A stretch of DNA of 64,000 bases from the NCBI RefSeq assembly GCF_001433855.1, contig NZ_AZCP01000003.1, positions 304,239 to 368,238 of the forward strand, written 5' to 3'. Below are positions 1 to 64,000 of the stretch, piece by piece; position 1 is the first letter of the stretch; each line of letters opens with the position of its first letter. The position numbers and the translations under genes were made by a program. The notes under the pieces were generated by a model. The model did no database searches. It was given only the letters and a program-made list of their open reading frames with translations, and was not told the origin of the DNA. This DNA is from Levilactobacillus brevis ATCC 14869 = DSM 20054. Lineage in GTDB: Bacteria; Bacillota; Bacilli; Lactobacillales; Lactobacillaceae.

Positions 1-1033
1 TAAAGAAGAACAGGTTATCAAGCACCATCAAGACTTGGCTAACAAATCAGTCAGCATATTTTTGTTACTCGGACTGGATAACAGTGGGAAAAGAAAGTTA
101 TCAACTAGTCGAACGGATGGCATGATGGTGGTTATCGTGAATCATAAGACTAAGACAATAACGTTGTGCAGTTTGTTGCGAGACACGTTTACGAAGATCT
201 ATTCGCAACAATATCATGGCTATCAGCGAATTGAAACGGCCTATACGTACGGTGGTGATGCGGCCGCTGTTGCAACGGTCGAGCATTTCTTGAAGCTACC
301 GATTGATTACTACGTGACGCTAAACTGGGATGGTTTTATTCAAGCGATTAATGATATTGGACCATTAAGCGTTCGCGTCGATCGTGCTTTTGTTGGTCAA
401 AACTATTGGGGACACGCTGTTCATTTTAAAGCGGGACTACAGGAGATGAATGGTGCCCGCGCCTTGGCTTATGCCCGGGAGCGCCACGTCGATAATGACC
501 AATATCGTGGCTTCCGACAACAGGCGGTGTTGTATGCGTTACTTAAACGACTCAATCAAGGGGCGTTAGTCGCTAAGGGAAGTCAGATAATGGGGGATGT
601 GAAAGGACAAGTGCGAACCAATATGTCAGAAGGAGATATGTTGAGCTTGATTAAATACCGAACGGTTCTAAAGCACTATCGAGTCAAACGCGTGACATTT
701 CAGTGGCGCACCTTTGATACGGCCGGGCGTAGTATGGTTGAAGTTTATCCAGATAGCCATCAACACACCATTGCTGAATTACAAGCTGCCGCCGGACGCC
801 GGGCACCACTACCGCAAGGGCCATTTGTTACCAACGGGCACTATTTATACAATAGTGACGAGACGGTGCAGTCAGCGGCCAGCGAAGCCAAAGCCGACAC
901 CGATTATGGTAATCCACACGTTTATATTGGAGAGCCGGGTAATACTAAGACGGGACGCTTACCAATAGAAGTACCACTAACGAATGGTTTTCGGCAATCG
1001 GACCATACGCCAACCGCGTATCCCGACCATTAA
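1..1033 (+). CDS. LCP (LytR-CpsA-Psr) family cell-wall ligase, 5' end outside window
   Basis: The reading frame is open from the first bases of the window, so the N-terminus (membrane anchor) is missing; the TTG at 35 is an internal codon. The visible part is the LCP catalytic domain: LLLGLDNSG near the start, the arginine-bearing RTDGMMVV strand, the SLLRDT motif and the YARERH...D...RGFRQQ segment that binds the polyprenyl pyrophosphate. Family members transfer teichoic acids or capsule polymers from the lipid carrier to peptidoglycan outside the membrane. The C-terminal 60 residues are polar and low in motifs. The stop is 6 bp from the convergent MocR gene. The family call is secure; the polymer attached is not known. 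Confidence 0.9.
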   Translation, partial: KEEQVIKHHQDLANKSVSIFLLLGLDNSGKRKLSTSRTDGMMVVIVNHKTKTITLCSLLRDTFTKIYSQQYHGYQRIETAYTYGGDAAAVATVEHFLKLPIDYYVTLNWDGFIQAINDIGPLSVRVDRAFVGQNYWGHAVHFKAGLQEMNGARALAYARERHVDNDQYRGFRQQAVLYALLKRLNQGALVAKGSQIMGDVKGQVRTNMSEGDMLSLIKYRTVLKHYRVKRVTFQWRTFDTAGRSMVEVYPDSHQHTIAELQAAAGRRAPLPQGPFVTNGHYLYNSDETVQSAASEAKADTDYGNPHVYIGEPGNTKTGRLPIEVPLTNGFRQSDHTPTAYPDH

Positions 1034-1039
1034 TGCGGG

Positions 1040-2437
1040 TCAAGAAAGGCGCTGGATGAGCAGCCGTTGTTGGCGATAGTCCAGCCCCGCAAAGTTAAAG
1101 CGAAAGGCCGAACGATCAGCGCCATAGATCGGTCCCGGCGTTACTAAGAGGTGCTGCTCAAGCAAATGCTCAAAAATATTGCGGTCAGCTTGTGTTACCC
1201 AGAGGTAAAAGCCACCCAAGGGCGTGACAAAGTGCCAATCGGGGCGTAATTGTCGAAGAATGGCGGTCACATTTTGGCGGCGCTGGGCGAGCTGAGTGGT
1301 GAGCTGGGTAACGCCGAGCGAAAATTCCGGACTGTTTAGGGCGTGATCGGCCATGACCTGGGCCAATAAACTGGGAACTAAATCCAAGTTTTTTTGAACC
1401 TGGCGAATGCGTTCACCGATAGCTTGTGGGGCGACAATCCAGCCAATTCGGGTGTTAGACCCCAGCAGCTTAGATAACGAACTGATGTAGATCACATTGT
1501 CTGGTGCGAGGGCCTTAAATGGGGGAACTGCGATGTCACGATCAACCAGCCAACCGAAGACATCATCCTCAACGATGGCGACCTGATAGCGTTGGCATAG
1601 TGCCAGAATAGCCTGACGTTCGGCTAAGGGGAGGATGCGCCCAGTTGGGTTTTGGAGTGTGGGATTTAAGATAAGTAGTTTAATCCGGTGCTTAATAATG
1701 GCGGTCTCTAACGCCGTCAAATCTAAACCAAGAGTGGTCGTTGGAATCGTGTAGGCGCGTACACCGGCGGCACTGAACACCGCGCTGGCGCTAAAATATG
1801 ATGGTGTAACAAAGGCTACCGCGTCTCCCGGCTGTAACAGGCTATTAAGAATGAGGAGGAGCGCTTGCTGGGCACCGCCGGTGATAATCAGGGACTGGCG
1901 GTCCAATGTGAATTGCTGACGTGCGGTGTGATAGCGATTGATGGTTTGCATGAGCGGCAGATAACCCGTACGTTCCTCTTGTTGTTGAGCAGTCAAAAAA
2001 CCCTGCCAGTCTAAGGTTAAGGTTCCCAATTGGGGAATGAGGTTGGTTGGCAGCTCATTTGCTGCTGCGTCAATGAGGGGAACCGTTGCGGTAGTTCGAG
2101 CCTTGGCTAGTTTTCGTTGATACGTAGCGTGTCGGGTGGCAGTAGTATTCTCCAAGAAGGCTTGCCAGTTAACTTTATTAGCCAGTTGATTGACGTGAGG
2201 TAGTTGGGCGACAAACGTCCCGCTACCTCTTTTTTTGACCAAGATACCCACGGCAGCCAGGTCTAATAAAGCGCGGGTAACGGTTGACCGATCAACGTGC
2301 AATAACGTCGCGAGTTCGCGTTCAGCTGGCAGACGTTGGCCGGGGAGCAGATCACCATTTTGAATGGCCTGCTTAATAAATTGCGTAATGGCGAGGTATT
2401 TAGGCTTGATGGCGGGCAGATGTGACCAATTTAGCAT
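1040..2437 (-). CDS. MocR/PdxR-type regulator (GntR wHTH + aminotransferase-like domain)
   Basis: About 465 residues. An N-terminal GntR winged helix (roughly residues 5-75: PGQRLPAERELATLLHVDRSTVTRALLDL) is followed by a fold-type I aminotransferase domain with the PLP-lysine motif SSLSKLLGSNTRIGW. Such MocR proteins bind PLP and control vitamin B6 genes. It is divergent from a pyridoxal kinase and an ECF S-component, which supports a PdxR-like role. I place the start at the ATG of MLNWS because AAAGGAT lies about 8 nt upstream; the longer frame to 2470 would run into the palindrome at 2476-2503. The B6 target is inferred from the neighbours. Confidence 0.85.
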   Translation of the reverse strand: MLNWSHLPAIKPKYLAITQFIKQAIQNGDLLPGQRLPAERELATLLHVDRSTVTRALLDLAAVGILVKKRGSGTFVAQLPHVNQLANKVNWQAFLENTTATRHATYQRKLAKARTTATVPLIDAAANELPTNLIPQLGTLTLDWQGFLTAQQQEERTGYLPLMQTINRYHTARQQFTLDRQSLIITGGAQQALLLILNSLLQPGDAVAFVTPSYFSASAVFSAAGVRAYTIPTTTLGLDLTALETAIIKHRIKLLILNPTLQNPTGRILPLAERQAILALCQRYQVAIVEDDVFGWLVDRDIAVPPFKALAPDNVIYISSLSKLLGSNTRIGWIVAPQAIGERIRQVQKNLDLVPSLLAQVMADHALNSPEFSLGVTQLTTQLAQRRQNVTAILRQLRPDWHFVTPLGGFYLWVTQADRNIFEHLLEQHLLVTPGPIYGADRSAFRFNFAGLDYRQQRLLIQRLS

Positions 2438-2475
2438 ACGTCCAGATCCTTTCGTGATTGCTTCTAGCATAGCAT

Positions 2476-2503
2476 AATTGGCTGGTTTTAAAACAAGCCA
2501 ATT
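2476..2503. promoter_or_regulatory. Near-perfect 28-bp palindrome between mocR and pdxK
   Basis: AATTGGCT and AGCCAATT flank a central GTTTTAAAAC, giving 26 of 28 self-complementary positions. It lies in the divergent intergenic region and is a good candidate operator for the MocR protein, or a promoter overlap controlling both genes. Confidence 0.5.
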
Positions 2504-2558
2504 GGTGGTTGTACTTGAGTCACAGCTGACCCATACTGGAGAGCGTGGGGGCGATCAG

Positions 2559-3353
2559 ATGGAAAATGTCTTAACCATTGCCGGCTCGGATAGCTTAGCT
2601 GGTGGCGGTATACAAGCCGATTTAAAAACGTTTGAAGAATTACATACTTTTGGCCTGAGTGTGCTCACGAGTGTTGTGAGTGTGCTCCCGGATGAACTGA
2701 AGGCTTTTCAGTTGCCGGCTGAAGTTATGGCGACACAGTTAACATCCGTTTTTGACCAGGTCCCGATTAAGGCCGTTAAGACAGGATTACTCGGTAATTT
2801 GACAGCGCTTACTTTGACAGTCAAATGCTTACGTTCATCCCAAATATCGGTGGTCGTTGATCCCGTAATGGTCTTCAAGGAAGGGCCGTTGCAAGTGACG
2901 CCCGAGTATTTAACGGCCTTGAAAGAGACACTGTTGCCATTGGCCACGATCACCACACCCAATCTGCTGGAAGCCCAGCAGCTAAGTGGATTAACCATTA
3001 CCAATCGTGAACAGATGGTCGCAGCAGCTCGGCAGATTCAAGCGCTAGGGTGCCCTAATGTGGTCATCAAGGGTGGCAGTCGCTTGGGTGGGTCAGTGGC
3101 CCCGGATTGCTTGTTGATTGGGGATGACGTGACGTGGTTAGAAGCGCCAATCATCTTGAATGCAGCCAGCGATGGGGCAGGTTGCACCTTCTCAGCCGCA
3201 ATTACCGCGCAATTGGCAAAAGGCCAGGAGCTACTTGAAGCGGTGACGTTTGCTAAAAAATTTGTGCATGCTGCCATTACACACGGCGTTGCCATTAGTC
3301 ATGACTATGGTAGTGTGTGGCCGGGTGGCTGGCATCAGGCGGTGACGAAATGA
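2559..3353 (+). CDS. pdxK: Pyridoxal/pyridoxine kinase of the ThiD-like ribokinase family
   Basis: A 264-residue kinase beginning MENVLTIAGSDSLAGGGIQADLKTF, the phosphate and substrate loop of the ThiD/PdxK branch. It ends with the anion-hole motif DGAGCTFSAAI, which carries the Cys seen in Gram-positive dual PdxK/ThiD enzymes instead of Asp-Thr. It would phosphorylate pyridoxal, pyridoxine or pyridoxamine with ATP (hydroxymethylpyrimidine is the alternative). The ATG at 2559 is chosen because the longer frame starts inside the palindrome; its ribosome site (GTGGGGG) is modest. It overlaps the next gene by 4 bp (ATGA), so both are co-translated. The B6 role rests on the MocR neighbour. Confidence 0.82.
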   Translation: MENVLTIAGSDSLAGGGIQADLKTFEELHTFGLSVLTSVVSVLPDELKAFQLPAEVMATQLTSVFDQVPIKAVKTGLLGNLTALTLTVKCLRSSQISVVVDPVMVFKEGPLQVTPEYLTALKETLLPLATITTPNLLEAQQLSGLTITNREQMVAAARQIQALGCPNVVIKGGSRLGGSVAPDCLLIGDDVTWLEAPIILNAASDGAGCTFSAAITAQLAKGQELLEAVTFAKKFVHAAITHGVAISHDYGSVWPGGWHQAVTK

Positions 3354-3850
3354 CCAAAGGAAGCTTAAAAGAAAACACGATTGCAGCGGTATTAATTGCC
3401 ATGACGGTGGCACTATCTATTCTCGTCGTCATTCCAATTCCGGCGACTAAAGGGATTGTTACCTTGTGCGAAGTTGGTATCTATACCAGTGCCATTTTGT
3501 ATGGTCGGCGAATGGGCTTATTAGTTGGTGGCGCTAGTGGCTTTTTAATTGATATTTTGACGGGCTATCCAGTCTGGTGTCTCTTCTCGCTGGTGATCCA
3601 CGGCACGCAGGGGCTAGTCGTTGGGTGGTTGCTTCCGCGACACCATAAAGGTATTAGGAGCATGCTATTACCGCTATTAGTCGGGAGTTTGGTGATGGTG
3701 ATTGGGTATTGCTTGGCCACGACCTTGCTATTTGGCTGGCCAGCCGGATTGGCATCAATCTTTGGTAATGTGGTTCAAGTTGGTTTTGGTGCAGGGGTAA
3801 CCCTCTCAATTGTGGGGCCTTTGACGCGGTTGAAACCAGATTTAGTATAA
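3350..3850 (+). CDS. ECF transporter S-component, probable vitamin B6 uptake (PdxU-like)
   Basis: 166 residues, almost entirely hydrophobic with about five to six membrane segments and the S-component style N-terminus ([25 protein letters not shown]). S-components capture a vitamin and work with a shared EcfA/A'/T energising module encoded elsewhere. The start ATG overlaps the kinase stop (ATGA). The operon with pyridoxal kinase and a divergent MocR regulator points to pyridoxine or pyridoxal as substrate; a thiamin-precursor role cannot be excluded from sequence. Confidence 0.78.
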
Positions 3851-3867
3851 AAATAGGAGCGTTTAAT

Positions 3868-4428
3868 ATGACAGAAATGAACTTAGATCACTTAACACAG
3901 CAGGTTACAACGATTGTTCAAGACGTGTTGGCGGCGGCAAAATTACATCGTGGGGATGTCTTTGTCTTGGGGTGTTCAACTAGTGAGGTCGTGGGTGGAC
4001 ACATTGGTAAGAATTCTGATTTGGCGGTGGGCACTACGATTATTCGGGCGTTGCGTGCCCAGTTGGAACCGCAGGGGATTCATCTGGCAGTTCAGGGATG
4101 TGAGCACATCAATCGTAGCCTCGTGATGGAACGTGCAGTAGCCGCAGATAAAGGATTTGAAGAGGTAACTGTTGTGCCTGCGCTGCACGCGGGTGGGGCT
4201 TGTTCCATTGCAGCCTTTCAGCAGTTCACCGACCCAATTGAAGTCGAACACGTTGTGGCACAAGCCGGTTTAGATATTGGTGATACAGCAATTGGGATGC
4301 ACGTGAAGTTCGTTCAGGTGCCCGTTCGGCCAAGTATTTTGGAACTCGGCGGGGCTCACGTGACGGCCCTCCGCTCACGACCAAAATATGTTGGCGGTCC
4401 CCGGGCTAATTATGATCCGATTGCGTAG
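3868..4428 (+). CDS. UPF0340 / YwlG family protein (DUF436)
   Basis: 186 residues with the family hallmarks [19 protein letters not shown] near residue 30, [14 protein letters not shown] in the middle and the C-terminal [16 protein letters not shown]. The family has conserved Cys and His residues and is widespread in Firmicutes, but I know of no assigned biochemical function. AGGAG sits 9 nt before the ATG, and it follows the B6 genes by 17 bp, so it may share their transcript. Confidence 0.85.
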
Positions 4429-4462
4429 GTTCTCCAACTGGTGGTGAGTGTTGTGATTGTTG

Positions 4463-4628
4463 TCCGCCCTCTGGTCGCGGTAAAGGGGCTGGAACGTACC
4501 GGACACGACTTTAAGCCAAGCAACCCACTTGTCTTAAAGCTCGGTCTTATTCTAAGCGCACGAAAGACGCGCCCTAAGGATAACGACGGTACTGAGCCCA
4601 TTTGCCGCTTCCCGCTGGGCTACGGCGG
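4463..4628. repeat. Dispersed structured repeat, copy A
   Basis: About 166 bp that recur with roughly 85 percent identity at 53661-53827 and as a 3' fragment at 26586-26651. The ends pair (GGTAAAGGGGCT near 4479-4490 with AGCCCATTTGCC near 4595-4606), and two inner hairpins form: CTTTAAG with CTTAAAG at about 4509-4539, and TTATTCTAAGCGC with GCGCCCTAAGGATAA at about 4546-4583. The small open frame across it is a by-product. No known RNA family is recognised with certainty. Confidence 0.75.
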
Positions 4629-4705
4629 TGTTGGATGGCAAGGAGTGGTAGTCTTGTCGGATTTAAACTGATATTGCTGCAAGATGAAAGAGAATGAATT
4701 TTAAG

Positions 4706-4754
4706 AAAAGTAGCGACTACTGACGGAAATGGCGGATCAGTAGTCGCTACTTTT
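4706..4754 (+). terminator. Strong hairpin, probably bidirectional terminator
   Basis: AAAAGTAGCGACTACTGA pairs perfectly with its complement ending in TTTT. It closes the pdx / UPF0340 transcript and lies just upstream of the pentapeptide gene. Confidence 0.75.
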
Positions 4755-4859
4755 GCGTTTAATGTTCAGCGCTGCCAATTTTGGCAGATGGTGAAGCCCG
4801 GTTTAATTTGGAGACATACTTACGGTATACTAAAGGTCATCGATTAAGGAGGACCTTTC

Positions 4860-5492
4860 ATGAATGACCCGAGAATCTTACCCGCAACATTAACTGCGCA
4901 GAGCTTTTTAGCCATTACAGCTGATGAAGACCGGCAGCTACAAATGGCCCATGTACAACAGCAGACGATTGCAGACCAGTCGCTGGAGCATCCGTTGATT
5001 GATCAGTGTTTATTTGAAGGGACGACATTTATTAATGATAACTTCTATCGTGCAGAGTTAACTGATGTTATTTTTAAGAACTGTACATTGGTTAACTGTC
5101 AGTTGGAAGCGGCCAGCCTGTACCGAGTTCAACTGCAGAATTGTAAGTTGGTCGGGACCACCTTTGACCACGCGGTATTTAGAGACGTGGTCATCACGGA
5201 CTGTGATTTATCATTGGCCAATCTTAATGAGGTTAAGTTCACTAGCGTCAAGATAATAGCAAGTCGATTAGTAGAAGTTAATTGCCTCGACAGCGTGATG
5301 ATTAAGACTCAATTGACCCGCTGTGATTTGAATCAGGCCGATTTTTCTGGTACTGGGTTAAAGGCCCTTGATCTGAGTACGTGTGACTTTGATGAGTTAC
5401 GGCTAACGGCCAATGACTTGCGCGGGTGTCATTTAAATACCGAGCAGGCGGCGTATTTCGCGCAACAGCTTTTAGGGGTTCAGTTAGCGTGA
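4860..5492 (+). CDS. Pentapeptide-repeat protein
   Basis: 210 residues. From about residue 45 onward the sequence follows the A(D/N)LXX-type pentapeptide pattern (CLFEGTTFINDNFYRAELTDVIFKNCTLVNC, then LSLANLNEVKF and LNQADFSGTGLKALDLSTCDFDELRL), which folds as a right-handed square helix. The first 45 residues are non-repeat. Some relatives mimic DNA and protect gyrase, but most are uncharacterised; nothing here shows which. AAGGAGG lies 7 nt before the ATG. Its last codons overlap the convergent lacI-type gene by 9 bp. Confidence 0.85.
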   Translation: MNDPRILPATLTAQSFLAITADEDRQLQMAHVQQQTIADQSLEHPLIDQCLFEGTTFINDNFYRAELTDVIFKNCTLVNCQLEAASLYRVQLQNCKLVGTTFDHAVFRDVVITDCDLSLANLNEVKFTSVKIIASRLVEVNCLDSVMIKTQLTRCDLNQADFSGTGLKALDLSTCDFDELRLTANDLRGCHLNTEQAAYFAQQLLGVQLA

Positions 5493-6461
5493 AATGGTTG
5501 TGGCCGCGAGACGAATCTCTTCCGGGAGTAAGTCGGGGTCGTCAATCTTAGCTAACAGACGGTCGATGGCTGTTTGCCCCAGTTGTGCAATAGGTTGCCG
5601 CGCCGTGACAATTGGCTGGGGTAAGAAGTCAAACCAATCTTGATCGTCGAAGCCACCTAAATGAATGGGTGGGAGATCAAGCGCTGGAAGTTTACGTAAA
5701 ACTTCCTCCATGATGGTATTGTCGGCAACGAAGAGGCCATCGCATTTTTGATTAACCAGTAGCTGGCGGGTCATCTGTTGTACGTTACTATTGTCCGTTC
5801 GCGCCGTTGCCTCAATAGCAGCATCAGGCTCGAAGCCAGCCTGGGTTAGGGCTTCTCGGTAACCGGTCATGCGTTCCGTCGCTGTAAAGGAAACGGCGCT
5901 ATTGATGATTCCAATTCGTTGGGCGCCTTGATGAATAAGCTCAGTGACAACAGCCTGCGTGCCCTGGATATTGTCAACCAGCACGCGATCGTAAGCTAGT
6001 TGGCCAGTAACGGGCGGCATGCGATCAACAAAGACAGCTGGTGTGTTGCCCAAAATATCAGTGTACTTAGTGGGGCCACCAGCACTGGTGATGATAATAC
6101 CATCAACTTGTTTTTCTAGTAACAGACTGAGTGCGTTGGCCTCTTTGGCGAGACTCTCATCGGTGTTGACCAACACAACATCATAGCCGGCTTTATCTGC
6201 GGCGTCTTCAATGGCCCGACTGAGTTTAGTAAAGAATGCATTTAAAATATCTGGGATAATGACCCCAAGGGTATGGGTATGTTGGAGTCGAATGCTACGA
6301 GCAAGGCCGTTGGGGTGATAGCCTAAGTTATTCGCAATGTTTTGAATCTTTTGGCGCGTATCGCGTTTAACTCGTGGGCTGTGAGTCAGCGCGCGGGAAA
6401 CCGTTGCTTCGGACACCCCTGCAGCCTTAGCGACATCCTTAATCGTTACTTTTCCAGTCAT
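5484..6461 (-). CDS. LacI family transcriptional regulator
   Basis: 325 residues. The N-terminal LacI helix-turn-helix is complete (TIKDVAKAAGVSEATVSRALTHSPRVKRDTRQKI), with a hinge helix near NGLARSIR, followed by a periplasmic-binding-protein-like sugar sensor (HTLGVIIPDILNAFF, DGIIITSAG, FVDRMPP, GLFVADNTI, HLGGFDD). It normally represses a sugar operon in response to a sugar or through HPr/CcpA-like input, yet no sugar operon adjoins it: the neighbours are a pentapeptide gene and a tRNA. The effector and target are therefore unknown; an autoregulatory site is proposed at 6524-6535. Confidence 0.92.
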   Translation of the reverse strand: MTGKVTIKDVAKAAGVSEATVSRALTHSPRVKRDTRQKIQNIANNLGYHPNGLARSIRLQHTHTLGVIIPDILNAFFTKLSRAIEDAADKAGYDVVLVNTDESLAKEANALSLLLEKQVDGIIITSAGGPTKYTDILGNTPAVFVDRMPPVTGQLAYDRVLVDNIQGTQAVVTELIHQGAQRIGIINSAVSFTATERMTGYREALTQAGFEPDAAIEATARTDNSNVQQMTRQLLVNQKCDGLFVADNTIMEEVLRKLPALDLPPIHLGGFDDQDWFDFLPQPIVTARQPIAQLGQTAIDRLLAKIDDPDLLPEEIRLAATTISR

Positions 6462-6523
6462 AAAAATTCACCTCGTCACCTGATTTTATGGGCCATGTAT
6501 CATAGCTATTAATATTATGTTAG

Positions 6524-6535
6524 CGGTTCAAACCG
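6524..6535. promoter_or_regulatory. Candidate operator of the LacI-type gene
   Basis: CGGTTCAAACCG consists of 5-bp arms around CA and lies 63 bp upstream of the lacI-type start, in line with autoregulation. The match to a LacI-family operator is by form only. Confidence 0.35.
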
Positions 6536-6641
6536 GTGGACGCAAGCCAGATTCAACGATTTTTTTACAAAAGGTCTTGCGTTATCCCCTAATGTAATGC
6601 TAAAATTATTTCTTGTTGGGGGTCAGGTATTGACCACTTAT

Positions 6642-6713
6642 TGGGCTATAGCCAAGTGGTAAGGCAACGGGTTTTGATCCCGTGATGCGCTGGTTCGAAC
6701 CCAGCTAGCCCAA
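6642..6713 (+). tRNA. tRNA-Gln (anticodon UUG)
   Basis: Complete 72-nt cloverleaf: acceptor TGGGCTA/TAGCCCA, D arm GCCAAGTGGTAAGGC, anticodon stem ACGGG/CCCGT with loop TTTTGAT (anticodon TTG), T arm GCTGG TTCGAAC CCAGC and discriminator A. CCA is not encoded. Confidence 0.96.
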
Positions 6714-6730
6714 TTAGAGAAATTTATGGT

Positions 6731-6768
6731 GAATCCTATCGGTCAATTATGACTGATGGGATTTTTTT
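6731..6768 (+). terminator. Terminator after tRNA-Gln
   Basis: AATCCTATCGGTCA pairs with TGACTGATGGGATT and is followed by a T-run, 18 bp after the tRNA. Confidence 0.75.
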
Positions 6769-6803
6769 GTACAGAAACGGTCATTTTCTCATTAAAGTTA
6801 GGT

Positions 6804-6826
6804 ATGATAGGTATAGAGACTATCAT
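6804..6826. promoter_or_regulatory. Inverted repeat upstream of the HTH-PfkB gene
   Basis: ATGATAG and CTATCAT are separated by 9 bp, 26 bp before the GTG start. This may be the gene's own operator; it does not match the palindrome at 8149-8164. Confidence 0.35.
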
Positions 6827-6851
6827 GAACGGAAGGATAAGGTGACGATGG

Positions 6852-7940
6852 GTGATCAGTAGAGAACAGCAAATCTTAGAGTGGATTAAGCAAAATCCAA
6901 TGATTTCACAAAACGAATTGGCCAAGTTAGCTGGTATTACCCGTTCTGGTGTGGCTGCGCATATTTCTAACCTAGTGAAAAAAGGCTATATTCAAGGGAA
7001 AGGCTATGTGATTACACCACCTAAATATGTGACGGTAATTGGTGGCGCCAATATGGATGTTTTTGGTGTTGCTAAAGAACCTATCAAAAATCAAAGTTCT
7101 TATCCAGGTAATATTTACTATAAGTTAGGTGGAGTTGGTCGCAATGCGGCTGTTAATTTGAGTAAGTTAGAACTAAAGACCTATTTAATTACAGCATTAG
7201 GTGATGATCGCAATGGCGAACGAATTAAAGAAGATGCTTTAAAAAATGGTGTTGATATTAGTCATTCAACGCAAGTTAGTCAAGCTGCAACGTCGACCTA
7301 TATGTATGTGAATCAACCCAATGGAGATCGTATTGTCGGAATTGATGATATGGCGATTAATAGTTATCTATCGCCGGAGTATCTTATGCAACAGGAACAA
7401 GTCATTAATAATTCCGACTTAATTATCATTGATTCTAATTTGCCTAAGCGTAGCATTAAGTGGCTTTATAATAATGTGCAAGTGCCGATATTTGCGAAAG
7501 CCGTTGGTCGTAATAAGATGATGAATCTTTATGATGGCATGAATCGGTTGGATACGTTGGTCATCAATGCAGTTGAAGCAACCGTGCTGACAAAAGTAAC
7601 GATTACTGACGAACAAACAGCACGTATGGCAGCGGAACGATTGCTGGAACGTAGTGTCCAGAACGTTTTTATTTATATCGATGAAGTGGGTATTCTTTAT
7701 CAAAGCCAGACGCAAGCCTACTTTTTTCAAGATGATGAAAAGATTCCTCGTAATACGAATGGTGCAGGTGCTGCTGCGATTGCGGGCCTAGCTTGGGCGC
7801 GGGTGAATCATCAAGATTTTTTGGAGACGGCTAAGTTTGGTGTGGCGGCGGCTTATATTACCACCGAATCATATGATGCAGTTAATCAAACAATGGCTTT
7901 GGCTAAGCTAACTGAGCGACAACAACAAATTTCAGATTAG
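6852..7940 (+). CDS. Winged-helix + PfkB-like protein lacking the catalytic Asp; probable operon regulator
   Basis: 362 residues. Residues 1-55 form a winged-helix DNA-binding domain (ILEWIKQNPMISQNELAKLAGITRSGVAAHISNLVKKGYI). The rest is a PfkB (ribokinase-like) domain starting VTVIGGANMDVFG. In active enzymes the motif is GAGD; here it is NGAGA (Ala at residue 307), so the base that activates the sugar hydroxyl is absent. The downstream paralogue at 8198 keeps NGAGD. I infer that this is a sugar- or nucleoside-sensing transcription factor rather than a kinase. The start is GTG; the nearby ATG at 6848 runs straight into a stop. It has its own terminator, so it is transcribed apart from the operon that follows. 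Confidence 0.82.
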   Translation: MISREQQILEWIKQNPMISQNELAKLAGITRSGVAAHISNLVKKGYIQGKGYVITPPKYVTVIGGANMDVFGVAKEPIKNQSSYPGNIYYKLGGVGRNAAVNLSKLELKTYLITALGDDRNGERIKEDALKNGVDISHSTQVSQAATSTYMYVNQPNGDRIVGIDDMAINSYLSPEYLMQQEQVINNSDLIIIDSNLPKRSIKWLYNNVQVPIFAKAVGRNKMMNLYDGMNRLDTLVINAVEATVLTKVTITDEQTARMAAERLLERSVQNVFIYIDEVGILYQSQTQAYFFQDDEKIPRNTNGAGAAAIAGLAWARVNHQDFLETAKFGVAAAYITTESYDAVNQTMALAKLTERQQQISD

Positions 7941-7944
7941 TCGC

Positions 7945-7981
7945 TTAAAAAATGGTATTTCCGAAAGGAGATGCCATTTTT
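7945..7981 (+). terminator. Terminator of the HTH-PfkB gene
   Basis: AAAAAATGGTATTTCC pairs with GGAGATGCCATTTTTT, immediately after the stop. Confidence 0.7.
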
Positions 7982-8095
7982 TTGTTTTGTGAAAGTCAGA
8001 GATTATATGGCTGTTAAATACTGAACAATAGGTGATACCGGCAGATTTAAAAATGAGCAAACTCCAAGTACTTTTGAAAGCGGATACATTTGGTG

Positions 8096-8125
8096 TTGAC
8101 AAACCCTACCTAATGATTATATTAT
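8096..8125 (+). promoter_or_regulatory. Promoter of the 8.2-14.2 kb nucleoside operon
   Basis: A consensus -35 box TTGACA (8096-8101) is followed by TATATT (16-bp spacing) or TATTAT (18-bp spacing) at 8118-8125. Confidence 0.6.
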
Positions 8126-8148
8126 CTAAGTGTCAAATGACTATACGA

Positions 8149-8164
8149 ATAAACAATTGTTTAT
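8149..8164. promoter_or_regulatory. Perfect 16-bp palindrome, candidate operator
   Basis: ATAAACAATTGTTTAT lies just downstream of the promoter and 34 bp before the first operon gene. Its position suits repression of the operon, most simply by the winged-helix PfkB-like protein encoded next door. Confidence 0.5.
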
Positions 8165-8197
8165 AAATTGCTTTTAACTAAACGGGAGGCAATCTAC

Positions 8198-9154
8198 ATG
8201 AACAGTCAGAAGTTACAAAGTGAAACGGGTTATGTAGTTGTGGTTGGCGGAATGAATATGGATATTTTCGGAATGCCAGACAGAAAGGTAATTGAACGTG
8301 ATTCCAATATTGGCGAGATTGGCATGGCCGTTGGTGGTGTAGGTCAAAACATTGCGCAAAACTTAGCACATCTTGAGGTACCAACCTACCTCGTCACCGT
8401 TTATGGCGATGATTATAACGGGGCTTTGTTGCAACAGTCTTGTGCAGAGAACCATATCTCATTAGATCAGGCACATGAGATCAAAGGAGGTCGGTCCTCA
8501 ACCTACATGTACATCACTGATGAGCATGGTGACATGCTAGTGGGTGTGAATGACATGGCGATTTGCGAACAGATTACGCCGGAATTCTTAGCGACTAAGT
8601 TAGACTTCATTAATCACGCTGATATTTGTTTGATTGATGCCAATATTTCCCAGCAAGCCATTGATTGGCTTGGCAGTCATGTAACGGTTCCATTATTTGG
8701 AGATACCGTATCAGTGACCAAGGCGCACCACTTCGAGCACATTTTAAATAAGCTGCATACGTTAAAGCCCAATGCGTTAGAAGCATCACTGCTGAGTGGC
8801 GTGAAAGTTACGGATACACAATCTGCTGAGGCAGCAGCGGCTGTCTTGTTGGATAAGGGTGTGCAAAACGTTTTTATTTCATTGGGAGCAGATGGTATTC
8901 TGTGTGCCAACCAGCGTGGAATGGTCCACGTGCCGATTCTAAAAACCGATATTGTTAATGCCAATGGTGCTGGTGACTGTGGTATGGCAGCAATTACTTG
9001 GAGTTACTTTACGAATCCGGAACGTGAGCTACAGGCGACTGGGCAAATTGCTCAAGCAGCCTCTAGCATTGCATTAGAAAGTACAAAGTCGGTGCCAGAT
9101 ATTACCCCGCATCAAGTTAGCCAAAAATTAGAAGCACTCACAATTTTAAATTAA
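8198..9154 (+). CDS. PfkB family carbohydrate/nucleoside kinase
   Basis: 318 residues, ribokinase fold, with substrate segment VVVVGGMNMDIFG, the GGVGQNIAQNLAHL loop and the intact catalytic anion-hole motif NANGAGDCGMAA (Asp near residue 260). It is closest in the window to the upstream HTH-linked protein but has no DNA-binding domain. Candidates for its substrate are ribose, a nucleoside or pseudouridine; the operon context (NupC, nucleoside hydrolase) favours a ribose- or nucleoside-type sugar. GGGAGG lies 7 nt before the ATG at 8198. First gene of a tightly spaced operon. Confidence 0.82.
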   Translation: MNSQKLQSETGYVVVVGGMNMDIFGMPDRKVIERDSNIGEIGMAVGGVGQNIAQNLAHLEVPTYLVTVYGDDYNGALLQQSCAENHISLDQAHEIKGGRSSTYMYITDEHGDMLVGVNDMAICEQITPEFLATKLDFINHADICLIDANISQQAIDWLGSHVTVPLFGDTVSVTKAHHFEHILNKLHTLKPNALEASLLSGVKVTDTQSAEAAAAVLLDKGVQNVFISLGADGILCANQRGMVHVPILKTDIVNANGAGDCGMAAITWSYFTNPERELQATGQIAQAASSIALESTKSVPDITPHQVSQKLEALTILN

Positions 9155-9170
9155 GAAGGAGCGATTTTTT

Positions 9171-9863
9171 ATGATTAAGCAAATTTATTCTTTAATTCAA
9201 TATGACGAAGCTGTTAAGACGATGGCGGCCGGTGCCGACAACATCGGATTAGTACCGATGCAACACGGTGGCGTTCCTGCTCATCGGGTACCGTTGGATC
9301 GCGTCCACAAAATCTTCGATGAAGCCAAGCGCCGTGGCGTGACCTCCGTTGCCATTATGTTGACGAATGATCCCCAAGAGATGATTGACATTGCTGAAAA
9401 GGTTCAGCCAGATATTTTGCATATTGCCGGAGATGGTTATGCTGCTGATGCCGAATTTGCTAAGCGGCTAAAGGCAGTGGCACCACATACAGAACTCATG
9501 CAGGCCGTGTTAGTGGACAATGAAAGTGCCATTGATCGGGCTAAACACTTTGAAGATTTTGTTGACTATATTCTCTTAGATTCTGGCTTGGCGCATGATA
9601 CCGGTATTGGTGCTAGCGGAGAAACCCATGATTGGAACATTGATGCCAAGATTGTCCAGGAAGTTAAGGTACCGGTGATTGAAGCTGGTGGTTTAGGACC
9701 TGATAATGTTGCGGCCGCAATTGAAAAGATTCGACCATACGGGGTTGATTCGTTGACTAAGACGAGCATCAAGTATGAGGGCGGTAATATGGAGAAAGAT
9801 ATTGATAAGGTTAAGGCCTTTTGTCAAAATGCAGATGCTGCAGCTGAAAAGTTAGGATTATAA
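9171..9863 (+). CDS. TrpF-like (phosphoribosylanthranilate isomerase family) TIM-barrel protein with altered active site
   Basis: 230 residues with a beta/alpha-barrel pattern and TrpF-like landmarks: AGADNIGLVP early, DILHIAGDGY in the middle, DYILLDSG with the acid Asp137, HDWNIDAKIV, and AGGLGPDNVAAAIEKIRPYGVDSL near the C-terminus. True TrpF has KICG at the N-terminus, with Cys as general base; here it is KQIYSL (Tyr6), and the usual GVDVSSGVE reads GVDSLTKTS. No tryptophan genes are nearby. I infer a different isomerisation or aldolase-type step on a phosphosugar released from a nucleoside. It may be annotated as TrpF by homology; I do not support that function. Confidence 0.7.
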   Translation: MIKQIYSLIQYDEAVKTMAAGADNIGLVPMQHGGVPAHRVPLDRVHKIFDEAKRRGVTSVAIMLTNDPQEMIDIAEKVQPDILHIAGDGYAADAEFAKRLKAVAPHTELMQAVLVDNESAIDRAKHFEDFVDYILLDSGLAHDTGIGASGETHDWNIDAKIVQEVKVPVIEAGGLGPDNVAAAIEKIRPYGVDSLTKTSIKYEGGNMEKDIDKVKAFCQNADAAAEKLGL

Positions 9864-9882
9864 ATATTAGGAGGGCGGTGAA

Positions 9883-10509
9883 ATGTCAGCAAGGTATACA
9901 CCGAAGACCATCGCATTAGCGCTTCTTGGTATTTTCCTAGTTTGCATGGGAGTGGCTTTTAATAGCAATACGCAGCTTGGTAATGACCCGGTGGGCATTA
10001 TTTATGATGGTTTGCGAACGACATTTCACTTAGAACAAGCACAGTTGGGGACCGTTTCGAACTATTTGAATGTTGTTTTGATTATCGGATTATTCTTCAT
10101 GGGTCGTCATTATGCCAGTTGGGGAACCCTGATGTATCTCGTTCCTTATGGGGTATTTGTCTCAATCGGGTCGGCTCTATATCCCATGATTTTTACATCA
10201 ACGACGTTACTTGGTCGATCGTTAGGCGGCTTGGTCGGTATTTCCTTATATTACTTAGGAATTAGTTTGTTTGTAGCGGCCGACATTGGTGTGGACCCAT
10301 TCAGCGGGTTCATGTTGACGTTGCGGGATAAGACCGGTTGGAGCATGCGCCGTAGCAAAATAACATTTGATGGCGCTCTGATCATCATGGGCGTTTTATT
10401 GGGCGGTAAGTTTGGCATTATTACGATTTTAACGGCCTTAACGACGGGACCAACGATTCAGGCATTAAGTAGTATTTTTCGTAAGCACCTTATCTTGAGA
10501 CAAAATTAA
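9883..10509 (+). CDS. YczE/YitT-like integral membrane protein
   Basis: 208 residues with about five to six hydrophobic spans, starting ALALLGIFLVCMGVAFNSNTQLGNDPVGIIYDGL and repeating an internal similar unit at ISLYYLGISLFVAADIGVDPFSGFMLTLRD, so it looks like a two-fold duplicated membrane fold. This is typical of YczE/YyaS/YitT-type proteins. A transport role is plausible but unproven; in this operon it could export or import a pathway intermediate. AGGAGGG precedes the ATG. Confidence 0.7.
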   Translation: MSARYTPKTIALALLGIFLVCMGVAFNSNTQLGNDPVGIIYDGLRTTFHLEQAQLGTVSNYLNVVLIIGLFFMGRHYASWGTLMYLVPYGVFVSIGSALYPMIFTSTTLLGRSLGGLVGISLYYLGISLFVAADIGVDPFSGFMLTLRDKTGWSMRRSKITFDGALIIMGVLLGGKFGIITILTALTTGPTIQALSSIFRKHLILRQN

Positions 10510-10522
10510 GGAGGAATTGCAG

Positions 10523-11683
10523 ATGGATGTAAAGTTACTGCAGCGCGTTAAGGTGTTAGACACCGATCACTTGGCGCAGACTGTTTTAGAGGTTCTCCAA
10601 ACAGAAGGGTATCAACGTCCACTGTTTGTTATGGATAGTTTTCTGGCACAGGTCCCATTGGTGCAGGAAACTCAGGCTTTATTGGAGAAAAGTGGGATAA
10701 CTGTTAGCGTGTTTGATCAGGTAGTATCAGATCCACCGGCACAAACAATTCGAGACGGTGTAACGGCATTTGGGGCCGCCCATGCTGATAGTTTAATTGC
10801 AATTGGTGGGGGGAGTTCAATTGATGTCGCCCGCGGTATTAATATTGTTCGGGTTAATGGTGGCGATATTTTAGACTATACCGATACGCAAAAGTCGATT
10901 GAACCATGTCCGGGATTAATTGCTATTCCAACAACCTCAGGGACTGGTAGTGAGCTTTCTAATGCATTGGTTGTGACGGACGTGGCAACTGAGAAAAAGG
11001 TAGCGATTTTAGCGGATAACGCCGTTAGTGAATATGCTATATTAAATCCAGATTTACTCTTATCTTTACCTAAAAAAATGACCATTGCCACTGGGTTAGA
11101 TGCATTTTCTCATGCGGCCGAAGGTTATACGTCCCGGCTAGCAAGTCCTGTAACGGACGCGATTTGCGAAAAGGTGATGTTTTTACTTTATAATTATCTG
11201 CCGCGAGCAGTGGAAAATGGTCACGATCGGGAGGCCCGCCAACGTGTCATGGTAGCGGCTGCCTTAGCCGGGTGGATGCTTAATAATGCTGGGACGAATG
11301 CAGGACATTCAATAGCCCATATCTTAGGATCTAAGTATCATCTGGTTCATGGCGAAGCCGTTGCGTATGCTTTGCCAGGGGTTCTTGAACAAGTTGCCCC
11401 ACTCTTACCCCATAAGGTAGCTGAAATTGGTCAAATCTTAGGTGTGGCGTACGCTCCAACAGATACCTTATCAGAGCGGTGTAATCAAGCCATTAAGGCG
11501 TACCAACACTTTCGAGATGATTTAGTCGGCTTGCATCCATTTAACGATTATGGGATTTCTGAAGAAGAACTAGTGACGAATGCTGAGGCTGTTGCAAATG
11601 AACAATTTGCAGGAAACACACCTGGAGAGATGAACAAGCAAGTCGCCACAAAGTTATTAACACGATTTGGTTGTCGGGCTTAA
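10523..11683 (+). CDS. Iron-containing (group III) alcohol dehydrogenase
   Basis: 386 residues. NAD-binding GGGSSIDVARGI at about residue 95, the TSGTGSE loop, and metal ligands in TGLDAFSHAAEGY and in GHSIAHILGSKYHLVHGEA are all present, so it should be catalytically active. Group III enzymes reduce aldehydes or oxidise alcohols and some act on phosphosugars. Here it sits between a TrpF-like enzyme and a nucleoside transporter, so a sugar- or aldehyde-intermediate substrate is likely. The ATG at 10523 follows AAGGAGG by 8 nt; the upstream TTG at 10517 is too close. Confidence 0.88.
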   Translation: MDVKLLQRVKVLDTDHLAQTVLEVLQTEGYQRPLFVMDSFLAQVPLVQETQALLEKSGITVSVFDQVVSDPPAQTIRDGVTAFGAAHADSLIAIGGGSSIDVARGINIVRVNGGDILDYTDTQKSIEPCPGLIAIPTTSGTGSELSNALVVTDVATEKKVAILADNAVSEYAILNPDLLLSLPKKMTIATGLDAFSHAAEGYTSRLASPVTDAICEKVMFLLYNYLPRAVENGHDREARQRVMVAAALAGWMLNNAGTNAGHSIAHILGSKYHLVHGEAVAYALPGVLEQVAPLLPHKVAEIGQILGVAYAPTDTLSERCNQAIKAYQHFRDDLVGLHPFNDYGISEEELVTNAEAVANEQFAGNTPGEMNKQVATKLLTRFGCRA

Positions 11684-11707
11684 TCAAAACGAAAAAGGGT
11701 GAACGTC

Positions 11708-12892
11708 ATGAATTTTGTTTTTCTGTTAACAGGATTAGCATTGGTTTTTGGCATCAGTTGGCTGATTAGTACAGACCGTAAGCATATTAAATATAAACGA
11801 ATGGGAATTTTATTTGGTCTGCAGTTGGTAATTTCCTTTCTATGTTTACATACGTCTGGTGGGGTTAAGACTTTAGCAGGCATCTCTAGCTTTTTTAATT
11901 GGTTAATGGTTCAAGCGGCTGGCGGTGTTAATTTTGTCTTTGGTGGATTCAGCATTAAAGCCGGTTCTTCCGTTTTCTTTCTAAACGTATTGATGCCGAT
12001 TGTCTTCATCTCGGCGTTAGTTGGTATTTTGAATTACATTAAGGTGCTACCGTTTATTATTAAGTGGACTGGCTGGGCACTAAATAAAGTTGCGGGTATG
12101 GGAGAATTAGAAAGTTATTTTGCTGTATCGACCGCTATTTTGGGACAACCAGAAGTTTTCTTAACCGTTAAGGATCAAATTCCCAAGTTAAATGAACGGC
12201 GTCTGTATACCATCTGTGCGTCGGCAATGAGTGCCGTCTCCGCTGCCATGTTGGCCTCATATATGAAGATGGTTCCCGGAAAGTTTGTCGTGGTTGCGGT
12301 TTTCTTGAATATCTTATCGGCGTTGATCATTTCTTGTGTGGTCAACCCTTATGAAACAGAAGCGAATGATGAGTTGGTTCAAGTATCCAAGAAGAAACAA
12401 GAACCATTTTTCCAAGTTTTGGGAACCTACATTACGGACGGCTTTAGTTTAGCGATTACCGTAGGCGCAATGTTGATTGGTTTTGTGGCACTGGTAACCT
12501 TCTTGAATAGCTCATTTATTGCTTTGATTCATATTTCCTTTACGGATTTGATTGGTTATGTTTTTGCGCCAGTAGCCTTTTTGATGGGCGTGCCAGCGCA
12601 TGAAGCGATGAAAGTCGGCAGTCTGATGGCAACAAAATTGATTACTAATGAATTTGTGGCGATGGGAACTTTGCATGGCATGGCCGCTGGGTTAAGTGCA
12701 AAAGCCAATGCCATTATTTCCGCTTACCTGGTTTCCTTTGCCAACTTTGGGACGGTTGGGATTATTACCGGTTCAATCAAATCTATTAGCGCAGAACAAG
12801 GTGGTTACGTGGCTAAGTTCTCAATGAAGTTATTGTTGGGTGCGACGTTAGCATCAGTATTGACTGGAACCATCGTGGGGATGTATTTCTAG
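11708..12892 (+). CDS. nupC: NupC-type concentrative nucleoside transporter (CNT family)
   Basis: 394 residues, with about nine or more membrane segments. CNT signatures include VFGISWLISTDRKHIKYKR at the N-terminus, the KAGSSVFFLNVLMPIVFISALVGILNY gate region, GQPEVFLTVKDQIPKLNERRLYTICASAMSAVSAAMLASYMKM and GVPAHEAMKVGSLMATKLITNEFVAM. It imports nucleosides with H+ or Na+. The GTG at 11699 lies in the ribosome site AAGGGTG, so ATG 11708 is preferred. It supplies the substrate for the nucleoside hydrolase encoded at the operon end. Confidence 0.93.
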   Translation: MNFVFLLTGLALVFGISWLISTDRKHIKYKRMGILFGLQLVISFLCLHTSGGVKTLAGISSFFNWLMVQAAGGVNFVFGGFSIKAGSSVFFLNVLMPIVFISALVGILNYIKVLPFIIKWTGWALNKVAGMGELESYFAVSTAILGQPEVFLTVKDQIPKLNERRLYTICASAMSAVSAAMLASYMKMVPGKFVVVAVFLNILSALIISCVVNPYETEANDELVQVSKKKQEPFFQVLGTYITDGFSLAITVGAMLIGFVALVTFLNSSFIALIHISFTDLIGYVFAPVAFLMGVPAHEAMKVGSLMATKLITNEFVAMGTLHGMAAGLSAKANAIISAYLVSFANFGTVGIITGSIKSISAEQGGYVAKFSMKLLLGATLASVLTGTIVGMYF

Positions 12893-12903
12893 GAGGGATT
12901 AAA

Positions 12904-13287
12904 GTGAAACGGCAATGGATCAGATTAATCGAATTAGTTGTCGGCTCATGGCTGTTGTTTTCCTTGGGAACCCTGGTTAGTGTGCAGACGGGAACACCGA
13001 GCGTCAATTGGCGCCCCACATTTAATACCCTATTATTTGCATTAATGTTGTATGCTTGGAGTATCTTCATTGTTTATCAGCAGCGACGATTTGCAAGCGC
13101 TTTAATGGGCTTTGTCATTGTGGTCTATAGTTGTGGCTTTCTTAGCCTAATGATTACTGCCATCAAACAATTTGCTATAGTCAGTCGTTTTTCAAGTTTA
13201 GTTATCATCATAAGTTTGGTTGGACTGTTCGTTAATGGGCTTTGGTTCAAGACCGGTCGCCAGCTGAATAAACAACAATCTAGTTAA
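12904..13287 (+). CDS. Small four-TM membrane protein, unknown function
   Basis: 127 residues with four predicted membrane helices ([75 protein letters not shown]) and a basic C-terminal tail. No family recognised. GTG start with AGGAGGG 6 nt upstream. It lies between transporter and hydrolase with gaps of 11 and 16 bp, so it is a true operon member and may be an accessory to NupC. Confidence 0.75.
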
Positions 13288-13303
13288 GATAGGAGTCTCA
13301 CTC

Positions 13304-14236
13304 ATGAAAAAAATAATTCTCGATTGTGATCCCGGCCACGACGATGCTTTGGCAATGATGCTGGCATTGGCTAGTCCGGATATTGACCTACTGGCTGTTA
13401 CGACATCAGCGGGGAATCAAACACCAGAAAAGACTCTGAATAACGCGATGCGACTGCTGACACTGATGCAACATCAAGAGATTCCAGTGGCGGGTGGTAA
13501 TCGAACACCATTGTTAAAACCATTGGAAACGGCTGGTAATGTCCATGGTAAGAGTGGCCTTGATGGTGCTGAGTTACCAGAGCCTGACTTTGCCGTTCAA
13601 CCCGTACCAGCTGTCGAATTGATGGCACAAACATTGCGGGCTAGTGCAGAGCCCGTTACCTTTGTGGTGACGGGTCCCATGACCAATATGGCTCTATTCT
13701 TACGGGTTCATCCCGAACTGACTGATAAAATTGAGCGGATTGTCTTTATGGGCGGCGCGATGGGGCTAGGTAACTGGACGCCTTCTGTGGAATTTAACAT
13801 TTACGTTGATCCAGAAGCTGCCAAAATCGTGTTGAATGCCGGCATTCCGTTGACGATGGCCCCATTGAATGTGACCCATCAAGCACAGATTCTCAAACCC
13901 GAAATTGAGGCGATTGGTGATATTAACAATCCAGTTGCCCACGCCTTTTACGGGCTTCTGAATTTCTTTGAACGGTACCATGAAGCACCTAAATGGGGCT
14001 TTAAGGGCGCGCCATTACATGATCCTTGTACGATTGCGTGGCTCTTACATCCAGAAATGTTCCACAGTGAACTGATGAACGTTGATGTTGAAACGCAAGG
14101 AGAACTGGTTCGGGGCGAAACGGTTTGTGATTATTATGAACTGACTGGAAAGCCTAAGAATACCGATGTTCTCTTGGATATTGACCGTGATGCCTTTATT
14201 CGGTTGATTACGGATTCTTTAAAAACCTTTAACTAG
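13304..14236 (+). CDS. Ribonucleoside hydrolase (IunH/Rih family)
   Basis: 310 residues. The calcium-binding DCDPGHDDA motif is at the N-terminus, the substrate strand [15 protein letters not shown] is in the middle, and the catalytic-site HDP motif (His239) is present. It hydrolyses the N-glycosidic bond of nucleosides to ribose and base in the cytoplasm. It is the last gene of the operon and is followed by a terminator. Base preference cannot be read from sequence. Confidence 0.93.
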
Positions 14237-14245
14237 TGAGTAAAA

Positions 14246-14290
14246 CGACGTACCACCGACAACGAAGCAGGTTGTGGGTGGTACGTTTAG
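14246..14290 (+). terminator. Terminator of the nucleoside operon
   Basis: ACGTACCACCGACAAC pairs with GTTGTGGGTGGTACGT, 12 bp after the hydrolase stop. Confidence 0.7.
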
Positions 14291-14361
14291 GTTTTCTTAA
14301 CCTGTCGCCACGGCTTTTAAGCTATACTAGATGAACGAAAATTTCATCGAGGTGAACAATA

Positions 14362-15042
14362 GTGACACAACGCGCTTATCCGCTCCATGAACAGCTTTTA
14401 TTTGGTTGTGGTCTGACAATGACTGCCGGTGCTTTAGATGCCTATTCTTACTTGGCTCACGGGGCCGTTTTTGCGGGGTTACAAACTGGTAACTTAATTT
14501 TACTCGGTACCCATCTGGGACAGCTCCAATTGGCCGCTATCGGTCGTTATCTGACGGCAATGGTAGCCTTTATGTTGGGAACGATGCTGGTTCGTGGCCT
14601 ACAGCATGTATTTGAAAATCGGGCCGTTAATCAGCCTGCACTGGTTTTGTGGCTGGAACTAGGGTTATTGGTGATTGTCGCTGGGACCACCCGCGTGCTA
14701 CCGGACATGGTGATTACTGCGTTACTGTCGTTAGCAGCAGCTGCTGAACTGCAAGAGTTTCGCCAGATTAAGGGCGCCCCATTTACGCCATTAATGATGA
14801 CGGGAAACTTCCGGACGGTAGCAGAAGCACTCTATGATGGTGTTCGCTACCGAGATCGCGCAGCGCGGCAAAAGGCGAAAGATACCCTGATGTTGATGGG
14901 AAGCTTTGTGATTGGGGCCGTTTTAGTTGGACTGTTGTACTTGTCGTTAGGGACCTATAGTGTTGCGGTGCCCATCGTGATTGTCGGTGGTTTGATCGGC
15001 TGGCTACACGAACAGACGCGTCAGCGAAAATGGAAGCATTAA
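14362..15042 (+). CDS. DUF1275 (YoaK-like) membrane protein
   Basis: 226 residues with about six membrane segments and the family signature GALDAYSYLAHGAVFAGLQTGNLILLG near residue 25, plus ELQEFRQIKGAPFTPLMMTGNFRTVAEALYDG later. Function is unassigned. GTG start with GAGGTG 10 nt upstream. A second member of the same family lies at 54007. Confidence 0.85.
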   Translation: MTQRAYPLHEQLLFGCGLTMTAGALDAYSYLAHGAVFAGLQTGNLILLGTHLGQLQLAAIGRYLTAMVAFMLGTMLVRGLQHVFENRAVNQPALVLWLELGLLVIVAGTTRVLPDMVITALLSLAAAAELQEFRQIKGAPFTPLMMTGNFRTVAEALYDGVRYRDRAARQKAKDTLMLMGSFVIGAVLVGLLYLSLGTYSVAVPIVIVGGLIGWLHEQTRQRKWKH

Positions 15043-15112
15043 TGGCTAGTAAAAGAGAGTGGGACTAGTTGCCGCTTGGCGCACGTTTCGGCACCAGATA
15101 TTTAGAAACGCA

Positions 15113-15148
15113 AAAAGAGCCTGAGACTTTTGTCTCAGACCCTTTTTT
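15113..15148 (-). terminator. Terminator of the arylsulfotransferase gene
   Basis: GGGTCTGAGAC and GTCTCAGGCTC pair on the minus strand and are followed by TTTTT. Confidence 0.75.
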
Positions 15149-15154
15149 GACGAA

Positions 15155-16849
15155 TTAAGATTTTGTTGCATCGAATTTATAAGCTGAGTCATAGAATGGC
15201 ACGCGGTAGGCCCGATAAGCGTAGGCTTTGGCGGCCGCATTCTTCATAGTAGCATTGAAGACTTGTTCGCCACTCTTAGTCACTTCGATAATGTTACTTT
15301 CTTGACCACCATTCTTGTAACCAAAATCAATCAGAACGTTACCGTTACTTTGCTTCTCGGCATAACCGATAACACTAGTAAAGTTGGTCTTACCTAGTGA
15401 TTTTCCATAAGCCCAAGTCTGCTTGATGGTCATTTTCTTTTGGTTAACGTGGTATTGAACGGCTTGTGAGTATTTACCGGAGGTCTGCTTATTCCCGTTG
15501 GTCACTGCAATGTTGTTATCATACAGGATAAAGTTTTCACTGTTGGCGGAGTTGTTACCGCCATTGTTTAGGAGGTACAGCCCGTGTTGGCCCCCGGTCA
15601 CGGTCGTTCCTTTGGCCGGTGTTAACAAATACTTCCGGTAGGCTTTAGGCCAAGTTGATTTCTTTTTACCACTATAAATCCATTTGATATGATCTGTCTT
15701 GTAATCCAATTTCATAATCATATCTTGATTCCGACTTGAAATTACAATCGACTTATCATTTTTATCGTAGTCCACGGCATTTTGGTGTAACCAATCGATC
15801 TTGCCGTCGGAACCTTTTTGATACTTAGCCCACATGGATTTCGGCAGAAGTTTCTTCATATCAATGACCTTTACGATTTTACCGGTCTTGTGAGACACCT
15901 CAACCATCGTATCTTCCTTGTACTTTGAACCATCAGAAACGGTGGCTAGTAAGTTATGGTTCGGAAGCTCAACCAAGTCATGGTGAATGACGGTCGTTTC
16001 TTTGCCACCATCGGTACTACTGGTCTTGTTCGCAAAACTATATTCCTTATAAACACGGCCCAAATAGTCCGTCTCGATTAAATCATTGTAAACGTCTGAA
16101 TCAATATCTTTCTTTGACAAGATCATAATGTGACCATTGGACCACTGTTCAATGGTGTGTTGCGAATAATTGGTGTCATACCACCGAACATTGCCATCAG
16201 CATCAATCGCAAAGGGTTGCTTAGTTGTTCGATTAATAATGGTCAATTTATTTTTCCCAATATTCATCTTGGATTTCTTCACATTTTTGGTCGTAATGGT
16301 GGCGTCCGTGATGTATTTTGGCAGGGCACTGGTTGTTAACTTTAGCGTCTTAGTCTTAGTCGTGCCAGTCTTGGTGGTCGTGGTGATTTTTACCGTATTG
16401 GCGTAATCAGCGTATAGGCCAACGACCGGCACTTGATGGGTCTTGGTATAGCCGCCATTGACCGTGTTGGTGATTGAAGTCTTGTCAGACTTGCCTACGA
16501 CAGTGTAGGTCACCTTAACTGCCTCGGTCGTCTTGAATGTCACTAAGGCTGACAGGGGAGAGGACCCGTAAGGATTCACCTTGACGTATGGTGAGTCCAA
16601 CGTGTACTTGCTATTTTCGGCCGCAGTTTTGTATTTAGCTGTCAGGCTTTTTTGCTTATCTTGGCGGGTCGTAATGATCTGGGTATCAAGATTTTTCTTG
16701 ATCTGCGCAGTCGTTAAGGCCACCTTGTTGTTCTTAATCTTGTAACTTGATGAAGCGCTTTTCGTGCTGGAACAGCCAGCTAAGCCGACCGTTAAAACGG
16801 CCAGAGAGACAACGGCGAGCGCTGCCAAACGGTGGTGTCTGAATTGCAA
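15155..16849 (-). CDS. Aryl-sulfate sulfotransferase (ASST) family lipoprotein
   Basis: 564 residues. The N-terminus is a lipoprotein signal (LAALAVVSLAVLTVGLAGCSS, lipobox Cys26), so it is anchored on the outer face of the membrane. ASST beta-propeller motifs follow: IHHDLVELPNHN, WLHQNAVDYDKND, SSRNQDMIMKLD and GGQHGLYLLNNGGNN, including the His residues that in the family take up the sulfate. The natural substrates in lactic bacteria are unknown; family enzymes move sulfate between phenolic compounds. TTG at 16849 is chosen because AAGGAG lies 9 nt upstream; the TTG at 16879 has no ribosome site. A hairpin plus U-tract precedes it (16876-16911). Confidence 0.82.
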   Translation of the reverse strand: MQFRHHRLAALAVVSLAVLTVGLAGCSSTKSASSSYKIKNNKVALTTAQIKKNLDTQIITTRQDKQKSLTAKYKTAAENSKYTLDSPYVKVNPYGSSPLSALVTFKTTEAVKVTYTVVGKSDKTSITNTVNGGYTKTHQVPVVGLYADYANTVKITTTTKTGTTKTKTLKLTTSALPKYITDATITTKNVKKSKMNIGKNKLTIINRTTKQPFAIDADGNVRWYDTNYSQHTIEQWSNGHIMILSKKDIDSDVYNDLIETDYLGRVYKEYSFANKTSSTDGGKETTVIHHDLVELPNHNLLATVSDGSKYKEDTMVEVSHKTGKIVKVIDMKKLLPKSMWAKYQKGSDGKIDWLHQNAVDYDKNDKSIVISSRNQDMIMKLDYKTDHIKWIYSGKKKSTWPKAYRKYLLTPAKGTTVTGGQHGLYLLNNGGNNSANSENFILYDNNIAVTNGNKQTSGKYSQAVQYHVNQKKMTIKQTWAYGKSLGKTNFTSVIGYAEKQSNGNVLIDFGYKNGGQESNIIEVTKSGEQVFNATMKNAAAKAYAYRAYRVPFYDSAYKFDATKS

Positions 16850-16875
16850 TTGAGCCATCTCCTTCGGTATCTTAT

Positions 16876-16911
16876 CCAAAAAAGAAGAGAGTTGGCCCTA
16901 AGCCCACTCTC
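16876..16911 (-). promoter_or_regulatory. Terminator-like hairpin in the ASST leader
   Basis: On the minus strand GAGAGTGGG pairs with CCAACTCTC and is followed by TTCTTTTTTGG, about 30-60 nt before the start codon. It could attenuate transcription or end an upstream transcript. Confidence 0.45.
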
Positions 16912-17157
16912 CCCCTAAGATTATGTAACACCTTAAATATACTCGAGATATAAATTAGTCGTGTTAACAAACTCTGAAAAAAGTAGGAATGATTTATGAA
17001 CATCCTATGAATAAAGGTGAATCGGGTATAAGGTTAACGGTTTAGCTAAAATAGAACGGTGACTGTTCAATGCCTAATTGCAGCTAGGAAGGAGACAATC
17101 CTAAATCAATGGTATCAGTGATTTATGCACGCTTGGTGGGGAGACCATTTGGCCTAA
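16912..17157. other. Intergenic region upstream of the ASST gene
   Basis: AT-rich DNA with no gene I can support. It holds the presumed ASST promoter region. On the plus strand AAGGAG near 17088 precedes a 20-codon frame (ATG 17109) that runs into the following terminator; I see no reason to call it a gene. Confidence 0.4.
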
Positions 17158-17210
17158 CAAAAAACCAGTGACAACCGACTTTAAGTCGACTATCACTGGT
17201 TGGTTTTTCT
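17158..17210 (-). terminator. Terminator of the 5'-nucleotidase gene
   Basis: AACCAGTGA and TCACTGGTT enclose an inner GACTT/AAGTC hairpin, followed on the minus strand by TTTTTTG. Confidence 0.7.
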
Positions 17211-18787
17211 TATGCTTGTGGGTCGTTAACCACGCTAAAGTTATCATTAGTCGTGGCGTCAATGATGGGGTGTTCTTGGAGGTAATCGGCAATGATTTCA
17301 CTCATCGCGCCTTGACCTTCTGCCACAATCTTACTGGCGTCAAACATGCTGTAGTGACCGCCGCCAACGGCCCGATATTGATTTAACACAATTCGCAGCG
17401 GCTGGTCGGGTTCCACGGGTCGACCGTGGTAGGTCAGATTCTCGACGCGCTGACCGACTGGCTTAGCGATATTTAGCCGATAATTGACCCCTTCATACAT
17501 GTCATAATTGTATTGACGACGCTTGGGGTGAATAAAGGCCGGATTAACCACGATTTGATGATCCTTAACGCTAAAGTAACGCGCACTGACTTCCATCGCC
17601 GCTTTGAGATCGGCGCCAGTGATGTTTAATAGCGATAGGCCGTTGGGGTAAACGTAATTTGTCATGATATTACGCATCGTGATAGGATTTTCAAAACCGC
17701 GCGCTTCATCGTTGAATAGCGCCGTTGCCGAAATGTCAGCGCCCATCGTAGCCATCTGAACTTTTTGGATAAATTCGATATAGGGTGTTTCCCGCATACG
17801 TGCGGCAAAAGGATCATCAAACGTCATGTCACCTTGAATGTGGCCGAGTGGTTGGTCCAACCAATGACCGACTTCTGTATTGAGATCATCGGCCGCGGCG
17901 ATAACTTTAGGATCAAGAGGGGCGTCTTTAGTGAAGACTAACTCAGAATCATGGTTGATGACCGAGACGTGACCGGCGTCGTCCCGCCGAAGGTCAAGGG
18001 TGATCTTTCCGACGGCCTGCCCGCGAAAGCCTGGCTGTGTGGTAGGGATGTCGAATACGTTTGTTGCTAATTGGCGATGTTGATGGCCAGTCACCAAGGC
18101 GTCAATGCCGGGGATAGCTTCCAAAATATGGTAAGCCTCATTTTCACCCACGTGAATGTCATTAGGTTGACCGGTTGATAAGTCACGCTCAAACCCGCCG
18201 TGGTAACAGACAACGACGATGTCCGCTTGCTTTTTGATGATGGGGACGTACTTCTTGGCAGCAATAAAGGCGGATTCAAATTGTAGGCCACTAATATTAG
18301 TGGCTTTTTCCCATTTATAGACAGCCTGAGTGGTTAATCCCAAGACCCCAATTTTAAGGCCATCTTTTTCGATAATCTTGTAAGGCTGCCCGTATTCGGG
18401 GTCGCCATTTTGATCTAAAATATTGGCACACAGAATTGTCCGCTTCGCATCACGGATAGCGCCTTGTAAGTAGGCTTGGCCGTAGTTGAATTCATGATTT
18501 CCCAGAATACCACAGTCATAATCGATTTGATTATAAATGGACATCAAAGGCTGGGGATCACGTTCGGGTCGGACCCGGGCGACATAGTATGCCAGTGGGG
18601 AGCCTTCCAGAAAGTCACCATTTTCAATGGTGATCACGGGACCTTCGGCTTTAGCGGCGGCTTGTTCACGCGCAATGACAGTGGCAGCCCGAGCAAGGCC
18701 GAACCCCTGATGACTGCCCTTTTTGACATAGTTTGTGGGATAGACGTACCCGTGGGTATCACTTGTTGATAAAATTGTCAGCTTCAT
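17210..18787 (-). CDS. 5'-nucleotidase / 2',3'-cyclic phosphodiesterase family protein
   Basis: 525 residues. The metallophosphoesterase domain shows STSDTHGYVYP, NGDFLEGSP, GILGNHEFNYG, VVVCYHGG and VTGHQHRQL in order, and a C-terminal 5'-nucleotidase domain contains NYVYPNGLSLLNITGADLKAAMEVSARYF. It would release nucleosides from nucleotides or cyclic nucleotides. No signal peptide is visible, so it may act in the cytoplasm, unlike secreted UshA/CpdB proteins. ATG 18787 has GGAGGGTGA about 8 nt upstream; the longer frame to 18835 does not. Confidence 0.88.
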   Translation of the reverse strand: MKLTILSTSDTHGYVYPTNYVKKGSHQGFGLARAATVIAREQAAAKAEGPVITIENGDFLEGSPLAYYVARVRPERDPQPLMSIYNQIDYDCGILGNHEFNYGQAYLQGAIRDAKRTILCANILDQNGDPEYGQPYKIIEKDGLKIGVLGLTTQAVYKWEKATNISGLQFESAFIAAKKYVPIIKKQADIVVVCYHGGFERDLSTGQPNDIHVGENEAYHILEAIPGIDALVTGHQHRQLATNVFDIPTTQPGFRGQAVGKITLDLRRDDAGHVSVINHDSELVFTKDAPLDPKVIAAADDLNTEVGHWLDQPLGHIQGDMTFDDPFAARMRETPYIEFIQKVQMATMGADISATALFNDEARGFENPITMRNIMTNYVYPNGLSLLNITGADLKAAMEVSARYFSVKDHQIVVNPAFIHPKRRQYNYDMYEGVNYRLNIAKPVGQRVENLTYHGRPVEPDQPLRIVLNQYRAVGGGHYSMFDASKIVAEGQGAMSEIIADYLQEHPIIDATTNDNFSVVNDPQA

Positions 18788-18895
18788 TTTAGATGTCACC
18801 CTCCAAGTTAGGACGTCTGGCTGGCCACGGGTCACATAGACCAGTTGCTGACAGACCGTTGGTGAAAGGCCTTGGCTCTTTCACGTGTTAAAGAA

Positions 18896-18924
18896 ATTAT
18901 AAGCTAATTTGCCCTGAGTGTAAA
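18896..18924 (-). promoter_or_regulatory. Promoter of the 5'-nucleotidase gene
   Basis: Minus strand: TTTACA (18924-18919), 17 bp, TATAAT (18901-18896), about 110 nt before the start codon. Confidence 0.65.
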
Positions 18925-19012
18925 TTTAGGGTGGCAAAATTTGTGAAATTCTGAGATTTTTCTCATTTTAAACGAACGGTATCAGGTTTTAGACCGATTA
19001 TTGCCGGACAAC

Positions 19013-19167
19013 AAAAAACGATGACCAGACCTGAATTGTCTACGTCATCGCTTTACGTAAAACGTATCTTACGTTTGGAGTGGATCGGTCTATCGTAATA
19101 GAACCGTCCGAATTTTTACTTGGAGGAGTAAAATTATTAACTTATTCGGTTGTTTGGTCGTAAGTTA
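19013..19167 (-). ncRNA. Candidate structured RNA: five consecutive hairpins ending in a terminator
   Basis: Read on the minus strand: TAACTTA/TAAGTTA (19167-19138); TTTTACT-CCTCCA-AGTAAAA, with CCUCC in the loop; CGG(T)TCTAT-TACG-ATAGACCG; ACGTAA/TTACGT; and CGATGAC...GTCATCG followed by TTTTTT. It lies between the CPA1 antiporter stop and the 5'-nucleotidase promoter. It could be a 3'-UTR-derived or independent small RNA. No known RNA family recognised, and no clear own promoter is seen. Confidence 0.45.
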
Positions 19168-19220
19168 TGGATTCATAATAACAGCAAATTGTGAAGAAAG
19201 TGTGACACTGGTAGCAAAAA

Positions 19221-21299
19221 TTAGTTTTCACCTGCAATTTCTTGCATGTATAACATTTGATCGGTAGAAACCTGTTGGTAAAGTTCCTCAGCTATGGCCG
19301 GTGAAAGCTCCTGAGCACTGCGCTTTTGACGAATATAAGTGTATTCGTGCTGGAAGGCTTGAATAAATAACTCATTTTGCTGATCCGTGGTTTCTTGCGA
19401 CATAAAGCGACGGTGACGCGCATTGTAATAGTTTCGTACTGAATTGACCTCGGCTTGATTCTCAATACTCGAGACATCGGTGAGAAAGGCAATAACGTTA
19501 TTGTAGACGTCCTGTTCAATCTTTAGGAAGCTTTCACGACGTTGCTTGTCAGCTTGTGGGTCACGCTTATGCCGGCCGTGATGAGGCGCGGCTTGCTCTT
19601 GTTGTAGCCGCTGCTGAATCAACTGCTGCTGTTCTGGTGAAACGGGGTGCCGTTGTAAGCGTTGTTGCTGTTGGGCAATGCGCCGCTTGCGCCGGCCGTG
19701 TCGACCAAAACTATGGCTAATCCGGTGGCCCACAAAGCGTAGCCATAAGATTAGATTAGTAAAGGGATTATTGTTGCTCATCCGCGATTTTAGCACTAAC
19801 ATCCGCACGTAACGGTTGGCAAAACCACTGGAAATCACACCATCGTCAGCCAACTTTTGAACGGTTTCCACCTCAATCTGGGTCGCTTGTTGTAACAGCT
19901 CCTGGACTTTACGCCGGTCGGGGCGTTCGGTCATCGCTTGACTATTCAGAATTTCAACGACCTTTTGGGCCTGTTCTGGGTAGTCGGGATTTTCTTGGAC
20001 TAACCGGTCGGTAGCATAGGCAACGAGCGCTTTACGTTCTTGCAACGCTTCAGCTGGGTCAACCGGTAGTTGCTTAGTTGGTAGAATGAATGGTAGTAGT
20101 AGAGTTGGCACCAGTAAACTTAAAATGATAACGACTGCGGCGATAAAAATCATGGAATTCCGTAGAGGAAAGGTACTGCCATGTAGCGTTAAAGGCAGGG
20201 AAAAGGCCATGGCTAACGTGATGGTTCCATGAACGCCTGAAAGCGCGCCAATTAAGGCATTTTCGCGTCGTTCGGTTGGCTTTGAGTGGATCAATGCCCA
20301 ATCGAAGCGAATCCATAGGTAGCGCAAAGCCAGCATGACCACATACAAGATGACGGCAAGTAATACGTAAGTGGGAATTGATTTCGTATGATCCTGTTGA
20401 ATATTTACCCAGACTGTGGGAAGTGACACGCCCAGCAGAACAAAAACAAAGCCATTTAAAATACTGGTGAGAATCCGCCAAGTCGAGCGGGAAACAAGCT
20501 GTAGTTGGGTACTGGAGAGACGCAACTGATTATTGGAAAGGCTGTAGATCAGGCCAGCGGCAACAACAGCAAGGATGCCGGATAATCCGAGGTGTTCTGC
20601 GGCGAGGTAGATCAGAAAAGGAATCAAGACGTCAAATGGGACAATGACGCTGGTGGAGTCCTTACCGGTCCGAACCAGGTATAACCGGGTCCATACGGCG
20701 ACTAGCCCCAAGATGAGACCAATTAATAGCCCACCAAAGAAGACGATCAAGAAATGCTTAATGCCATTGCCCAAAGAAAATTCACCAGTAGTAAAGGCGG
20801 TTAGAGCCAAACTAAAAGCGACTAAGCCAGAAGCGTCATTAAAGAGGGATTCGCGTTCGAGCATTCCCATCACGCGTTCGGGAACCGCCATGTTGGTGGT
20901 AATTGAGGAAACCGCAACGGCGTCCGTTGGGGTCACAATCGCTGCTAAGGCAAAAGCTAACGCTAATGGCATAGTTGCCAGCATAGCATGACTTAGGTAT
21001 CCCATTAAAACAACGGTCAAAATGGCCAGTAGAACAGCCATTGAGAAGACTGAACCTAAGTTTTCTCGAAGCTCCTTAGCGTTGGCGTTGCGGCCGTCAT
21101 AAAACATGAGGGGCGCAATGATCAGGAGCATAAAAACTTCTGGTTCCAGGACAAAGTGGTGATAGAGCGGCACCAAAGACAATAAGGCACCAGCAAAGAT
21201 TTGATAAAAGGCTTGCGGAATGATCGGAAAATAAGGATAAACCGTATTAGCGACAATGGTCGCAAGCACTAAGAGTAGTACAGCGTAAAAGACTGCCAA
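19221..21299 (-). CDS. CPA1 family Na+/H+ antiporter with long cytoplasmic tail
   Basis: About 692 residues. Residues 1-410 hold about 12 membrane segments and the CPA1 signatures PLMFYDGRNANAKEL, AAIVTPTDAVAVSSI and ERESLFNDASGLVAFSLAL (the ND transport site). The last ~270 residues are hydrophilic and rich in Gln, Arg and Lys, probably a cytoplasmic regulatory tail. It exchanges Na+ or other cations for protons. The start is a TTG: GGAGG precedes TTG 21299 by about 8 nt, while the TTG at 21314 overlaps the ribosome site. Confidence 0.88.
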   Translation of the reverse strand: MAVFYAVLLLVLATIVANTVYPYFPIIPQAFYQIFAGALLSLVPLYHHFVLEPEVFMLLIIAPLMFYDGRNANAKELRENLGSVFSMAVLLAILTVVLMGYLSHAMLATMPLALAFALAAIVTPTDAVAVSSITTNMAVPERVMGMLERESLFNDASGLVAFSLALTAFTTGEFSLGNGIKHFLIVFFGGLLIGLILGLVAVWTRLYLVRTGKDSTSVIVPFDVLIPFLIYLAAEHLGLSGILAVVAAGLIYSLSNNQLRLSSTQLQLVSRSTWRILTSILNGFVFVLLGVSLPTVWVNIQQDHTKSIPTYVLLAVILYVVMLALRYLWIRFDWALIHSKPTERRENALIGALSGVHGTITLAMAFSLPLTLHGSTFPLRNSMIFIAAVVIILSLLVPTLLLPFILPTKQLPVDPAEALQERKALVAYATDRLVQENPDYPEQAQKVVEILNSQAMTERPDRRKVQELLQQATQIEVETVQKLADDGVISSGFANRYVRMLVLKSRMSNNNPFTNLILWLRFVGHRISHSFGRHGRRKRRIAQQQQRLQRHPVSPEQQQLIQQRLQQEQAAPHHGRHKRDPQADKQRRESFLKIEQDVYNNVIAFLTDVSSIENQAEVNSVRNYYNARHRRFMSQETTDQQNELFIQAFQHEYTYIRQKRSAQELSPAIAEELYQQVSTDQMLYMQEIAGEN

Positions 21300-21825
21300 C
21301 AAAAATCCCTCCAAGAATTACTAATTGTGGTCTTTATTCTACGCTATCAGCGATATAAAGGGAACGTGAATTCTTGTCAAAATGGGAATGTGCGAGCTCA
21401 TTGTTAATTGGTGGAAATAAGGGGACTAAAATTTGCTAATGAATATTAATTCATAAGGAATAAATTAATATGCAAAACAGCTAAAATGATACGCCTGGTT
21501 GGGTATTTGCCTAATTATGGGGGCATCGAAAAGACTGCTTTCATCAGTTTATCGAGTTTGTGATAACGGAATTGAGTGATATACCAGTCATCATACAAAT
21601 GATGCACAAAGAATGGTCTTTAGGATGAACTAGTTGGGAAATGCAACCAACTCACCCACAAAGTGGGCAGCTTATTTAGAAACTTTCCAAAAAGGGGTTG
21701 ATTATTCATTCAATTGTGATAACATATAAGTTGGTTCTATTGTACGATTTGTGATTAATCGGCAACAGGATCAGTTGAAGTCGTTTGTTATCGTTACTCA
21801 ATCCAACGATAAGGAAGTGCTGAAT
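21300..21825. other. Gene-free 500-bp region upstream of spx
   Basis: AT-rich, no coding frame with a ribosome site. Two short hairpins (GTTGG/CCAAC near 21633 and CCCAC/GTGGG near 21654) precede a possible promoter with TTGATT at 21698. The long leader may carry spx regulation; nothing more can be assigned. Confidence 0.4.
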
Positions 21826-22224
21826 ATGATTAATTTGTACATTGCACCAAGTAGTGCATCCAGTCGGAAAGCGCGGGCCTGGTTAAAGGAGCACGATATT
21901 GCGTTTAAGGAACGGAATATCAAGTCCAAACCATTGAACGCTGCGGAAGTTAAGCAAATTTTGCGGTTAACTGAAAACGGCAGTGAAGATATTATTTCTA
22001 CCCGTTCGAATGTTTTCAAGCAATTACACGTCGACTTGGACAGCTTGTCAGTTAGTCAATTGGTTGATCTAGTTGTGAAGTATCCAGACTTGATCAAACG
22101 CCCCATCATCTTTGATGATAAGCGCTTGGAAGTGGGGTACAACGAAGAAGAGATTCGGCGGTTCTTACCACGTGATGTGCGGACTGCAGAGTTACACCAT
22201 TTAGAATCACAATTAAGCTCATAA
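21826..22224 (+). CDS. spx: Spx family regulator lacking the CXXC redox switch
   Basis: 132 residues, co-linear with B. subtilis Spx: ARAWLKEHDIAFKERNI, KQILRLTENGSEDIISTRSNVFK and KRPIIFDDKRLEVGYNEEEIRRFLPR are all present. Spx binds the RNA polymerase alpha C-terminal domain and directs thiol-stress genes. The normal active site SPSCTSC reads APSSASS here, so Cys10 and Cys13 are both Ser. It should fold and may still bind polymerase, but cannot form the disulfide. ATG 21826 is chosen for AAGGAA 9 nt upstream and homology; the upstream GTG-started frame adds 25 unrelated residues. Confidence 0.88.
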   Translation: MINLYIAPSSASSRKARAWLKEHDIAFKERNIKSKPLNAAEVKQILRLTENGSEDIISTRSNVFKQLHVDLDSLSVSQLVDLVVKYPDLIKRPIIFDDKRLEVGYNEEEIRRFLPRDVRTAELHHLESQLSS

Positions 22225-22230
22225 ATCGAA

Positions 22231-22267
22231 TCGATCAGTTCTCGGGGGAGTGCTGATCGGTTTTTTA
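22231..22267 (+). terminator. Terminator of spx
   Basis: CGATCAG and CTGATCG flank a 14-nt loop and are followed by TTTTTT. Confidence 0.75.
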
Positions 22268-22304
22268 TTGTTTTCAGATTTGTTAGACCACAGAATGATG
22301 TGTG

Positions 22305-22351
22305 AAAGGGCGTAGCTGATCGAAATTAATTCGGTCGGCTACGCCCTTTTT
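22305..22351 (-). terminator. Terminator of the ATP-cone gene
   Basis: AAAGGGCGTAGC pairs with GCTACGCCCTTT; on the minus strand it ends in a T-run just after the stop at 22355. Confidence 0.7.
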
Positions 22352-22354
22352 ACG

Positions 22355-22639
22355 TTAGCGATTGAGTTTTAAGTAAGTTTGAGCCATATGGGCATAGCCC
22401 AATTGCTCCAGTGTTTCGGCAATGGTAGCAACAATGGTGCCCGTTGCAACAACATCGAAGCCAGCCAATTGCGCGACGGTTAGACTCTCTACGCGATGAA
22501 CGACAGTGGGGTCATTCGTTAAGGCGGTGAGTGTCTGGTGAATGCGCCGTGAGTTAAACGGTGTGTGTGCTCCTGCTCGATTCTCCACGGTTAGACCGGT
22601 GGGAGTCATTGTTGCCTGTGATCTACGTAAGACGTCCAT
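22355..22639 (-). CDS. Stand-alone ATP-cone-like small protein
   Basis: 94 residues. TVENRAGAHTPFNSRRIHQTLTALTND resembles the first half of an ATP-cone (V-x-R-x-G-x-x-x-x-F-x-x-x-K/R-I), and the end, IAETLEQLGYAHMAQTYLKLNR, matches its closing helix. ATP-cones sense ATP/dATP in ribonucleotide reductases and NrdR, but here the domain is alone, without catalytic or zinc-finger parts. GGAGGG precedes the ATG by 9 nt. Function unknown; a nucleotide-sensing adaptor is an inference. Confidence 0.6.
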   Translation of the reverse strand: MDVLRRSQATMTPTGLTVENRAGAHTPFNSRRIHQTLTALTNDPTVVHRVESLTVAQLAGFDVVATGTIVATIAETLEQLGYAHMAQTYLKLNR

Positions 22640-22783
22640 CTATCCTTGCCCTCCTAGGTTTGCCAGACCTTAATTGATGCATTATCTTTGTTCGTCAAAA
22701 TCAGCTTATAACTATGGTACGATGAATTTGCGAAAAAAACAACTACATATGGGACAAAAAATAGTTAAATTTCTACATATAGT

Positions 22784-22806
22784 GGCAAAACCACAGAACG
22801 TGGTTC
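22784..22806 (-). terminator. Terminator of panE
   Basis: Minus strand AACCAC-GTTCT-GTGGTT followed by TTG, 14 bp after the panE stop; a weak U-tract. Confidence 0.5.
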
Positions 22807-22819
22807 TCTTACTTTTCTG

Positions 22820-23749
22820 TTAGATTTGTTTCAGTTGTTCTTGGCTGTGAATTAACTGGGTCAACAAGGCGTTGGCAGGTGCGGGGACATGGCGTTGTTG
22901 ACCTAATTTAGCGACATACCCATTGAGAAAATCAATTTCAGTTGGTCGCTGGTTGGCCATATCTTGATGCATTGATGGGTAGTGATTCCCGTTAACTGCC
23001 GCTGGAAATTGGGCTGCAATTAAATCAGTTACGGCAGCTGCACTGAATTGAATCTGTGCGGCGTCGGCGACCGCTTGGAATTCATCGAGGACGGTAGCCG
23101 TTAGGGTTTGCCAATTTTTGAGAGCCCCAAACTCACCAATATTGCAGTCAAACAGGGTGCAGTAGGTATTGAGGACGCTGTTCAGGCCAGCCTTTTTCCA
23201 AATCGCAGCTAAGACATTATCTGCGGCGCTGGCATTTAATCCAGCTGCATTTAAAGTGGTGATTAAGTCAGCCAAATTGGGGAATTGATCGGGAACGACG
23301 GCTTGTAGAGAAATACTCCCCGTTCCAGTGACGGTGATGTGGCCAGGCCCCGTCAAACCAGAAGACCAGACCGTGGTACCCACGACAATTTGGTTCTTGG
23401 GCACGTGACGTTCGATGGTTTCGATATTGCCAATCCCGTTGGCTAAGGTTAAGACGATGGGGTGGTTAGTGAGTACAGGGGCGAGTTGCTGGAGCATCGC
23501 GTCCATCTGCATGGTTTTGGTAAAGAGAATAATGAGATCAAATTGATCGGTCACCGCTTCAGGATGTTGCGCAGTCATGGTGTAGACGTGATCGACACCA
23601 TCGTCCGTAGTAACCGTTAATCCGGCCTGATTAATCTGGTCAACATGGGCGGACCAGTTATCAATCAACGTGACTTGATTACCAGCCTCCTGTAATTTGA
23701 CACCAAATCGGCTACCCATTGCGCCGGCACCTGCAATTGCAATTTTCAT
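22820..23749 (-). CDS. panE: Ketopantoate reductase (2-dehydropantoate 2-reductase)
   Basis: 309 residues. The Rossmann motif is at the N-terminus (MKIAIAGAGAMGSRFGVKLQEAG), ANGIGN is in the NADPH domain, and IWKKAGLNSVLNTYC supplies the catalytic Lys helix, with NGHYPSMHQDM in the C-terminal domain. It reduces 2-dehydropantoate to pantoate for coenzyme A; related proteins reduce other 2-oxo acids, and no pantothenate genes adjoin it, so a general 2-hydroxyacid role is possible. AAGGAG precedes the ATG. Confidence 0.85.
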   Translation of the reverse strand: MKIAIAGAGAMGSRFGVKLQEAGNQVTLIDNWSAHVDQINQAGLTVTTDDGVDHVYTMTAQHPEAVTDQFDLIILFTKTMQMDAMLQQLAPVLTNHPIVLTLANGIGNIETIERHVPKNQIVVGTTVWSSGLTGPGHITVTGTGSISLQAVVPDQFPNLADLITTLNAAGLNASAADNVLAAIWKKAGLNSVLNTYCTLFDCNIGEFGALKNWQTLTATVLDEFQAVADAAQIQFSAAAVTDLIAAQFPAAVNGNHYPSMHQDMANQRPTEIDFLNGYVAKLGQQRHVPAPANALLTQLIHSQEQLKQI

Positions 23750-23910
23750 GTAAACTCACTCCTTAGGTCGTTAGTTAGATTCAGTGTAGCAGGTTTCAGG
23801 GATTTTCGCTGTAATCAAATAAAAATTGACATTACTTATAGACAGGGCTAACATGAAACACAATTATTTGATGAGAAAACAATGAGAAAATAAAAATTGG
23901 AGCGATGCGT

Positions 23911-25881
23911 ATGTCACGAAGCGTCAGTGCACAGGATTTATTTAGATTAAAATCAGTCACCCAACCGACCGTTGCTGCTGGTCAAGTTGTGGTTGTGGAA
24001 AACCGCGTCGATCAGGCTAGTAACAGTTACTTAGCGGATCTAAAGCGCGTTGATCTGCAAGGCCACCAGCAAACACTTGCCACGACCGGCAAGTTGGCTG
24101 TCCAGCCAGTAATTGTGGGGGACCAAGTCTACTATGCTGCCAATGTAGGTGATGCTAAGGCCCAATTGTTCCGAGTTTCTCTAGCTGGTGGGACACCGGA
24201 ACAGTTAACGACCGCTGCTGAAGAAGCGGTGACGACGGTGTTGGCGAGTGCTGACGGTCAGTATGTCTATTTTAAAACCACGGCGACTGCCGAACAGCCT
24301 AAATTACCTAGTCCGCAGGCCTTTCCGCAAACGCGCCACGTTGACCGACTAATCAACAAGGCCGATGGCTATGGTTGGTTACCGCTGAATGTGACCTATC
24401 GCTTGCGGTGCTATCAGCCAGAAACGGGCGCCGTAACGGAATTATTTCAACACGGGTTTGACTTTGATGTGACCTCGGTCAGTGCTGACGGACGCTATGT
24501 CACAGTCTTACATGACGTCCAACCCGATAACGATCGTGACTTTGCGCGGGGCGCCTATTGTTATGATGCGACAACCGGCGAGACCATCGAGTTGACTACC
24601 AGTATTGCCGCTGGACGCTTTGAAGATGCCACGTTATCGCCAGATGGACAACGGGTCGCACTAGTGGGTGATGATGGGACGTTCGGTCGGCATACGGTAG
24701 CTAATGTCTATGTGGTTGACCGGACTGGTAACCAGATGCAAAACCTGACAGCAGACTTAGCGGCTGACCCAGCGCCAGAAATGGCGGCAGACTTCATTCA
24801 GCAACAAGGAAGCAAGCTGGTACGGTGGTTGGATTCTGAGCGCGTTGTCTTCACAGCAGTCTATCACGCCCATAGTCAGCTGTATGTGGGCAATGCAACC
24901 GACGGCATTGAACGTGTGGATAACACGGCGCGGCAGATTGTGGACTTCGATGTGGTTGACGCGCACACGGTGGTCTTGGCGGTATCCTATCAAGATCAAC
25001 CGAGTGTATTGGTGACCCGCGACTTAACACAACAGACGGAACGGGTCTTATATAATCCTAATGCGGCTTATGAAGAAACCCATACGTTTGCTCACCCCCA
25101 ACGATTTGACTTCGAGTCGGCTGATGGGCAGGCGTTAGAGGGTTGGTATTTACCGGCCCAAACCACGGCCCCGAAGCAACCGGTCCTGTTGTACGTTCAT
25201 GGGGGACCACATGGTAACTATGGCGAAACTTTCTTCCATGAATTTCAAGTGCACGCGAGTCGCGGATTTGGCGTGGTATTTTTCAATCCACGAGGGTCAA
25301 CTAGCTATGGGCAAGACTTTGAAAGTGATGTCAATGGTCACTACGGCGAGCATGATTTTTCGGATGTCATGACGGGTCTGGACGTGGCGTTACAGAAGTT
25401 CCCACAGTTAGATGCGGACCGCCAATACATTGCCGGCGGGTCTTACGGTGGCTTTATGACAACGTGGGCGATTGGGCATACCAAGCGCTTTGCGGCGGCG
25501 ATTGCCCAACGACCAGTGACGAACTGGATTAGTCTGTTTGGAACCAGTGATATTGGGTTTTATTTCAATCCAGAAGAGTTGGGAACGGACCTCTTTGCGG
25601 AAGGTGGCGTGGCGTCGTACTGGCGGCAATCGCCATTGGCATACGCCCAGCAGGTCACAACCCCCATTCGGTTATTACACGGCGAGTGGGATATGCGCTG
25701 TCCCATTAGTCAGTCGGAGGAATACTTTACCGCCGTTAAACGCCATGGCGTGGATGCTGACATGATTCGGTATCCCCAAAGTTTTCACGGGGTGTCACGA
25801 AATGGGTTGCCCAATCTGCGACTACAACGTTTAGACGATATGACAGAGTGGTTTACGGCGCACCCAACAGTTAAACACTAA
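23911..25881 (+). CDS. S9 family peptidase (prolyl oligopeptidase / acylaminoacyl-peptidase type)
   Basis: 656 residues. Residues 1-400 form a beta-propeller (repeated VSADGRYVTVL and LSPDGQRVALVGDD blades), and the rest is an alpha/beta hydrolase with the nucleophile motif GGSYGGF (Ser near 511), Asp in GEWDMRCP and His in SFHGVSR. The enzyme cleaves short peptides inside the cell; no signal peptide is present. ATG 23911 is 8 nt after GGAG; ATG 23905 is too close. A terminator follows. Confidence 0.9.
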   Translation: MSRSVSAQDLFRLKSVTQPTVAAGQVVVVENRVDQASNSYLADLKRVDLQGHQQTLATTGKLAVQPVIVGDQVYYAANVGDAKAQLFRVSLAGGTPEQLTTAAEEAVTTVLASADGQYVYFKTTATAEQPKLPSPQAFPQTRHVDRLINKADGYGWLPLNVTYRLRCYQPETGAVTELFQHGFDFDVTSVSADGRYVTVLHDVQPDNDRDFARGAYCYDATTGETIELTTSIAAGRFEDATLSPDGQRVALVGDDGTFGRHTVANVYVVDRTGNQMQNLTADLAADPAPEMAADFIQQQGSKLVRWLDSERVVFTAVYHAHSQLYVGNATDGIERVDNTARQIVDFDVVDAHTVVLAVSYQDQPSVLVTRDLTQQTERVLYNPNAAYEETHTFAHPQRFDFESADGQALEGWYLPAQTTAPKQPVLLYVHGGPHGNYGETFFHEFQVHASRGFGVVFFNPRGSTSYGQDFESDVNGHYGEHDFSDVMTGLDVALQKFPQLDADRQYIAGGSYGGFMTTWAIGHTKRFAAAIAQRPVTNWISLFGTSDIGFYFNPEELGTDLFAEGGVASYWRQSPLAYAQQVTTPIRLLHGEWDMRCPISQSEEYFTAVKRHGVDADMIRYPQSFHGVSRNGLPNLRLQRLDDMTEWFTAHPTVKH

Positions 25882-25899
25882 GTTTACAGTTAGGCTTTG

Positions 25900-25931
25900 A
25901 AAGGTCTGTGGCGAAGGTCACGGCCTTTTTT
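25900..25931 (+). terminator. Terminator of the S9 peptidase gene
   Basis: AAGGTCTGTG pairs with TCACGGCCTT and is followed by TTTTTT. Confidence 0.65.
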
Positions 25932-26155
25932 ATTTTGGTGACTGACCTAACCGGTTATTTAAAATTAGATATTTGTTTCGTGAGTGTATGATGAAAGAAG
26001 ATATGTGATGGCTTGCTGCTGTAGGGCGCGCAACCATTATGGCAACTGTGACGTGCGCAATGAGCACGGGCAAATTGCGAAAAAATAGCAGATCGTTGCT
26101 AGGTTGCTTGAAAGATAACCGGTATACTTGCTGAAAAGTAAGGGAGATGGGACAA

Positions 26156-26518
26156 ATGGAAAATAAGTTTAATACGCAATTAAGCCAGTTACGACGACAA
26201 GCGGGATTATCACAGGAACAGTTAGCTAGTCAGGTATTTGTAACGCGTCAGTCTGTGTCGAAGTGGGAACAAGGGGAAACGACTCCCGACTTAGATACGC
26301 TGATTAGTCTGGCGACGGTATTAGGGGTGAGCCTGGACGAACTAGTCAGTGGTCGCTCAACCGCGACCCATCAGACAGAAACTGAGGCGACATTCGATCA
26401 GCCGGAACCGGCAGGGGCAACCACAGGTCACCCGATGAATTTCTGGGAGTTTTTGGCCAATTACTGGTGGGCATTAGTGGCGCTGGCTGGCGTGATTGGC
26501 GTGTTCTTTGGTCATTAA
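26156..26518 (+). CDS. XRE-type helix-turn-helix regulator with C-terminal membrane segment
   Basis: 120 residues. The helix-turn-helix is clear (LSQLRRQAGLSQEQLASQVFVTRQSVSKWEQGETTPDLDTL), followed by a polar linker and a single hydrophobic C-terminal segment (FLANYWWALVALAGVIGVFFG). Such small membrane-tethered XRE proteins are common in lactobacilli; target unknown. AAGGGAG is 9 nt before ATG 26156 but directly abuts ATG 26147, so the shorter start is used. Confidence 0.82.
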   Translation: MENKFNTQLSQLRRQAGLSQEQLASQVFVTRQSVSKWEQGETTPDLDTLISLATVLGVSLDELVSGRSTATHQTETEATFDQPEPAGATTGHPMNFWEFLANYWWALVALAGVIGVFFGH

Positions 26519-26960
26519 ACCAGTTTTGTTTGGGAATAAGTGTCTGACGCTCATTAGATTGAGATAAAATAAATTGGAATGTATCTGACGCGCCCTAAAG
26601 ATAATGACAGTACTGAGCTCATTTGCCGCTTTCCGCCGGGCTACTGTGGTGGGCTACTGTGGTGTGGTATGGTACCACGAGTTAAGCCCGGCAAGAACAC
26701 TTCCAACCAATCTTAGCTTGGAAGTCATGTGTCTGGAAGATGGGCCCAATACAGCTGATAAGTTTGCGATAGCCACAACCGCTGGCAAACAGACATTAAT
26801 TTAAGAAAACTTAGAAAGTTGACTTGCTGGCCCTAGGAGTGCCGTTGACCTCAATGTTTCCCCGTTTGGTAGCCGTTGGTTATGTACAGAGGCAAAGGAG
26901 TGGGGTATTCTGGCTAGTGGTGGTTTTAAATCGCTAGATTAAATATGAGAGCAGTTATTT
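26519..26960. other. Gene-poor region containing a repeat fragment
   Basis: 440 bp between the XRE gene and the flippase. It contains the truncated repeat copy C (26586-26651) and no supported gene; the frame at 26604-26804 lies across the repeat and lacks a ribosome site. Confidence 0.5.
26586..26651. repeat. Dispersed structured repeat, copy C (3' fragment)
   Basis: Matches the last ~65 bp of copies A and B (GACGCGCCCTAAAGATAATG, then TACTGAGCTCATTTGCCGC), with the 5' half missing, so it cannot form the full fold. Confidence 0.65.
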
Positions 26961-28565
26961 ATGGATAAAAAAATTATTTCGGGGTCATTTTGGCTCTCGT
27001 TTGGTAGTATTTTTTCACGGGTTTTGGGGGTTATCTACCTGATTCCTTGGTTAGCAATGATTGGTTCGCCTCAGCATCAGACTGTGGCACAGGCGTTATT
27101 TAATACCGCCTACACGCCGTATGCGTTATTTATTGCACTAGGAACGGCGGGATTTCCCTCAGCAATTGCCCGCCGGGTGGCTTTCTTTAATGGTGAGGGG
27201 AGCTTTTTAAATTCCAAGCGAATTGCGTTAACGGGTTTTGGTTTTATGGCGGTGTCAGGCGTGATTTGTGGCGTCCTGTTGTATGGATTGGCGCCCATCT
27301 TGGCGGCTAATAGTCCCGTCAGTTCGGTTGCCAATGCCACCATCGCGATTCGTTGTTTAGTACCAGCAATTGTGATTCTACCGTCAATGAGTATTTTACG
27401 CGGGTGGTTCCAAGGCAATGGCGATTTAAAGCCATTTGGTATCTCTCAACTATGGGAACAATTTATTCGGATCATTGTGATTTTGGCAGGAACCTACTGG
27501 ATTATCGAGCGGAGCCAACAGAGCTATGTATTGGCCGTCTTTGTCAGTGTCGCGGCGGCATTTGTGGGGGCGGTGGCTAGTTATGCCTATTTGCTCAGTC
27601 ATTTGTGGCGGCAACGACATACTTATCGCCAGTTAGCGGCAGCAAGTGAAACGAGCAAGCAGCATGCTGGCCGGGATCTCTTGAAGATGGTCGGGGTTGA
27701 ATCGATTCCCTTTGTCATTGTGGGATCGGGGATTACCCTGAGTCAGTTAGTGGACCAATTATTTTTCAAGCAGATTATGCAAGGAATCCTGCACCAAACG
27801 GCGACGATGACCCAATATGTGTTTACCATCTTTTCGGCTAATCCCAATAAGATCACGACGGTACTGGTCTCGTTAGCGATGGCGGTAGCAGAAACTTCCT
27901 TACCGTTACTTGCGGGGCAACTGGCCGATTTGAAAGCCAACCGGCAGCGAATTACGGCGCTGTTGACGAACAACTTTCAATTATTAACCTTCGTCTTACT
28001 GCCGTTAGTGGTGTTGGTGAGCTTGTTGGCCTATCCAACTTACGGGATTTTCTTTAATTTCGACAGCGCGGGTGCGACGTACTTGATTGCCAACGGCTGG
28101 CAAAGCTTAATCTTAGGATTAGCGCTGGACCTCTTGACCACCTTGCAAGCTTTACGCATGAGTAAAAAAGCGACCATCTACTTATTAAGTGGATTAGGTA
28201 TTAAGCTGATTTTGCAATTGCCATTAGTCTATTTGTGGCAAGGTTATGGGGCATTATTGACAACTAGCTTGGCCTTTGGCTGGATTATTTGGCGTAGTTG
28301 GCACATTATCCGTCAAAGCTATGCCTTGCGTTTACAGCTACTTTGGCCCATTGTAAAGCTTAATGTGTGGTTCGCGGTCATCTTAACGGGGCTGATTGAT
28401 GGCACGCAATGGTGGCTCGGCCCGCTATTTTTTACGGGAAAGTTCTTGGCCATGATCTATGTCGGTGTTTGGGGCTTGCTCGCCATTGGACTGTACATCT
28501 GGTTGGCTAACCGGTTTGGTGTGGCACAGTTGATTTTTAAACGACCGCTGACAGTGCGGCGTTAG
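26961..28565 (+). CDS. Polysaccharide/lipid flippase of the MATE-MVF (SpoVB/Wzx-like) superfamily
   Basis: 534 residues with about 14 membrane segments, starting IISGSFWLSFGSIFSRVLGVIYLIPWLAMIG and with the internal GTAGFPSAIARRVAFFNG and ILRGWFQGNGDLKPFGISQLWEQFIRI motifs typical of the SpoVB/PST branch. It would flip lipid-linked cell-wall or polysaccharide precursors. No glycosyltransferase genes are adjacent, so it is probably a housekeeping or MurJ-like member. Confidence 0.87.
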   Translation: MDKKIISGSFWLSFGSIFSRVLGVIYLIPWLAMIGSPQHQTVAQALFNTAYTPYALFIALGTAGFPSAIARRVAFFNGEGSFLNSKRIALTGFGFMAVSGVICGVLLYGLAPILAANSPVSSVANATIAIRCLVPAIVILPSMSILRGWFQGNGDLKPFGISQLWEQFIRIIVILAGTYWIIERSQQSYVLAVFVSVAAAFVGAVASYAYLLSHLWRQRHTYRQLAAASETSKQHAGRDLLKMVGVESIPFVIVGSGITLSQLVDQLFFKQIMQGILHQTATMTQYVFTIFSANPNKITTVLVSLAMAVAETSLPLLAGQLADLKANRQRITALLTNNFQLLTFVLLPLVVLVSLLAYPTYGIFFNFDSAGATYLIANGWQSLILGLALDLLTTLQALRMSKKATIYLLSGLGIKLILQLPLVYLWQGYGALLTTSLAFGWIIWRSWHIIRQSYALRLQLLWPIVKLNVWFAVILTGLIDGTQWWLGPLFFTGKFLAMIYVGVWGLLAIGLYIWLANRFGVAQLIFKRPLTVRR

Positions 28566-28600
28566 TTTTGGTTCACATTTAAGTAGATAGTCGTAGATAC

Positions 28601-28634
28601 AAAACGCCCGGGACGTTGATCCGGGCGTTTTTTT
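28601..28634 (+). terminator. Terminator of the flippase gene
   Basis: AAAACGCCCGG pairs with CCGGGCGTTTT, followed by more T. Confidence 0.75.
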
Positions 28635-28635
28635 C

Positions 28636-28671
28636 ACAAAAAAACCAGCCACAGATGAGTGTGACTGGTTT
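28636..28671 (-). terminator. Terminator of the NlpC/P60 gene
   Basis: Minus strand AACCAGTCACA pairs with TGTGGCTGGTT, followed by TTTTT. Confidence 0.75.
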
Positions 28672-28699
28672 AGAAGTCGTTCGTTTATGAAGACGCTAA

Positions 28700-29173
28700 T
28701 TAAGCAACTGTACCGACGCGCGCATAACCAACAGCGTGCCACCAAGGGGCGTGAACGGCTTCGGTCACGACACCGCGGTTTTGAGAATCGATCATCTTGC
28801 CGCCGCCAACGTACAGACCAACGTGAGAGATAGAGTGCTTGGAGCCGCCGAAGAAGACCAAATCACCCTTCTTAATGTTCTTGTAGCTCACATGCTTGTA
28901 CTTGTTGTATTGTGCTTGAGCGGTCCGAGGGATCTTCTTGGAAGCGCCCTTTTTGTAGACGTAGCTGGTAAAACCAGAGCAGTCAAAGCGGGAAGGACCA
29001 GTAGAGCCCCAACCATAAGGCTTACCCAATTGGGCTTTAGCGACCTTGTGGATCTTGTCGTAAGACATCGTTGCCGCATTGGCATCGACAGGTTCAGTGA
29101 TGGCAAACCCAGCAATTGCAAAAGCAACAGTGGCAACCAAAGTCAAGATAATATCAGTCAGCGTCTTCTTCAT
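28700..29173 (-). CDS. Secreted NlpC/P60 family peptidoglycan endopeptidase
   Basis: 157 residues. A signal peptide (MKKTLTDIILTLVATVAFAIAGFA, cleavage probably after DANA) is followed directly by a C40 domain with catalytic Cys65 in FDCSGF and His117 in SISHVGLYVG. These enzymes cut the D-Glu to diamino-acid bond of stem peptides. There is no SH3 or LysM domain, so it is a minimal single-domain hydrolase. AAGGAG lies 13 nt before the ATG; the upstream TTG overlaps the ribosome site. Confidence 0.9.
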   Translation of the reverse strand: MKKTLTDIILTLVATVAFAIAGFAITEPVDANAATMSYDKIHKVAKAQLGKPYGWGSTGPSRFDCSGFTSYVYKKGASKKIPRTAQAQYNKYKHVSYKNIKKGDLVFFGGSKHSISHVGLYVGGGKMIDSQNRGVVTEAVHAPWWHAVGYARVGTVA

Positions 29174-29331
29174 AAATGTAAACAAACTCCTTAATTTTTT
29201 TAATGTCTTGGTGTATTAAATATTTTCCGTTTCGAATCAACGTGTTTAATACTATCAGGGAGTTGTTACAGAATTGTCTCAAACCATTATCAATCGGATT
29301 AAAGGTGTTGGGGCGGTTGCAACATTTGCCG

Positions 29332-30288
29332 TTAATTGGCCGGGAAAGCGTGAGGGAAATGCCGACCTGCCGCCATTTCAGGGGTCAATGTGATTTGTTG
29401 CAAACGACCCGTTGTTCGGGGAATAAAGAGGTACGACTTCGTATCAAGATCGCAAATTCCCCGGTAGTGCGTGTAATTATGATTCCGATCGTGGCGTCGT
29501 TCGGGCTGATAAGGGAGTTGGACTTCGGCTAACCACTGAAAAAGGTGGGTGATAGCCGCGCCGGTGGTGGTTGCTGGCGGATTGCCCCAACGCCGGATAG
29601 CCGTGTGAATGAAGCGGTTGGTCGGCACGGGACCGCTTGGTAACGGTTGGCCGCTAACCAGATACGATCGAGCGGCCGCAATGGTTGCTGGTGAAAAGTC
29701 TGGGGCGTCAACGGCTAAAAAGTCATTGAGATTTCTCAGGTGAGTAGCCAATATTGGTGTATTAGTGAGGACACCAGCCGGATTTAATTGGGCTGTTAGT
29801 GGGCCACCGGTGGGTTCGATGACCAGTGTTTGCCCGGAACGGTCGCTGAGAATCCAATGAAACGGGTAAACGTAGCGGTCGGTCCCCCAGGGCTGATCCA
29901 CCAACGTGACGTGCGGCAGATCGGCCACAATTGCGGCTAAAGTGGCGTGTTCGCCGAGGGCCCAGTTGATGAAGTCTTGAGGGGTTAGGTTTATTTGGCC
30001 TGCTACAGGAGTGGGCGCGTAGTCGACCATCCCGGGTAAATAAAGTTCAGCACAACTGATACCGTTTTCATTAAAACCGTCCGCTAACAGGTAGACCGAA
30101 AAATCGGCGGCAATCCGCCCGCCACCGAGAATGGCATACTGGGTGGTCCGGGTGGCATGTAAGGCCGTTTCCCAGTGATAGTAACGGGGTAAGAAGACGG
30201 GCCGCCAAGGAGTCGTAGTGGGAAAATCCATCGTCCGGGCGAAAAAATGGTGGCCCGTGGCGGAGGTGTAGGTTAAACTAGTACACAC
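29332..30288 (-). CDS. Choloylglycine hydrolase / penicillin V acylase family protein
   Basis: 318 residues starting M-Cys-Thr-Ser, where Cys2 becomes the N-terminal nucleophile. FFARTMDF gives the Arg and Asp of the Ntn site, ADGFNENGISCAELYLPG the oxyanion region, and TNTPILATHLRNL a conserved Asn segment. Members hydrolyse conjugated bile salts, penicillin V or acyl-homoserine lactones; sequence alone does not distinguish these. GTG start with AAAGGAGG upstream. The gene stands alone. Confidence 0.87.
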   Translation of the reverse strand: MCTSLTYTSATGHHFFARTMDFPTTTPWRPVFLPRYYHWETALHATRTTQYAILGGGRIAADFSVYLLADGFNENGISCAELYLPGMVDYAPTPVAGQINLTPQDFINWALGEHATLAAIVADLPHVTLVDQPWGTDRYVYPFHWILSDRSGQTLVIEPTGGPLTAQLNPAGVLTNTPILATHLRNLNDFLAVDAPDFSPATIAAARSYLVSGQPLPSGPVPTNRFIHTAIRRWGNPPATTTGAAITHLFQWLAEVQLPYQPERRHDRNHNYTHYRGICDLDTKSYLFIPRTTGRLQQITLTPEMAAGRHFPHAFPAN

Positions 30289-30419
30289 GGGGGATTCCTC
30301 CTTTAAAGTAATAATTAGGCTAAGTATACGCCAAACTTGTTGGGAATGACGCTTGTATTCCCAGATTGAATCTCGTAAGCTTAATTGATAAGGCTGATTT
30401 TTGGAAGGGAACTGGGAAA

Positions 30420-31046
30420 ATGAAATCGACTTGGAACTTAGTGGGAATGGCGCTGTGGGTGCTGGTCCTCGTAACGTTAATTTGGATGGTGCATGACATG
30501 CGGGTTCGCCGCATTCGGCTCATCGTGAAGGAACACCATAGTTTCTCGTGGCGCAACTTGGCTATTTCGACGATTGAACTGGTCGTTTGGCTACTGTTTT
30601 TTGGGGGGATGAGCTACACGACGTTCTTTCAAAATGTGAATCAGTTAGGCGACCGGGTGACCCAAACGACACGCTATGAGCCATTGGTCATTAACACGGG
30701 CAGTGGGAGTGGCTCGGCTTACTACGTGACGGTCGATAACAGTACGGGCAAGCAACCCGTGCAGACGTATACGTACCTGACTGAGGGCGAAAAGTACGAG
30801 GTCAGCAGTACGGATTCGACGGTCTCGGATGGTAAGAAGGCCATTAACCTGCCAGCATCTGCATACAAATGGGACGCTAAAAAGGTTGCGAAATACGATC
30901 AACGTCATCAAAAGGCGTGGGTGGGCGTCGTCGAGACAACGTATAAGAAGACGTTTGTTAATGGCATCGGTTTGCACGCGGGGCGCTTGGCTAGTCGCTT
31001 TACGTTGATTCGGATTCCCGATCACTCCTTTATGTTACGTAAATAA
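30420..31046 (+). CDS. LVIS_2131-like membrane-anchored protein of unknown function
   Basis: 208 residues with two N-terminal membrane segments (LVGMALWVLVLVTLIWMV and ISTIELVVWLLFFGGMSYTTF) and an extracellular ~140-residue domain rich in Ser, Thr and Tyr (INTGSGSGSAYYVTVDNSTGKQPVQTYTYLTEGEKYEV). I recall this as a lactobacillus-specific family; no activity is known. ATG 30420 has AAGGGA 10 nt upstream, and the longer frame to 30366 has no site. Confidence 0.7.
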   Translation: MKSTWNLVGMALWVLVLVTLIWMVHDMRVRRIRLIVKEHHSFSWRNLAISTIELVVWLLFFGGMSYTTFFQNVNQLGDRVTQTTRYEPLVINTGSGSGSAYYVTVDNSTGKQPVQTYTYLTEGEKYEVSSTDSTVSDGKKAINLPASAYKWDAKKVAKYDQRHQKAWVGVVETTYKKTFVNGIGLHAGRLASRFTLIRIPDHSFMLRK

Positions 31047-31070
31047 AAACGAAATTTTGGATGATAAATT

Positions 31071-31118
31071 AAAAAAGCGGTTCTTGCAGAACGTTAACTT
31101 CTGTAAGAATCGCTTTTT
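31071..31118. terminator. Bidirectional terminator
   Basis: AAAAAAGCGGTTCTTGCAGAA pairs with its near-complement ending TTTTTT, between two convergent genes. Confidence 0.8.
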
Positions 31119-31162
31119 TAGCAATGGTATCGCTGATTAAAGTTGTTTTAGTGTTACCTGAT

Positions 31163-31726
31163 TCAAGGTAGGGCGTAGTCATCTGGATTGGCAGTCGCTG
31201 GACCATAAGCGTCCATTTGACTGTCCCGATAGTCCCACCACTCATTTTCGTAGCCGACGAATCCGGCCGCTCGCATTGCCTGATCCAAAATTTGGTAATG
31301 TCGTTCTTGGATGGCCGTTCGTGGGGCGTCCCGGTGAGCAGCGGCCGTAAAATCGTCAAAGGCCGTTTGCATTTCAAGTTCGTTACCGTCTAGGTCACAT
31401 AGTGTGAGATCAAACGTGACACCTTTTTGGTGTGAGAAGTTCGGATCGGGTTCCGCAACAAAGCTGGGATCGGGGTAGACGTCAAAGAGTCGGCGCTGGG
31501 CGGTTACGGGGCGATAAGCATCCCAGATTTTTAGCCGGTAGCCTTGTTGCCGGAGGGCGGCACTGGCAACGGCTAACTTTTTAGCTGTTCCGGTGCGAGC
31601 GATGGCCGTCGTAAAATCATAGACCACTTGGTGAGTAAAGTTATTTGTGGTGGCGTAGCGCAGGTCAACCAAAATGCCGGGGTCCAGCGCTTGGACGTTG
31701 GTAAAACCAGTTTCTAGTTCTGACAT
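31163..31726 (-). CDS. VanX/DdpX-like D-Ala-D-Ala dipeptidase family protein with altered zinc ligand
   Basis: 187 residues, M15D family. Conserved parts: VDLRYATTNNFT, KIWDAYRP, the zinc motif SHQKGVTFDLTL (His and Asp) and NEWWDY. In VanX the last motif is EWWHY, whose His is the third zinc ligand; here it is Asp165 with the catalytic Glu162 kept. Family enzymes cut free D-Ala-D-Ala; most lactobacilli use D-Ala-D-Lac precursors, so turnover or salvage is plausible. GGAGGTG precedes the ATG. Confidence 0.8.
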   Translation of the reverse strand: MSELETGFTNVQALDPGILVDLRYATTNNFTHQVVYDFTTAIARTGTAKKLAVASAALRQQGYRLKIWDAYRPVTAQRRLFDVYPDPSFVAEPDPNFSHQKGVTFDLTLCDLDGNELEMQTAFDDFTAAAHRDAPRTAIQERHYQILDQAMRAAGFVGYENEWWDYRDSQMDAYGPATANPDDYALP

Positions 31727-31810
31727 GGGGCACCTCCAATAAGAAATTACCCCCAGTATACCGGCTTATGATGAGAAAAGCTTGGATTGTGGTTTAAGTT
31801 TTGTAAGCGG

Positions 31811-33370
31811 TTATTTTTGGGCAGAACGCGGGTCCTTAATGAGGAGGAGTGCGACTACGCCACCGATGCCAAGAAAGATCGCAATCATCAAGTCTCCTTG
31901 ATGCATCCCGGCATTGAAGGCCTGGTAGACGAGATGTTTGATCTCATTAAAGACGGGAAGCTCACGGTAGGCAGCAACCCGGTGATCTGTAAAAATTTGC
32001 TGACCAGCAAAGGGTCCGGCCTTGTGTAACATGGTTGTAAGTGGTGCTTTGATGAGGGCGGGTAATGTGGTTAGCTGAGACAATCCATGAGCTAATTTGT
32101 CGTTATAGCCGTTAGTGACACTAATGCCTAAGATGACAACACCAAAGGAAATCCCGACTTGGCGAAAGACATTAATAATACCAGAGGCCATCCCGATGTG
32201 GCGGTCATCGACTGCCCCCATGGCAGCACTAGAAATTGGCGGATTGACTAAGGCGTTACTAATACCTAAGAGAATGAAACCGGGGTAGAGATAGGCCCAC
32301 TTGAAGGGGGTCTTAAGCAGGGCATTAATGACTAGGATTCCGGCCATGCCGATGAATAGCGCTAGACTAATTAGCCACCGGTTACCAATACGATCCGAAA
32401 GCAATCCGGTGATGGGACCCAATACTAACGTAAAGACGCTGATTAGTAGTAATTTTAAGCCGGTTTCGAAAGCCGAGTAACCCATATAATTTTGCATGAG
32501 AATTGAGAGATAAGTAAAGCCGCCATAGAGTCCGGCGCCAAGCGTAAATGCGGCGATGTTAGCGCCAATGAACGTGCGAGACTTAAAGATTGTCAGATCA
32601 ACCAACGGGGTTTTCACGTGGCGTTCAACGAGGATAAAGCCGCCTAGCGAGATCAGGGCAATGATGAACCAAATTATCAAGTGACTATTGGTCCACGCGT
32701 AACTGGGATGCATTTCCTTTTGAATTAATCCCAGGACAGTTCCGAAGATCATGAGCGCACTTAAAAGTAAACCGAGCCAATCCAGTGCGGCCGTTTCTTG
32801 CCGCGCACGATCTGTAATGAAGATGAGGCCCATGATAATGGCGAATAGGCCAATGGGAACATTAATCCAAAAGATAGAGCGCCAGCCCCAGGTGTCGACT
32901 AAAATACCACCAATGAGGGGACCACCTGATACCGCTAAACCCACGGCGCTGCTCCAGATGCCTAGGGCAAGTCCCCGCTGTTTAGCGGGAAAGGAGGCCG
33001 TGACAATGGATAGCGAGAGTGACATCATGGCGGCACCACCAATTCCTTGGAAGCCCCGAGCGAGATTTAGCCAAGTGTCGCTAGTGGCTAAGCCATCGGC
33101 GAGTGAACCGATGATGAATAGGGCTAACCCGCCGAGGAAAACCCACTTACGACCGAGTCGATCACCTAGCTTGGAAACGGGGAGTAGCATGACGGCGTAG
33201 ACCAAAGTGTAGGCATTAAGGACCCACTGAAGGGACGTGAAACTCACGGTGAAACTTTTTTGAATGTCTGGTAAAGCGACGTTAACGATGGTGATGTCTA
33301 ACATAGCCATGAAGACCGCTAGACTGACGGTTCCTAAGACGTACCATTTAGATTGCTTAGATGAATTCAT
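31811..33370 (-). CDS. DHA2 family (14-TM) multidrug MFS exporter
   Basis: 519 residues with about 14 membrane segments. Motif VNVALPDIQKSF, motif A GDRLGRKWVFLGG and motif C GPLIGGILVDTWGWRSIFWINVPIG identify the EmrB/QacA branch. It exports drugs or toxic compounds using protons. Downstream of an ArsR-type gene, with a site like the arsR one at 33397-33422, it is probably repressed by it. Confidence 0.92.
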   Translation of the reverse strand: MNSSKQSKWYVLGTVSLAVFMAMLDITIVNVALPDIQKSFTVSFTSLQWVLNAYTLVYAVMLLPVSKLGDRLGRKWVFLGGLALFIIGSLADGLATSDTWLNLARGFQGIGGAAMMSLSLSIVTASFPAKQRGLALGIWSSAVGLAVSGGPLIGGILVDTWGWRSIFWINVPIGLFAIIMGLIFITDRARQETAALDWLGLLLSALMIFGTVLGLIQKEMHPSYAWTNSHLIIWFIIALISLGGFILVERHVKTPLVDLTIFKSRTFIGANIAAFTLGAGLYGGFTYLSILMQNYMGYSAFETGLKLLLISVFTLVLGPITGLLSDRIGNRWLISLALFIGMAGILVINALLKTPFKWAYLYPGFILLGISNALVNPPISSAAMGAVDDRHIGMASGIINVFRQVGISFGVVILGISVTNGYNDKLAHGLSQLTTLPALIKAPLTTMLHKAGPFAGQQIFTDHRVAAYRELPVFNEIKHLVYQAFNAGMHQGDLMIAIFLGIGGVVALLLIKDPRSAQK

Positions 33371-33396
33371 AATGACGGCTCACTTTCTTATTTAAG

Positions 33397-33422
33397 TATG
33401 TATACACACACATGCACATATA
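33397..33422. promoter_or_regulatory. Candidate ArsR operator before the exporter gene
   Basis: The minus strand contains GCATGTGTGTGTATACAT, sharing GCATGTGTG-GTA with the site at 33799-33816. It lies 27 bp before the exporter ATG. Confidence 0.5.
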
Positions 33423-33440
33423 AAATCAATGAAAAGGCAG

Positions 33441-33788
33441 TCACAGTTTATGAATGACTGCCTTCATATGATCTGTTGTTTGCTCGAATTTAGCGACAAT
33501 GGCTTCAGTATTGGCCTTATAGAGGACTTCGCGGCCGACCTTTCGCCGACTGACAGCCCCAAAGCGATTGAGGTAGTCTAGGTGACGCGAAATCACCGAT
33601 CGATTTTGGGGGAAGGCTGCAGCAATCTCCCCAATCGTTTGTTCTCCGGTGCTAGCAAGGAGGACTAACAATTGACTACGTGCGGGATCACTCACCGCAT
33701 GAAAAAAATCAATATCAACATTATCTTGAATCCATTGGCGACATTTATCGGCATCGTATTGTGTTGTGATGGGTATCACCTCTTGCAT
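33441..33788 (-). CDS. ArsR-type winged-helix regulator of the exporter
   Basis: 115 residues. The helix-turn-helix is FFHAVSDPARSQLLVLLASTGEQTIGEIAAAFPQNRSVISRHLDYLNRFGAVSRRKVGREVLYKA. No Cys-rich metal site is apparent apart from one Cys near the N-terminus, so a drug or other ligand is more likely than arsenic. ATG 33788 has no ribosome site, while an AAGAGGTGA lies inside the first codons; translation may be leaderless. Operator-like sequences flank it. Confidence 0.82.
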   Translation of the reverse strand: MQEVIPITTQYDADKCRQWIQDNVDIDFFHAVSDPARSQLLVLLASTGEQTIGEIAAAFPQNRSVISRHLDYLNRFGAVSRRKVGREVLYKANTEAIVAKFEQTTDHMKAVIHKL

Positions 33789-33798
33789 TTAATTATAT

Positions 33799-33816
33799 GC
33801 ATGTGTGCGTACATGT
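33799..33816. promoter_or_regulatory. Candidate ArsR operator before arsR
   Basis: CATGTGTGCGTACATG has 5-bp arms around GTGCGT and overlaps the arsR promoter region, about 12 bp before the ATG. Confidence 0.5.
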
Positions 33817-33842
33817 CAATCTTTTTTTAAATGTACGTAACG

Positions 33843-33876
33843 AAAAAGTCTCAGGCACAAAAGGCCTGAGACTTTT
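33843..33876 (-). terminator. Terminator of nnrE
   Basis: AAAAGTCTCAGGC pairs with GCCTGAGACTTTT; on the minus strand it ends in TTTTT. Confidence 0.75.
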
Positions 33877-33986
33877 AAGGTAGTCGGAAAGCGCAAAATA
33901 ATTGATGCAACTTTCACACTTTTTACTTTACACGATTTGGTGCTGAATTTCGAGTAAAAGTTGGACTTGGTAAGCTGACCTCCCAA

Positions 33987-34634
33987 TTAGCGGGCGTGTT
34001 CGACCCGATCTTGGGCGTAAATGCCAATGTCGGCCACGTGAATAGTGCCAGCATGTTGTTTACCAATGGTGGTCAATAAGCCAATCTTATTGTAAGCCAT
34101 AGTGGTGGTACTGTCGGCGACAACTGCGACGCCCATGACGGCGCCGGTATCAGCGTTGATGCCGGATGGAACATCGATGGCGACGGTCTTAGCATCGGCA
34201 GCGTTGATAGCGTTAATCGCATCAGCAAATTTGCCGGTAACGTCGCGGGTCAGTCCAACACCAAAGATGGCATCCACAATTAGAGTGGCGTTAACGATCT
34301 GATTGAGATCAGCTGTGACCGGGATATTGTAGTAATTGGCAATCTTTAATTGTTGGCTAGTTTGGGGTGTCGCGTTTTCGGGGTCACCTAAGAGGTAAAT
34401 GGTGACGTCAATTCCGCGAATTTTGAGGAGGCGTGCCACGGCGATTCCATCGCCACCGTTGTTACCCGTAGCAGCAACAACGACGACACGGTCAAGGTCA
34501 AAATCATCATTTAAGAGGTTGTTGAAAGTTGCTAAAGCCGCCCGTTCCATGAGGACCATGGCGGGGATGCCAATCACGTTGGTCGCGTGGGCATCGTAGC
34601 GTTGCGCTTCGGCAATCGTAATCGCTTTACTCAT
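33987..34634 (-). CDS. nnrE: NAD(P)H-hydrate epimerase
   Basis: 215 residues, the YjeF N-terminal domain alone. LMERAALATFNNLL, the phosphate loop AATGNNGGDGIAVARLL, VDAIFGVGLTRDV and AIDVPSGINADTGAVMG are all intact. It epimerises R-NADHX to S-NADHX so that a separate dehydratase can repair the cofactor. The dehydratase domain (NnrD) is not fused or adjacent here. AAGGAGGG precedes the ATG. Confidence 0.93.
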   Translation of the reverse strand: MSKAITIAEAQRYDAHATNVIGIPAMVLMERAALATFNNLLNDDFDLDRVVVVAATGNNGGDGIAVARLLKIRGIDVTIYLLGDPENATPQTSQQLKIANYYNIPVTADLNQIVNATLIVDAIFGVGLTRDVTGKFADAINAINAADAKTVAIDVPSGINADTGAVMGVAVVADSTTTMAYNKIGLLTTIGKQHAGTIHVADIGIYAQDRVEHAR

Positions 34635-34660
34635 TGAAATCCCTCCTTAGAATCGAATAA

Positions 34661-35113
34661 CTAATGGTTGTTGGCCTGTTGCTTTTGCAAGACACGCGAT
34701 GATAACCGCTGAAGCTGAGCCGTAATGACGGCGTAGTCGAAATCAGATTGATTGGGAGTCGCCTGTTGCCACCAATCGTGTAAGACGGTGATGGCTTGTT
34801 GAACGAGTTCTTGCCCAGACGGCGTGAGTTGTAGGCGCCGGTTGCGGCGGTCGCGGGGATCCGTTTCTTTTTGAATCAGTTCGAGTTCGACTAGATGGTG
34901 GACCATGCGGGCCATTAATCCCTCATCGACGGCCATCGTCCAAGCCGCCCGGCGTTGATTTAACTGACGCGTTTCGGAGATTAAGACCAGTAAATAAAAT
35001 TCAGTGATGTTAACGGGCATTTTGTCGGCTTCAAGAAGCTGGTTCATCGCTCGCTGAAACTGCCGGTGGAGGATGGCCAAATTCGTGGTAAAGTCTAATA
35101 TTGAGTCTTCCAT
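34661..35113 (-). CDS. MarR family transcriptional regulator
   Basis: 150 residues with the MarR layout: ITEFYLLVLIS, LMARMVHHLVELELIQKETDPRDRRNRRLQLTPSG (wing with DxRxxR) and a C-terminal dimer helix. No target is evident; the neighbours are nnrE (26 bp downstream) and a divergent unknown gene. ATG 35113 lies 11 nt after GGAGG; the GTG at 35125 overlaps that site. Confidence 0.87.
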   Translation of the reverse strand: MEDSILDFTTNLAILHRQFQRAMNQLLEADKMPVNITEFYLLVLISETRQLNQRRAAWTMAVDEGLMARMVHHLVELELIQKETDPRDRRNRRLQLTPSGQELVQQAITVLHDWWQQATPNQSDFDYAVITAQLQRLSSRVLQKQQANNH

Positions 35114-35259
35114 GAGTTGCCCCACCTCCTTGGCAAAAAAGTTATTTTGACTATGCCCTTAGTTTACACCAGATGGGGGTCAACGATAAACGCTTTAGCT
35201 CTAATCTGCCGCTGGAAGTGATAGAATAGTAGCAAAACTAATTTATGGGAGGCAACACT

Positions 35260-35586
35260 GTGTTTATTCAAATACCGATGGATATGGATGAGGTGCAAAT
35301 GCGCCAGTTACAGTTAAAGCAACACGGAGAGGTCGCCAGTGAAGACGAGATTATTCGCCAGGCAGTTTTGGATATTTGCCAAAACCTCTTGGATCAGATT
35401 GAAGATGGACACTATGATTCGGTGGCTTGGCAGGAAGAAACCTTGACGGTAACGGACATCAATGGCGACCAAATGGCAGTGATTAAGCCGCAAGGGGCAT
35501 CGTTCGTGGCTGACTTTCGGCAGAATGCGGATACTACGCTACAGCGGTTAGAACAGGCCGCGATTCAAGCATCTGGCGCACGGTAA
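35260..35586 (+). CDS. Conserved small hypothetical protein
   Basis: 108 residues, soluble and acidic. It starts MFIQIPMDMDEVQMRQLQLKQHGE and contains helices with no family motif I recognise. GTG 35260 is preferred, with GGGAGG 7 nt upstream. It is divergent from the MarR gene, so it could be that regulator's target. A tRNA follows. Confidence 0.65.
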   Translation: MFIQIPMDMDEVQMRQLQLKQHGEVASEDEIIRQAVLDICQNLLDQIEDGHYDSVAWQEETLTVTDINGDQMAVIKPQGASFVADFRQNADTTLQRLEQAAIQASGAR

Positions 35587-35636
35587 AAAATGGGGTAGCG
35601 CTTTCTGTGATTTTGGATTACACTAGAAGAGATCAA

Positions 35637-35708
35637 GCGCCCTTAGTGTAATGGATAGCACATGAGATTTCGGTCCTCATGATCCGAGTTCGACTCTCGG
35701 GGGGCGCA
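35637..35708 (+). tRNA. tRNA-Arg (anticodon UCG as read)
   Basis: 72-nt cloverleaf: acceptor GCGCCCT/GGGGCGC, anticodon stem TGAGA/CCTCA with loop TTTCGGT (anticodon TCG), T arm CCGAG TTCGACT CTCGG and discriminator A. One A-C mismatch closes the anticodon stem. Arginine identity is clear; CCA is not encoded. Confidence 0.88.
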
Positions 35709-35890
35709 TTAGGTTAAGCTGTTGAATTAATAATATTTAATAGCGATAAGTTGATCTCTTAATGGCATACGAAAATTTATTTTGTGCAAGTTTTCGATGT
35801 TCGGTTCTTAAGGTTACGCTTGTCGCTTGCTTTTGCACTATTTAATTGGTTTTTAAACTTCTCGTGTGTTGAAAGAAATGTAACATTAGG

Positions 35891-35926
35891 AACGTCAACG
35901 TCAACGTCAACGTCAACGTCAACGTA
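35891..35926. repeat. Tandem hexamer AACGTC, about six copies
   Basis: Five perfect AACGTC units, then AACGTA, followed by AATCTA and AATCTT as decayed units. Not CRISPR: unit too short and no spacers. Confidence 0.85.
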
Positions 35927-36292
35927 AATCTAAATCTTGGCTGTTGTAGTGTCAGAGTGTGTGCTTTTTAATTTTCAAGCATGATTGCGCCACCTTTCGG
36001 GGAAACAGTTTGGTCAATTCAGGATGACGGTCCCTGATGATTTTTAGACAGCTGTTAAGATAGAACAGGTTGATCGATTTCTCTGGTGTCAATTGTATAG
36101 GTAAAGATGAATTGTGTTGAGAATGGGCAACGGTAAATATCGTTGTCTATTTTTTTGCAATTGTTTGGTAAAAGCTTTCTATTTAGAATAACTTGACTTC
36201 AATCGTTTTGATTGCCGATGAAGGCTGATATAATAGTGATTTCGAACCTGATTAGATTGTTTAGATGAAAAATTTTTCCAAGAAATAGTAAA

Positions 36293-36322
36293 ACAACGTT
36301 GTATTTTTTAATACAACGTTGT
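36293..36322. promoter_or_regulatory. Two ACAACGTTGT palindromes 20 bp apart
   Basis: Perfect 10-bp palindromes at 36293-36302 and 36313-36322, exactly two helical turns apart, upstream of the nucleoside-hydrolase operon. They are a good candidate for the GntR/UTRA regulator encoded at the operon end. Confidence 0.55.
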
Positions 36323-36338
36323 ATAGTTATGGAGTTAA

Positions 36339-36353
36339 ATGAAAACGTTTTAA
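36339..36353. promoter_or_regulatory. Possible cre site (CcpA)
   Basis: ATGAAAACGTTTTAA fits the WTGNAANCGNWNNCW consensus except for the penultimate C, just upstream of the operon start codon. Confidence 0.4.
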
Positions 36354-36371
36354 CTATTAGGAGTGAATGAA

Positions 36372-37310
36372 ATGTCCAATACAATTTCAAAAAAAAGTCC
36401 AGTAATTATCAGTACCGATCCTGGCATTGATGATGCCGTGGCCATTGCGTTAGCTACCGCTAGTGATAATCTGGATGTTCAACTGATTTGTCCAGTTGCA
36501 GGAAATGTGGGGCTAGAATATACCACGCTGAATACCCAAAAAATTCTGACATTCTTCGAGAAAAATATTCGAATTGTTCCGGGAAGTCGGCAACCGCTAT
36601 TGCGTCAACTGAAAGATGCCAGTTCAGTTCATGGAAAAACAGGGATGGAAGGTTACGACTTTCCAGAACCAACGTTGGTTCCGGATACCTCAGTCACGGC
36701 GGCACAAGCTATGCATGAGGTGGTCACTACTAGTGAATTTCCTGTCACTTTAATCGCAATTGGTCCATTGACGGATATTGCGTTGTACATTCATCAGTAC
36801 CACCAAGATTTACCTAACATTGACAAGGTCGTCATGATGGGTGGTGCATTGGGCCGGGGAAATTTCGGTGTTTTGTCTGAGTTTAATTTTGGATCAGATC
36901 CGGAAGCTGCCAAGATCGTTTTCCAAAGTGGTTTGAACCTGCAAGTAGTTCCAATGGAAATTGGTCGGCAGGCTAAGATCATGCCAGCTACATCAGCCAA
37001 AATTAAAGACTTTGGGAAAGTCGGCGATATGTTTTATCAGTTATTTTCGAAGTACCGCGGTGGTAGTTTCCGCACTGGCTTGAACATGTATGATGCTTTA
37101 GCAGTTGCATTGGTCCTGGTTCCCGATATTTTTGAAACCGTTGACACCACGGTGGCGATTGAAACACAAGGTCGATTAACAGCAGGAGCATCACTCATTG
37201 ACTTAAAAGGGTACTTACACCAAGAGGCAAACGCTACGGTGGCTATCAGCGTTGATTTATCAGCGTTTGAAGACTGGTTCGTCAGGGCCATTCAAGAGAC
37301 AAACAATTAG
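36372..37310 (+). CDS. Nucleoside hydrolase family protein with Tyr at the catalytic His position
   Basis: 312 residues counted from the ATG at 36372 (an in-frame start at 36363 exists, 9 bp upstream, and has the same frame). The calcium motif STDPGIDDA and [15 protein letters not shown] are kept, but the HDP motif of active ribonucleoside hydrolases reads MYDA (Tyr243 in the longer numbering; the metal Asp remains). It still looks like a folded hydrolase; substrate or rate may differ. GGAGTGAATGAA lies upstream. First gene of an operon with a DcuC-like carrier, a GNAT enzyme and a GntR regulator. Confidence 0.85.
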   Translation: MSNTISKKSPVIISTDPGIDDAVAIALATASDNLDVQLICPVAGNVGLEYTTLNTQKILTFFEKNIRIVPGSRQPLLRQLKDASSVHGKTGMEGYDFPEPTLVPDTSVTAAQAMHEVVTTSEFPVTLIAIGPLTDIALYIHQYHQDLPNIDKVVMMGGALGRGNFGVLSEFNFGSDPEAAKIVFQSGLNLQVVPMEIGRQAKIMPATSAKIKDFGKVGDMFYQLFSKYRGGSFRTGLNMYDALAVALVLVPDIFETVDTTVAIETQGRLTAGASLIDLKGYLHQEANATVAISVDLSAFEDWFVRAIQETNN

Positions 37311-37327
37311 AAATGGGGGAATATTAA

Positions 37328-38734
37328 ATGAATGCGTTACTAATTTCGATCATTGGAATTATCGCCGTTAGTATTTTGGTATACATGTTATTAAAGAAAA
37401 ATGACATTAAGATGACGTTGATGTCATTGGGTTTGATCCTCATGTACGTTGCCGTTCTGATGGGCCAGAAGCTTCAACTGACGGTCAGCACGGGAGCTAA
37501 ATGGTTAGATCCGTTCCAAGCACTAGTTGATCAATTCTCGACAACGTTAGTCGGTCCCGGGTTTGTTATCTTAATTTTGGGTGGGTACAGCGCCTACATG
37601 AACCACATTGGTGCTAACCAAGTGACCGTTCACGCGTTGACGAAGCCAATCGCAAAAATAAAATCAGTTTATATTTTGATTCCGATTGTGTTCCTAATTG
37701 GAAACTTACTGTCGTTGGTGATTCCGAGTGCTTCTAATTTAGCTATTATTTTATTAGCAACCCTGTATCCAGTGTTGCGCTCGGCCAACATGTCGCGATT
37801 GAGTGCGGCCGCAGTTATTGCAACATCGGCAACGATTATTCCAACACCGTTGGGTTCTGATAATGTGGCGATTGCAACCCAATTACATCTACCTGTGACG
37901 GATTACGTCTTCCGGTACCACGCTATGGTTTCGATTCCAACTTTGTTGGTGATTGCGGTAGTTCACTACTTCTGGCAAAAGTACCAAGATAAAAAGCACT
38001 TAGAAAACTTATCTTATGAAGATGAATTAACTATGGCAGATGCTACTGAAAAAGCAGCGGTAACAGAGACAATTCACCGTTCAGTATTTGGTAATTTCGT
38101 TTATGGGTTGTTGCCATTGCTTCCAATTGTTTTGTTATTAATTGTCTTCTTCGTTAACATTGTGGCACACAAGAACTTAAATATTAGTGTGCAAGTAGTG
38201 TCCCTGATTAGTTTTGTAATTGCTGTTCTGGTCGAATTGATTTCTAAGCGCAAGTTACAGATCGTTTTGAAAGAAACGAGTGCCTTCTTTAACGGGATGG
38301 GAAATGTCATGGGTATCGTAGTTCTACTGGTCTCTGCGTCTGTCTTCGTCCAAGGGCTGACTTCCATCGGAATTATTGACATGATTCAAAATATGATGAA
38401 GAACATGAGCAGTTCTGGGGTGATCCTGCCAATTATTATGGTTATTTTTACAACGATCATTGTTCTATTAAGTGGGTCGGGCATGGCGTTACTGTTTGCA
38501 ATGATTCCATTGATTGTACCGCTGGCAAAGGCCGCTGGAATTCAACCCGAGGCCTTATCCGTACCCATGCAGTTATCTGGTAACCTCTTACGGGCGGTTT
38601 CACCAGTTGCTGCGGTGGTCCTCATTGTAGCAGGAACTACCAAATTGTCACCGGTTTCAATCGTAAAACGAACATCCGTCCCGATGATCTTCGGGACGAT
38701 TATGATGTTAGTACTTTCTTTGATGATGTTCTAA
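37328..38734 (+). CDS. DcuC-like / ion-transporter superfamily carrier
   Basis: 468 residues with about 12 membrane segments: a short N-terminal hydrophobic pair, IPSASNLAIILLATLYPVL, ATSATIIPTPLGSDNVAIATQL and LLSGSGMALLFAMIPLIVPLAKAAG. These fit the DcuC branch of the IT superfamily, which normally exchanges C4-dicarboxylates. In an operon with a nucleoside hydrolase it may carry a nucleoside, base or related acid; that is inference. GGGGGAA precedes the ATG. Confidence 0.78.
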   Translation: MNALLISIIGIIAVSILVYMLLKKNDIKMTLMSLGLILMYVAVLMGQKLQLTVSTGAKWLDPFQALVDQFSTTLVGPGFVILILGGYSAYMNHIGANQVTVHALTKPIAKIKSVYILIPIVFLIGNLLSLVIPSASNLAIILLATLYPVLRSANMSRLSAAAVIATSATIIPTPLGSDNVAIATQLHLPVTDYVFRYHAMVSIPTLLVIAVVHYFWQKYQDKKHLENLSYEDELTMADATEKAAVTETIHRSVFGNFVYGLLPLLPIVLLLIVFFVNIVAHKNLNISVQVVSLISFVIAVLVELISKRKLQIVLKETSAFFNGMGNVMGIVVLLVSASVFVQGLTSIGIIDMIQNMMKNMSSSGVILPIIMVIFTTIIVLLSGSGMALLFAMIPLIVPLAKAAGIQPEALSVPMQLSGNLLRAVSPVAAVVLIVAGTTKLSPVSIVKRTSVPMIFGTIMMLVLSLMMF

Positions 38735-38748
38735 GGAGTGAGTGTCTC

Positions 38749-39228
38749 ATGTTGAAACAGTCGCTATTACGTGTGGCGCGCACGACAGACCTGGTTGAAA
38801 TGAAGAACCTGTTAAAGAACGCTAAACAACAGATGCAATTGACCGGTGTTCAGCAGTGGACGTCCCAATACCCGACGGATTCCGAGCTAAGAATAGATAT
38901 TCAAGCCGCATCATTACTGGTATTGGGTGAACCGATTATTGGGGCTGTTACTGTGGCTCAACGGACGGATGTTTGGGTGTTTAAACGCCTGATGGTACAC
39001 GAAGCGGGCCGTGGTCGAGGATTGGCCACAAAAATCTTGAGTGAATTGATGATGCTTGGTGCTTCGCAAGGTGTTCAGCACTTTCAGATTGCAACGCATC
39101 CCACGAATGTGGCGATGGTTCATTTATTGCGTAAATTGAACTTTCAAGAATGTGGCCGTTATATAGCACCGGGCCGTGAGCAACTAGGAGAGTTCATTCA
39201 ATTTGATCGTTTGACAGTCTCTTATTAA
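38749..39228 (+). CDS. GNAT family N-acetyltransferase
   Basis: 159 residues. The acetyl-CoA loop is RLMVHEAGRGRGLATKILSEL and the C-terminal FQIATHPTNVAMVHLLRKLNFQECGRYI completes the fold. The start of the protein (RVARTTDLVEMKNLLKNAKQQM) is typical of the family. The substrate is unknown; in this operon it might modify a base-derived amine. AAGGAG precedes the ATG by 10 nt. Confidence 0.87.
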   Translation: MLKQSLLRVARTTDLVEMKNLLKNAKQQMQLTGVQQWTSQYPTDSELRIDIQAASLLVLGEPIIGAVTVAQRTDVWVFKRLMVHEAGRGRGLATKILSELMMLGASQGVQHFQIATHPTNVAMVHLLRKLNFQECGRYIAPGREQLGEFIQFDRLTVSY

Positions 39229-39276
39229 GCGTGTAGTCTAAAATGAACATTAATACGATAATGAGAGGGTTTAACT

Positions 39277-39999
39277 ATGCATCGATCGCCAAGATATGTC
39301 CAGGTCTATAATCAGATACTTGCCATGATTAAAGGAAAAGGCGCGCAGTTTGCACCGGGGTCTAAGCTTCCCTCAGAAGAGACAATGGCCAATAGTTTTG
39401 ACGTGAGTCGTGTCACGTTACGAACGGCACTGTCACTGTTAAAAGAGGATGGAGTGATTCGAAGTGTTCACGGGCAAGGTCACTTTGTGAGCGATGATTA
39501 TGACGGTGATGATCAAGGAATTGAAACGATGGAAAACCCACTATTGAAATCGTTGACGACGGGGTATGAAACTGTTGAAACGTATCATTTTATCAATAAG
39601 CCGAGTTCATATACGGATGAGTTGCTAGGTGCTGAGAACCAGCTCTACCTCACCGTTAACTTATGGTATCGTAGTGGTAACGGTAATGTAGCAAACGAGC
39701 TTACCATTATGCGTCCGGGCCTCATTGCGGAACAAGGTGGAGATTTAGAAGATGCTGACTGGATGCAAAACTTCTTGGAACGGGGAATCTATCAGTTGGC
39801 AGCGAGTTCTGAATTAACGGTAACGTTATCTGATCGGCCAGTTACGACGTTTAAACGGCCGTTTAAGGGGAGTATCCCATTGATGCTTATGACTGAAGAT
39901 CTGTTCACAACGGATGGAACGTTATTGGCGCAGAATAAGTTCTATGTTCCGGCTAAACAGTTTCGGGCGCACCTACATCGATATGCGAACCGTAATTAA
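39277..39999 (+). CDS. GntR family regulator with UTRA domain (HutC type)
   Basis: 240 residues. The GntR winged helix is PGSKLPSEETMANSFDVSRVTLRTALSLLKEDGVIRSVHGQGHFV; residues 85-240 are a UTRA ligand-binding domain (YLTVNLWYRSGNGNVANELTIMRPG). Last gene of the operon, so it probably represses the whole unit through the ACAACGTTGT pair and responds to a nucleoside-derived ligand. Confidence 0.88.
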   Translation: MHRSPRYVQVYNQILAMIKGKGAQFAPGSKLPSEETMANSFDVSRVTLRTALSLLKEDGVIRSVHGQGHFVSDDYDGDDQGIETMENPLLKSLTTGYETVETYHFINKPSSYTDELLGAENQLYLTVNLWYRSGNGNVANELTIMRPGLIAEQGGDLEDADWMQNFLERGIYQLAASSELTVTLSDRPVTTFKRPFKGSIPLMLMTEDLFTTDGTLLAQNKFYVPAKQFRAHLHRYANRN

Positions 40000-40014
40000 A
40001 GAGAAGAACGCCCA

Positions 40015-40048
40015 ATTAGTTAGTTGCACTTAGTTAGGTGTTTTGCTT
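40015..40048 (+). terminator. Probable terminator of the second nucleoside operon
   Basis: CGCCCAATTAG pairs imperfectly with CTTAGTTAGGTG and is followed by TTTTGCTTTT. Confidence 0.5.
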
Positions 40049-40075
40049 TTCGTTGTTTGATAATTCGTCAGAAGT

Positions 40076-40141
40076 AAAAAAGGCCTCGACTACTCCACAT
40101 AGTCGGGGCCTTTGATGTAGCAATGCTACATCTTTCTTCGC
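40076..40141 (-). ncRNA. Candidate ~65-nt small RNA, copy 1
   Basis: On the minus strand a TATAAT box (40153-40148) is followed by a short sequence that folds into GATGTAGC-AAT-GCTACATC and then the terminator stem AAAGGCCCCGACTA/TAGTCGAGGCCTTT with a T-run. Nearly the same element recurs at 41911-41973, on the other side of the nuclease gene. The layout resembles antisense RNAs of type I toxin-antitoxin pairs, but no toxin frame is intact here. Confidence 0.5.
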
Positions 40142-40170
40142 AAAGTCATTATAGCATGAAAAGAAATTTT

Positions 40171-40208
40171 CTACACATATTGTGTAGAAAAGGCCACACA
40201 TATTGTGT
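40171..40208. promoter_or_regulatory. Two ACACATATTGTGT palindromes
   Basis: CTACACATATTGTGTAG (40171-40187) and ACACATATTGTGT (40196-40208), 23 bp apart, occupy the -35 region of small RNA copy 1 and are absent from copy 2. Confidence 0.45.
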
Positions 40209-40320
40209 ACAAGAGCAAATAAAAACTGTTAGCCGTTAAGCTAACAGTTCCATAGTGCTTACCGTGTGATACATAATCATAATAAAGTCAGTTATTGGCA
40301 CGGTTCTTTGGCCGTTGGCG

Positions 40321-41613
40321 TTAAGGACGTGCGTACTGATTCCCGCGAGATGCTCGCGTGGCTCCGCTGGATTGAGCTGCTGACTCACTTTCGTAAGTAT
40401 AGTTGTCGGGGTTCGTAACCTGTGAATAATACTTATGGCTATCAGAAACGTATACCATGCCGGCTGCGGCGACGGTCCACTGACCTGATTTCGTCCCTGA
40501 ATGAGTGGTTGATCGGGCTGTGGCGTTTGTTTTATGGTTTGCACTGCCGGTACTGCTCCCGTAACCGTGGCTGGAGGTGGTGCGGGTTGCCTGACTGGAC
40601 CGGCGGCTGGTCGATTTAATTGGTTTGGCATTGTTGTTGCCGGTATTGTAGTTAATCTTGATACCTTCAGCTGAGTTGATCACAGCGACCGCCGTGTTGA
40701 TCTGTCCATCTGATGACTTAATGTCCACGATGGAACCGCGGGGGATGGTTTCACTGTGATAATAGAGTGGTGTCGTTTCGTACTTGATGGTATCACTGGT
40801 GTTCGGGTTGGACGCCCAATAAGCTTCCGCGGTCTCTTCAGCATAACGCATGCCACCGTCCTGGTCCGCGCCAACATTTTGCGGCCGGGTACCAGTGGTG
40901 AAGTTGTTTTCTGATGTGTAAGATTTGGCGCCCAGTAGGCTATCGCCGATGGAATGGCTGCGGTTATAGAGATAACCGTGGTAGGTATGACCGGTGAAGG
41001 CATAGCTGATAGCGACTTTGGGATTGGTCGTTGGCCAACTACTTGGTTCTAGTGGGGAACCTTGGCGGGAACCCCGTGAATCGGCGTATTCGCCGTAAGT
41101 CAAAACTGCGCGGGCGGTGCCGGCACGCCCCTGAGAATCACTAGCAAAATGGTAATCACCAGATTTGAGATGTTTGAATCCGGTGGTGTGGGACTTACCT
41201 AACTGCCAATAATAGTCTTGAGTCGGGCCAGCCGATTCATGATTGGTATAGCTGACAAGTTTTTTAAGTACCTGACTGTTCCGAGACGTGGTTGCCGTGG
41301 CTGTTGGGGCTGTTTTATGCTTAGCTGTGGGCCGTTTGGCCGACTTATGCGTCGTAGCCGCATGCTTGGTTGCCGTGACGGAAGCGTCGCTTGACGAGTT
41401 GGACATGCTGGCTTTATCCGAGTTGGTCTTGGCAGTTGAGTCACCGCCGCCTCCTATACCGATGAAGATGAAGGCGACTACTAAGGCGATTAACGCATTG
41501 CGTCCCTGGTGGTTAGTGTTGCGGTGACCGATTTTATTGACAACCCAGAGTACGCCTAAAATAATGGCGATGAGCAGACTGAGTCCGCCAATGAATGATG
41601 CGAATGATGACAT
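40321..41613 (-). CDS. DNA/RNA non-specific endonuclease (EndA/streptodornase-like), membrane-anchored
   Basis: 430 residues. Two N-terminal hydrophobic segments anchor the protein, a Ser/Thr/Lys-rich linker follows, and the nuclease core contains YNRSHSIGDSLLG, NNFTTGTRPQNVGADQDGGMRYAEE and YYHSETIPRGSIVDIKSS. The usual DRGH motif is NRSH; the catalytic His and the metal Asn in NNFTTGTRPQN remain. A second Ser/Thr linker leads to a C-terminal YVSDSHKYYSQVTNPDNYTYES...RGNQYARP module common in lactobacillar nucleases. It would cut extracellular DNA. AGGAGGAAC precedes the ATG. Confidence 0.85.
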   Translation of the reverse strand: MSSFASFIGGLSLLIAIILGVLWVVNKIGHRNTNHQGRNALIALVVAFIFIGIGGGGDSTAKTNSDKASMSNSSSDASVTATKHAATTHKSAKRPTAKHKTAPTATATTSRNSQVLKKLVSYTNHESAGPTQDYYWQLGKSHTTGFKHLKSGDYHFASDSQGRAGTARAVLTYGEYADSRGSRQGSPLEPSSWPTTNPKVAISYAFTGHTYHGYLYNRSHSIGDSLLGAKSYTSENNFTTGTRPQNVGADQDGGMRYAEETAEAYWASNPNTSDTIKYETTPLYYHSETIPRGSIVDIKSSDGQINTAVAVINSAEGIKINYNTGNNNAKPIKSTSRRSSQATRTTSSHGYGSSTGSANHKTNATARSTTHSGTKSGQWTVAAAGMVYVSDSHKYYSQVTNPDNYTYESESAAQSSGATRASRGNQYARP

Positions 41614-41910
41614 GAAAAGTTCCTCCTCGGGAATTTAGGTATTTGGATAGAGTGGTTATGTAAGCAAGCCCAGTGGTCATTTTACTAAGATAAAACAGTG
41701 CCATTAAGGTTATCGCTTTGCATAATTAAGCATACCAGAAATTCAGCGGCGAAAGTGAAGTTTGATAATCAAAGAACGAAATTAATTGGTCTATGAACTC
41801 TTGAAAAGCCGATGTTACTAAAGTGTTCGGGTTAAATGGTTTTTAGTTAGCATCACTAGAATAGTCTGAGGCAATAGGGTATATGGGTAGAGCTTATTTA
41901 CATGGACGTA

Positions 41911-41973
41911 TAAAAAGGCCTCGTCTACGTCACGTAGTCGAAGCCTTTGGTGTAGTAATGCTAAATTTTTTAC
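41911..41973 (-). ncRNA. Candidate ~65-nt small RNA, copy 2
   Basis: Homologue of the element at 40076-40141: TATAAT (41985-41980), then a weaker first hairpin and the terminator AAAGGCTTCGACTACGT/ACGTAGACGAGGCCTTT. The terminator stem differs from copy 1 at several bases but still pairs. The rest of the gap from 41614 to 42087 holds no gene I can support. Confidence 0.45.
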
Positions 41974-42087
41974 GAAGTCATTATAGTGTGACTGAGAGTT
42001 TGGTAGAAGCTTACGATGCCGACATAAAGCAAAATAAAACTGCTAACTGTTAAGCTAAAGTCCCATCATCCTTGAATCCCAATATGA

Positions 42088-42936
42088 TTATCCCTCGGGA
42101 AAGAAAATGGCTTGATACATGAAGTAAGATTTGCCATTGACCTGATAACCTGCCGAAATATCAATACTATCGGTTTCGGCTTTGTCTCGAGCAGTTGCTG
42201 TGACGGTAGCGTAGGTCCGATACAGACGTTTAATAGTCGTTACATATTGCGCTGTACCAGTTTTACTGGTCCGTTTTCCAATAGTATTGGGAACGGGTTG
42301 TTTAGTGTAAAGGTTGGTTTTACCATCAGCAGGGCCGGTGACCTTTGTGATTTTAACTGAGGTAGTTGGTTTGGGATCAACGACAGTCGAAAAGACCTTA
42401 GTGTTGGCATAATATTCCAAGTAGCCATCGCTGGTAACTGTAATACGAGCAGCCTTAGCGGATAGTAGGTCGGTTTCCTTAGGATATTGTTTACCCGCAT
42501 AAAGGTTACCATCAGCTGTGTAATTGACACCAATGTTATCAGCATAGGTTAGTTGGGTACTGTAGTACTTAACGTACTGTGGTACTTTCACTTTTTTAAA
42601 ATTACTGGTAGTCAAAGCGATATTCTTAGTTGATCCCTCACCATGTCCGATGTAGTTATGACGTAGATGGTAACTTAATGTGTTCAAGTAAATGTGTGTG
42701 GTGAGTTTATCATTGATTTTGGAAACGCCCTGGGCTTGGACGATTGTCCCTTTGGGGATAGTTAGAGCGCGTTTGTATTTTGTTTTAGGTAGATTCAATG
42801 TGCGTTGCGTGATGAGAAAATTATGGTTTTTGACACCGGTCAGGTAGTGTGTATTGGCCGTAGCGGTTGTACCTCTAGCAAGCAACAGCCCAATACCAAT
42901 TCCTCCCAAAGTCATAATGATTGATTTTAAATGCAT
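42088..42936 (-). CDS. Secreted hypothetical protein, tandem paralogue 1
   Basis: 282 residues with an N-terminal signal segment (MHLKSIIMTLGGIGIGLLLARGTTATANT) and then a beta-rich domain: LTGVKNHNFLITQRTLNLPKTKYKRALTIPKGTIVQAQG, TLSYHLRHNYIGHGEGSTKNI, YTADGNLYAGKQYP and a C-terminal VNGKSYFMYQAIFFPEG. Nearly every block recurs in the upstream gene, so the pair arose by duplication. No family recognised; function unknown. CGGAGG precedes the ATG. Confidence 0.75.
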   Translation of the reverse strand: MHLKSIIMTLGGIGIGLLLARGTTATANTHYLTGVKNHNFLITQRTLNLPKTKYKRALTIPKGTIVQAQGVSKINDKLTTHIYLNTLSYHLRHNYIGHGEGSTKNIALTTSNFKKVKVPQYVKYYSTQLTYADNIGVNYTADGNLYAGKQYPKETDLLSAKAARITVTSDGYLEYYANTKVFSTVVDPKPTTSVKITKVTGPADGKTNLYTKQPVPNTIGKRTSKTGTAQYVTTIKRLYRTYATVTATARDKAETDSIDISAGYQVNGKSYFMYQAIFFPEG

Positions 42937-42965
42937 AACAATAACCTCCGGATTGGTTTAGTCGA

Positions 42966-43808
42966 CTAGTTAGCACTAGGAAAGTATTCTGAAGTAACCA
43001 TGAAATATTGTTGATCACCGACTAGATAGCCCGCCGAGACATAAATGGAACTGAGCTGGGGCTTTAGGCCAGATGTGTAGAGCGTTGTGTAAGCACGATA
43101 CCGCCGTTTAATAATGGTTAAGTATTGTGCATTACCAGTCTTGCTAACGCGTTTACCGATAGAACTTGGTACGGCTGCTTTAGTATAAAGATAGGTTTTT
43201 CCACTGCCACCGGGACGGCTGACCTTTGTGATTTTTGCTGAAACAGATGGTCGGGTGTTAACGCGTAGGTTTGTAATGGGTGCTTTAGTTGTGTACTCTA
43301 AGTAACCATCGCTGGTGACTGTGACTAGGTTTGCTTTAGCCTTTGTTTGATCAGCCTGTTCGGGAAATTTAACACCCTGATAAAGTTCACCATTACCGAT
43401 GTAGGCCCGACCACTATTGATTGGATAGGCCGTTTGAGATGGGTAGTATTTAGTGTATGCAGGGACACTAATCTTCTTAAAATTCGTAGTGGTTAAGGGA
43501 ATGTTTTGAGTATAGGTATTGCCGTTACCGATATAGGCTTTTCGTAGATGGTAACTCAACGTATTGACTAAAATATTAGTGGTATGCATGGTGCTAATGC
43601 CCCCGGCCTGAACAATAGTCCCTTTGGGCAGGGTGATGGATGGTCGATAAGGGGTCTTCTTCAAGATTATTTTACGTTGTGTAATCATGAAGCTGTGATC
43701 TTTCACTGTTGTCAAATATGACTTGCTGGCAGCTGCGGTTAATCCGCCAGATAGTCCTAGACTGAGTACGAGACTTCCCAGAACTAATAGATGTGTTTTC
43801 AAATTCAT
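42966..43808 (-). CDS. Secreted hypothetical protein, tandem paralogue 2
   Basis: 280 residues, signal peptide MNLKTHLLVLGSLVLSLGLS then the same block order as its neighbour (LTTVKDHSFMITQRKIIL, LPKGTIVQAGG, NTLSYHLRKAYIGNGNTYTQNI, SKTGNAQYLTIIKRRYRAYTTLY, YLVGDQQYFMVTSEYF). Probably a cell-surface or secreted protein; role unknown. ATG 43808 follows AGGAGGAG; the upstream frame start at 43832 has no site. It lies 29 bp from paralogue 1, as a two-gene operon. Confidence 0.75.
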   Translation of the reverse strand: MNLKTHLLVLGSLVLSLGLSGGLTAAASKSYLTTVKDHSFMITQRKIILKKTPYRPSITLPKGTIVQAGGISTMHTTNILVNTLSYHLRKAYIGNGNTYTQNIPLTTTNFKKISVPAYTKYYPSQTAYPINSGRAYIGNGELYQGVKFPEQADQTKAKANLVTVTSDGYLEYTTKAPITNLRVNTRPSVSAKITKVSRPGGSGKTYLYTKAAVPSSIGKRVSKTGNAQYLTIIKRRYRAYTTLYTSGLKPQLSSIYVSAGYLVGDQQYFMVTSEYFPSAN

Positions 43809-44058
43809 TGTATAACTCCTCCTCTGAGTCAAACGATGTTCTCCGCATATTATACGCTGATATGGTAACTTTCGTAGAGTTCTTTTTTAAGTGAGAGCGG
43901 ACTGGTTTGCAAAGTAAGTACACGTTATGGTAGATACCAATTAAATTTTATTTAGGGCGATGATCTTAGGCGGCGACTTTGGAATTCTAATAGCATAAGG
44001 ACTATACCAATTGGGGTTTCATCATTACGAAACTTTGTGAAAAAATACTGAAAAACTC

Positions 44059-44087
44059 TTTACAACCCACTTTCATAAGTCTATCTT
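44059..44087 (+). promoter_or_regulatory. Promoter of the APC permease gene
   Basis: TTTACA (44059-44064), 17 bp, TATCTT (44082-44087), about 34 bp before the ATG. Confidence 0.5.
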
Positions 44088-44120
44088 AATAACTATATTA
44101 AGAGAAAAGGGAGCATACCT

Positions 44121-45452
44121 ATGAAAGAATCTGGGGGATTAGAGCGTCGGATTGGGACGTTTCAGGCCATCACGATTAACATGTCACAGATGATGGGGGC
44201 CGGCCCATTTATCACGATTCCACTTGTTTTAACAACAATGGGTGGGCCACAGGCCATGTTTGGCTGGATTGCGGGCGCCGTACTAGCCTTGTTGGACGGT
44301 CAAATTTGGAGTGAACTTGGAAGTTCATTGCCGGGTGAAGGGGGCACTTATAATTACCTCAAGGCCGCTTTCCATGATCGAACGGGCAATCTGATGCCGT
44401 TTTTGTTTATCTGGTCAGTTCTGCTAGCTACACCACTAACGCTTTCCAGCGGTGCCATTGGTTTGGCCAATTACATGACCTATTTCTTTCCAGCGTTAAC
44501 GGGTCTACAAACGAAGCTAATTGCCGTGGCCGTTACGTTATTAGCGATGGTGCTGCTTTATCGGCGCGTCACGAGTGTTGCTAAAATTTCGTTGGTACTA
44601 TGGTTGGGGATGATTTTAACAGTTATCCTGATTGTGATTACCGGCTTGCTACATTTTGACCCCCAATTAGCATTTGATTTTCCTCAGGGGGCATTTGCAC
44701 CAAATAAATTTTTACTAGGATTGGGTGCTGGGATGTTACTGTCGATCTATGACTATCTCGGGTACTATACGTCAGCGTACATGGGTGATGAGTTGCGTGA
44801 GCCTGGAAAGACATTGCCCCGTTCGATTACGTTATCAATTATCTTGGTCGCACTCATTGATCTTTCCATGAATATTGGCATTATCGGTTACGTTCCGTGG
44901 CGAGAAGCCGCGCATAGCGCTAACGTGGGTTCCTTATTCATGACCCGCGCATGGGGACCTTGGGGTGGTGCTATTATTACCATCTTAATTATTTGGACGT
45001 GTTTTGCCTCAGTATACACGGGGCTCTTGGGCGCTTCACGGATTCCTTACAACGCCGCCAAGGATGGCGTGTTTTTTAAAAAATTTGCGCATCTTCATCC
45101 TAAGATGAAGTTTCCCAATTACTCACTCGTTGTGATTGGATTGATTATGGTTATTTGCTGTTTCTTTGACTTGACGACAGTCATTAACGCGTTAATGGCC
45201 GTCCAAATTGTGGTGCAATTTATGATGCAGATTATTGCCCTGTCAGTCTTGCGCCGGAAACACCCCCATTTAACCCGACCATATAAGGAGTGGCTCTATC
45301 CTATTCCCAGCATCATTGCCTTCTTGGGTTGGGGCTTTGTCTTCTTCTCCTCAGGGGTCAGTGCTATTAGCCTTGCCGTTATCTGGACGATCATAGGTAT
45401 TCTCGTCTTTTGGGGCCGAACTTGGTATGTTAACCATGCAAACCAGCAATGA
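44121..45452 (+). CDS. APC family amino-acid permease
   Basis: 443 residues, about 12 membrane segments. The start GTFQAITINMSQMMGAGPFITIPLVLTTMGGP carries the APC Gly-rich motif; GEGGTYNYLKAAF and GYYTSAYMGDELREPGKTLPRSI follow. It imports (or exchanges) an amino acid or polyamine not determined by sequence. AAGGGAG precedes the ATG. The next gene, a ROK kinase, follows after 18 bp, an unusual partner for an amino-acid carrier. Confidence 0.88.
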   Translation: MKESGGLERRIGTFQAITINMSQMMGAGPFITIPLVLTTMGGPQAMFGWIAGAVLALLDGQIWSELGSSLPGEGGTYNYLKAAFHDRTGNLMPFLFIWSVLLATPLTLSSGAIGLANYMTYFFPALTGLQTKLIAVAVTLLAMVLLYRRVTSVAKISLVLWLGMILTVILIVITGLLHFDPQLAFDFPQGAFAPNKFLLGLGAGMLLSIYDYLGYYTSAYMGDELREPGKTLPRSITLSIILVALIDLSMNIGIIGYVPWREAAHSANVGSLFMTRAWGPWGGAIITILIIWTCFASVYTGLLGASRIPYNAAKDGVFFKKFAHLHPKMKFPNYSLVVIGLIMVICCFFDLTTVINALMAVQIVVQFMMQIIALSVLRRKHPHLTRPYKEWLYPIPSIIAFLGWGFVFFSSGVSAISLAVIWTIIGILVFWGRTWYVNHANQQ

Positions 45453-45470
45453 CGACAGGAGGACAAGACG

Positions 45471-46364
45471 TTGACAACTAAAGGTGTCTTAGCAATCGAT
45501 ATTGGTGGAACTAAAATTGCTTTGGCCGCCGTTGACTTGGCCGGCCATTGGTTAGCTCAAACAAAATTTGTGATTGCTGGCTTAGATGGTGGCGCTATTG
45601 TTACGCAGCTATTGGCTGCGAGCCAGCAACTGGTGTCGCAGGCGCAATTAACGGTTACGGGGATTGGTGTTAGTACAATCGGCGTAGTTGATGGTGAGCA
45701 TTTAAAGCTAGTACCGACAATTAAGGGGTGGGATCACGTTAACCTCAAGGCGGCATTGCAACGTCAATTTACCCAAATTCCAGTTTGGATTGAAAATGAC
45801 GTAAAGGCAGCTACCTATGCCGAGATCCTGAATGGCGCTTTAAAGGGGACGACGGCCGGCCTTTATTTAAATCTGGGAACCGGAATTGCCACCGGCCTAT
45901 CTTTGGGGGATCAGGTTATTCGGGGAAGCCACGGTGCTGCTGGCGAAGTGGGGTATTTATTAACGAGCACCAGCGATGCTGGGTTTGCTACCGGCCACGC
46001 GCCGTTTGAAGAAGCCACTGGTGGGCAAGCCATCGGTCGGCAACTGACCGCGCTGGTTGGGTCTCCATATTCGGCCAAGGATATGTGGTCTAACAGCGAG
46101 TTGCCTCAGGTCGTGCAACGGTTTAAAACCCAACTGTTAGCTTCATGGGCCTTTAATTTGGCTAACCTCTGCATTACTTGGGACCCGGCCGTCGTGGCCA
46201 TCGGTGGTGGCATGGAAGCAGCCTATGACCAAATTGCCCCAACCCTAACAGCCAAGTTAGCGCAGAGTGTTCCATTTCCACCAGTTTTAAAGCGCGCTTA
46301 TTACCAGCAAAATGCGTCCCTAAACGGTATTGCTTTATTAGCCTTGCGGTCAGTTACATCATAA
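45471..46364 (+). CDS. ROK family sugar kinase without the zinc motif
   Basis: 297 residues. The phosphate motif LAIDIGGTKIALAAVDL is at the N-terminus; ENDVKAATYAEIL, GLYLNLGTGIATGL and IRGSHGAAGEVGYLL include the catalytic Asp and glycine loops. The usual ROK zinc signature CXCGXXGCXE is absent, replaced by a short segment STSDAGFATGHAPFEEATGG. Substrate likely glucose or an N-acyl sugar, unproven. TTG start with AGGAGG upstream. Co-transcribed with the APC permease. Confidence 0.82.
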   Translation: MTTKGVLAIDIGGTKIALAAVDLAGHWLAQTKFVIAGLDGGAIVTQLLAASQQLVSQAQLTVTGIGVSTIGVVDGEHLKLVPTIKGWDHVNLKAALQRQFTQIPVWIENDVKAATYAEILNGALKGTTAGLYLNLGTGIATGLSLGDQVIRGSHGAAGEVGYLLTSTSDAGFATGHAPFEEATGGQAIGRQLTALVGSPYSAKDMWSNSELPQVVQRFKTQLLASWAFNLANLCITWDPAVVAIGGGMEAAYDQIAPTLTAKLAQSVPFPPVLKRAYYQQNASLNGIALLALRSVTS

Positions 46365-46389
46365 GATAACAAAAAGATGAAATTTATCA

Positions 46390-46418
46390 TTGATTTTTAA
46401 TTATGTGTCGACTATACT
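46390..46418 (+). promoter_or_regulatory. Promoter of the T-box/brnQ transcript
   Basis: TTGATT (46390-46395), 17 bp, TATACT (46413-46418). Confidence 0.6.
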
Positions 46419-46424
46419 ACTCAT

Positions 46425-46680
46425 CAATACTTATAAAACGTTGAAGAAAGTAGTAGCAAAGCGGTTGATGTTTAGCGAGTCACGGTCGATGCAAGGTGAC
46501 CATCAGCGGTTTGTGAAGGTTAATTCTGAGTTCGGTAGTTGCTAAGACTATCGTGGTGGCCACCATTACCTGGCTAGCGGATGTTGGTCCGTGAAGTGCG
46601 GTGATGATGTCATCGCAAAAAGGTGGTACCGTTCTACTCGTAGAGCCCTTTTCCCATAGTGGGAGAAGGGCTCTTTTTGA
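46425..46680 (+). promoter_or_regulatory. T-box leader (tRNA-sensing riboswitch) upstream of brnQ
   Basis: Long structured leader with the T-box motif AAAAAGGTGGTACCG (46617-46631), followed by the terminator stem AGAGCCCTTTTCCC/GGGAGAAGGGCTCT and TTTTT. The upstream stem I has the distal GTCAC...GTGAC hairpin and TAGCAA/TTGCTA base. Uncharged tRNA would form the antiterminator and switch on brnQ. I cannot fix the specifier: GTT (Val) and ATT (Ile) both occur near the GAA motif at 46514-46525. Confidence 0.82.
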
Positions 46681-46720
46681 CGTTTGTGAGTTAAAAATGA
46701 TGCAGTAGGAGGACTTAAAG

Positions 46721-48103
46721 ATGACAGATGAACAAGTAACACCGAGAAAAAGTTGGGGACAGTTGTTGGTCGTTAGTTCTTTGATATTTGGCATGTTCTT
46801 CGGCTCTGGTAATTTGATTTTTCCGGTTCATTTAGGGCAACTAGCTGGTGCGCATTGGTGGTTAGCGGCAATCGGCTTTGCTATTTCGGGCTCGCTTTTT
46901 CCGCTGCTAGCGATTATGGCCGTTGTTGTGACACGTAGCGATGGCTTGTTAGACCTAGCACGGCCACTGGGCCGACCAGTAGCGGCAATCTTTTTGATTT
47001 TGGTTCACCTGACGATTGGCCCATTCTTTGCCACACCCAGAACAGCGGCAACGGCATACCAAATGGCGCTCAGTCCGTTTATGCCACAGCGGTGGACTAC
47101 GGTGGGGATGTTAGGATTCACCGGCGCGTTCTTTATAGTGACTTATTTAGCCGCTACGCATCAAGGGGCGCTGTTAAAAATTGTGGGAAAGTACCTCAAT
47201 GTGGGGTTCTTGGCGCTATTGGCACTGGTCTTTCTGGTTGCCTTTTTACGGCCAATGGGGAGTGCCACGCATACGCCGACCTTAACCTATCAGACGCATG
47301 CGATGATTGGTGGGGTATTAGAGGGTTATAATACGTTGGACGCGGTGGCGCTTCTGGCGTTGAGTGTGACGTTGATTCATGCGATTCGGGGGTTAGGCTA
47401 TCGTGGTCAAGCGCTGACCAAGCTGACAGCGCAGGCGGGGATCATTAGTATCTCGCTAGAAGTGCTCATTTATTTTGGCCTCGTGCTATTGGGGGCCCTG
47501 AGTATGAGTCAACTGACATTGTCGGCTAATGGCGGTGTTGCCTTGTCCCAGATTGTGGGCTACTACTTTAACAACGTTGGTACGCTATTACTGGGCGTCC
47601 TCGTCACACTGGGCGTGCTAACAACGGCAATTGGATTAGTCTCTTCCTTTGCACAGGACTTTCACAAGCTATTTCCTAAAGTCAGTTATCGCTTTTGGTT
47701 ACGAGTAACCACGGGTTTGTCGTTTTTGGTTGCAAACGCGGGGTTAAATGCCATCATTACGTGGTCGTTACCCGTTTTAATGTTGATGTATCCGTTAGCC
47801 TTAGCCCTCATCTTTCTTTCGCTGACGGTTGCCCATCAGCGACATGCAGCTGTCATTTACAGAACGACCATGGCTTTTACGATTTTACCAGCCCTGTTAG
47901 ATATGTTGAACAGGGCACCGGCAGTCATTAATGAGTGGGGGCCTATTCAGACGGTTTTGGCAGGTTACCATCACCTTCTGCCGTTTGCTAGTTTGGGACT
48001 CGGCTGGCTGGTACCTGCGCTGGTCGGCTTCTTAGGGAGCTGGGGCTGGTGTACCTTGCGGATGCGCCGTCATGTGGTTGTACCAACAAACGAAGAGCAC
48101 TAA
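46721..48103 (+). CDS. brnQ: Branched-chain amino-acid transporter (LIVCS family)
   Basis: 460 residues, about 12 membrane segments. The signature GMFFGSGNLIFPVHLGQLAG is at the N-terminus and VHLTIGPFFATPRTAATAYQM and GVLEGYNTLDAVALLAL follow, typical of BrnQ. It takes up Leu, Ile and Val with Na+ or H+. The T-box leader links expression to shortage of one charged branched-chain tRNA. AGGAGG precedes the ATG. Confidence 0.94.
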   Translation: MTDEQVTPRKSWGQLLVVSSLIFGMFFGSGNLIFPVHLGQLAGAHWWLAAIGFAISGSLFPLLAIMAVVVTRSDGLLDLARPLGRPVAAIFLILVHLTIGPFFATPRTAATAYQMALSPFMPQRWTTVGMLGFTGAFFIVTYLAATHQGALLKIVGKYLNVGFLALLALVFLVAFLRPMGSATHTPTLTYQTHAMIGGVLEGYNTLDAVALLALSVTLIHAIRGLGYRGQALTKLTAQAGIISISLEVLIYFGLVLLGALSMSQLTLSANGGVALSQIVGYYFNNVGTLLLGVLVTLGVLTTAIGLVSSFAQDFHKLFPKVSYRFWLRVTTGLSFLVANAGLNAIITWSLPVLMLMYPLALALIFLSLTVAHQRHAAVIYRTTMAFTILPALLDMLNRAPAVINEWGPIQTVLAGYHHLLPFASLGLGWLVPALVGFLGSWGWCTLRMRRHVVVPTNEEH

Positions 48104-48194
48104 AAATAAAGGCCAGTAAGCAGTTTCTACGTGTCGCATATAGTAAATGTGCTATCCTAAAATTATCAAAGAATAAGTTTAGGGGAGTTGCACC

Positions 48195-49268
48195 ATGAAC
48201 GATAATTTATTTAATATTCCAAGCGCCGCTTACTGGGTGTGGGCCATACCAGTCTTTTTTGGCTTATGTTTTTCGATTAGTTACCGGATTGAGAAGCGCC
48301 GATTAAGCAACGGCTTGTGGTTTTCGTTATTTTTCTATTCGTTTTTAGCGTCGCTGGCGATGACCATTTTGGGGACCAATAATAAGTGGTTGATTGTGAT
48401 CAGTGTGGCGCTATTTGTCATCTTCTTTCTAATCGTGGTGGTGATTTTCGCGCTACAAGCCTTTCTGCTATTGTGGAATGCGTGGATCGTCTGGCGGCGC
48501 GAGAGTCATACATTAGCCAACATGTTGACTTTATTTTTAGGCCTGGCCATTTTACTAGCACCGTTCTTTTCTCGATGGGCTGCACTGAATTTGTCAAAAC
48601 CCGTGGATACATTTATTAATTTATTTCCATCGTTGGTGATTACGTATGTCCTGTTTTGGTTCTATAATTATTTGACGATGCTGGTCTTGTATCAATTTAA
48701 TCGACCACGTTACAATCAAGATTTTCTAATTGTTTTAGGCGCAGGATTACTAAATGGTAATGAAGTATCTCCTTTATTGGGGCGACGGATCGACCGCGCG
48801 CTGACGTTTTATCGCAAGCAACTTGCCAAGACTGGGCGGGCACCGATGGTGATCTTTTCTGGTGGTCAAGGTGGCGACGAAACCGTCCCAGAAGGCCGGG
48901 CCATGCGAGATTATGCCATTGCCCATGGCTTGCCAGCCGATCAGGCCTTGGTTGAGGATCAATCGAAGACGACTTATGAGAATATGGTCTTCTCTAAGCA
49001 ACTGATTGCGGCAACTGGGCAGCAGCGACCGCGCGTGACCTTTGTCACCAACGGCTATCACACCTTTCGGGCGGGGATGATTGCTCGTAAGGCGGGATTA
49101 AAGGCTAATGGCATTGGGGCGCACACAGCTAAATTTTTCCTACCTAACGCCATCTTGCGCGAATATATTGCCATCTTTGTTGGTAATAAACGGTGGCATG
49201 CCGTAGCAATCGTGGGCATCTTCTTATTGAGTTTATTGCTCACGTGGGCGCAATATTATTACCGTTAA
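48195..49268 (+). CDS. YdcF/SanA-like DUF218 membrane protein
   Basis: 357 residues. About six N-terminal membrane segments (to residue 165) precede a DUF218 domain: DFLIVLGAGLLNGNEVSPLLGRRIDRALTFY, VIFSGGQGGDETVPEGRAMRDYAIAHGLP and VTNGYHTFRAGMIARKAG. A last hydrophobic segment lies at the C-terminus. DUF218 proteins are linked to envelope maintenance; activity unknown. GGGGAG precedes the ATG. Confidence 0.85.
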   Translation: MNDNLFNIPSAAYWVWAIPVFFGLCFSISYRIEKRRLSNGLWFSLFFYSFLASLAMTILGTNNKWLIVISVALFVIFFLIVVVIFALQAFLLLWNAWIVWRRESHTLANMLTLFLGLAILLAPFFSRWAALNLSKPVDTFINLFPSLVITYVLFWFYNYLTMLVLYQFNRPRYNQDFLIVLGAGLLNGNEVSPLLGRRIDRALTFYRKQLAKTGRAPMVIFSGGQGGDETVPEGRAMRDYAIAHGLPADQALVEDQSKTTYENMVFSKQLIAATGQQRPRVTFVTNGYHTFRAGMIARKAGLKANGIGAHTAKFFLPNAILREYIAIFVGNKRWHAVAIVGIFLLSLLLTWAQYYYR

Positions 49269-49280
49269 ACCGATAAATGA

Positions 49281-49322
49281 AAATGATCCTTCAGCAAATT
49301 GACTGCTGAAGGACCATTTTTT
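49281..49322. terminator. Bidirectional terminator
   Basis: TGATCCTTCAGCA pairs with TGCTGAAGGACCA and is flanked by A- and T-runs, between convergent genes. Confidence 0.75.
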
Positions 49323-49338
49323 CTTATGACGCCCAAAA

Positions 49339-50190
49339 CTATTTGACCAAGTAAACATGGTCTTGAACCAAATCAATCTGAGTAAAATGATGGTTGAGAG
49401 CCCGAGAATCCGCATTTTCAATGAATTCGGCATGGTCCCAGAACTCAGTGGAACCGGTGGCACCGTGGGGCTCGCCAATGACAACAAAATCGACAGTGGT
49501 ATGGGCGGCACGCATGGCTTGCAGGAGCTCCCAATCCAGCGGCAGGCCATCTGGCGACCAAGACATGACAACCACGCCCACTTGGTCTTGATATTTATGG
49601 AAAGCATCCACCGCGCTGAGGGGTTCAATTGGGGTGAGTGGGTGCCGACCAGTTTCGTTTTCGGCCGTCCACGCCTGACTGTCTGTTGCAAAGACGGTCT
49701 TGTGGGCATCTCGCAGGCCTTTGGAAATATAGCCGTTGCCCGCCATGACTTCTAAGACCGCACGATCGCCCACAAAAGTGGCTAAGTCGGTCACAAACGG
49801 TGCTGGGGTGTATGCCCACATACCGTAGTGGGTTTCTAAATAATCGCGGAATGAACGGAGGTCGTGGTCCAGCTGGGGTAATGCCGCCGTTAAGTCATTC
49901 CACAGTTGATCGCCGGCTGCATCGCCGGGGGCATACAGCGTATTGAGTTTTTGGTAAATTTGATCCTGACTGTCATCAGGCAGTTGTAAAAGTGGTAATT
50001 GTTGGGGTAGATTACCAGCTGCCAACATTTTGTCCGCCAAGAGAACGTTACTGATTAGTAACTTGATGGCAGGGTAGTCATTAAATTGGTGATAATACGC
50101 CGTCATCCGGTCAATGTAAGTGGTAGGCCGTTGACTAAGTGGTGCGTGACGGACTTTCTTTTTGAGTTTTTGCAGTTTTTTAGGGTTCAC
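49339..50190 (-). CDS. Putative SAM-dependent methyltransferase-like protein
   Basis: 283 residues. Residues 1-125 are a helical N-terminal domain; AVLEVMAGNGYISKGLRD at about residue 145 looks like a SAM-binding motif I, and VGVVVMSWSPDG and DFVVIGEPHGATGSTEFWDH follow. The closing strand ends HVYLVK. No substrate clue. GTG start with AAAGGA 9 nt upstream. Confidence 0.65.
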   Translation of the reverse strand: MNPKKLQKLKKKVRHAPLSQRPTTYIDRMTAYYHQFNDYPAIKLLISNVLLADKMLAAGNLPQQLPLLQLPDDSQDQIYQKLNTLYAPGDAAGDQLWNDLTAALPQLDHDLRSFRDYLETHYGMWAYTPAPFVTDLATFVGDRAVLEVMAGNGYISKGLRDAHKTVFATDSQAWTAENETGRHPLTPIEPLSAVDAFHKYQDQVGVVVMSWSPDGLPLDWELLQAMRAAHTTVDFVVIGEPHGATGSTEFWDHAEFIENADSRALNHHFTQIDLVQDHVYLVK

Positions 50191-50225
50191 AGAGAGGTCC
50201 TTTCTATCTACATGGAGACAAGCAA

Positions 50226-50269
50226 ACAGTCGACTGCTCAGCGTAACCGCTAGCCAGTCGACTGTTAAT
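50226..50269 (-). terminator. Hairpin after the XRE gene
   Basis: AACAGTCGACTG and CAGTCGACTGTT form a perfect 12-bp stem on the minus strand, with a weak T-tract. Confidence 0.55.
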
Positions 50270-50688
50270 TAATGGTCGTCCAAATGCAGATCCAATTCTT
50301 CTTGTTGATTAGGTTCAGGGTCACTGAAACGATTTTCCTTGCCATGCAAGTAACCGTCAATTAATTGGTAAATTTCGTAGCGATCTTGACCACTCAGTAA
50401 CTCACGGTTAAAGCTGAGCTGTTTACCCGACAAGAAGAGCCGGCCAAGGTCGTATTCATCGCGTTCCGCTTTTCCAGTCAGATAATCCATGGTGACATCG
50501 AAGTATTCGGCGAGTTTGCGAACTTCAATAAAGGAAGGGGTCCGAATACCCCGTTCCCAATTGCCAATTTGAGAGGCAGTATTGGCATGTTCATCTGGTC
50601 CGGCCGCTTGCGCATTAAGCGCTGTTGCTAGCTGTTCCAAAGTAATGTGTTGGCCCCGTCGTAAGGCCCGAAGTCGTTCTGGAAACAT
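50269..50688 (-). CDS. XRE family transcriptional regulator
   Basis: 139 residues. Helix-turn-helix at the N-terminus (LRALRRGQHITLEQLATALNAQAAG...TASQIGNWERGIRTPSFIEVRKLAEYFDVTMDYLTG), then a helical C-terminal tail with LSFNRELLSGQDRYEIYQLIDGYLHGK. Target unknown. ATG 50688 is used because AGGTGA, its ribosome site, contains the GTG at 50697. Confidence 0.85.
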   Translation of the reverse strand: MFPERLRALRRGQHITLEQLATALNAQAAGPDEHANTASQIGNWERGIRTPSFIEVRKLAEYFDVTMDYLTGKAERDEYDLGRLFLSGKQLSFNRELLSGQDRYEIYQLIDGYLHGKENRFSDPEPNQQEELDLHLDDH

Positions 50689-50755
50689 TCTCGTCACCTG
50701 TTTCTTTCGTTTACACTCATTATACCACTCTCCGTGGGGTTAAACGACTAGCAGA

Positions 50756-52564
50756 CTATTTAACGAGTGAATCAGTTAACCGCATAAATTCGGCAACATC
50801 GCGCTTAATGAGTTTAACGCCAGCCAGCCAAAAGTCTGGTTGCGTAAGGTCAACCCCAAGATGCTTTTGCGCGAGCTCTTCAGTCGACATGTTAGCCGTA
50901 TCGCGTAACAGGGCGATATATTGATCTTCAAAGTTACCAGTCTGTTGGGCTTTAGCGTAAATTCCCAGACTAAAGAGGTAACCGAAGACATACGGGAAGT
51001 TATAGAAGGCGGGTTCGTCGATATAGAAATGCAGCTTGCTAGCCCAAAGGTGTGGCGAGTAGCTGGATAGGTTGTGACCAAAGGCTTCCTTTTGCGCGTT
51101 CAGCATGAGTTCGTTAAGTTCTGCGGGGGTAACGAGTTTCTTTTGGCGTAGTTGATAGAACCGAGTTTCAAATAAGAATCGGGCCCGAATATTCAAGAAC
51201 ATCGCTAAGGGATTATCTAATTTAGCATTTAGTAGCGTGATCTTTTCGGCGTTCGTCTTGGCAGCCTGTACGTTGGCATCGGCGACAATCAATTCACCAA
51301 AAGTTGAGGCGGTTTCAGCAACGTTCATGGCATAGTCCTGGCGCAGATTAGGTAAATCGGCCATCACGCTAGAGTGAAAGGCATGCCCCAACTCATGCGC
51401 TAAGGTTGAGACGTCGTTGGGTGATCCCGTAAAGGTCATGAAAATCCGTGACTCGTGGGTTTCCGGCGCACTTTCCATCCAGCCACCAGGGGCTTTACCA
51501 GCGCGATCTTCGGCTTCAATCCACCGATGTTCAAAAGCGTGTTGGGCTAACGCGGCCATTTTAGGTGAGAATTCACCGTAATGTTGAATGATAAAGGCTG
51601 CGGCTTCATCAAAGGTGAAGTGGTGCTCGTCACTACCTGGTAGGTGTAAAGGGGCTTCCACATCCTGCCAACCAGCATGTTTTTTACCAAGCAGGGCCGC
51701 CTTACGGTCAAGATAATCCAATAAAAATTGGTGGTTATCAGCGACAACTTGCCAGATGGTATCCAATGTAGCAGCGCTGAGCCGATTTTCTTTTAGTGGT
51801 TCTTTGAGAAAATCAGTGGTTCCGTGAGCGGCGTATTCGGTGAGGCGGAAGCCCGCCAAATGGTTCAACGTATCAGCAAAGAGCTGTTCCTTGTCTGCCC
51901 AAGCTTGTTCCCATGCGGGGAGTAGTTCCGCTCGATATTGGGGATCAGCGTTACCCAAAAGGTTATTGTCAGCTTGGCCGGCGGATAACGTCACGGGGTG
52001 CCCATCTTCATCATGGAAAGGAATCTGCATGGTGGCGACTAATGAGTCGTAGTGACTACTCCAGGCTGCCTTACCGTCTAAGTTTAAGCGGTTAATCAAG
52101 GCTTCAGTTTTGTCGTCCAGTAATTCCTTGCCGGCATCGCGCATTTCCCGGAGATTAAAGGCAATTGGTTGTAGAGCCGGAAGGGCTAAGAGTGCGGCAA
52201 AATAGTTGTCGGGGACTTGAACCAGCACTTTTTTGAGCTTGCCACTGACGTTATCGGCTTGGGTTTCCAAGTCACGTAATTGAGCTTCCATTGGGGCAAC
52301 ACCGGGATTGTTCACATCGGCAGAACCCACGGCAGTAATGAAGATGCCAGCCTGACCAAGGCCCGCATCAATGGTTTGCAGTTGGTCAATGAGTTTGACG
52401 AACTGGGGATATTGTGGCGCGTCACTGGCTGCATCCCAGCGATCAAGTAAATCAGCAAGGGTGGCAATCGCCGTTTTGAGTTGTGCCAGCTTGGCAGCTA
52501 ACTGGGGCGAGTTGATCCCCCCAGCAAAAAGTGAGTCTAAATCCCAATTTAACGAGTATTTCAT
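50756..52564 (-). CDS. pepF: M3 family oligoendopeptidase (PepF type)
   Basis: 602 residues. The metal motif AHELGHAFHS lies near residue 388, and MESAPETHESRIFMTFTG and AMNVAETASTFGELI around it match PepF. The C-terminal FYNFPYVFGYLFSLGIYAKAQQ is also typical. It degrades peptides of about 7-17 residues in the cytoplasm. GGAGG is 8 nt before the ATG at 52564. Confidence 0.94.
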   Translation of the reverse strand: MKYSLNWDLDSLFAGGINSPQLAAKLAQLKTAIATLADLLDRWDAASDAPQYPQFVKLIDQLQTIDAGLGQAGIFITAVGSADVNNPGVAPMEAQLRDLETQADNVSGKLKKVLVQVPDNYFAALLALPALQPIAFNLREMRDAGKELLDDKTEALINRLNLDGKAAWSSHYDSLVATMQIPFHDEDGHPVTLSAGQADNNLLGNADPQYRAELLPAWEQAWADKEQLFADTLNHLAGFRLTEYAAHGTTDFLKEPLKENRLSAATLDTIWQVVADNHQFLLDYLDRKAALLGKKHAGWQDVEAPLHLPGSDEHHFTFDEAAAFIIQHYGEFSPKMAALAQHAFEHRWIEAEDRAGKAPGGWMESAPETHESRIFMTFTGSPNDVSTLAHELGHAFHSSVMADLPNLRQDYAMNVAETASTFGELIVADANVQAAKTNAEKITLLNAKLDNPLAMFLNIRARFLFETRFYQLRQKKLVTPAELNELMLNAQKEAFGHNLSSYSPHLWASKLHFYIDEPAFYNFPYVFGYLFSLGIYAKAQQTGNFEDQYIALLRDTANMSTEELAQKHLGVDLTQPDFWLAGVKLIKRDVAEFMRLTDSLVK

Positions 52565-52688
52565 CGGCAAGGCCTCCTAGGCGTAAGTTGGATTCATTAT
52601 AGCAAATTTCCTAACGATTGCGTTGGCGAAAGGAACTCCGTATACTAACCAGTAGCAAAGAGTTGAGAGAATTGAGGAGGACATAACG

Positions 52689-53633
52689 GTGAATAAACGA
52701 CTGAAACATTGGCTAATTGGCCTAGGAATCGTGGTGGTTTTGATTTTAGGTGGCCTTTTAAGGGGGAGTTTGTATTTTTACAATATGACGGTGGCAAGTG
52801 GCAAAAAGAGTTTTGTGGCCTCCGGAACAGTCTTGAAGAAATCAGACCCGCTGTATGCACAAAAAAAGTGGTATCAACAGGTACATAAACAACGTTGGAC
52901 GGAGAAGGCCGCCGGTGCAAATCTAAAATTAGTCGCTGATTATGTTCCCGCGGCACATAACACCAAGAAAACGGTAGTGTTGGTTCATGGATTTGGGTCC
53001 AGTAAAGAGGCTATGGGTGGCTATGTCGCGATGTTTCATCGGCTAGGGTACAATACGCTCACGCCTGATACCCGAGGACAGGGGCAAAGCCAAGGGAAGG
53101 TTATTAGTTACGGTTATTACGAAAGTCGCGATTATTTAAAATGGGTCAAACAGGTTATTGCTAAGCAAGGGCCCCAATCACAGGTGGTCTTGTTCGGCGT
53201 TTCCATGGGTGGTGCGACAACGATGATGACGAGTGGCTTGAAAACGCCCAGCCAATTAAAAGCCTACGTGGAGGATTGCGGGTATACAGACGCACAAGCC
53301 GAAATCACGTATCAGGCTAAGCAAATGTATCACTTACCTTATTGGCCAATGGTGCCATTGACGAGTGCCGTTGCCAAAGCTAAGGCGGGCTTTTATTTTA
53401 AAGACGCTAATGCTGTTGCAGCAGTCAAGAAAAACCACAAACCCATGTTATTTATTCATGGTGGGGCAGATTCCTTTGTGCCAACGAAGATGGTTTACCA
53501 AGTCTATCGGGCAGATGCTGGGCCTAAGCAACTGCTCGTGGTTCCGGGCGCCCAGCATGCGGCCTCACTATCGCATGCACCGCAACGTTATACACAGACG
53601 GTGAAGGCTTTCTTAGCGAAGTATATTAAGTGA
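52689..53633 (+). CDS. Membrane-anchored alpha/beta hydrolase
   Basis: 314 residues. One N-terminal membrane segment (WLIGLGIVVVLILGGLLRGSLYFY), then an alpha/beta hydrolase: VVLVHGFGSSKEAMGGY, the nucleophile FGVSMGGATTMM (Ser), Asp in GGADSFVPT and His in AQHAASLSHAP. It faces outside; substrate unknown. GTG start with GGAGG 8 nt upstream. A structured repeat follows the stop. Confidence 0.85.
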   Translation: MNKRLKHWLIGLGIVVVLILGGLLRGSLYFYNMTVASGKKSFVASGTVLKKSDPLYAQKKWYQQVHKQRWTEKAAGANLKLVADYVPAAHNTKKTVVLVHGFGSSKEAMGGYVAMFHRLGYNTLTPDTRGQGQSQGKVISYGYYESRDYLKWVKQVIAKQGPQSQVVLFGVSMGGATTMMTSGLKTPSQLKAYVEDCGYTDAQAEITYQAKQMYHLPYWPMVPLTSAVAKAKAGFYFKDANAVAAVKKNHKPMLFIHGGADSFVPTKMVYQVYRADAGPKQLLVVPGAQHAASLSHAPQRYTQTVKAFLAKYIK

Positions 53634-53660
53634 TGCTTCTTAGCGGTTTGTCATGATTTG

Positions 53661-53827
53661 CTGCCCTTTGGTCGCAGCAAATGGGCTGGAACGTACCGGA
53701 CACGACTTTAAGCCAAGCAGATCACTTGTCTTAAAGCTCGGTCTTATCCTAAGCGCACCAAGGACGCGCACAAAGGATAACGACGGTACTGAGCCCATTT
53801 GCCACTTCCCGTCGGGCTATGGTGGTG
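53661..53827. repeat. Dispersed structured repeat, copy B
   Basis: Full copy of the element at 4463-4628. The outer stem is perfect here: GCAAATGGGCT (53677-53687) with AGCCCATTTGC (53792-53802). The inner hairpins CTTTAAG/CTTAAAG and TTATCCTAAGCGC/GCGCACAAAGGATAA also form. The rest of the gap to 54006 holds no gene I can support. Confidence 0.78.
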
Positions 53828-54006
53828 TAGCGTGGTCACGTTGGTTGGTCCAACTATGATTATTACTGTAGAGATATTGGACAGTGTTAGCTTGAAACCA
53901 CATTGACTGTTGCCAAGGGCCCAACAAGGCGGGTACCCAGCAGTAGGCGTTTAAGTGCTGGCATAGGATAGAAGTTATTAGGAATTTTGGAGGGTTAACA
54001 AAGGGG

Positions 54007-54705
54007 ATGGCTAACATGGCAGAAACTACGCGACAGTTTCGCCCCGTTACAGCGACGATTCTGACCTTAGGCGCAACCCTAGTAATGGGGATGATTGATG
54101 CGGATACGTTTCTTAATCATGGCGCGGTTTTCGTCAGCGCCCAAACGGGTAACCTGGTTGTGTTTGCGGTTAAGCTAATTGAACATGGCTGGGGCGCCGC
54201 GTGGGTCAACGTGCCCGTTTGGATCGGTTATTTTCTGGGGTGTTTTGGCGCGCAGGGCTTGAGTGAACACTTAGGTCGCGGCAATAATCGGCGTCAAATG
54301 CGGTGGTTGATGGTATTAGACGTTGGTGCGTACGTAATTTTAGCGAGCCTGCAACAGACACTGCCGACCATGTGGTTAATCTTTTTTCTAGGGATTGTAG
54401 CTGGCTATGAGCTGACTGTCTTTCGGCAGGTCGGTGGCCTAGGAATCAACAACGGCATTATGACGGGCAATACCAAAAATCTGGCAACCAGTACCTATCG
54501 GGCGTGGATTGTCGGGGATCAATCTGCCCGTCAGCGTCAAATCCGTTTGGCTGGCGTTCTCTTGATTTTTATTGTCGGATGTGGCGTTGGCGCGCGTTTA
54601 GCGATGTTGACGCCCCATGGCGTACTCTGGATTGCGACGGCTGTTAAGGCGATTTTACTGGCTTGGTTGTTCCTGCCCGTAGCGATGGAAAAGCCTGTAA
54701 GATAG
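54007..54705 (+). CDS. DUF1275 (YoaK-like) membrane protein
   Basis: 232 residues, about six membrane segments, with GMIDADTFLNHGAVFVSAQTGNLVVFAVKLIEHG and AGYELTVFRQVGGLGINNGIMTGNTKNLATSTY as family motifs. It is a divergent relative of the protein at 14362. ATG 54007 lies 12 nt after GGAGGG; the ATG at 54016 has AAGGGG 9 nt upstream and is an equal alternative. Function unknown. Confidence 0.82.
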   Translation: MANMAETTRQFRPVTATILTLGATLVMGMIDADTFLNHGAVFVSAQTGNLVVFAVKLIEHGWGAAWVNVPVWIGYFLGCFGAQGLSEHLGRGNNRRQMRWLMVLDVGAYVILASLQQTLPTMWLIFFLGIVAGYELTVFRQVGGLGINNGIMTGNTKNLATSTYRAWIVGDQSARQRQIRLAGVLLIFIVGCGVGARLAMLTPHGVLWIATAVKAILLAWLFLPVAMEKPVR

Positions 54706-54822
54706 TTGGTTGGGTTGTGGCTAGAAATAGCGTATAATTAACAAGATAAGTGGCCCTCTAAGTTGGGGATCACAAATGAAAATAACTTAATGACAGACTG
54801 AAATTTAAGGAGCACATTCAAA

Positions 54823-56430
54823 TTGTTAATCACAGGACTTATTATTGGCTGCCTGCTGATTGGCTTGGTAATTGGGTACGTGGTGCGGCAACATCAGCAT
54901 CGTCAAGAACTGTTAGCGGTACAAAAACAAGCCCGCGACATCATTGCTTCGGCAACGGCTGAGACTCAGCAAAAGATTGCGAAGCTGACGGCCGACAGTC
55001 GGCGTGAGACGCTTACTTACCAACAATCAGTGAAGGATGAATTAGCCGAGCAAACAAGTGATATCGCAGTTCGCGAACAGCGGCGTCAACAACGTGAACA
55101 GTTATTGGGCCAAATGGGCGTCCGGTTAGCTGACCAAACAGCGATGCTGGATGAACGAAGCCAGGCTAATCGCGATCAACGCCAAAAGATTCGCGACCTC
55201 AAGGCCCAGGCACTCCAGTTGCGGACTGACAGAGATGAGACGTTGGCTCAACAGGCAGGAATTGATGAACAAGCGGCTAAAGACCATGTGTTAGCCGATA
55301 CGGAGTTGGACTTGAAGCGTGATCGTGATGTTGAGATTAAAGCGTTGAATGATAATGCCGTCGCAAACGCGGAGAGGTGGGCCAAGGATGTGGTATTATC
55401 GGCCACTGAAAGTGGACCGCAAGACCTCCCTAAAGAACATTTGGAGCATACGGTGACGGTGCCTAACGGTGAAATTCGTAGTAAGATTATTGGCCGTGAT
55501 GGGCAACACATTCGCTTGTTAGAAACGCTCACGGGGACCGATTTAATCTTTGTGCCAGATGATAATACGACGTTGTTTATCAGTACCCATGATCCTATTC
55601 GGCGAGAAGTGGCCCGCGTGGCGTTGACCAATTTAGTGGCTAGTCGCCGGATTTCATCGAACCAGATTGAAACCCAAGTGGAAAATGCCCAACGTGATGT
55701 GAACCACAGTTTGTGGGAAACGGGTGAGCAGACCGTCAGCGGACTGCACGTTGGTTGGATGCACCCTGATTTGATGAAGCTAATTGGACGCCTCAAATAT
55801 CGGACTAGTTATGGTCAAAATGTGTTGTTGCACTCAATCGAGGTGGCCCAATTAACGGGAGCGATGGCAGCACGGTTAGGGTATAATACGCGTTTGGCGC
55901 GCCGAGCTGGCTTACTCCATGACCTTGGAAAAGCGATCGATCACGAAGTCGAGGGCACGCACGTGGAGATTGGAACGGAGTTTGCCCAGAAATATGGGGA
56001 AGATGACGTTGTGATTAATGCAATCGCTGCACACCATGGCGACGTCGAGAAGACCTCGCCACTGGCCGAACTAGTGGCGGCAGCGGATGCGATTTCTGGT
56101 GCACGACCGGGTGCACGGAGTGAGTCTGTCGAAGACTACATTAATCGATTGCGTGCGTTGGAGAAAATTGCCAACGACCAGTCTGGTGTGGCTGAAAGTT
56201 ACGCTATTCAGGCCGGTCGGGAACTTCGGATTATTGTTAAACCACAGGAGTTGGATGATACCGCCGCGGCCAATTTGACGCAGGAAGTGGCCCAACAGAT
56301 TGAATCGACGCTGACTTATCCAGGTAAGATCAAAGTTACCACGATTCGTAAGTCAACGGCAGTCGAGTATGTGGGCGATGAAAAGAAAAAGAAGAGCAAG
56401 AAGAAAAAGAAGAAAGCTGCCAATGCGTAG
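54823..56430 (+). CDS. rny: Ribonuclease Y, divergent form
   Basis: 535 residues. Membrane anchor (LITGLIIGCLLIGLVIGYVV), a coiled coil to about residue 185, KH domain (TVPNGEIRSKIIGRDGQHIRLLETLTG) and HD domain (AGLLHDLGKAIDHEVEGTHVEIG and AIAAHHGD). All catalytic residues remain. The enzyme starts bulk mRNA decay at the membrane. The C-terminus is a Lys-rich tail and many positions differ from canonical RNase Y, and there is no recA/cinA neighbour, so it may be a second copy. TTG start with AAGGAG 10 nt upstream. Confidence 0.88.
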   Translation: MLITGLIIGCLLIGLVIGYVVRQHQHRQELLAVQKQARDIIASATAETQQKIAKLTADSRRETLTYQQSVKDELAEQTSDIAVREQRRQQREQLLGQMGVRLADQTAMLDERSQANRDQRQKIRDLKAQALQLRTDRDETLAQQAGIDEQAAKDHVLADTELDLKRDRDVEIKALNDNAVANAERWAKDVVLSATESGPQDLPKEHLEHTVTVPNGEIRSKIIGRDGQHIRLLETLTGTDLIFVPDDNTTLFISTHDPIRREVARVALTNLVASRRISSNQIETQVENAQRDVNHSLWETGEQTVSGLHVGWMHPDLMKLIGRLKYRTSYGQNVLLHSIEVAQLTGAMAARLGYNTRLARRAGLLHDLGKAIDHEVEGTHVEIGTEFAQKYGEDDVVINAIAAHHGDVEKTSPLAELVAAADAISGARPGARSESVEDYINRLRALEKIANDQSGVAESYAIQAGRELRIIVKPQELDDTAAANLTQEVAQQIESTLTYPGKIKVTTIRKSTAVEYVGDEKKKKSKKKKKKAANA

Positions 56431-56438
56431 CGTATTTT

Positions 56439-56467
56439 AGGGTTATGGCGAAGGTCATAGCCCTTTT
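56439..56467 (+). terminator. Terminator of rny
   Basis: AGGGTTATG pairs with CATAGCCCT and is followed by TTTTTT. Confidence 0.7.
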
Positions 56468-56533
56468 TTATGCGAAATGGTGTTCGCTAAGCAACATCAG
56501 CGGTATCATAAAATGAGGAAAGGGGCGGTCACC

Positions 56534-57853
56534 ATGAAGCAAGGGTCATTATTTGAAAATAGTCAGCGTAATACGCCATTAGCTAGTCGGGTCCGTCCGC
56601 AAACGTTGGACCAGTTCGTGGGTCAGGCACATTTGTTAGGACCAGGTAAGATTTTACGTGAACTGATTGAAAATGATCAGGTGTCCTCCATGATCTTTTG
56701 GGGACCGCCGGGTGTGGGGAAAACAACGCTGGCTGAAATTATTGCCCGGCAAACGCAAGCCACCTTTCTGAGCTTTAGCGCGGTCGATAGTAGTATCAGT
56801 AAAATCAAAAAAATTATGCATCAGGCGGAAGCCGATCGGGAAATTGGCGAGCAGACGATTGTTTTCGTGGATGAAATTCATCGTTTCAATAAAGCGCAGC
56901 AGGATGCTTTTTTACCTTACGTTGAGCGGGGGAGTATTATCTTAATTGGTGCTACCACGGAGAATCCGTCGTTTGAAGTCAACTCAGCGTTGCTGTCACG
57001 GTGCAAGGTGTTCGTGTTAAAGGCGTTGGCAACGGCGGATATTGACCAGCTGTTGCGTAACGCTTTGACTAATCCAGCTGGATTTTCTGGCCGGGTGACC
57101 ATTGGTGATGCTGAGTTGCGGGCGATTGCTGAATTTGCCAACGGGGATGCGCGTATGGCGCTGAATACGTTAGAGATGGCCGTGTTGAATGGTGATAAGC
57201 AAGGCGATCAAGTCACGGTTACTCAGGCTGATTTGAAACAGCTGATTACCCAAAAGTTTGTGCTATATGACAAGACGGGTGAGGAGCACTACAATATTAT
57301 CTCGGCGTTACACAAGTCGATGCGCAATTCCGATCCGGATGCGGCAATTTATTGGTTGACGCGGATGCTTAGTGGCGGAGAAGATCCGCTGTATGTGGCG
57401 CGACGACTGGTGCGCTTTGCCAGTGAGGATATTGGGTTGGCCGACACGAACGCGTTAAATGTGGCCATCAATGTTTTTCAAGCCTGTCAATTTTTGGGGA
57501 TGCCAGAATGTAATGTGCACCTGGTCGAGGCAGTGACGTATTTGTCGCTGGCACCCAAATCCAATGCGATTTATAAAGCGAGTCAGGCGGCGCAAAAGGA
57601 TGTTCAGCAGACCCGTGATGAACCAGTTCCGCTACAATTGCGCAATGCGCCAACGAAGCTGATGAAAGACCTGGGTTATGGGGCAGATTATCAATATGCC
57701 CATGAGTCGGCCGCTAAATTGACGACGATGCAGACGTTGCCAGAAGCTTTGCGTGGTCACGTGTATTACGAACCAACCGAGCAAGGGCGTGAAGGCCGGT
57801 TCAAAGCCCGGTTGGCCGAGATTAAACGGTGGCAACAGCAACACCGTGATTAA
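56534..57853 (+). CDS. rarA: Replication-associated recombination ATPase RarA/MgsA
   Basis: 439 residues. ASRVRPQTLDQFVGQAHLLGPGK leads into Walker A GPPGVGKTTLAE, Walker B VFVDEIHRFNKAQQDAFLP, sensor IGATTENPSFEVNSALLSRC, then the C-terminal DPDAAIYWLTRML and RRLVRFASEDIGLAD of the MgsA type. It acts on stalled replication forks. ATG 56534 is set by AAAGGGGCGG and by homology; earlier frame residues are not conserved. Confidence 0.95.
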   Translation: MKQGSLFENSQRNTPLASRVRPQTLDQFVGQAHLLGPGKILRELIENDQVSSMIFWGPPGVGKTTLAEIIARQTQATFLSFSAVDSSISKIKKIMHQAEADREIGEQTIVFVDEIHRFNKAQQDAFLPYVERGSIILIGATTENPSFEVNSALLSRCKVFVLKALATADIDQLLRNALTNPAGFSGRVTIGDAELRAIAEFANGDARMALNTLEMAVLNGDKQGDQVTVTQADLKQLITQKFVLYDKTGEEHYNIISALHKSMRNSDPDAAIYWLTRMLSGGEDPLYVARRLVRFASEDIGLADTNALNVAINVFQACQFLGMPECNVHLVEAVTYLSLAPKSNAIYKASQAAQKDVQQTRDEPVPLQLRNAPTKLMKDLGYGADYQYAHESAAKLTTMQTLPEALRGHVYYEPTEQGREGRFKARLAEIKRWQQQHRD

Positions 57854-57871
57854 CTAAAGGAGGGTTCCACC

Positions 57872-58717
57872 ATGCAAACCGTTAAATTGAACAATGAGGT
57901 CACCATGCCCCAGCTAGGACTGGGCGTGTTTCAAGTCTGGGACCCAGCCGAAACGCAACAAACTGTGGAAACAGCCTTAGAATTGGGGTATCGTCTGATT
58001 GATACCGCGGCGGCCTACCATAACGAAACGGCAGTTGGCGCCGCGCTGGCTGCAAGCAAGGTGCCCCGTGAAGAGTTATTTGTGACCTCAAAATTATGGG
58101 TTCAAGATATGACCTATGCGGGCGCCCAACGCGGCGTGCGCGACTCATTGGCTAAGTTGGGGTTAGATTACTTAGATCTTTACCTGATTCATCAACCAAT
58201 TGGCGATGTTTATGGGGCGTGGCGCGCCTTAGAGGAACTGTATGAAGCCGGTAAAATTCGGGCGATTGGTGTCTCAAACTTCTCGCCGGCATTATTGGCG
58301 GCGTTCACCCATTTTAACCGTATTAAGCCAGCGGTTAACCAGATTCCCATCAACGTCTTCCAACCCCAAACGGCACCGGTGGATTATCTACAGGCCAATG
58401 GCATTCAGCCAGAAGCTTGGGGACCGTTTGCCGAGGGGCGGCATGACTTGTTTACCAATGAGGTTTTGACTAAGATTGGTCAGCGATACCATAAAACACC
58501 TGCTCAAGTGGCCATTCGCTGGTTAATTCAGCGGGGCGTGGTGGTTATTCCCAAGTCAACCCATGAGCAACGACTGCAAGAGAATTTAGAAGTGTTTGAT
58601 TTCGAATTGCTACCAGCTGATATGGTGGCAATTACTGAGTTAGAGATGCCACAGAACCATGTGCGGACCGCGGCTGACGTTGAGCGAATTCTCCAGATCA
58701 CGGTGCATGAAGATTAG
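57872..58717 (+). CDS. Aldo/keto reductase
   Basis: 281 residues. TIM barrel with the catalytic tetrad visible: Asp in LIDTAAAY, Tyr in AAYHNE, Lys in TSKLW and His in LIHQP; IPKSTHEQRLQENL binds NADPH. It reduces aldehydes or ketones to alcohols; substrate broad. AAAGGAGGG precedes the ATG and follows rarA by 18 bp. Confidence 0.92.
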   Translation: MQTVKLNNEVTMPQLGLGVFQVWDPAETQQTVETALELGYRLIDTAAAYHNETAVGAALAASKVPREELFVTSKLWVQDMTYAGAQRGVRDSLAKLGLDYLDLYLIHQPIGDVYGAWRALEELYEAGKIRAIGVSNFSPALLAAFTHFNRIKPAVNQIPINVFQPQTAPVDYLQANGIQPEAWGPFAEGRHDLFTNEVLTKIGQRYHKTPAQVAIRWLIQRGVVVIPKSTHEQRLQENLEVFDFELLPADMVAITELEMPQNHVRTAADVERILQITVHED

Positions 58718-58729
58718 ATTTAAAGAAAG

Positions 58730-58757
58730 CTGTCTGGTGTGAGCTGGGCAGTTTTTA
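58730..58757 (+). terminator. Terminator of the aldo/keto reductase gene
   Basis: GCTGTCTGG pairs with CTGGGCAGT (with G-U pairs) and ends in TTTTT. Confidence 0.5.
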
Positions 58758-58929
58758 AATCACTTAACCAAATCATTTCCTAAAACTGATTCACTTATTT
58801 AGAAAAATGCCGTAAAACGGTTGAATTTTAAGGAAGAGTAAGCGATACTGGAGTTGGTTGGTTCACTGAACCATGGTGCAAATAGTGTTACCGTTTGCAA
58901 AATGACGTTGGTCGGGATAGTTAGTAATT

Positions 58930-58958
58930 TTAGTTAGTTGGTTTTTTAGAACTACTAA
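58930..58958. promoter_or_regulatory. XylR/ROK-type operator candidate
   Basis: TTAGTTAGTT and AGAACTACTAA form an imperfect palindrome around a T-rich centre, in the form of XylR-type ROK operators, 49 bp upstream of the ROK gene. Confidence 0.45.
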
Positions 58959-59006
58959 CATTGAAATGACCGACTAGTAAATCAGAATTAATGAGGAGGG
59001 GATTTT

Positions 59007-60200
59007 ATGGTCCGTCGCAGTATGAATCGTAACCAATTGCACGATCAGAATTTAAAATTTGTGCTTCAACAAATTTTTAATAATCATCCCACCTCGCGGA
59101 TCGAGATTTCCCATCAGTTAAACCTTAATAAGTCCACGGTGTCATCACTGTATAATACCCTGATGGCCGATGGATACTTAACGGAGCTTGGCTTAGGAGA
59201 GGCCTCGAACGCGGGTGGTCGTAAGCCAACACTAATCGAAATTAATCGAAATTATGGGTTCACGTTAACGTTTGATCTGGGGTATCGCCACCTACATGCC
59301 TTAGTGACCTATCTGAATGGTCAGGTATGGAAGTATGATCGCATTGAGACTAAGGGACAATCCATCCATGAAATGATTGATCAAATCAATCACTACATTG
59401 CGGCCGTCCAAGCCGAAGATACGACCAGCCATGGCTTACTGGGGATCTGCTTTTCCATTCATGGAATCGTCATGGACAATCAGATCAAGACGTCGCCCTT
59501 TATTGATATGGATGGCATTGACTTGGAACAGGTCTTTTCTACCATGTATCAAGTGCCCGTGGTACTCGAAAATGAGGCCAACTTATCCGCCGTTTATGAG
59601 CGAGACTTCAATGGTGCCCGTGATTTGAATAGTACGGTTACCGTCAGCATTCACCGCGGGATTGGTGCCGGCATCATCCTCCAGCGTGAATTGTTTCGGG
59701 GTGAGCACGGCGATGCGGGTGAAATCGGGCAGACGGTCGTTAGCATTGAAATGGACGATGCGGGTGCCGGCCACCCGGTCCACGCGGAAGATATCAGTTC
59801 TGAGGATGCGATCATTCAGCAGTTAGAACAGAAAAAAGGAATTACAAATCTGGATCGTACACAACTAGTGGCCCTTTATCAAAAACAGGACGCTGATACG
59901 CTGGCCGTTTTGACTAAATTTACAACGGCAATTGGGGGCTTGATTTATAACCTCATGCGTAACTTGGACCCCGATGCGTTCTTTATTAACTCACCATTGG
60001 TCGAAGAAATTCCAACACTCTTGACGCAAATTCGAACGGTATATCAAAACTTAGCGCATAATGCATTGACCATTGATTTAACGCAAAATGCCCGATTAGC
60101 GACGGTTTTGGGTGGCTGTTCACTCATTACCCATCGCGCGCTAGGGTTGGATCATTATGAATTGAATTTTGAACGACCGGCTACTGAAACGACGGCTTAG
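59007..60200 (+). CDS. ROK family transcriptional regulator (NagC/XylR type)
   Basis: 397 residues. Winged-helix DNA-binding domain at residues 15-70 (FVLQQIFNNHPTSRIEISHQLNLNKSTVSSLYNTLMADGYL), then a ROK sugar-binding domain (TLTFDLGYRHLHALV, LENEANLSAVYE, HRGIGAGIILQRELFRGEHGDAGEIGQ). It would respond to a sugar such as xylose, but no sugar operon adjoins it, so the target lies elsewhere or is itself. GAGGAGGGG precedes the ATG. Confidence 0.88.
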   Translation: MVRRSMNRNQLHDQNLKFVLQQIFNNHPTSRIEISHQLNLNKSTVSSLYNTLMADGYLTELGLGEASNAGGRKPTLIEINRNYGFTLTFDLGYRHLHALVTYLNGQVWKYDRIETKGQSIHEMIDQINHYIAAVQAEDTTSHGLLGICFSIHGIVMDNQIKTSPFIDMDGIDLEQVFSTMYQVPVVLENEANLSAVYERDFNGARDLNSTVTVSIHRGIGAGIILQRELFRGEHGDAGEIGQTVVSIEMDDAGAGHPVHAEDISSEDAIIQQLEQKKGITNLDRTQLVALYQKQDADTLAVLTKFTTAIGGLIYNLMRNLDPDAFFINSPLVEEIPTLLTQIRTVYQNLAHNALTIDLTQNARLATVLGGCSLITHRALGLDHYELNFERPATETTA

Positions 60201-60206
60201 ATACCA

Positions 60207-60245
60207 AGACCCGACTTATCCTCGCGATGAGTGGGGCCTTTTTCG
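60207..60245 (+). terminator. Terminator of the ROK regulator gene
   Basis: GACCCGACTTATC pairs imperfectly with GATGAGTGGGGCC, followed by TTTTTC. Confidence 0.5.
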
Positions 60246-60285
60246 GTTATTTCCCGGGTTAATCGGTAATATTTTCGCAAAAGGC

Positions 60286-60316
60286 TTGCTAATGACGCGA
60301 CGTTACCTGGTATAAC
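60286..60316 (+). promoter_or_regulatory. MerR-type promoter (19-bp spacer)
   Basis: TTGCTA (60286-60291), 19 bp, TATAAC (60311-60316); the spacer region holds a partial palindrome (12 of 16). Suited to autoregulation by the MerR gene 22 bp downstream. Confidence 0.55.
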
Positions 60317-60337
60317 GAAGCTAAGGAGGTGAGATTC

Positions 60338-61063
60338 ATGTCAACTTATACGACCGGAGAACTGGCCAAACACGTGGGCGTTTCTGTCCGCACAATTCAG
60401 TACTATGATCAGCGGGGGTTACTCTCACCAATGACGACCGCCGGTGGTCGCCGTGAGTATACGGCCCAAGATGTTGACCGGCTACAGCTCATTTTAGTGT
60501 TAAAAGGTATGGGCCTGAAATTAGCGGCGATCAAGGATATTCTAAATAGTCCCAATGCGACTGATGTTTTACAATTGTTGCTGACAGAGCAGGTACAGCG
60601 TTTGCGTCAAGACCAGGCCGCGACAACGACCCAACTCAAGACGGTTATCGCAGTCCAAAAAGCGCTAGCTGTGTCGGGACCCTTTCCGCTCGAATCCATT
60701 CATGACATGGATCAGCTCATGACAAATCAACAGCGGTTACGTCAAGTTCATGGAAAACTAATTATTGGTGGACTAGTCATGGATGCCATTGAGGTAGCGG
60801 GGCTCGTATATGCATGGCTGACCGGTAACTGGTGGGTATTTGGCGGCGTCATGTTGCTCGCTTGTGGGGTAGCAGGATGGCTAACCTATCATTACTTTCA
60901 AGCGGTACGCTACTGCTGTCCCAACTGTCACACCGTTTTTCAACCACGATTTAAGCAGGCTTTCTGGGCCGGGCATCATCTACGGACGCGCAAATTAACG
61001 TGTCCGGCATGCGGAAAGACAACGTACTGTGTGGAAGTTACCGCTTCGCGAGAACAGGCGTAA
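60338..61063 (+). CDS. MerR family regulator with membrane segments and zinc-ribbon tail
   Basis: 241 residues. MerR helix-turn-helix (YTTGELAKHVGVSVRTIQYYDQRGLLSPMTTAGGRREYTAQDVDRL), a coiled coil, two membrane segments (GLVMDAIEVAGLVYAWL and VFGGVMLLACGVAGWLTYHY), then a cysteine-rich tail with CCPNC and CPACGK pairs, a zinc ribbon. A MerR protein fixed in the membrane suggests an envelope or metal signal. GTG 60329 overlaps AAGGAGG; ATG 60338 is used. Confidence 0.85.
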   Translation: MSTYTTGELAKHVGVSVRTIQYYDQRGLLSPMTTAGGRREYTAQDVDRLQLILVLKGMGLKLAAIKDILNSPNATDVLQLLLTEQVQRLRQDQAATTTQLKTVIAVQKALAVSGPFPLESIHDMDQLMTNQQRLRQVHGKLIIGGLVMDAIEVAGLVYAWLTGNWWVFGGVMLLACGVAGWLTYHYFQAVRYCCPNCHTVFQPRFKQAFWAGHHLRTRKLTCPACGKTTYCVEVTASREQA

Positions 61064-61065
61064 AA

Positions 61066-61105
61066 AATAATCAGCCATTCTTCTGATAAGAAATGGCTGA
61101 TTATT
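61066..61105. terminator. Bidirectional terminator
   Basis: AAATAATCAGCCATTC pairs with AATGGCTGATTATTT between convergent genes. Confidence 0.75.
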
Positions 61106-61960
61106 TTATTTATATTTGACTTCCAAACGACTCATCCAGTAACCCAGGGCAATGCCCAGTAGACCAGCAACGGCGCTTAGCCCCAGGGTTAACGGCGTTA
61201 CGCCAGCATAGGAGATACTCTCAGCAGCGTGTGGATTGGGAACCAGAATCAGAATGGTGCTGGCCACCACGATGCCCAAGATGAAGTGATACACCCGTGA
61301 ATGGAAGCGACGGATTAGATAGTCCATGGCTTTGGAAAAGAGCGCCATCGCTAGCACTGCGCCTAAGGCAATCGGTAAATAGACGCCCAGTAGGTTAAGC
61401 TGTTTAAAGCCAGTTAGCATGGGAGTAAAGAGACCTAAGATTAGGAGTAAGTTAGAGGGGCTTAACCCAGGAACTAAGACCCCCAGGGCAATTAAGGCGC
61501 CCGCCACGATGAAGCCGCCAAAGTTGGCGGGTAACGTGCCGAAGAGATCACTCATGAAGTATAAGAGCCCTCCACTGAGCAATAAGGTACCGAAAAACCA
61601 AGCCCAGTCAACGCCATCTCGGGGAGTGTGGGCGTTAGCGGTATGCATCAGGGCGGGCAACGTACCCACAATGGCTCCCGCGAAGCCCCACAGTACAATG
61701 ACTTGCCAATGAGCCAACAGATACTCCAGCGGTGCCGATAATAGCGCGACGCCCGCGATGCCGCCCAGACCAACCGGCACAAAGTACCAGAAATCACGAC
61801 GGAAATTTTGCCGAAAATGGGCCATGAAATTTAATAAACGTTCGTATAACCCTAAAATAGCGGCGAGCACGCCCCCGGAAACACCGGGAAGAATGAAGCC
61901 TAGGGCGATGATAACGCCTTTACAGAAACGCACGATGGGGTGATCTTGCCGATTAGTCAC
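61106..61960 (-). CDS. DUF368 family undecaprenyl-phosphate translocase (PopT-like)
   Basis: 284 residues with about eight to nine membrane segments. The family motif FCKGVIIALGFILPGVSGGVLAAILGLYERLL is at the N-terminus and GALIALGVLVPGLSPSNLLLILGLF repeats it later, as expected for the duplicated DUF368 fold. The family returns the polyprenyl-phosphate carrier to the inner leaflet for peptidoglycan and teichoic-acid synthesis. GTG start with AGGAGGAC upstream. Confidence 0.88.
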   Translation of the reverse strand: MTNRQDHPIVRFCKGVIIALGFILPGVSGGVLAAILGLYERLLNFMAHFRQNFRRDFWYFVPVGLGGIAGVALLSAPLEYLLAHWQVIVLWGFAGAIVGTLPALMHTANAHTPRDGVDWAWFFGTLLLSGGLLYFMSDLFGTLPANFGGFIVAGALIALGVLVPGLSPSNLLLILGLFTPMLTGFKQLNLLGVYLPIALGAVLAMALFSKAMDYLIRRFHSRVYHFILGIVVASTILILVPNPHAAESISYAGVTPLTLGLSAVAGLLGIALGYWMSRLEVKYK

Positions 61961-62077
61961 GAATAGGTCCTCCTCAAGGGCTAAGTTAGAGTCAGCTTAC
62001 CAAAAAAATTTATGCGCGACAAGCTTACTGCGCGTAAGGCTAGAATAATTTAAACTTTTGGGGCTTAAATAATTTCC

Positions 62078-62108
62078 TTGACCTGGAGTTGACTCCAGCT
62101 TGTATGCT
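62078..62108 (+). promoter_or_regulatory. MerR-regulated promoter with perfect operator
   Basis: TTGACC (62078-62083), exactly 19 bp, TATGCT (62103-62108). CTGGAGTTGACTCCAG (62083-62098), a perfect 7+2+7 palindrome, fills the spacer, as for MerR activators. Confidence 0.75.
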
Positions 62109-62140
62109 ACGAATATCAAATCTCAAGGAGGTTTTCATAT

Positions 62141-62647
62141 ATGAAAACAATCAATTGGCCGTCAATGTTTTTACCGGGTACCACAGATAACTTTGTCTCT
62201 AACGAAAAAATTGTAACGGGGGTTACCGTTGAACAACTGTGGGAAAAGCTGGTCGATAGTAGTCAGTGGGAAAACTATTATGATAATGCCGATCATATTG
62301 AGTTGCTAGATCACGCGGGGAGCCGATTGGCTTTTGGTGATCGATTTAACTTTCATACGTTCGGATTCCCTATCAATGCTCAGGTAATGGAGTTGGTTGC
62401 ACCGACTGATGGGGTAGCCCGCATTTCATGGCACGGCTGGCAAAAAGACGCGGCCGATGCAAACAATGACTTAGATGTGTACCATGCTTTTCTAATCGAG
62501 GCGTTGGCGGGTAAGCGTGTGCGGGTGCTGACGCAAGAGTCCCAGATTGGTCAACCAGCGGCAGATATGGCTAAGCAGACACCTAATCCTATGCTTAATG
62601 GTCATCAAGATTGGTTAGATGGGCTAGTACGTGCGGCGACTCGCTAA
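62141..62647 (+). CDS. SRPBCC (START-like) domain protein
   Basis: 168 residues. EKIVTGVTVEQLWEKLVDSSQWENYYDNADHIELLD and FGDRFNFHTFGFPINAQVMELVAP are typical of the START-like hydrophobic-ligand fold. Probably binds a small lipophilic compound; no catalytic signature. It lies under the MerR-type promoter and just ahead of the merR gene, so the two form an autoregulated operon. AAGGAGG precedes the ATG. Confidence 0.85.
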   Translation: MKTINWPSMFLPGTTDNFVSNEKIVTGVTVEQLWEKLVDSSQWENYYDNADHIELLDHAGSRLAFGDRFNFHTFGFPINAQVMELVAPTDGVARISWHGWQKDAADANNDLDVYHAFLIEALAGKRVRVLTQESQIGQPAADMAKQTPNPMLNGHQDWLDGLVRAATR

Positions 62648-62682
62648 TTCGTGATAAGCTAGTCGGCAAGGAGGGATGCACG

Positions 62683-63177
62683 ATGAGTTATACCATTGGT
62701 GAGGTCGCTAAACAGCTTGGCCTTAGTGTTGATACGATTCGTTACTATGACAAAGCCGGGTTAATGCCGTTTGTCAAACGAGATTCAGCGGGCCGACGGC
62801 AATTCACGGCTAACGACTTGCATCTGATGGAAATGGTCATGTGTCTGAAGAATGCTGGTGTTCCGGTAGCGGAGATTGCAACCTTTGTAGACTTACGAGC
62901 GCAAGGTGATGCGAGTCTTGCAACGCGGTATCACTTACTGGAAGAGCATGAGCAAAATCTCAAGACAAAAATTGCGGATTTGCAGGACACGTTGGCTTAT
63001 CTACAATTTAAAAAATGGTATTACAAAACGGCGGTTGCTGCAGGGACTGAGACCATTCACTATGAAGCAGGAACCAATGAGGTCCATCCCCATATCTTGG
63101 ACGAGTATTTAAAAGTATTGGCGCAACAGCACGACACCGCAACGATTGAACGCTTGATTCATCAACGGCGACAGTGA
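62683..63177 (+). CDS. MerR family regulator
   Basis: 164 residues. Helix-turn-helix YTIGEVAKQLGLSVDTIRYYDKAGLMPFVKRDSAGRRQFTANDLHLMEMVMCLKNAG, a coiled coil, then a C-terminal segment with KKWYYKTAVAAGTETIHYE. It lacks paired effector cysteines, so an organic ligand or drug is more likely than a metal. It likely controls the promoter at 62078-62108. ATG 62683 follows AAGGAGGG; the longer frame from 62611 overlaps the previous gene. Its last codons lie in a 33-bp tandem duplication. Confidence 0.9.
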   Translation: MSYTIGEVAKQLGLSVDTIRYYDKAGLMPFVKRDSAGRRQFTANDLHLMEMVMCLKNAGVPVAEIATFVDLRAQGDASLATRYHLLEEHEQNLKTKIADLQDTLAYLQFKKWYYKTAVAAGTETIHYEAGTNEVHPHILDEYLKVLAQQHDTATIERLIHQRRQ

Positions 63178-63216
63178 GTTGACCGCTTGATTCATCAACG
63201 GCGACAGTGAGTTGAC
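63151..63216. repeat. 33-bp tandem duplication at the merR 3' end
   Basis: The same 33 bp (starting CGCTTGATTCATC, ending GTGAGTTGAC) occurs at 63151-63183 and again at 63184-63216. The first copy holds the merR stop codon; the second is non-coding. Confidence 0.9.
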
Positions 63217-63227
63217 CGTTAGATTAG

Positions 63228-63263
63228 CCCAACCCGCATGGTCATGTGTGGGTTGGTTTTTTT
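63228..63263 (+). terminator. Terminator of the SRPBCC/merR operon
   Basis: CCAACCC pairs with GGGTTGG and is followed by TTTTTTT. Confidence 0.75.
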
Positions 63264-63491
63264 GCCTGGTTGGTGTTGTGATTTGGTCCTTACAGCCCGC
63301 TCTGTAATCTCAGTGTGTTCTATGTTCTCTACCAAGCAATTAAGTTGTGGTTGGCGTTTAGAAAATTTATTTGGAGAGTAATTAAGCGGCTAACAATTCA
63401 TACGGGTATGTGTAGATCCATGAGGCGTTATACAAAGAGACCTGTCCGCCAACACGTCTATGCCGCAAGATGATGGGGCTGGCAGGCCTTC

Positions 63492-63520
63492 TTGACACGT
63501 TCTAGTGGCCCACGTATAAT
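63492..63520 (+). promoter_or_regulatory. Consensus promoter of the last XRE gene
   Basis: TTGACA (63492-63497), 17 bp, TATAAT (63515-63520): a perfect consensus sigma-A promoter. The remaining sequence between the terminator and this promoter holds nothing I can assign. Confidence 0.75.
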
Positions 63521-63567
63521 GCAACAGTCAAATTTATTTAAGCGACTAACGACTAAGGAGGGATACT

Positions 63568-64000
63568 ATTACAGAACTTTGTACACAGTTAAAAGGAGCT
63601 AGGATTAATCAGGGGTTGTCACAAAATGAGGTTGCGACTATTCTACACGTGACGCGACAGTCAATTTCAAAATGGGAAAATGGACGGGGATATCCGGATT
63701 TAGATAATTTGGTTCGACTGAGTGATATTTATCAGTTGTCAATTGACGAGCTCATCCGTGAGAATTCCGAGTTGGCATCTAAAATTCATGCTAATAATGC
63801 AGAAATTAAAGAGAAACAGGTTCAATTAAAAAAGGTCAACACAGAGATTCATCAAAATACCGATGAAGGTCTGATATTGACCTTGTTAGTATTAGCGTCA
63901 GCTTTAATTCCACCGATTGGTATGGTGCTGCCACTGTATGCGATTTGGCGAAATACCAAATATAATAGTCTTCATAAAACGATTATTGTCATATCGATTG
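63568..64000 (+). CDS. XRE family regulator with membrane segment, ATT start, 3' end outside window
   Basis: Open through the window end (at least 144 residues). Helix-turn-helix GARINQGLSQNEVATILHVTRQSISKWENGRGYPDLDNLVRLSDIYQLSIDELIREN, a coiled coil (ELASKIHANNAEIKEKQVQLKKVN) and a hydrophobic segment (LILTLLVLASALIPPIGMVLPLYAIW). AAGGAGGG lies 5-6 nt before an ATT codon; no ATG, GTG or TTG exists in frame before the helix-turn-helix, so ATT is the only fitting start. Confidence 0.72.
   Translation, partial: MTELCTQLKGARINQGLSQNEVATILHVTRQSISKWENGRGYPDLDNLVRLSDIYQLSIDELIRENSELASKIHANNAEIKEKQVQLKKVNTEIHQNTDEGLILTLLVLASALIPPIGMVLPLYAIWRNTKYNSLHKTIIVISI

What the first reader, a model, noticed from the sequence alone, without database searches (positions are those of the whole stretch)
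6852..14236. Nucleoside operon with a kinase-dead regulator and an off-pattern enzyme set
NupC import and an intact nucleoside hydrolase frame a set not explained by standard nucleoside use: an active PfkB kinase, a TrpF-like barrel without its catalytic Cys, an iron alcohol dehydrogenase, a YczE-like membrane protein and a small four-TM protein, all with close spacing behind one promoter. Simple ribose release needs only a ribokinase. The extra isomerase-like and dehydrogenase genes suggest a further route for the sugar (or a modified nucleoside), possibly with reduction of an aldehyde. I know of no described pathway with exactly this gene order.
Basis: partly seen in the sequence, partly recalled or inferred. 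Interest (0 to 1): 0.7.

Follow-up and report, generated by a model that had tools for sequence, protein, structure and literature searches.

The report
Pseudouridine operon with replaced splitting enzyme
A bacterial gene set first read as a ribose pathway looks instead like a way of using pseudouridine, a common modified RNA building block, in which the known splitting enzyme is missing and an unrelated barrel protein plus an alcohol dehydrogenase stand in its place, which points to a breakdown route that has not been described.

Summary
The operon's PfkB kinase keeps all 13 sites taken from the E. coli pseudouridine kinase PsuK (11 contact residues, one loop Ser, the catalytic Asp). So do 46 of 49 kinases called beside related barrels; six other PfkBs of this genome keep 2-6. 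Its nearest relatives in other families of the phylum (12 of 12 genomes) lie directly beside the pseudouridine-5'-phosphate glycosidase PsuG. Here that place is held by the TrpF-like barrel, and the genome has no PsuG. The kinase-dead HTH-PfkB regulator belongs to the same PsuK clade; the catalytic Asp is lost in 37 of 37. An Fe-alcohol dehydrogenase accompanies the barrel in 39 of 46 loci and PsuG in 0 of 20 at the same cut-offs. Best reading: pseudouridine is phosphorylated, cleaved by the barrel instead of PsuG, and an aldehyde product is reduced by the dehydrogenase. My favoured chemistry, a retro-aldol giving glyceraldehyde-3-phosphate and uracil-5-acetaldehyde, is inference (about 0.35). 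Against certainty: distant barrels with the same active-site residues pair with other kinases and nucleoside hydrolases, and no enzyme was assayed. New variant of pseudouridine catabolism.

The parts
6852..7940 (+). HTH-PfkB regulator, kinase-dead; keeps 11 of the 12 non-catalytic PsuK sites, Asp256 position is Ala
7947..7982 (+). terminator-like hairpin after the regulator gene
   Evidence: consensus match only
8096..8125 (+). promoter-like site of the seven-gene operon, TTGACA-18-TATTAT
   Evidence: consensus match only
8149..8164 (.). palindrome ATAAACAATTGTTTAT, proposed operator of HTH-PfkB; just downstream of the promoter-like site
8198..9154 (+). PfkB kinase, predicted pseudouridine kinase (PsuK type, 13 of 13 sites)
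9171..9863 (+). TrpF-like barrel in the position that PsuG has beside related kinases; proposed pseudouridine-5'-phosphate lyase/aldolase
9883..10509 (+). YczE-like membrane protein; near 21 of 46 loci, none of 20 PsuG loci; role unknown
10517..11683 (+). Fe-dependent alcohol dehydrogenase, proposed reductase of the aldehyde product
11699..12892 (+). NupC-family nucleoside transporter; 28% identical to both E. coli PsuT and NupX
12904..13287 (+). small protein without family hit; recognisable in 7 of 46 loci
13304..14236 (+). RihA-type pyrimidine ribonucleoside hydrolase, likely for ordinary uridine/cytidine; near 25 of 46 loci

Best explanation
This is a pseudouridine-utilisation operon in which PsuG is replaced by a TrpF-like barrel working with an Fe-alcohol dehydrogenase. 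Steps: (1) a NupC-type carrier brings in nucleosides (inferred from family). (2) The PsuK-type PfkB phosphorylates pseudouridine at O5' to pseudouridine-5'-phosphate (inferred from conserved contact residues, clade and PsuG-linked relatives; not assayed). (3) The barrel binds this sugar 5-phosphate and opens the ribose ring as TrpF does with its N-linked substrate, the uracil acting as electron sink; most likely it then breaks C2'-C3' by a vinylogous retro-aldol, giving glyceraldehyde-3-phosphate for glycolysis and 5-(2-hydroxyvinyl)uracil, the enol of uracil-5-acetaldehyde (inference from chemistry only, about 0.35). (4) The Fe-ADH reduces that aldehyde to 5-(2-hydroxyethyl)uracil, reoxidising NADH (inference). 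(5) RihA handles ordinary pyrimidine nucleosides arriving with pseudouridine from RNA (inference). (6) The HTH-PfkB protein, a PsuK-like kinase that has lost its catalytic Asp, senses pseudouridine and acts at ATAAACAnnTGTTTAT before the kinase gene (inference). The confidence given is for the core claim: a pseudouridine operon in which the barrel acts on pseudouridine-5'-phosphate in place of PsuG.
For: Kinase: 13 of 13 PsuK sites (sites from PMC9247573, passages); 46 of 49 PfkB rows beside related barrels are full, the 3 others being only 19-29% alike; 17 of 20 PsuG-linked kinases full, 3 with 12; six other PfkBs of this genome 2-6, E. coli RbsK 5, FruK 4. Best solved match is E. coli PsuK, 1.6e-51, ribokinases at 9e-16 or worse. 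Neighbourhood: in 398 genomes of the phylum the kinase finds, at E<=1e-45 and outside its own genome, 12 genomes, and in 12 of 12 PsuG lies directly beside it; 20 of 20 PsuG loci read have such a kinase and 0 of 20 the barrel. Clade: the kinases and the dead regulators are sister groups (100/98) within a PsuK/PsuG-linked group (97/95) apart from RbsK, FruK and the other kinases. Dead regulator: catalytic Asp lost in 37 of 37, 9-12 of 12 other sites kept. Blautia locus L103: an HTH-fused, catalytically intact PsuK-type kinase directly before the barrel, the same two-gene plan as HTH-PfkB/PsuG, with a 2-mismatch operator-like site at -49. Fe-ADH near 39 of 46 barrel loci, 0 of 20 PsuG loci at the same cut-offs (1 of 20 at 22% identity with laxer ones; Fisher on 39/46 vs 1/20, 6.5e-10). 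Barrel: AF2 pLDDT 94.9; Gln4, Tyr6, His84 and Asp137 lie on strands 1, 4 and 6, by TrpF homology at the active-site end; nearest folds TrpF, with TrpA and a hexulose-phosphate synthase, C-C cleaving enzymes (activities recalled), further down. No PsuG in this genome.
Against: No enzyme data. The barrel's active-site residues are shared with distant barrels (Gln4, His84, Asp137, Asp154, Thr198 in 64 of 64; His153 in 63) whose kinases score only 3-6 of 13 (22 rows) and which often lie by nucleoside hydrolases and Bmp-type transporters, so the barrel's chemistry may not be special to pseudouridine. Fe-ADH is not near 7 of 46 loci, L103 among them, nor near any of the 31 distant-barrel loci L090-L120; several of the 7 are on short contigs. 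Lack of PsuG says little inside Lactobacillaceae, where 0 of 201 genomes have it. A RihA-like hydrolase is near 25 of 46 loci, which a pseudouridine route does not need. The Fe-ADH's nearest characterised kin act on small aldehydes or alcohols. NupC is as close to NupX as to PsuT.
Confidence: 0.72

Rival explanations
1. Same operon, simpler chemistry: the barrel is a non-homologous PsuG, splitting pseudouridine-5'-phosphate to uracil and ribose-5-phosphate; the Fe-ADH serves some other purpose. (A sub-case of the core claim.)
For: It stands exactly where PsuG stands, including the two-gene plan of L103, which lacks a nearby Fe-ADH.
Against: PsuG works through an iminium at Lys166 (PMC7722734, passages); no Lys of the barrel is invariant on one of the eight barrel strands (K197, just after strand 8, is K 33/R 2 in the near clade; K209 is invariant but off the barrel strands and aligned to a Lys of TrpF; K201 is invariant only in the near clade). 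PsuG hydrolysis is unfavourable (8.9e-5 M in that paper). It leaves the Fe-ADH linkage unexplained (39/46 vs 0/20).
Confidence: 0.25
2. One reading: RihA frees ribose, PfkB makes ribose-5-phosphate, and the barrel isomerises or cleaves that (for instance to glyceraldehyde-3-phosphate and glycolaldehyde, reduced by the Fe-ADH to ethylene glycol).
For: Hydrolase near 25 of 46 loci and again with distant barrels, including Halostella; the Fe-ADH is of the small-aldehyde type; a haloarchaeal nucleoside pathway ending in ethylene glycol is published (PMC9700705, passages).
Against: The kinase has the PsuK base-contact residues and groups with PsuG-linked kinases, not with RbsK. 21 of 46 loci have no RihA-like gene within 6 kb.
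Confidence: 0.1
3. The barrel does TrpF-type isomerisation only, giving 1-deoxy-1-(uracil-5-yl)-ribulose-5-phosphate, which the Fe-ADH or an unlinked aldolase takes further.
For: TrpF fold and the Asp aligned with its general acid are kept.
Against: The Cys aligned with TrpF's base is Tyr (Phe in 3 of 64); no further carbon-releasing enzyme is linked.
Confidence: 0.12
4. The operon serves another pyrimidine C- or N-nucleoside (for example N1-methylpseudouridine or a nucleoside antibiotic) that the PsuK-type pocket also takes.
For: PMC9247573 reports weak E. coli PsuK activity on other nucleosides (passages); distant barrels lie in Corynebacterium and Agrobacterium clusters with upp, an adenylation-domain enzyme and PsuG.
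Against: The pocket is identical to PsuK at every site tested, and pseudouridine is the common natural ligand.
Confidence: 0.08

Closest known systems
E. coli psuTGK (pseudouridine transporter, PsuG, PsuK)
   Same: PsuK-type kinase with identical ligand sites (35.6% identity); CNT-family transporter; enzyme for the nucleotide next to the kinase
   Different: No PsuG; TrpF-like barrel and Fe-ADH instead; extra RihA, YczE-like and small protein; separate dead HTH-PfkB regulator
HTH-PfkB/PsuG gene pairs of Bacillota (14 of the 20 PsuG loci read)
   Same: Same HTH-PfkB family; operator-like site before the kinase gene in the better cases
   Different: There one protein is both regulator and intact kinase (G-x-G-D in 20 of 20 kinases read); here the roles are split between a dead regulator and a separate kinase, and PsuG is gone
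TrpF, phosphoribosylanthranilate isomerase
   Same: Fold (Foldseek 4.9e-16), GG and Asp-Ser phosphate-side region, Asp aligned with the general acid
   Different: Cys base replaced by Tyr, about 24% identity, new invariant Gln4, His84, His153; no IGPS in this genome
Tryptophan synthase alpha subunit and hexulose-6-phosphate synthase
   Same: Same barrel type and (recalled) aldol-type C-C chemistry on sugar-phosphate skeletons; both among the fold matches
   Different: Distant in sequence (16% and 22%); not members of the same family
Non-carboxylating pentose bisphosphate pathway of haloarchaea (PMC9700705)
   Same: Nucleoside sugar cut to a triose phosphate and a small aldehyde that is reduced to an alcohol
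   Different: Other enzymes throughout, and other nucleosides

Membership tests
PsuK pseudouridine kinase (for 8198-9154) | Ligand residues N14 D16 G41 V42 N45 Y97 M114 N143 V166 S167 K170, loop S30, catalytic D256 | tested here: met
   13 of 13; controls 2-6 of 13
PsuK pseudouridine kinase (for 8198-9154) | Clusters with PsuG-linked kinases, apart from ribokinase | tested here: met
   (97/95)
PsuK pseudouridine kinase (for 8198-9154) | NCBIfam PsuK equivalog score | tested here: not met
   199 bits against a cut-off of 540: a relative, not an equivalog by NCBI's standard
PsuK pseudouridine kinase (for 8198-9154) | Phosphorylates pseudouridine | not testable with these tools
   needs an assay
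Ribokinase RbsK (for 8198-9154) | Groups with RbsK / meets ribokinase cut-off | tested here: not met
   103.5 bits vs 299.65
PsuG (PF04227) | Indigoidine_A domain in the genome | tested here: not met
   0 hits in this genome
TrpF (for 9171-9863) | PRAI fold and Pfam domain | tested here: met
   48.4 bits vs 22.7
TrpF (for 9171-9863) | Catalytic Cys (role recalled) | tested here: not met
   Tyr6 in its place
TrpF (for 9171-9863) | Tryptophan-pathway setting | tested here: not met
   no IGPS (PF00218) in this genome; pseudouridine-kinase neighbourhood
RihA (for 13304-14236) | NCBIfam RihA cut-off | tested here: met
   517.7 vs 433
YczE (for 9883-10509) | NCBIfam YczE cut-off | tested here: not met
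   68.3 vs 205
Fe-ADH, FucO/ErcA-like (for 10517-11683) | Fe-ADH domains and metal-ligand motifs (roles recalled) | tested here: met
   Pfam over cut-off; GLDAFSHA 193, AHILG 267, LVHGE 276; no NCBIfam equivalog cut-off reached

The most novel reading that the evidence does not exclude
A second, PsuG-free route of pseudouridine breakdown: a TrpF-fold enzyme cuts the ribose of pseudouridine-5'-phosphate by a vinylogous retro-aldol, with the uracil itself as electron sink, releasing glyceraldehyde-3-phosphate and uracil-5-acetaldehyde, which an Fe-ADH reduces to 5-(2-hydroxyethyl)uracil. The C-glycosidic bond is never broken, an unfavourable equilibrium is avoided, and the cell gains a triose phosphate and a sink for NADH.
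Probability: 0.33. Interest if true: 0.86.

Novelty: new variant of a known kind. Interest (0 to 1): 0.72.

Why it matters
PsuK/PsuG is the one pseudouridine breakdown route described in the papers I saw (passages of PMC9247573 and PMC7722734). Pseudouridine is among the most abundant RNA modifications, and lactobacilli and bifidobacteria of food and gut lack PsuG in the genomes tested (0 of 201 Lactobacillaceae). If right, this names their enzymes, gives TrpF-like proteins annotated as phosphoribosylanthranilate isomerase a different job, and predicts a new kind of C-nucleotide cleavage and an excreted uracil derivative that can be looked for by mass spectrometry. It also offers a clear case of a kinase gene doubling into an enzyme and a kinase-dead sensor.

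Tried and rejected
Ribose-only reading: set back by the kinase residues and tree. Deoxyribose/acetaldehyde reading: considered because of the Fe-ADH; the genome has a DeoC-family gene of its own, and the kinase is not of that type; not pursued. TrpF in tryptophan synthesis: rejected (no IGPS; Cys lost). Operator genome-wide: with up to one mismatch the pattern occurs 52 times in 15 genomes against 46 for the reversed control, so only its position before the kinase gene carries weight; in this genome it occurs once (control 2). The pattern was also drawn from these loci, and the 22 of 35 figure (best site matched by at most 2% of shuffles) is to that extent circular; of 14 HTH-fused PsuG-linked kinases only 4 have a site with at most 2 mismatches, though as a set they beat the 6 stand-alone ones (Mann-Whitney 3.4e-4; base composition not controlled). 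The '46 of 46' HTHPfkB count is an artefact (that query also hits the kinase gene) and is not used. PDB look-up by VIA-align was not available. What the distant barrels (L090-L120, rhizobia, Halostella) act on was not solved. Paper searches listed no paper that joins a TrpF-like protein or an alcohol dehydrogenase to pseudouridine breakdown; only open-licence PMC papers were searched.


Full report
What is there. The window lies in a 2.47-Mb Lactobacillaceae genome, probably Levilactobacillus: two genomes of its own genus have the contig lengths of L. lindianensis and L. paucivorans. The finding's genes were confirmed by ORFs, Pfam and NCBIfam. One correction: the HTH-PfkB gene ends in a terminator-like hairpin and is parted by 257 nt, with a promoter-like site, from a seven-gene operon PfkB, TrpF-like, YczE-like, Fe-ADH, NupC, small protein, RihA.

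Conservation. In 201 Lactobacillaceae genomes the TrpF-like gene is in 13, over 7 of 40 genera. A scan of genome contigs found 206 relatives and kept the best 80. 48 of them (L041-L088, 56-93% identical, by position in the list) carry the operon or its core; the shared core is HTH-PfkB, PfkB, TrpF-like and Fe-ADH, while NupC, YczE-like and RihA come and go. Among the 46 loci with a full-signature kinase, Fe-ADH is within 6 kb in 39, a RihA-like gene in 25, YczE-like in 21, NupC in 19. In five named families outside Lactobacillaceae the core stands without NupC or RihA, for instance Streptococcus catagoni, Vagococcus fluvialis and Alkalibacterium.

The kinase is of PsuK type. Passages of PMC9247573 name the E. 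coli PsuK residues that touch pseudouridine: Asn14, Asp16, Gly41, Val42, Asn45, Tyr97, Met114, Asn143, Val166, Ser167, Lys170, and catalytic Asp256; Ser30 matches a loop Thr of the Arabidopsis enzyme. The operon kinase has all 13, among them the base contacts Asn149, Ser172 and Lys175 (window numbering). Of 49 kinases called beside related barrels 46 have all 13; the three others are 19-29% alike. Controls: 17 of 20 PsuG-linked kinases full and 3 with 12; six other PfkB proteins of this genome 2-6; E. coli RbsK 5, FruK 4, YeiI 12; 22 kinases of the distant barrel branch 3-6. In an 80-row tree the kinases and dead regulators of this operon type form one group (99/95) within the PsuK/PsuG-linked group (97/95), away from RbsK, FruK and the distant branch's kinases; the root is by midpoint and some outgroup branches are long. 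The NCBIfam PsuK equivalog cut-off is not reached (199 of 540 bits).

The barrel stands in PsuG's place. A search of 398 genomes of the phylum with this kinase at E<=1e-45 gives, besides its own genome, 12 genomes (33-37% identity). In all 12 the PsuG coordinates lie within about 130 nt of the kinase. I read 20 PsuG loci (of 86 PsuG-positive genomes): 20 of 20 have a PsuK/YeiI-type kinase adjacent, none the barrel, YczE-like, NupC-type or RihA gene by BLAST. PsuG is missing from this genome and from 31 of 31 genomes behind near-clade loci. That absence is weak evidence within Lactobacillaceae, where none of 201 genomes has PsuG, and moderate elsewhere (86 of 398 in the phylum).

Regulator. The HTH-PfkB protein keeps 11 of the 12 non-catalytic sites but has Ala for the catalytic Asp; over the window and 36 loci the position is Ala 29, Ser 6, Gly 1, Thr 1 and never Asp. 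PsuG-linked kinases, 14 of 20 of them HTH-fused by length, all keep the motif. With the tree this suggests a doubling of an HTH-kinase into a sensor and an enzyme. The Blautia locus L103 fits the state before the doubling: an HTH-fused intact kinase followed directly by a barrel, as HTH-PfkB is followed by PsuG elsewhere. Its barrel belongs to the distant branch, so the pairing of barrel and PsuK-type kinase needs at least two changes on the barrel tree.

Operator. ATAAACAATTGTTTAT at 8149-8164 is exact in the window; related sites lie before the kinase gene in many loci, exact in Levilactobacillus, Mobilisporobacter, Vagococcus and a Eubacterium assembly. 22 of 35 sequences have a best site matched by at most 2% of shuffles. 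HTH-fused PsuG-linked kinases have closer sites (1-4 mismatches, n=14) than stand-alone ones (4-6, n=6). Limits are told under Tried and rejected; genome-wide the one-mismatch pattern is not enriched (52 vs 46).

Fe-ADH points to a different product. At equal cut-offs Fe-ADH is near 39 of 46 barrel loci and 0 of 20 PsuG loci. Uracil and ribose-5-phosphate, the PsuG products, would need no alcohol dehydrogenase. So the barrel probably makes an aldehyde.

The barrel's chemistry. AlphaFold2 gives a confident barrel (pLDDT 94.9, lowest in the loop at 141-150). The closest folds are TrpF structures. The TrpF Cys is replaced by Tyr6, the Asp is kept as Asp137; Gln4, His84, Asp137, Thr152, Asp154, Trp155 and Thr198 are invariant in 64 sequences and His153 in 63. 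PsuG acts through a Lys166 iminium, and its last synthetic step is an oxa-Michael ring closure, which implies a ring-opened unsaturated intermediate; the hydrolysis constant is 8.9e-5 M (PMC7722734, passages). The barrel has no invariant Lys on its eight strands. TrpF opens the ribose ring of an N-linked substrate (recalled). Doing the same with the C-linked uracil gives that intermediate; breaking C2'-C3' from there yields glyceraldehyde-3-phosphate and the enol of uracil-5-acetaldehyde. This explains the Fe-ADH, needs no Lys and uses up the lost Cys; but it is an argument from chemistry, not a result.

What does not fit. Distant barrels with the same key residues pair with other kinases, nucleoside hydrolases and Bmp transporters, or in rhizobia with an aminotransferase and sugar ABC genes. 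They have no Fe-ADH nearby (0 of 31). Either they work on another nucleotide in the same manner, or the barrel's reaction is more general than I propose. RihA in 25 of 46 loci is taken as handling ordinary pyrimidine nucleosides.

Novelty. Ten paper searches listed nothing that joins a TrpF-like protein or an alcohol dehydrogenase to pseudouridine breakdown. The reading is a new variant of pseudouridine catabolism; if the retro-aldol holds, a new pathway.

Noticed in passing
L112:216-10149, L113, L119 (Lachnospiraceae); L026 (Halostella plasmid): Distant TrpF-like barrels beside another PfkB kinase, one or two nucleoside hydrolases and a Bmp/ABC nucleoside transporter, in bacteria and a haloarchaeon: an unassigned nucleoside-use cluster.
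   Followed up: partly
L103:8848-10663: Blautia assembly: HTH-PfkB with intact catalytic Asp directly followed by the barrel, a two-gene analogue of HTH-PfkB/PsuG.
   Followed up: partly
L022, L024, L025 (Sinorhizobium, Ensifer, Shinella plasmids): A 39-40% barrel beside an RpiR regulator, sugar ABC transporter, aminotransferase and carbohydrate kinase.
   Followed up: no
L027, L029 (Agrobacterium vitis, Corynebacterium aurimucosum plasmids): Still more distant TrpF-like proteins in clusters with upp, an adenylation-domain enzyme, a tautomerase and PsuG, resembling C-nucleoside/indigoidine clusters.
   Followed up: partly
L098, L115, L116 (Erysipelotrichaceae): A transketolase half is called near the barrel in these loci, with an aminotransferase in L116.
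   Followed up: no
L023:9001-10829 (Limosilactobacillus mucosae plasmid): Barrel gene on a small plasmid with the Fe-ADH annotated in two pieces and a replication gene upstream; looks like a decaying copy.
   Followed up: no
window 6641-6714: tRNA-Gln (TTG) between the LacI-family gene and the HTH-PfkB gene.
   Followed up: yes
window 5484-6461: LacI-family regulator, divergent and upstream; a relative keeps this place in 5 of 46 loci.
   Followed up: no
window 6804-6826: Inverted repeat ATGATAG-9-CTATCAT just before the HTH-PfkB start; unlike the operator before the kinase.
   Followed up: no
L087:8991-11342: In a Lachnospiraceae assembly a uridine-kinase-family gene follows kinase and barrel, with a Bmp-type transporter set after it.
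   Followed up: no
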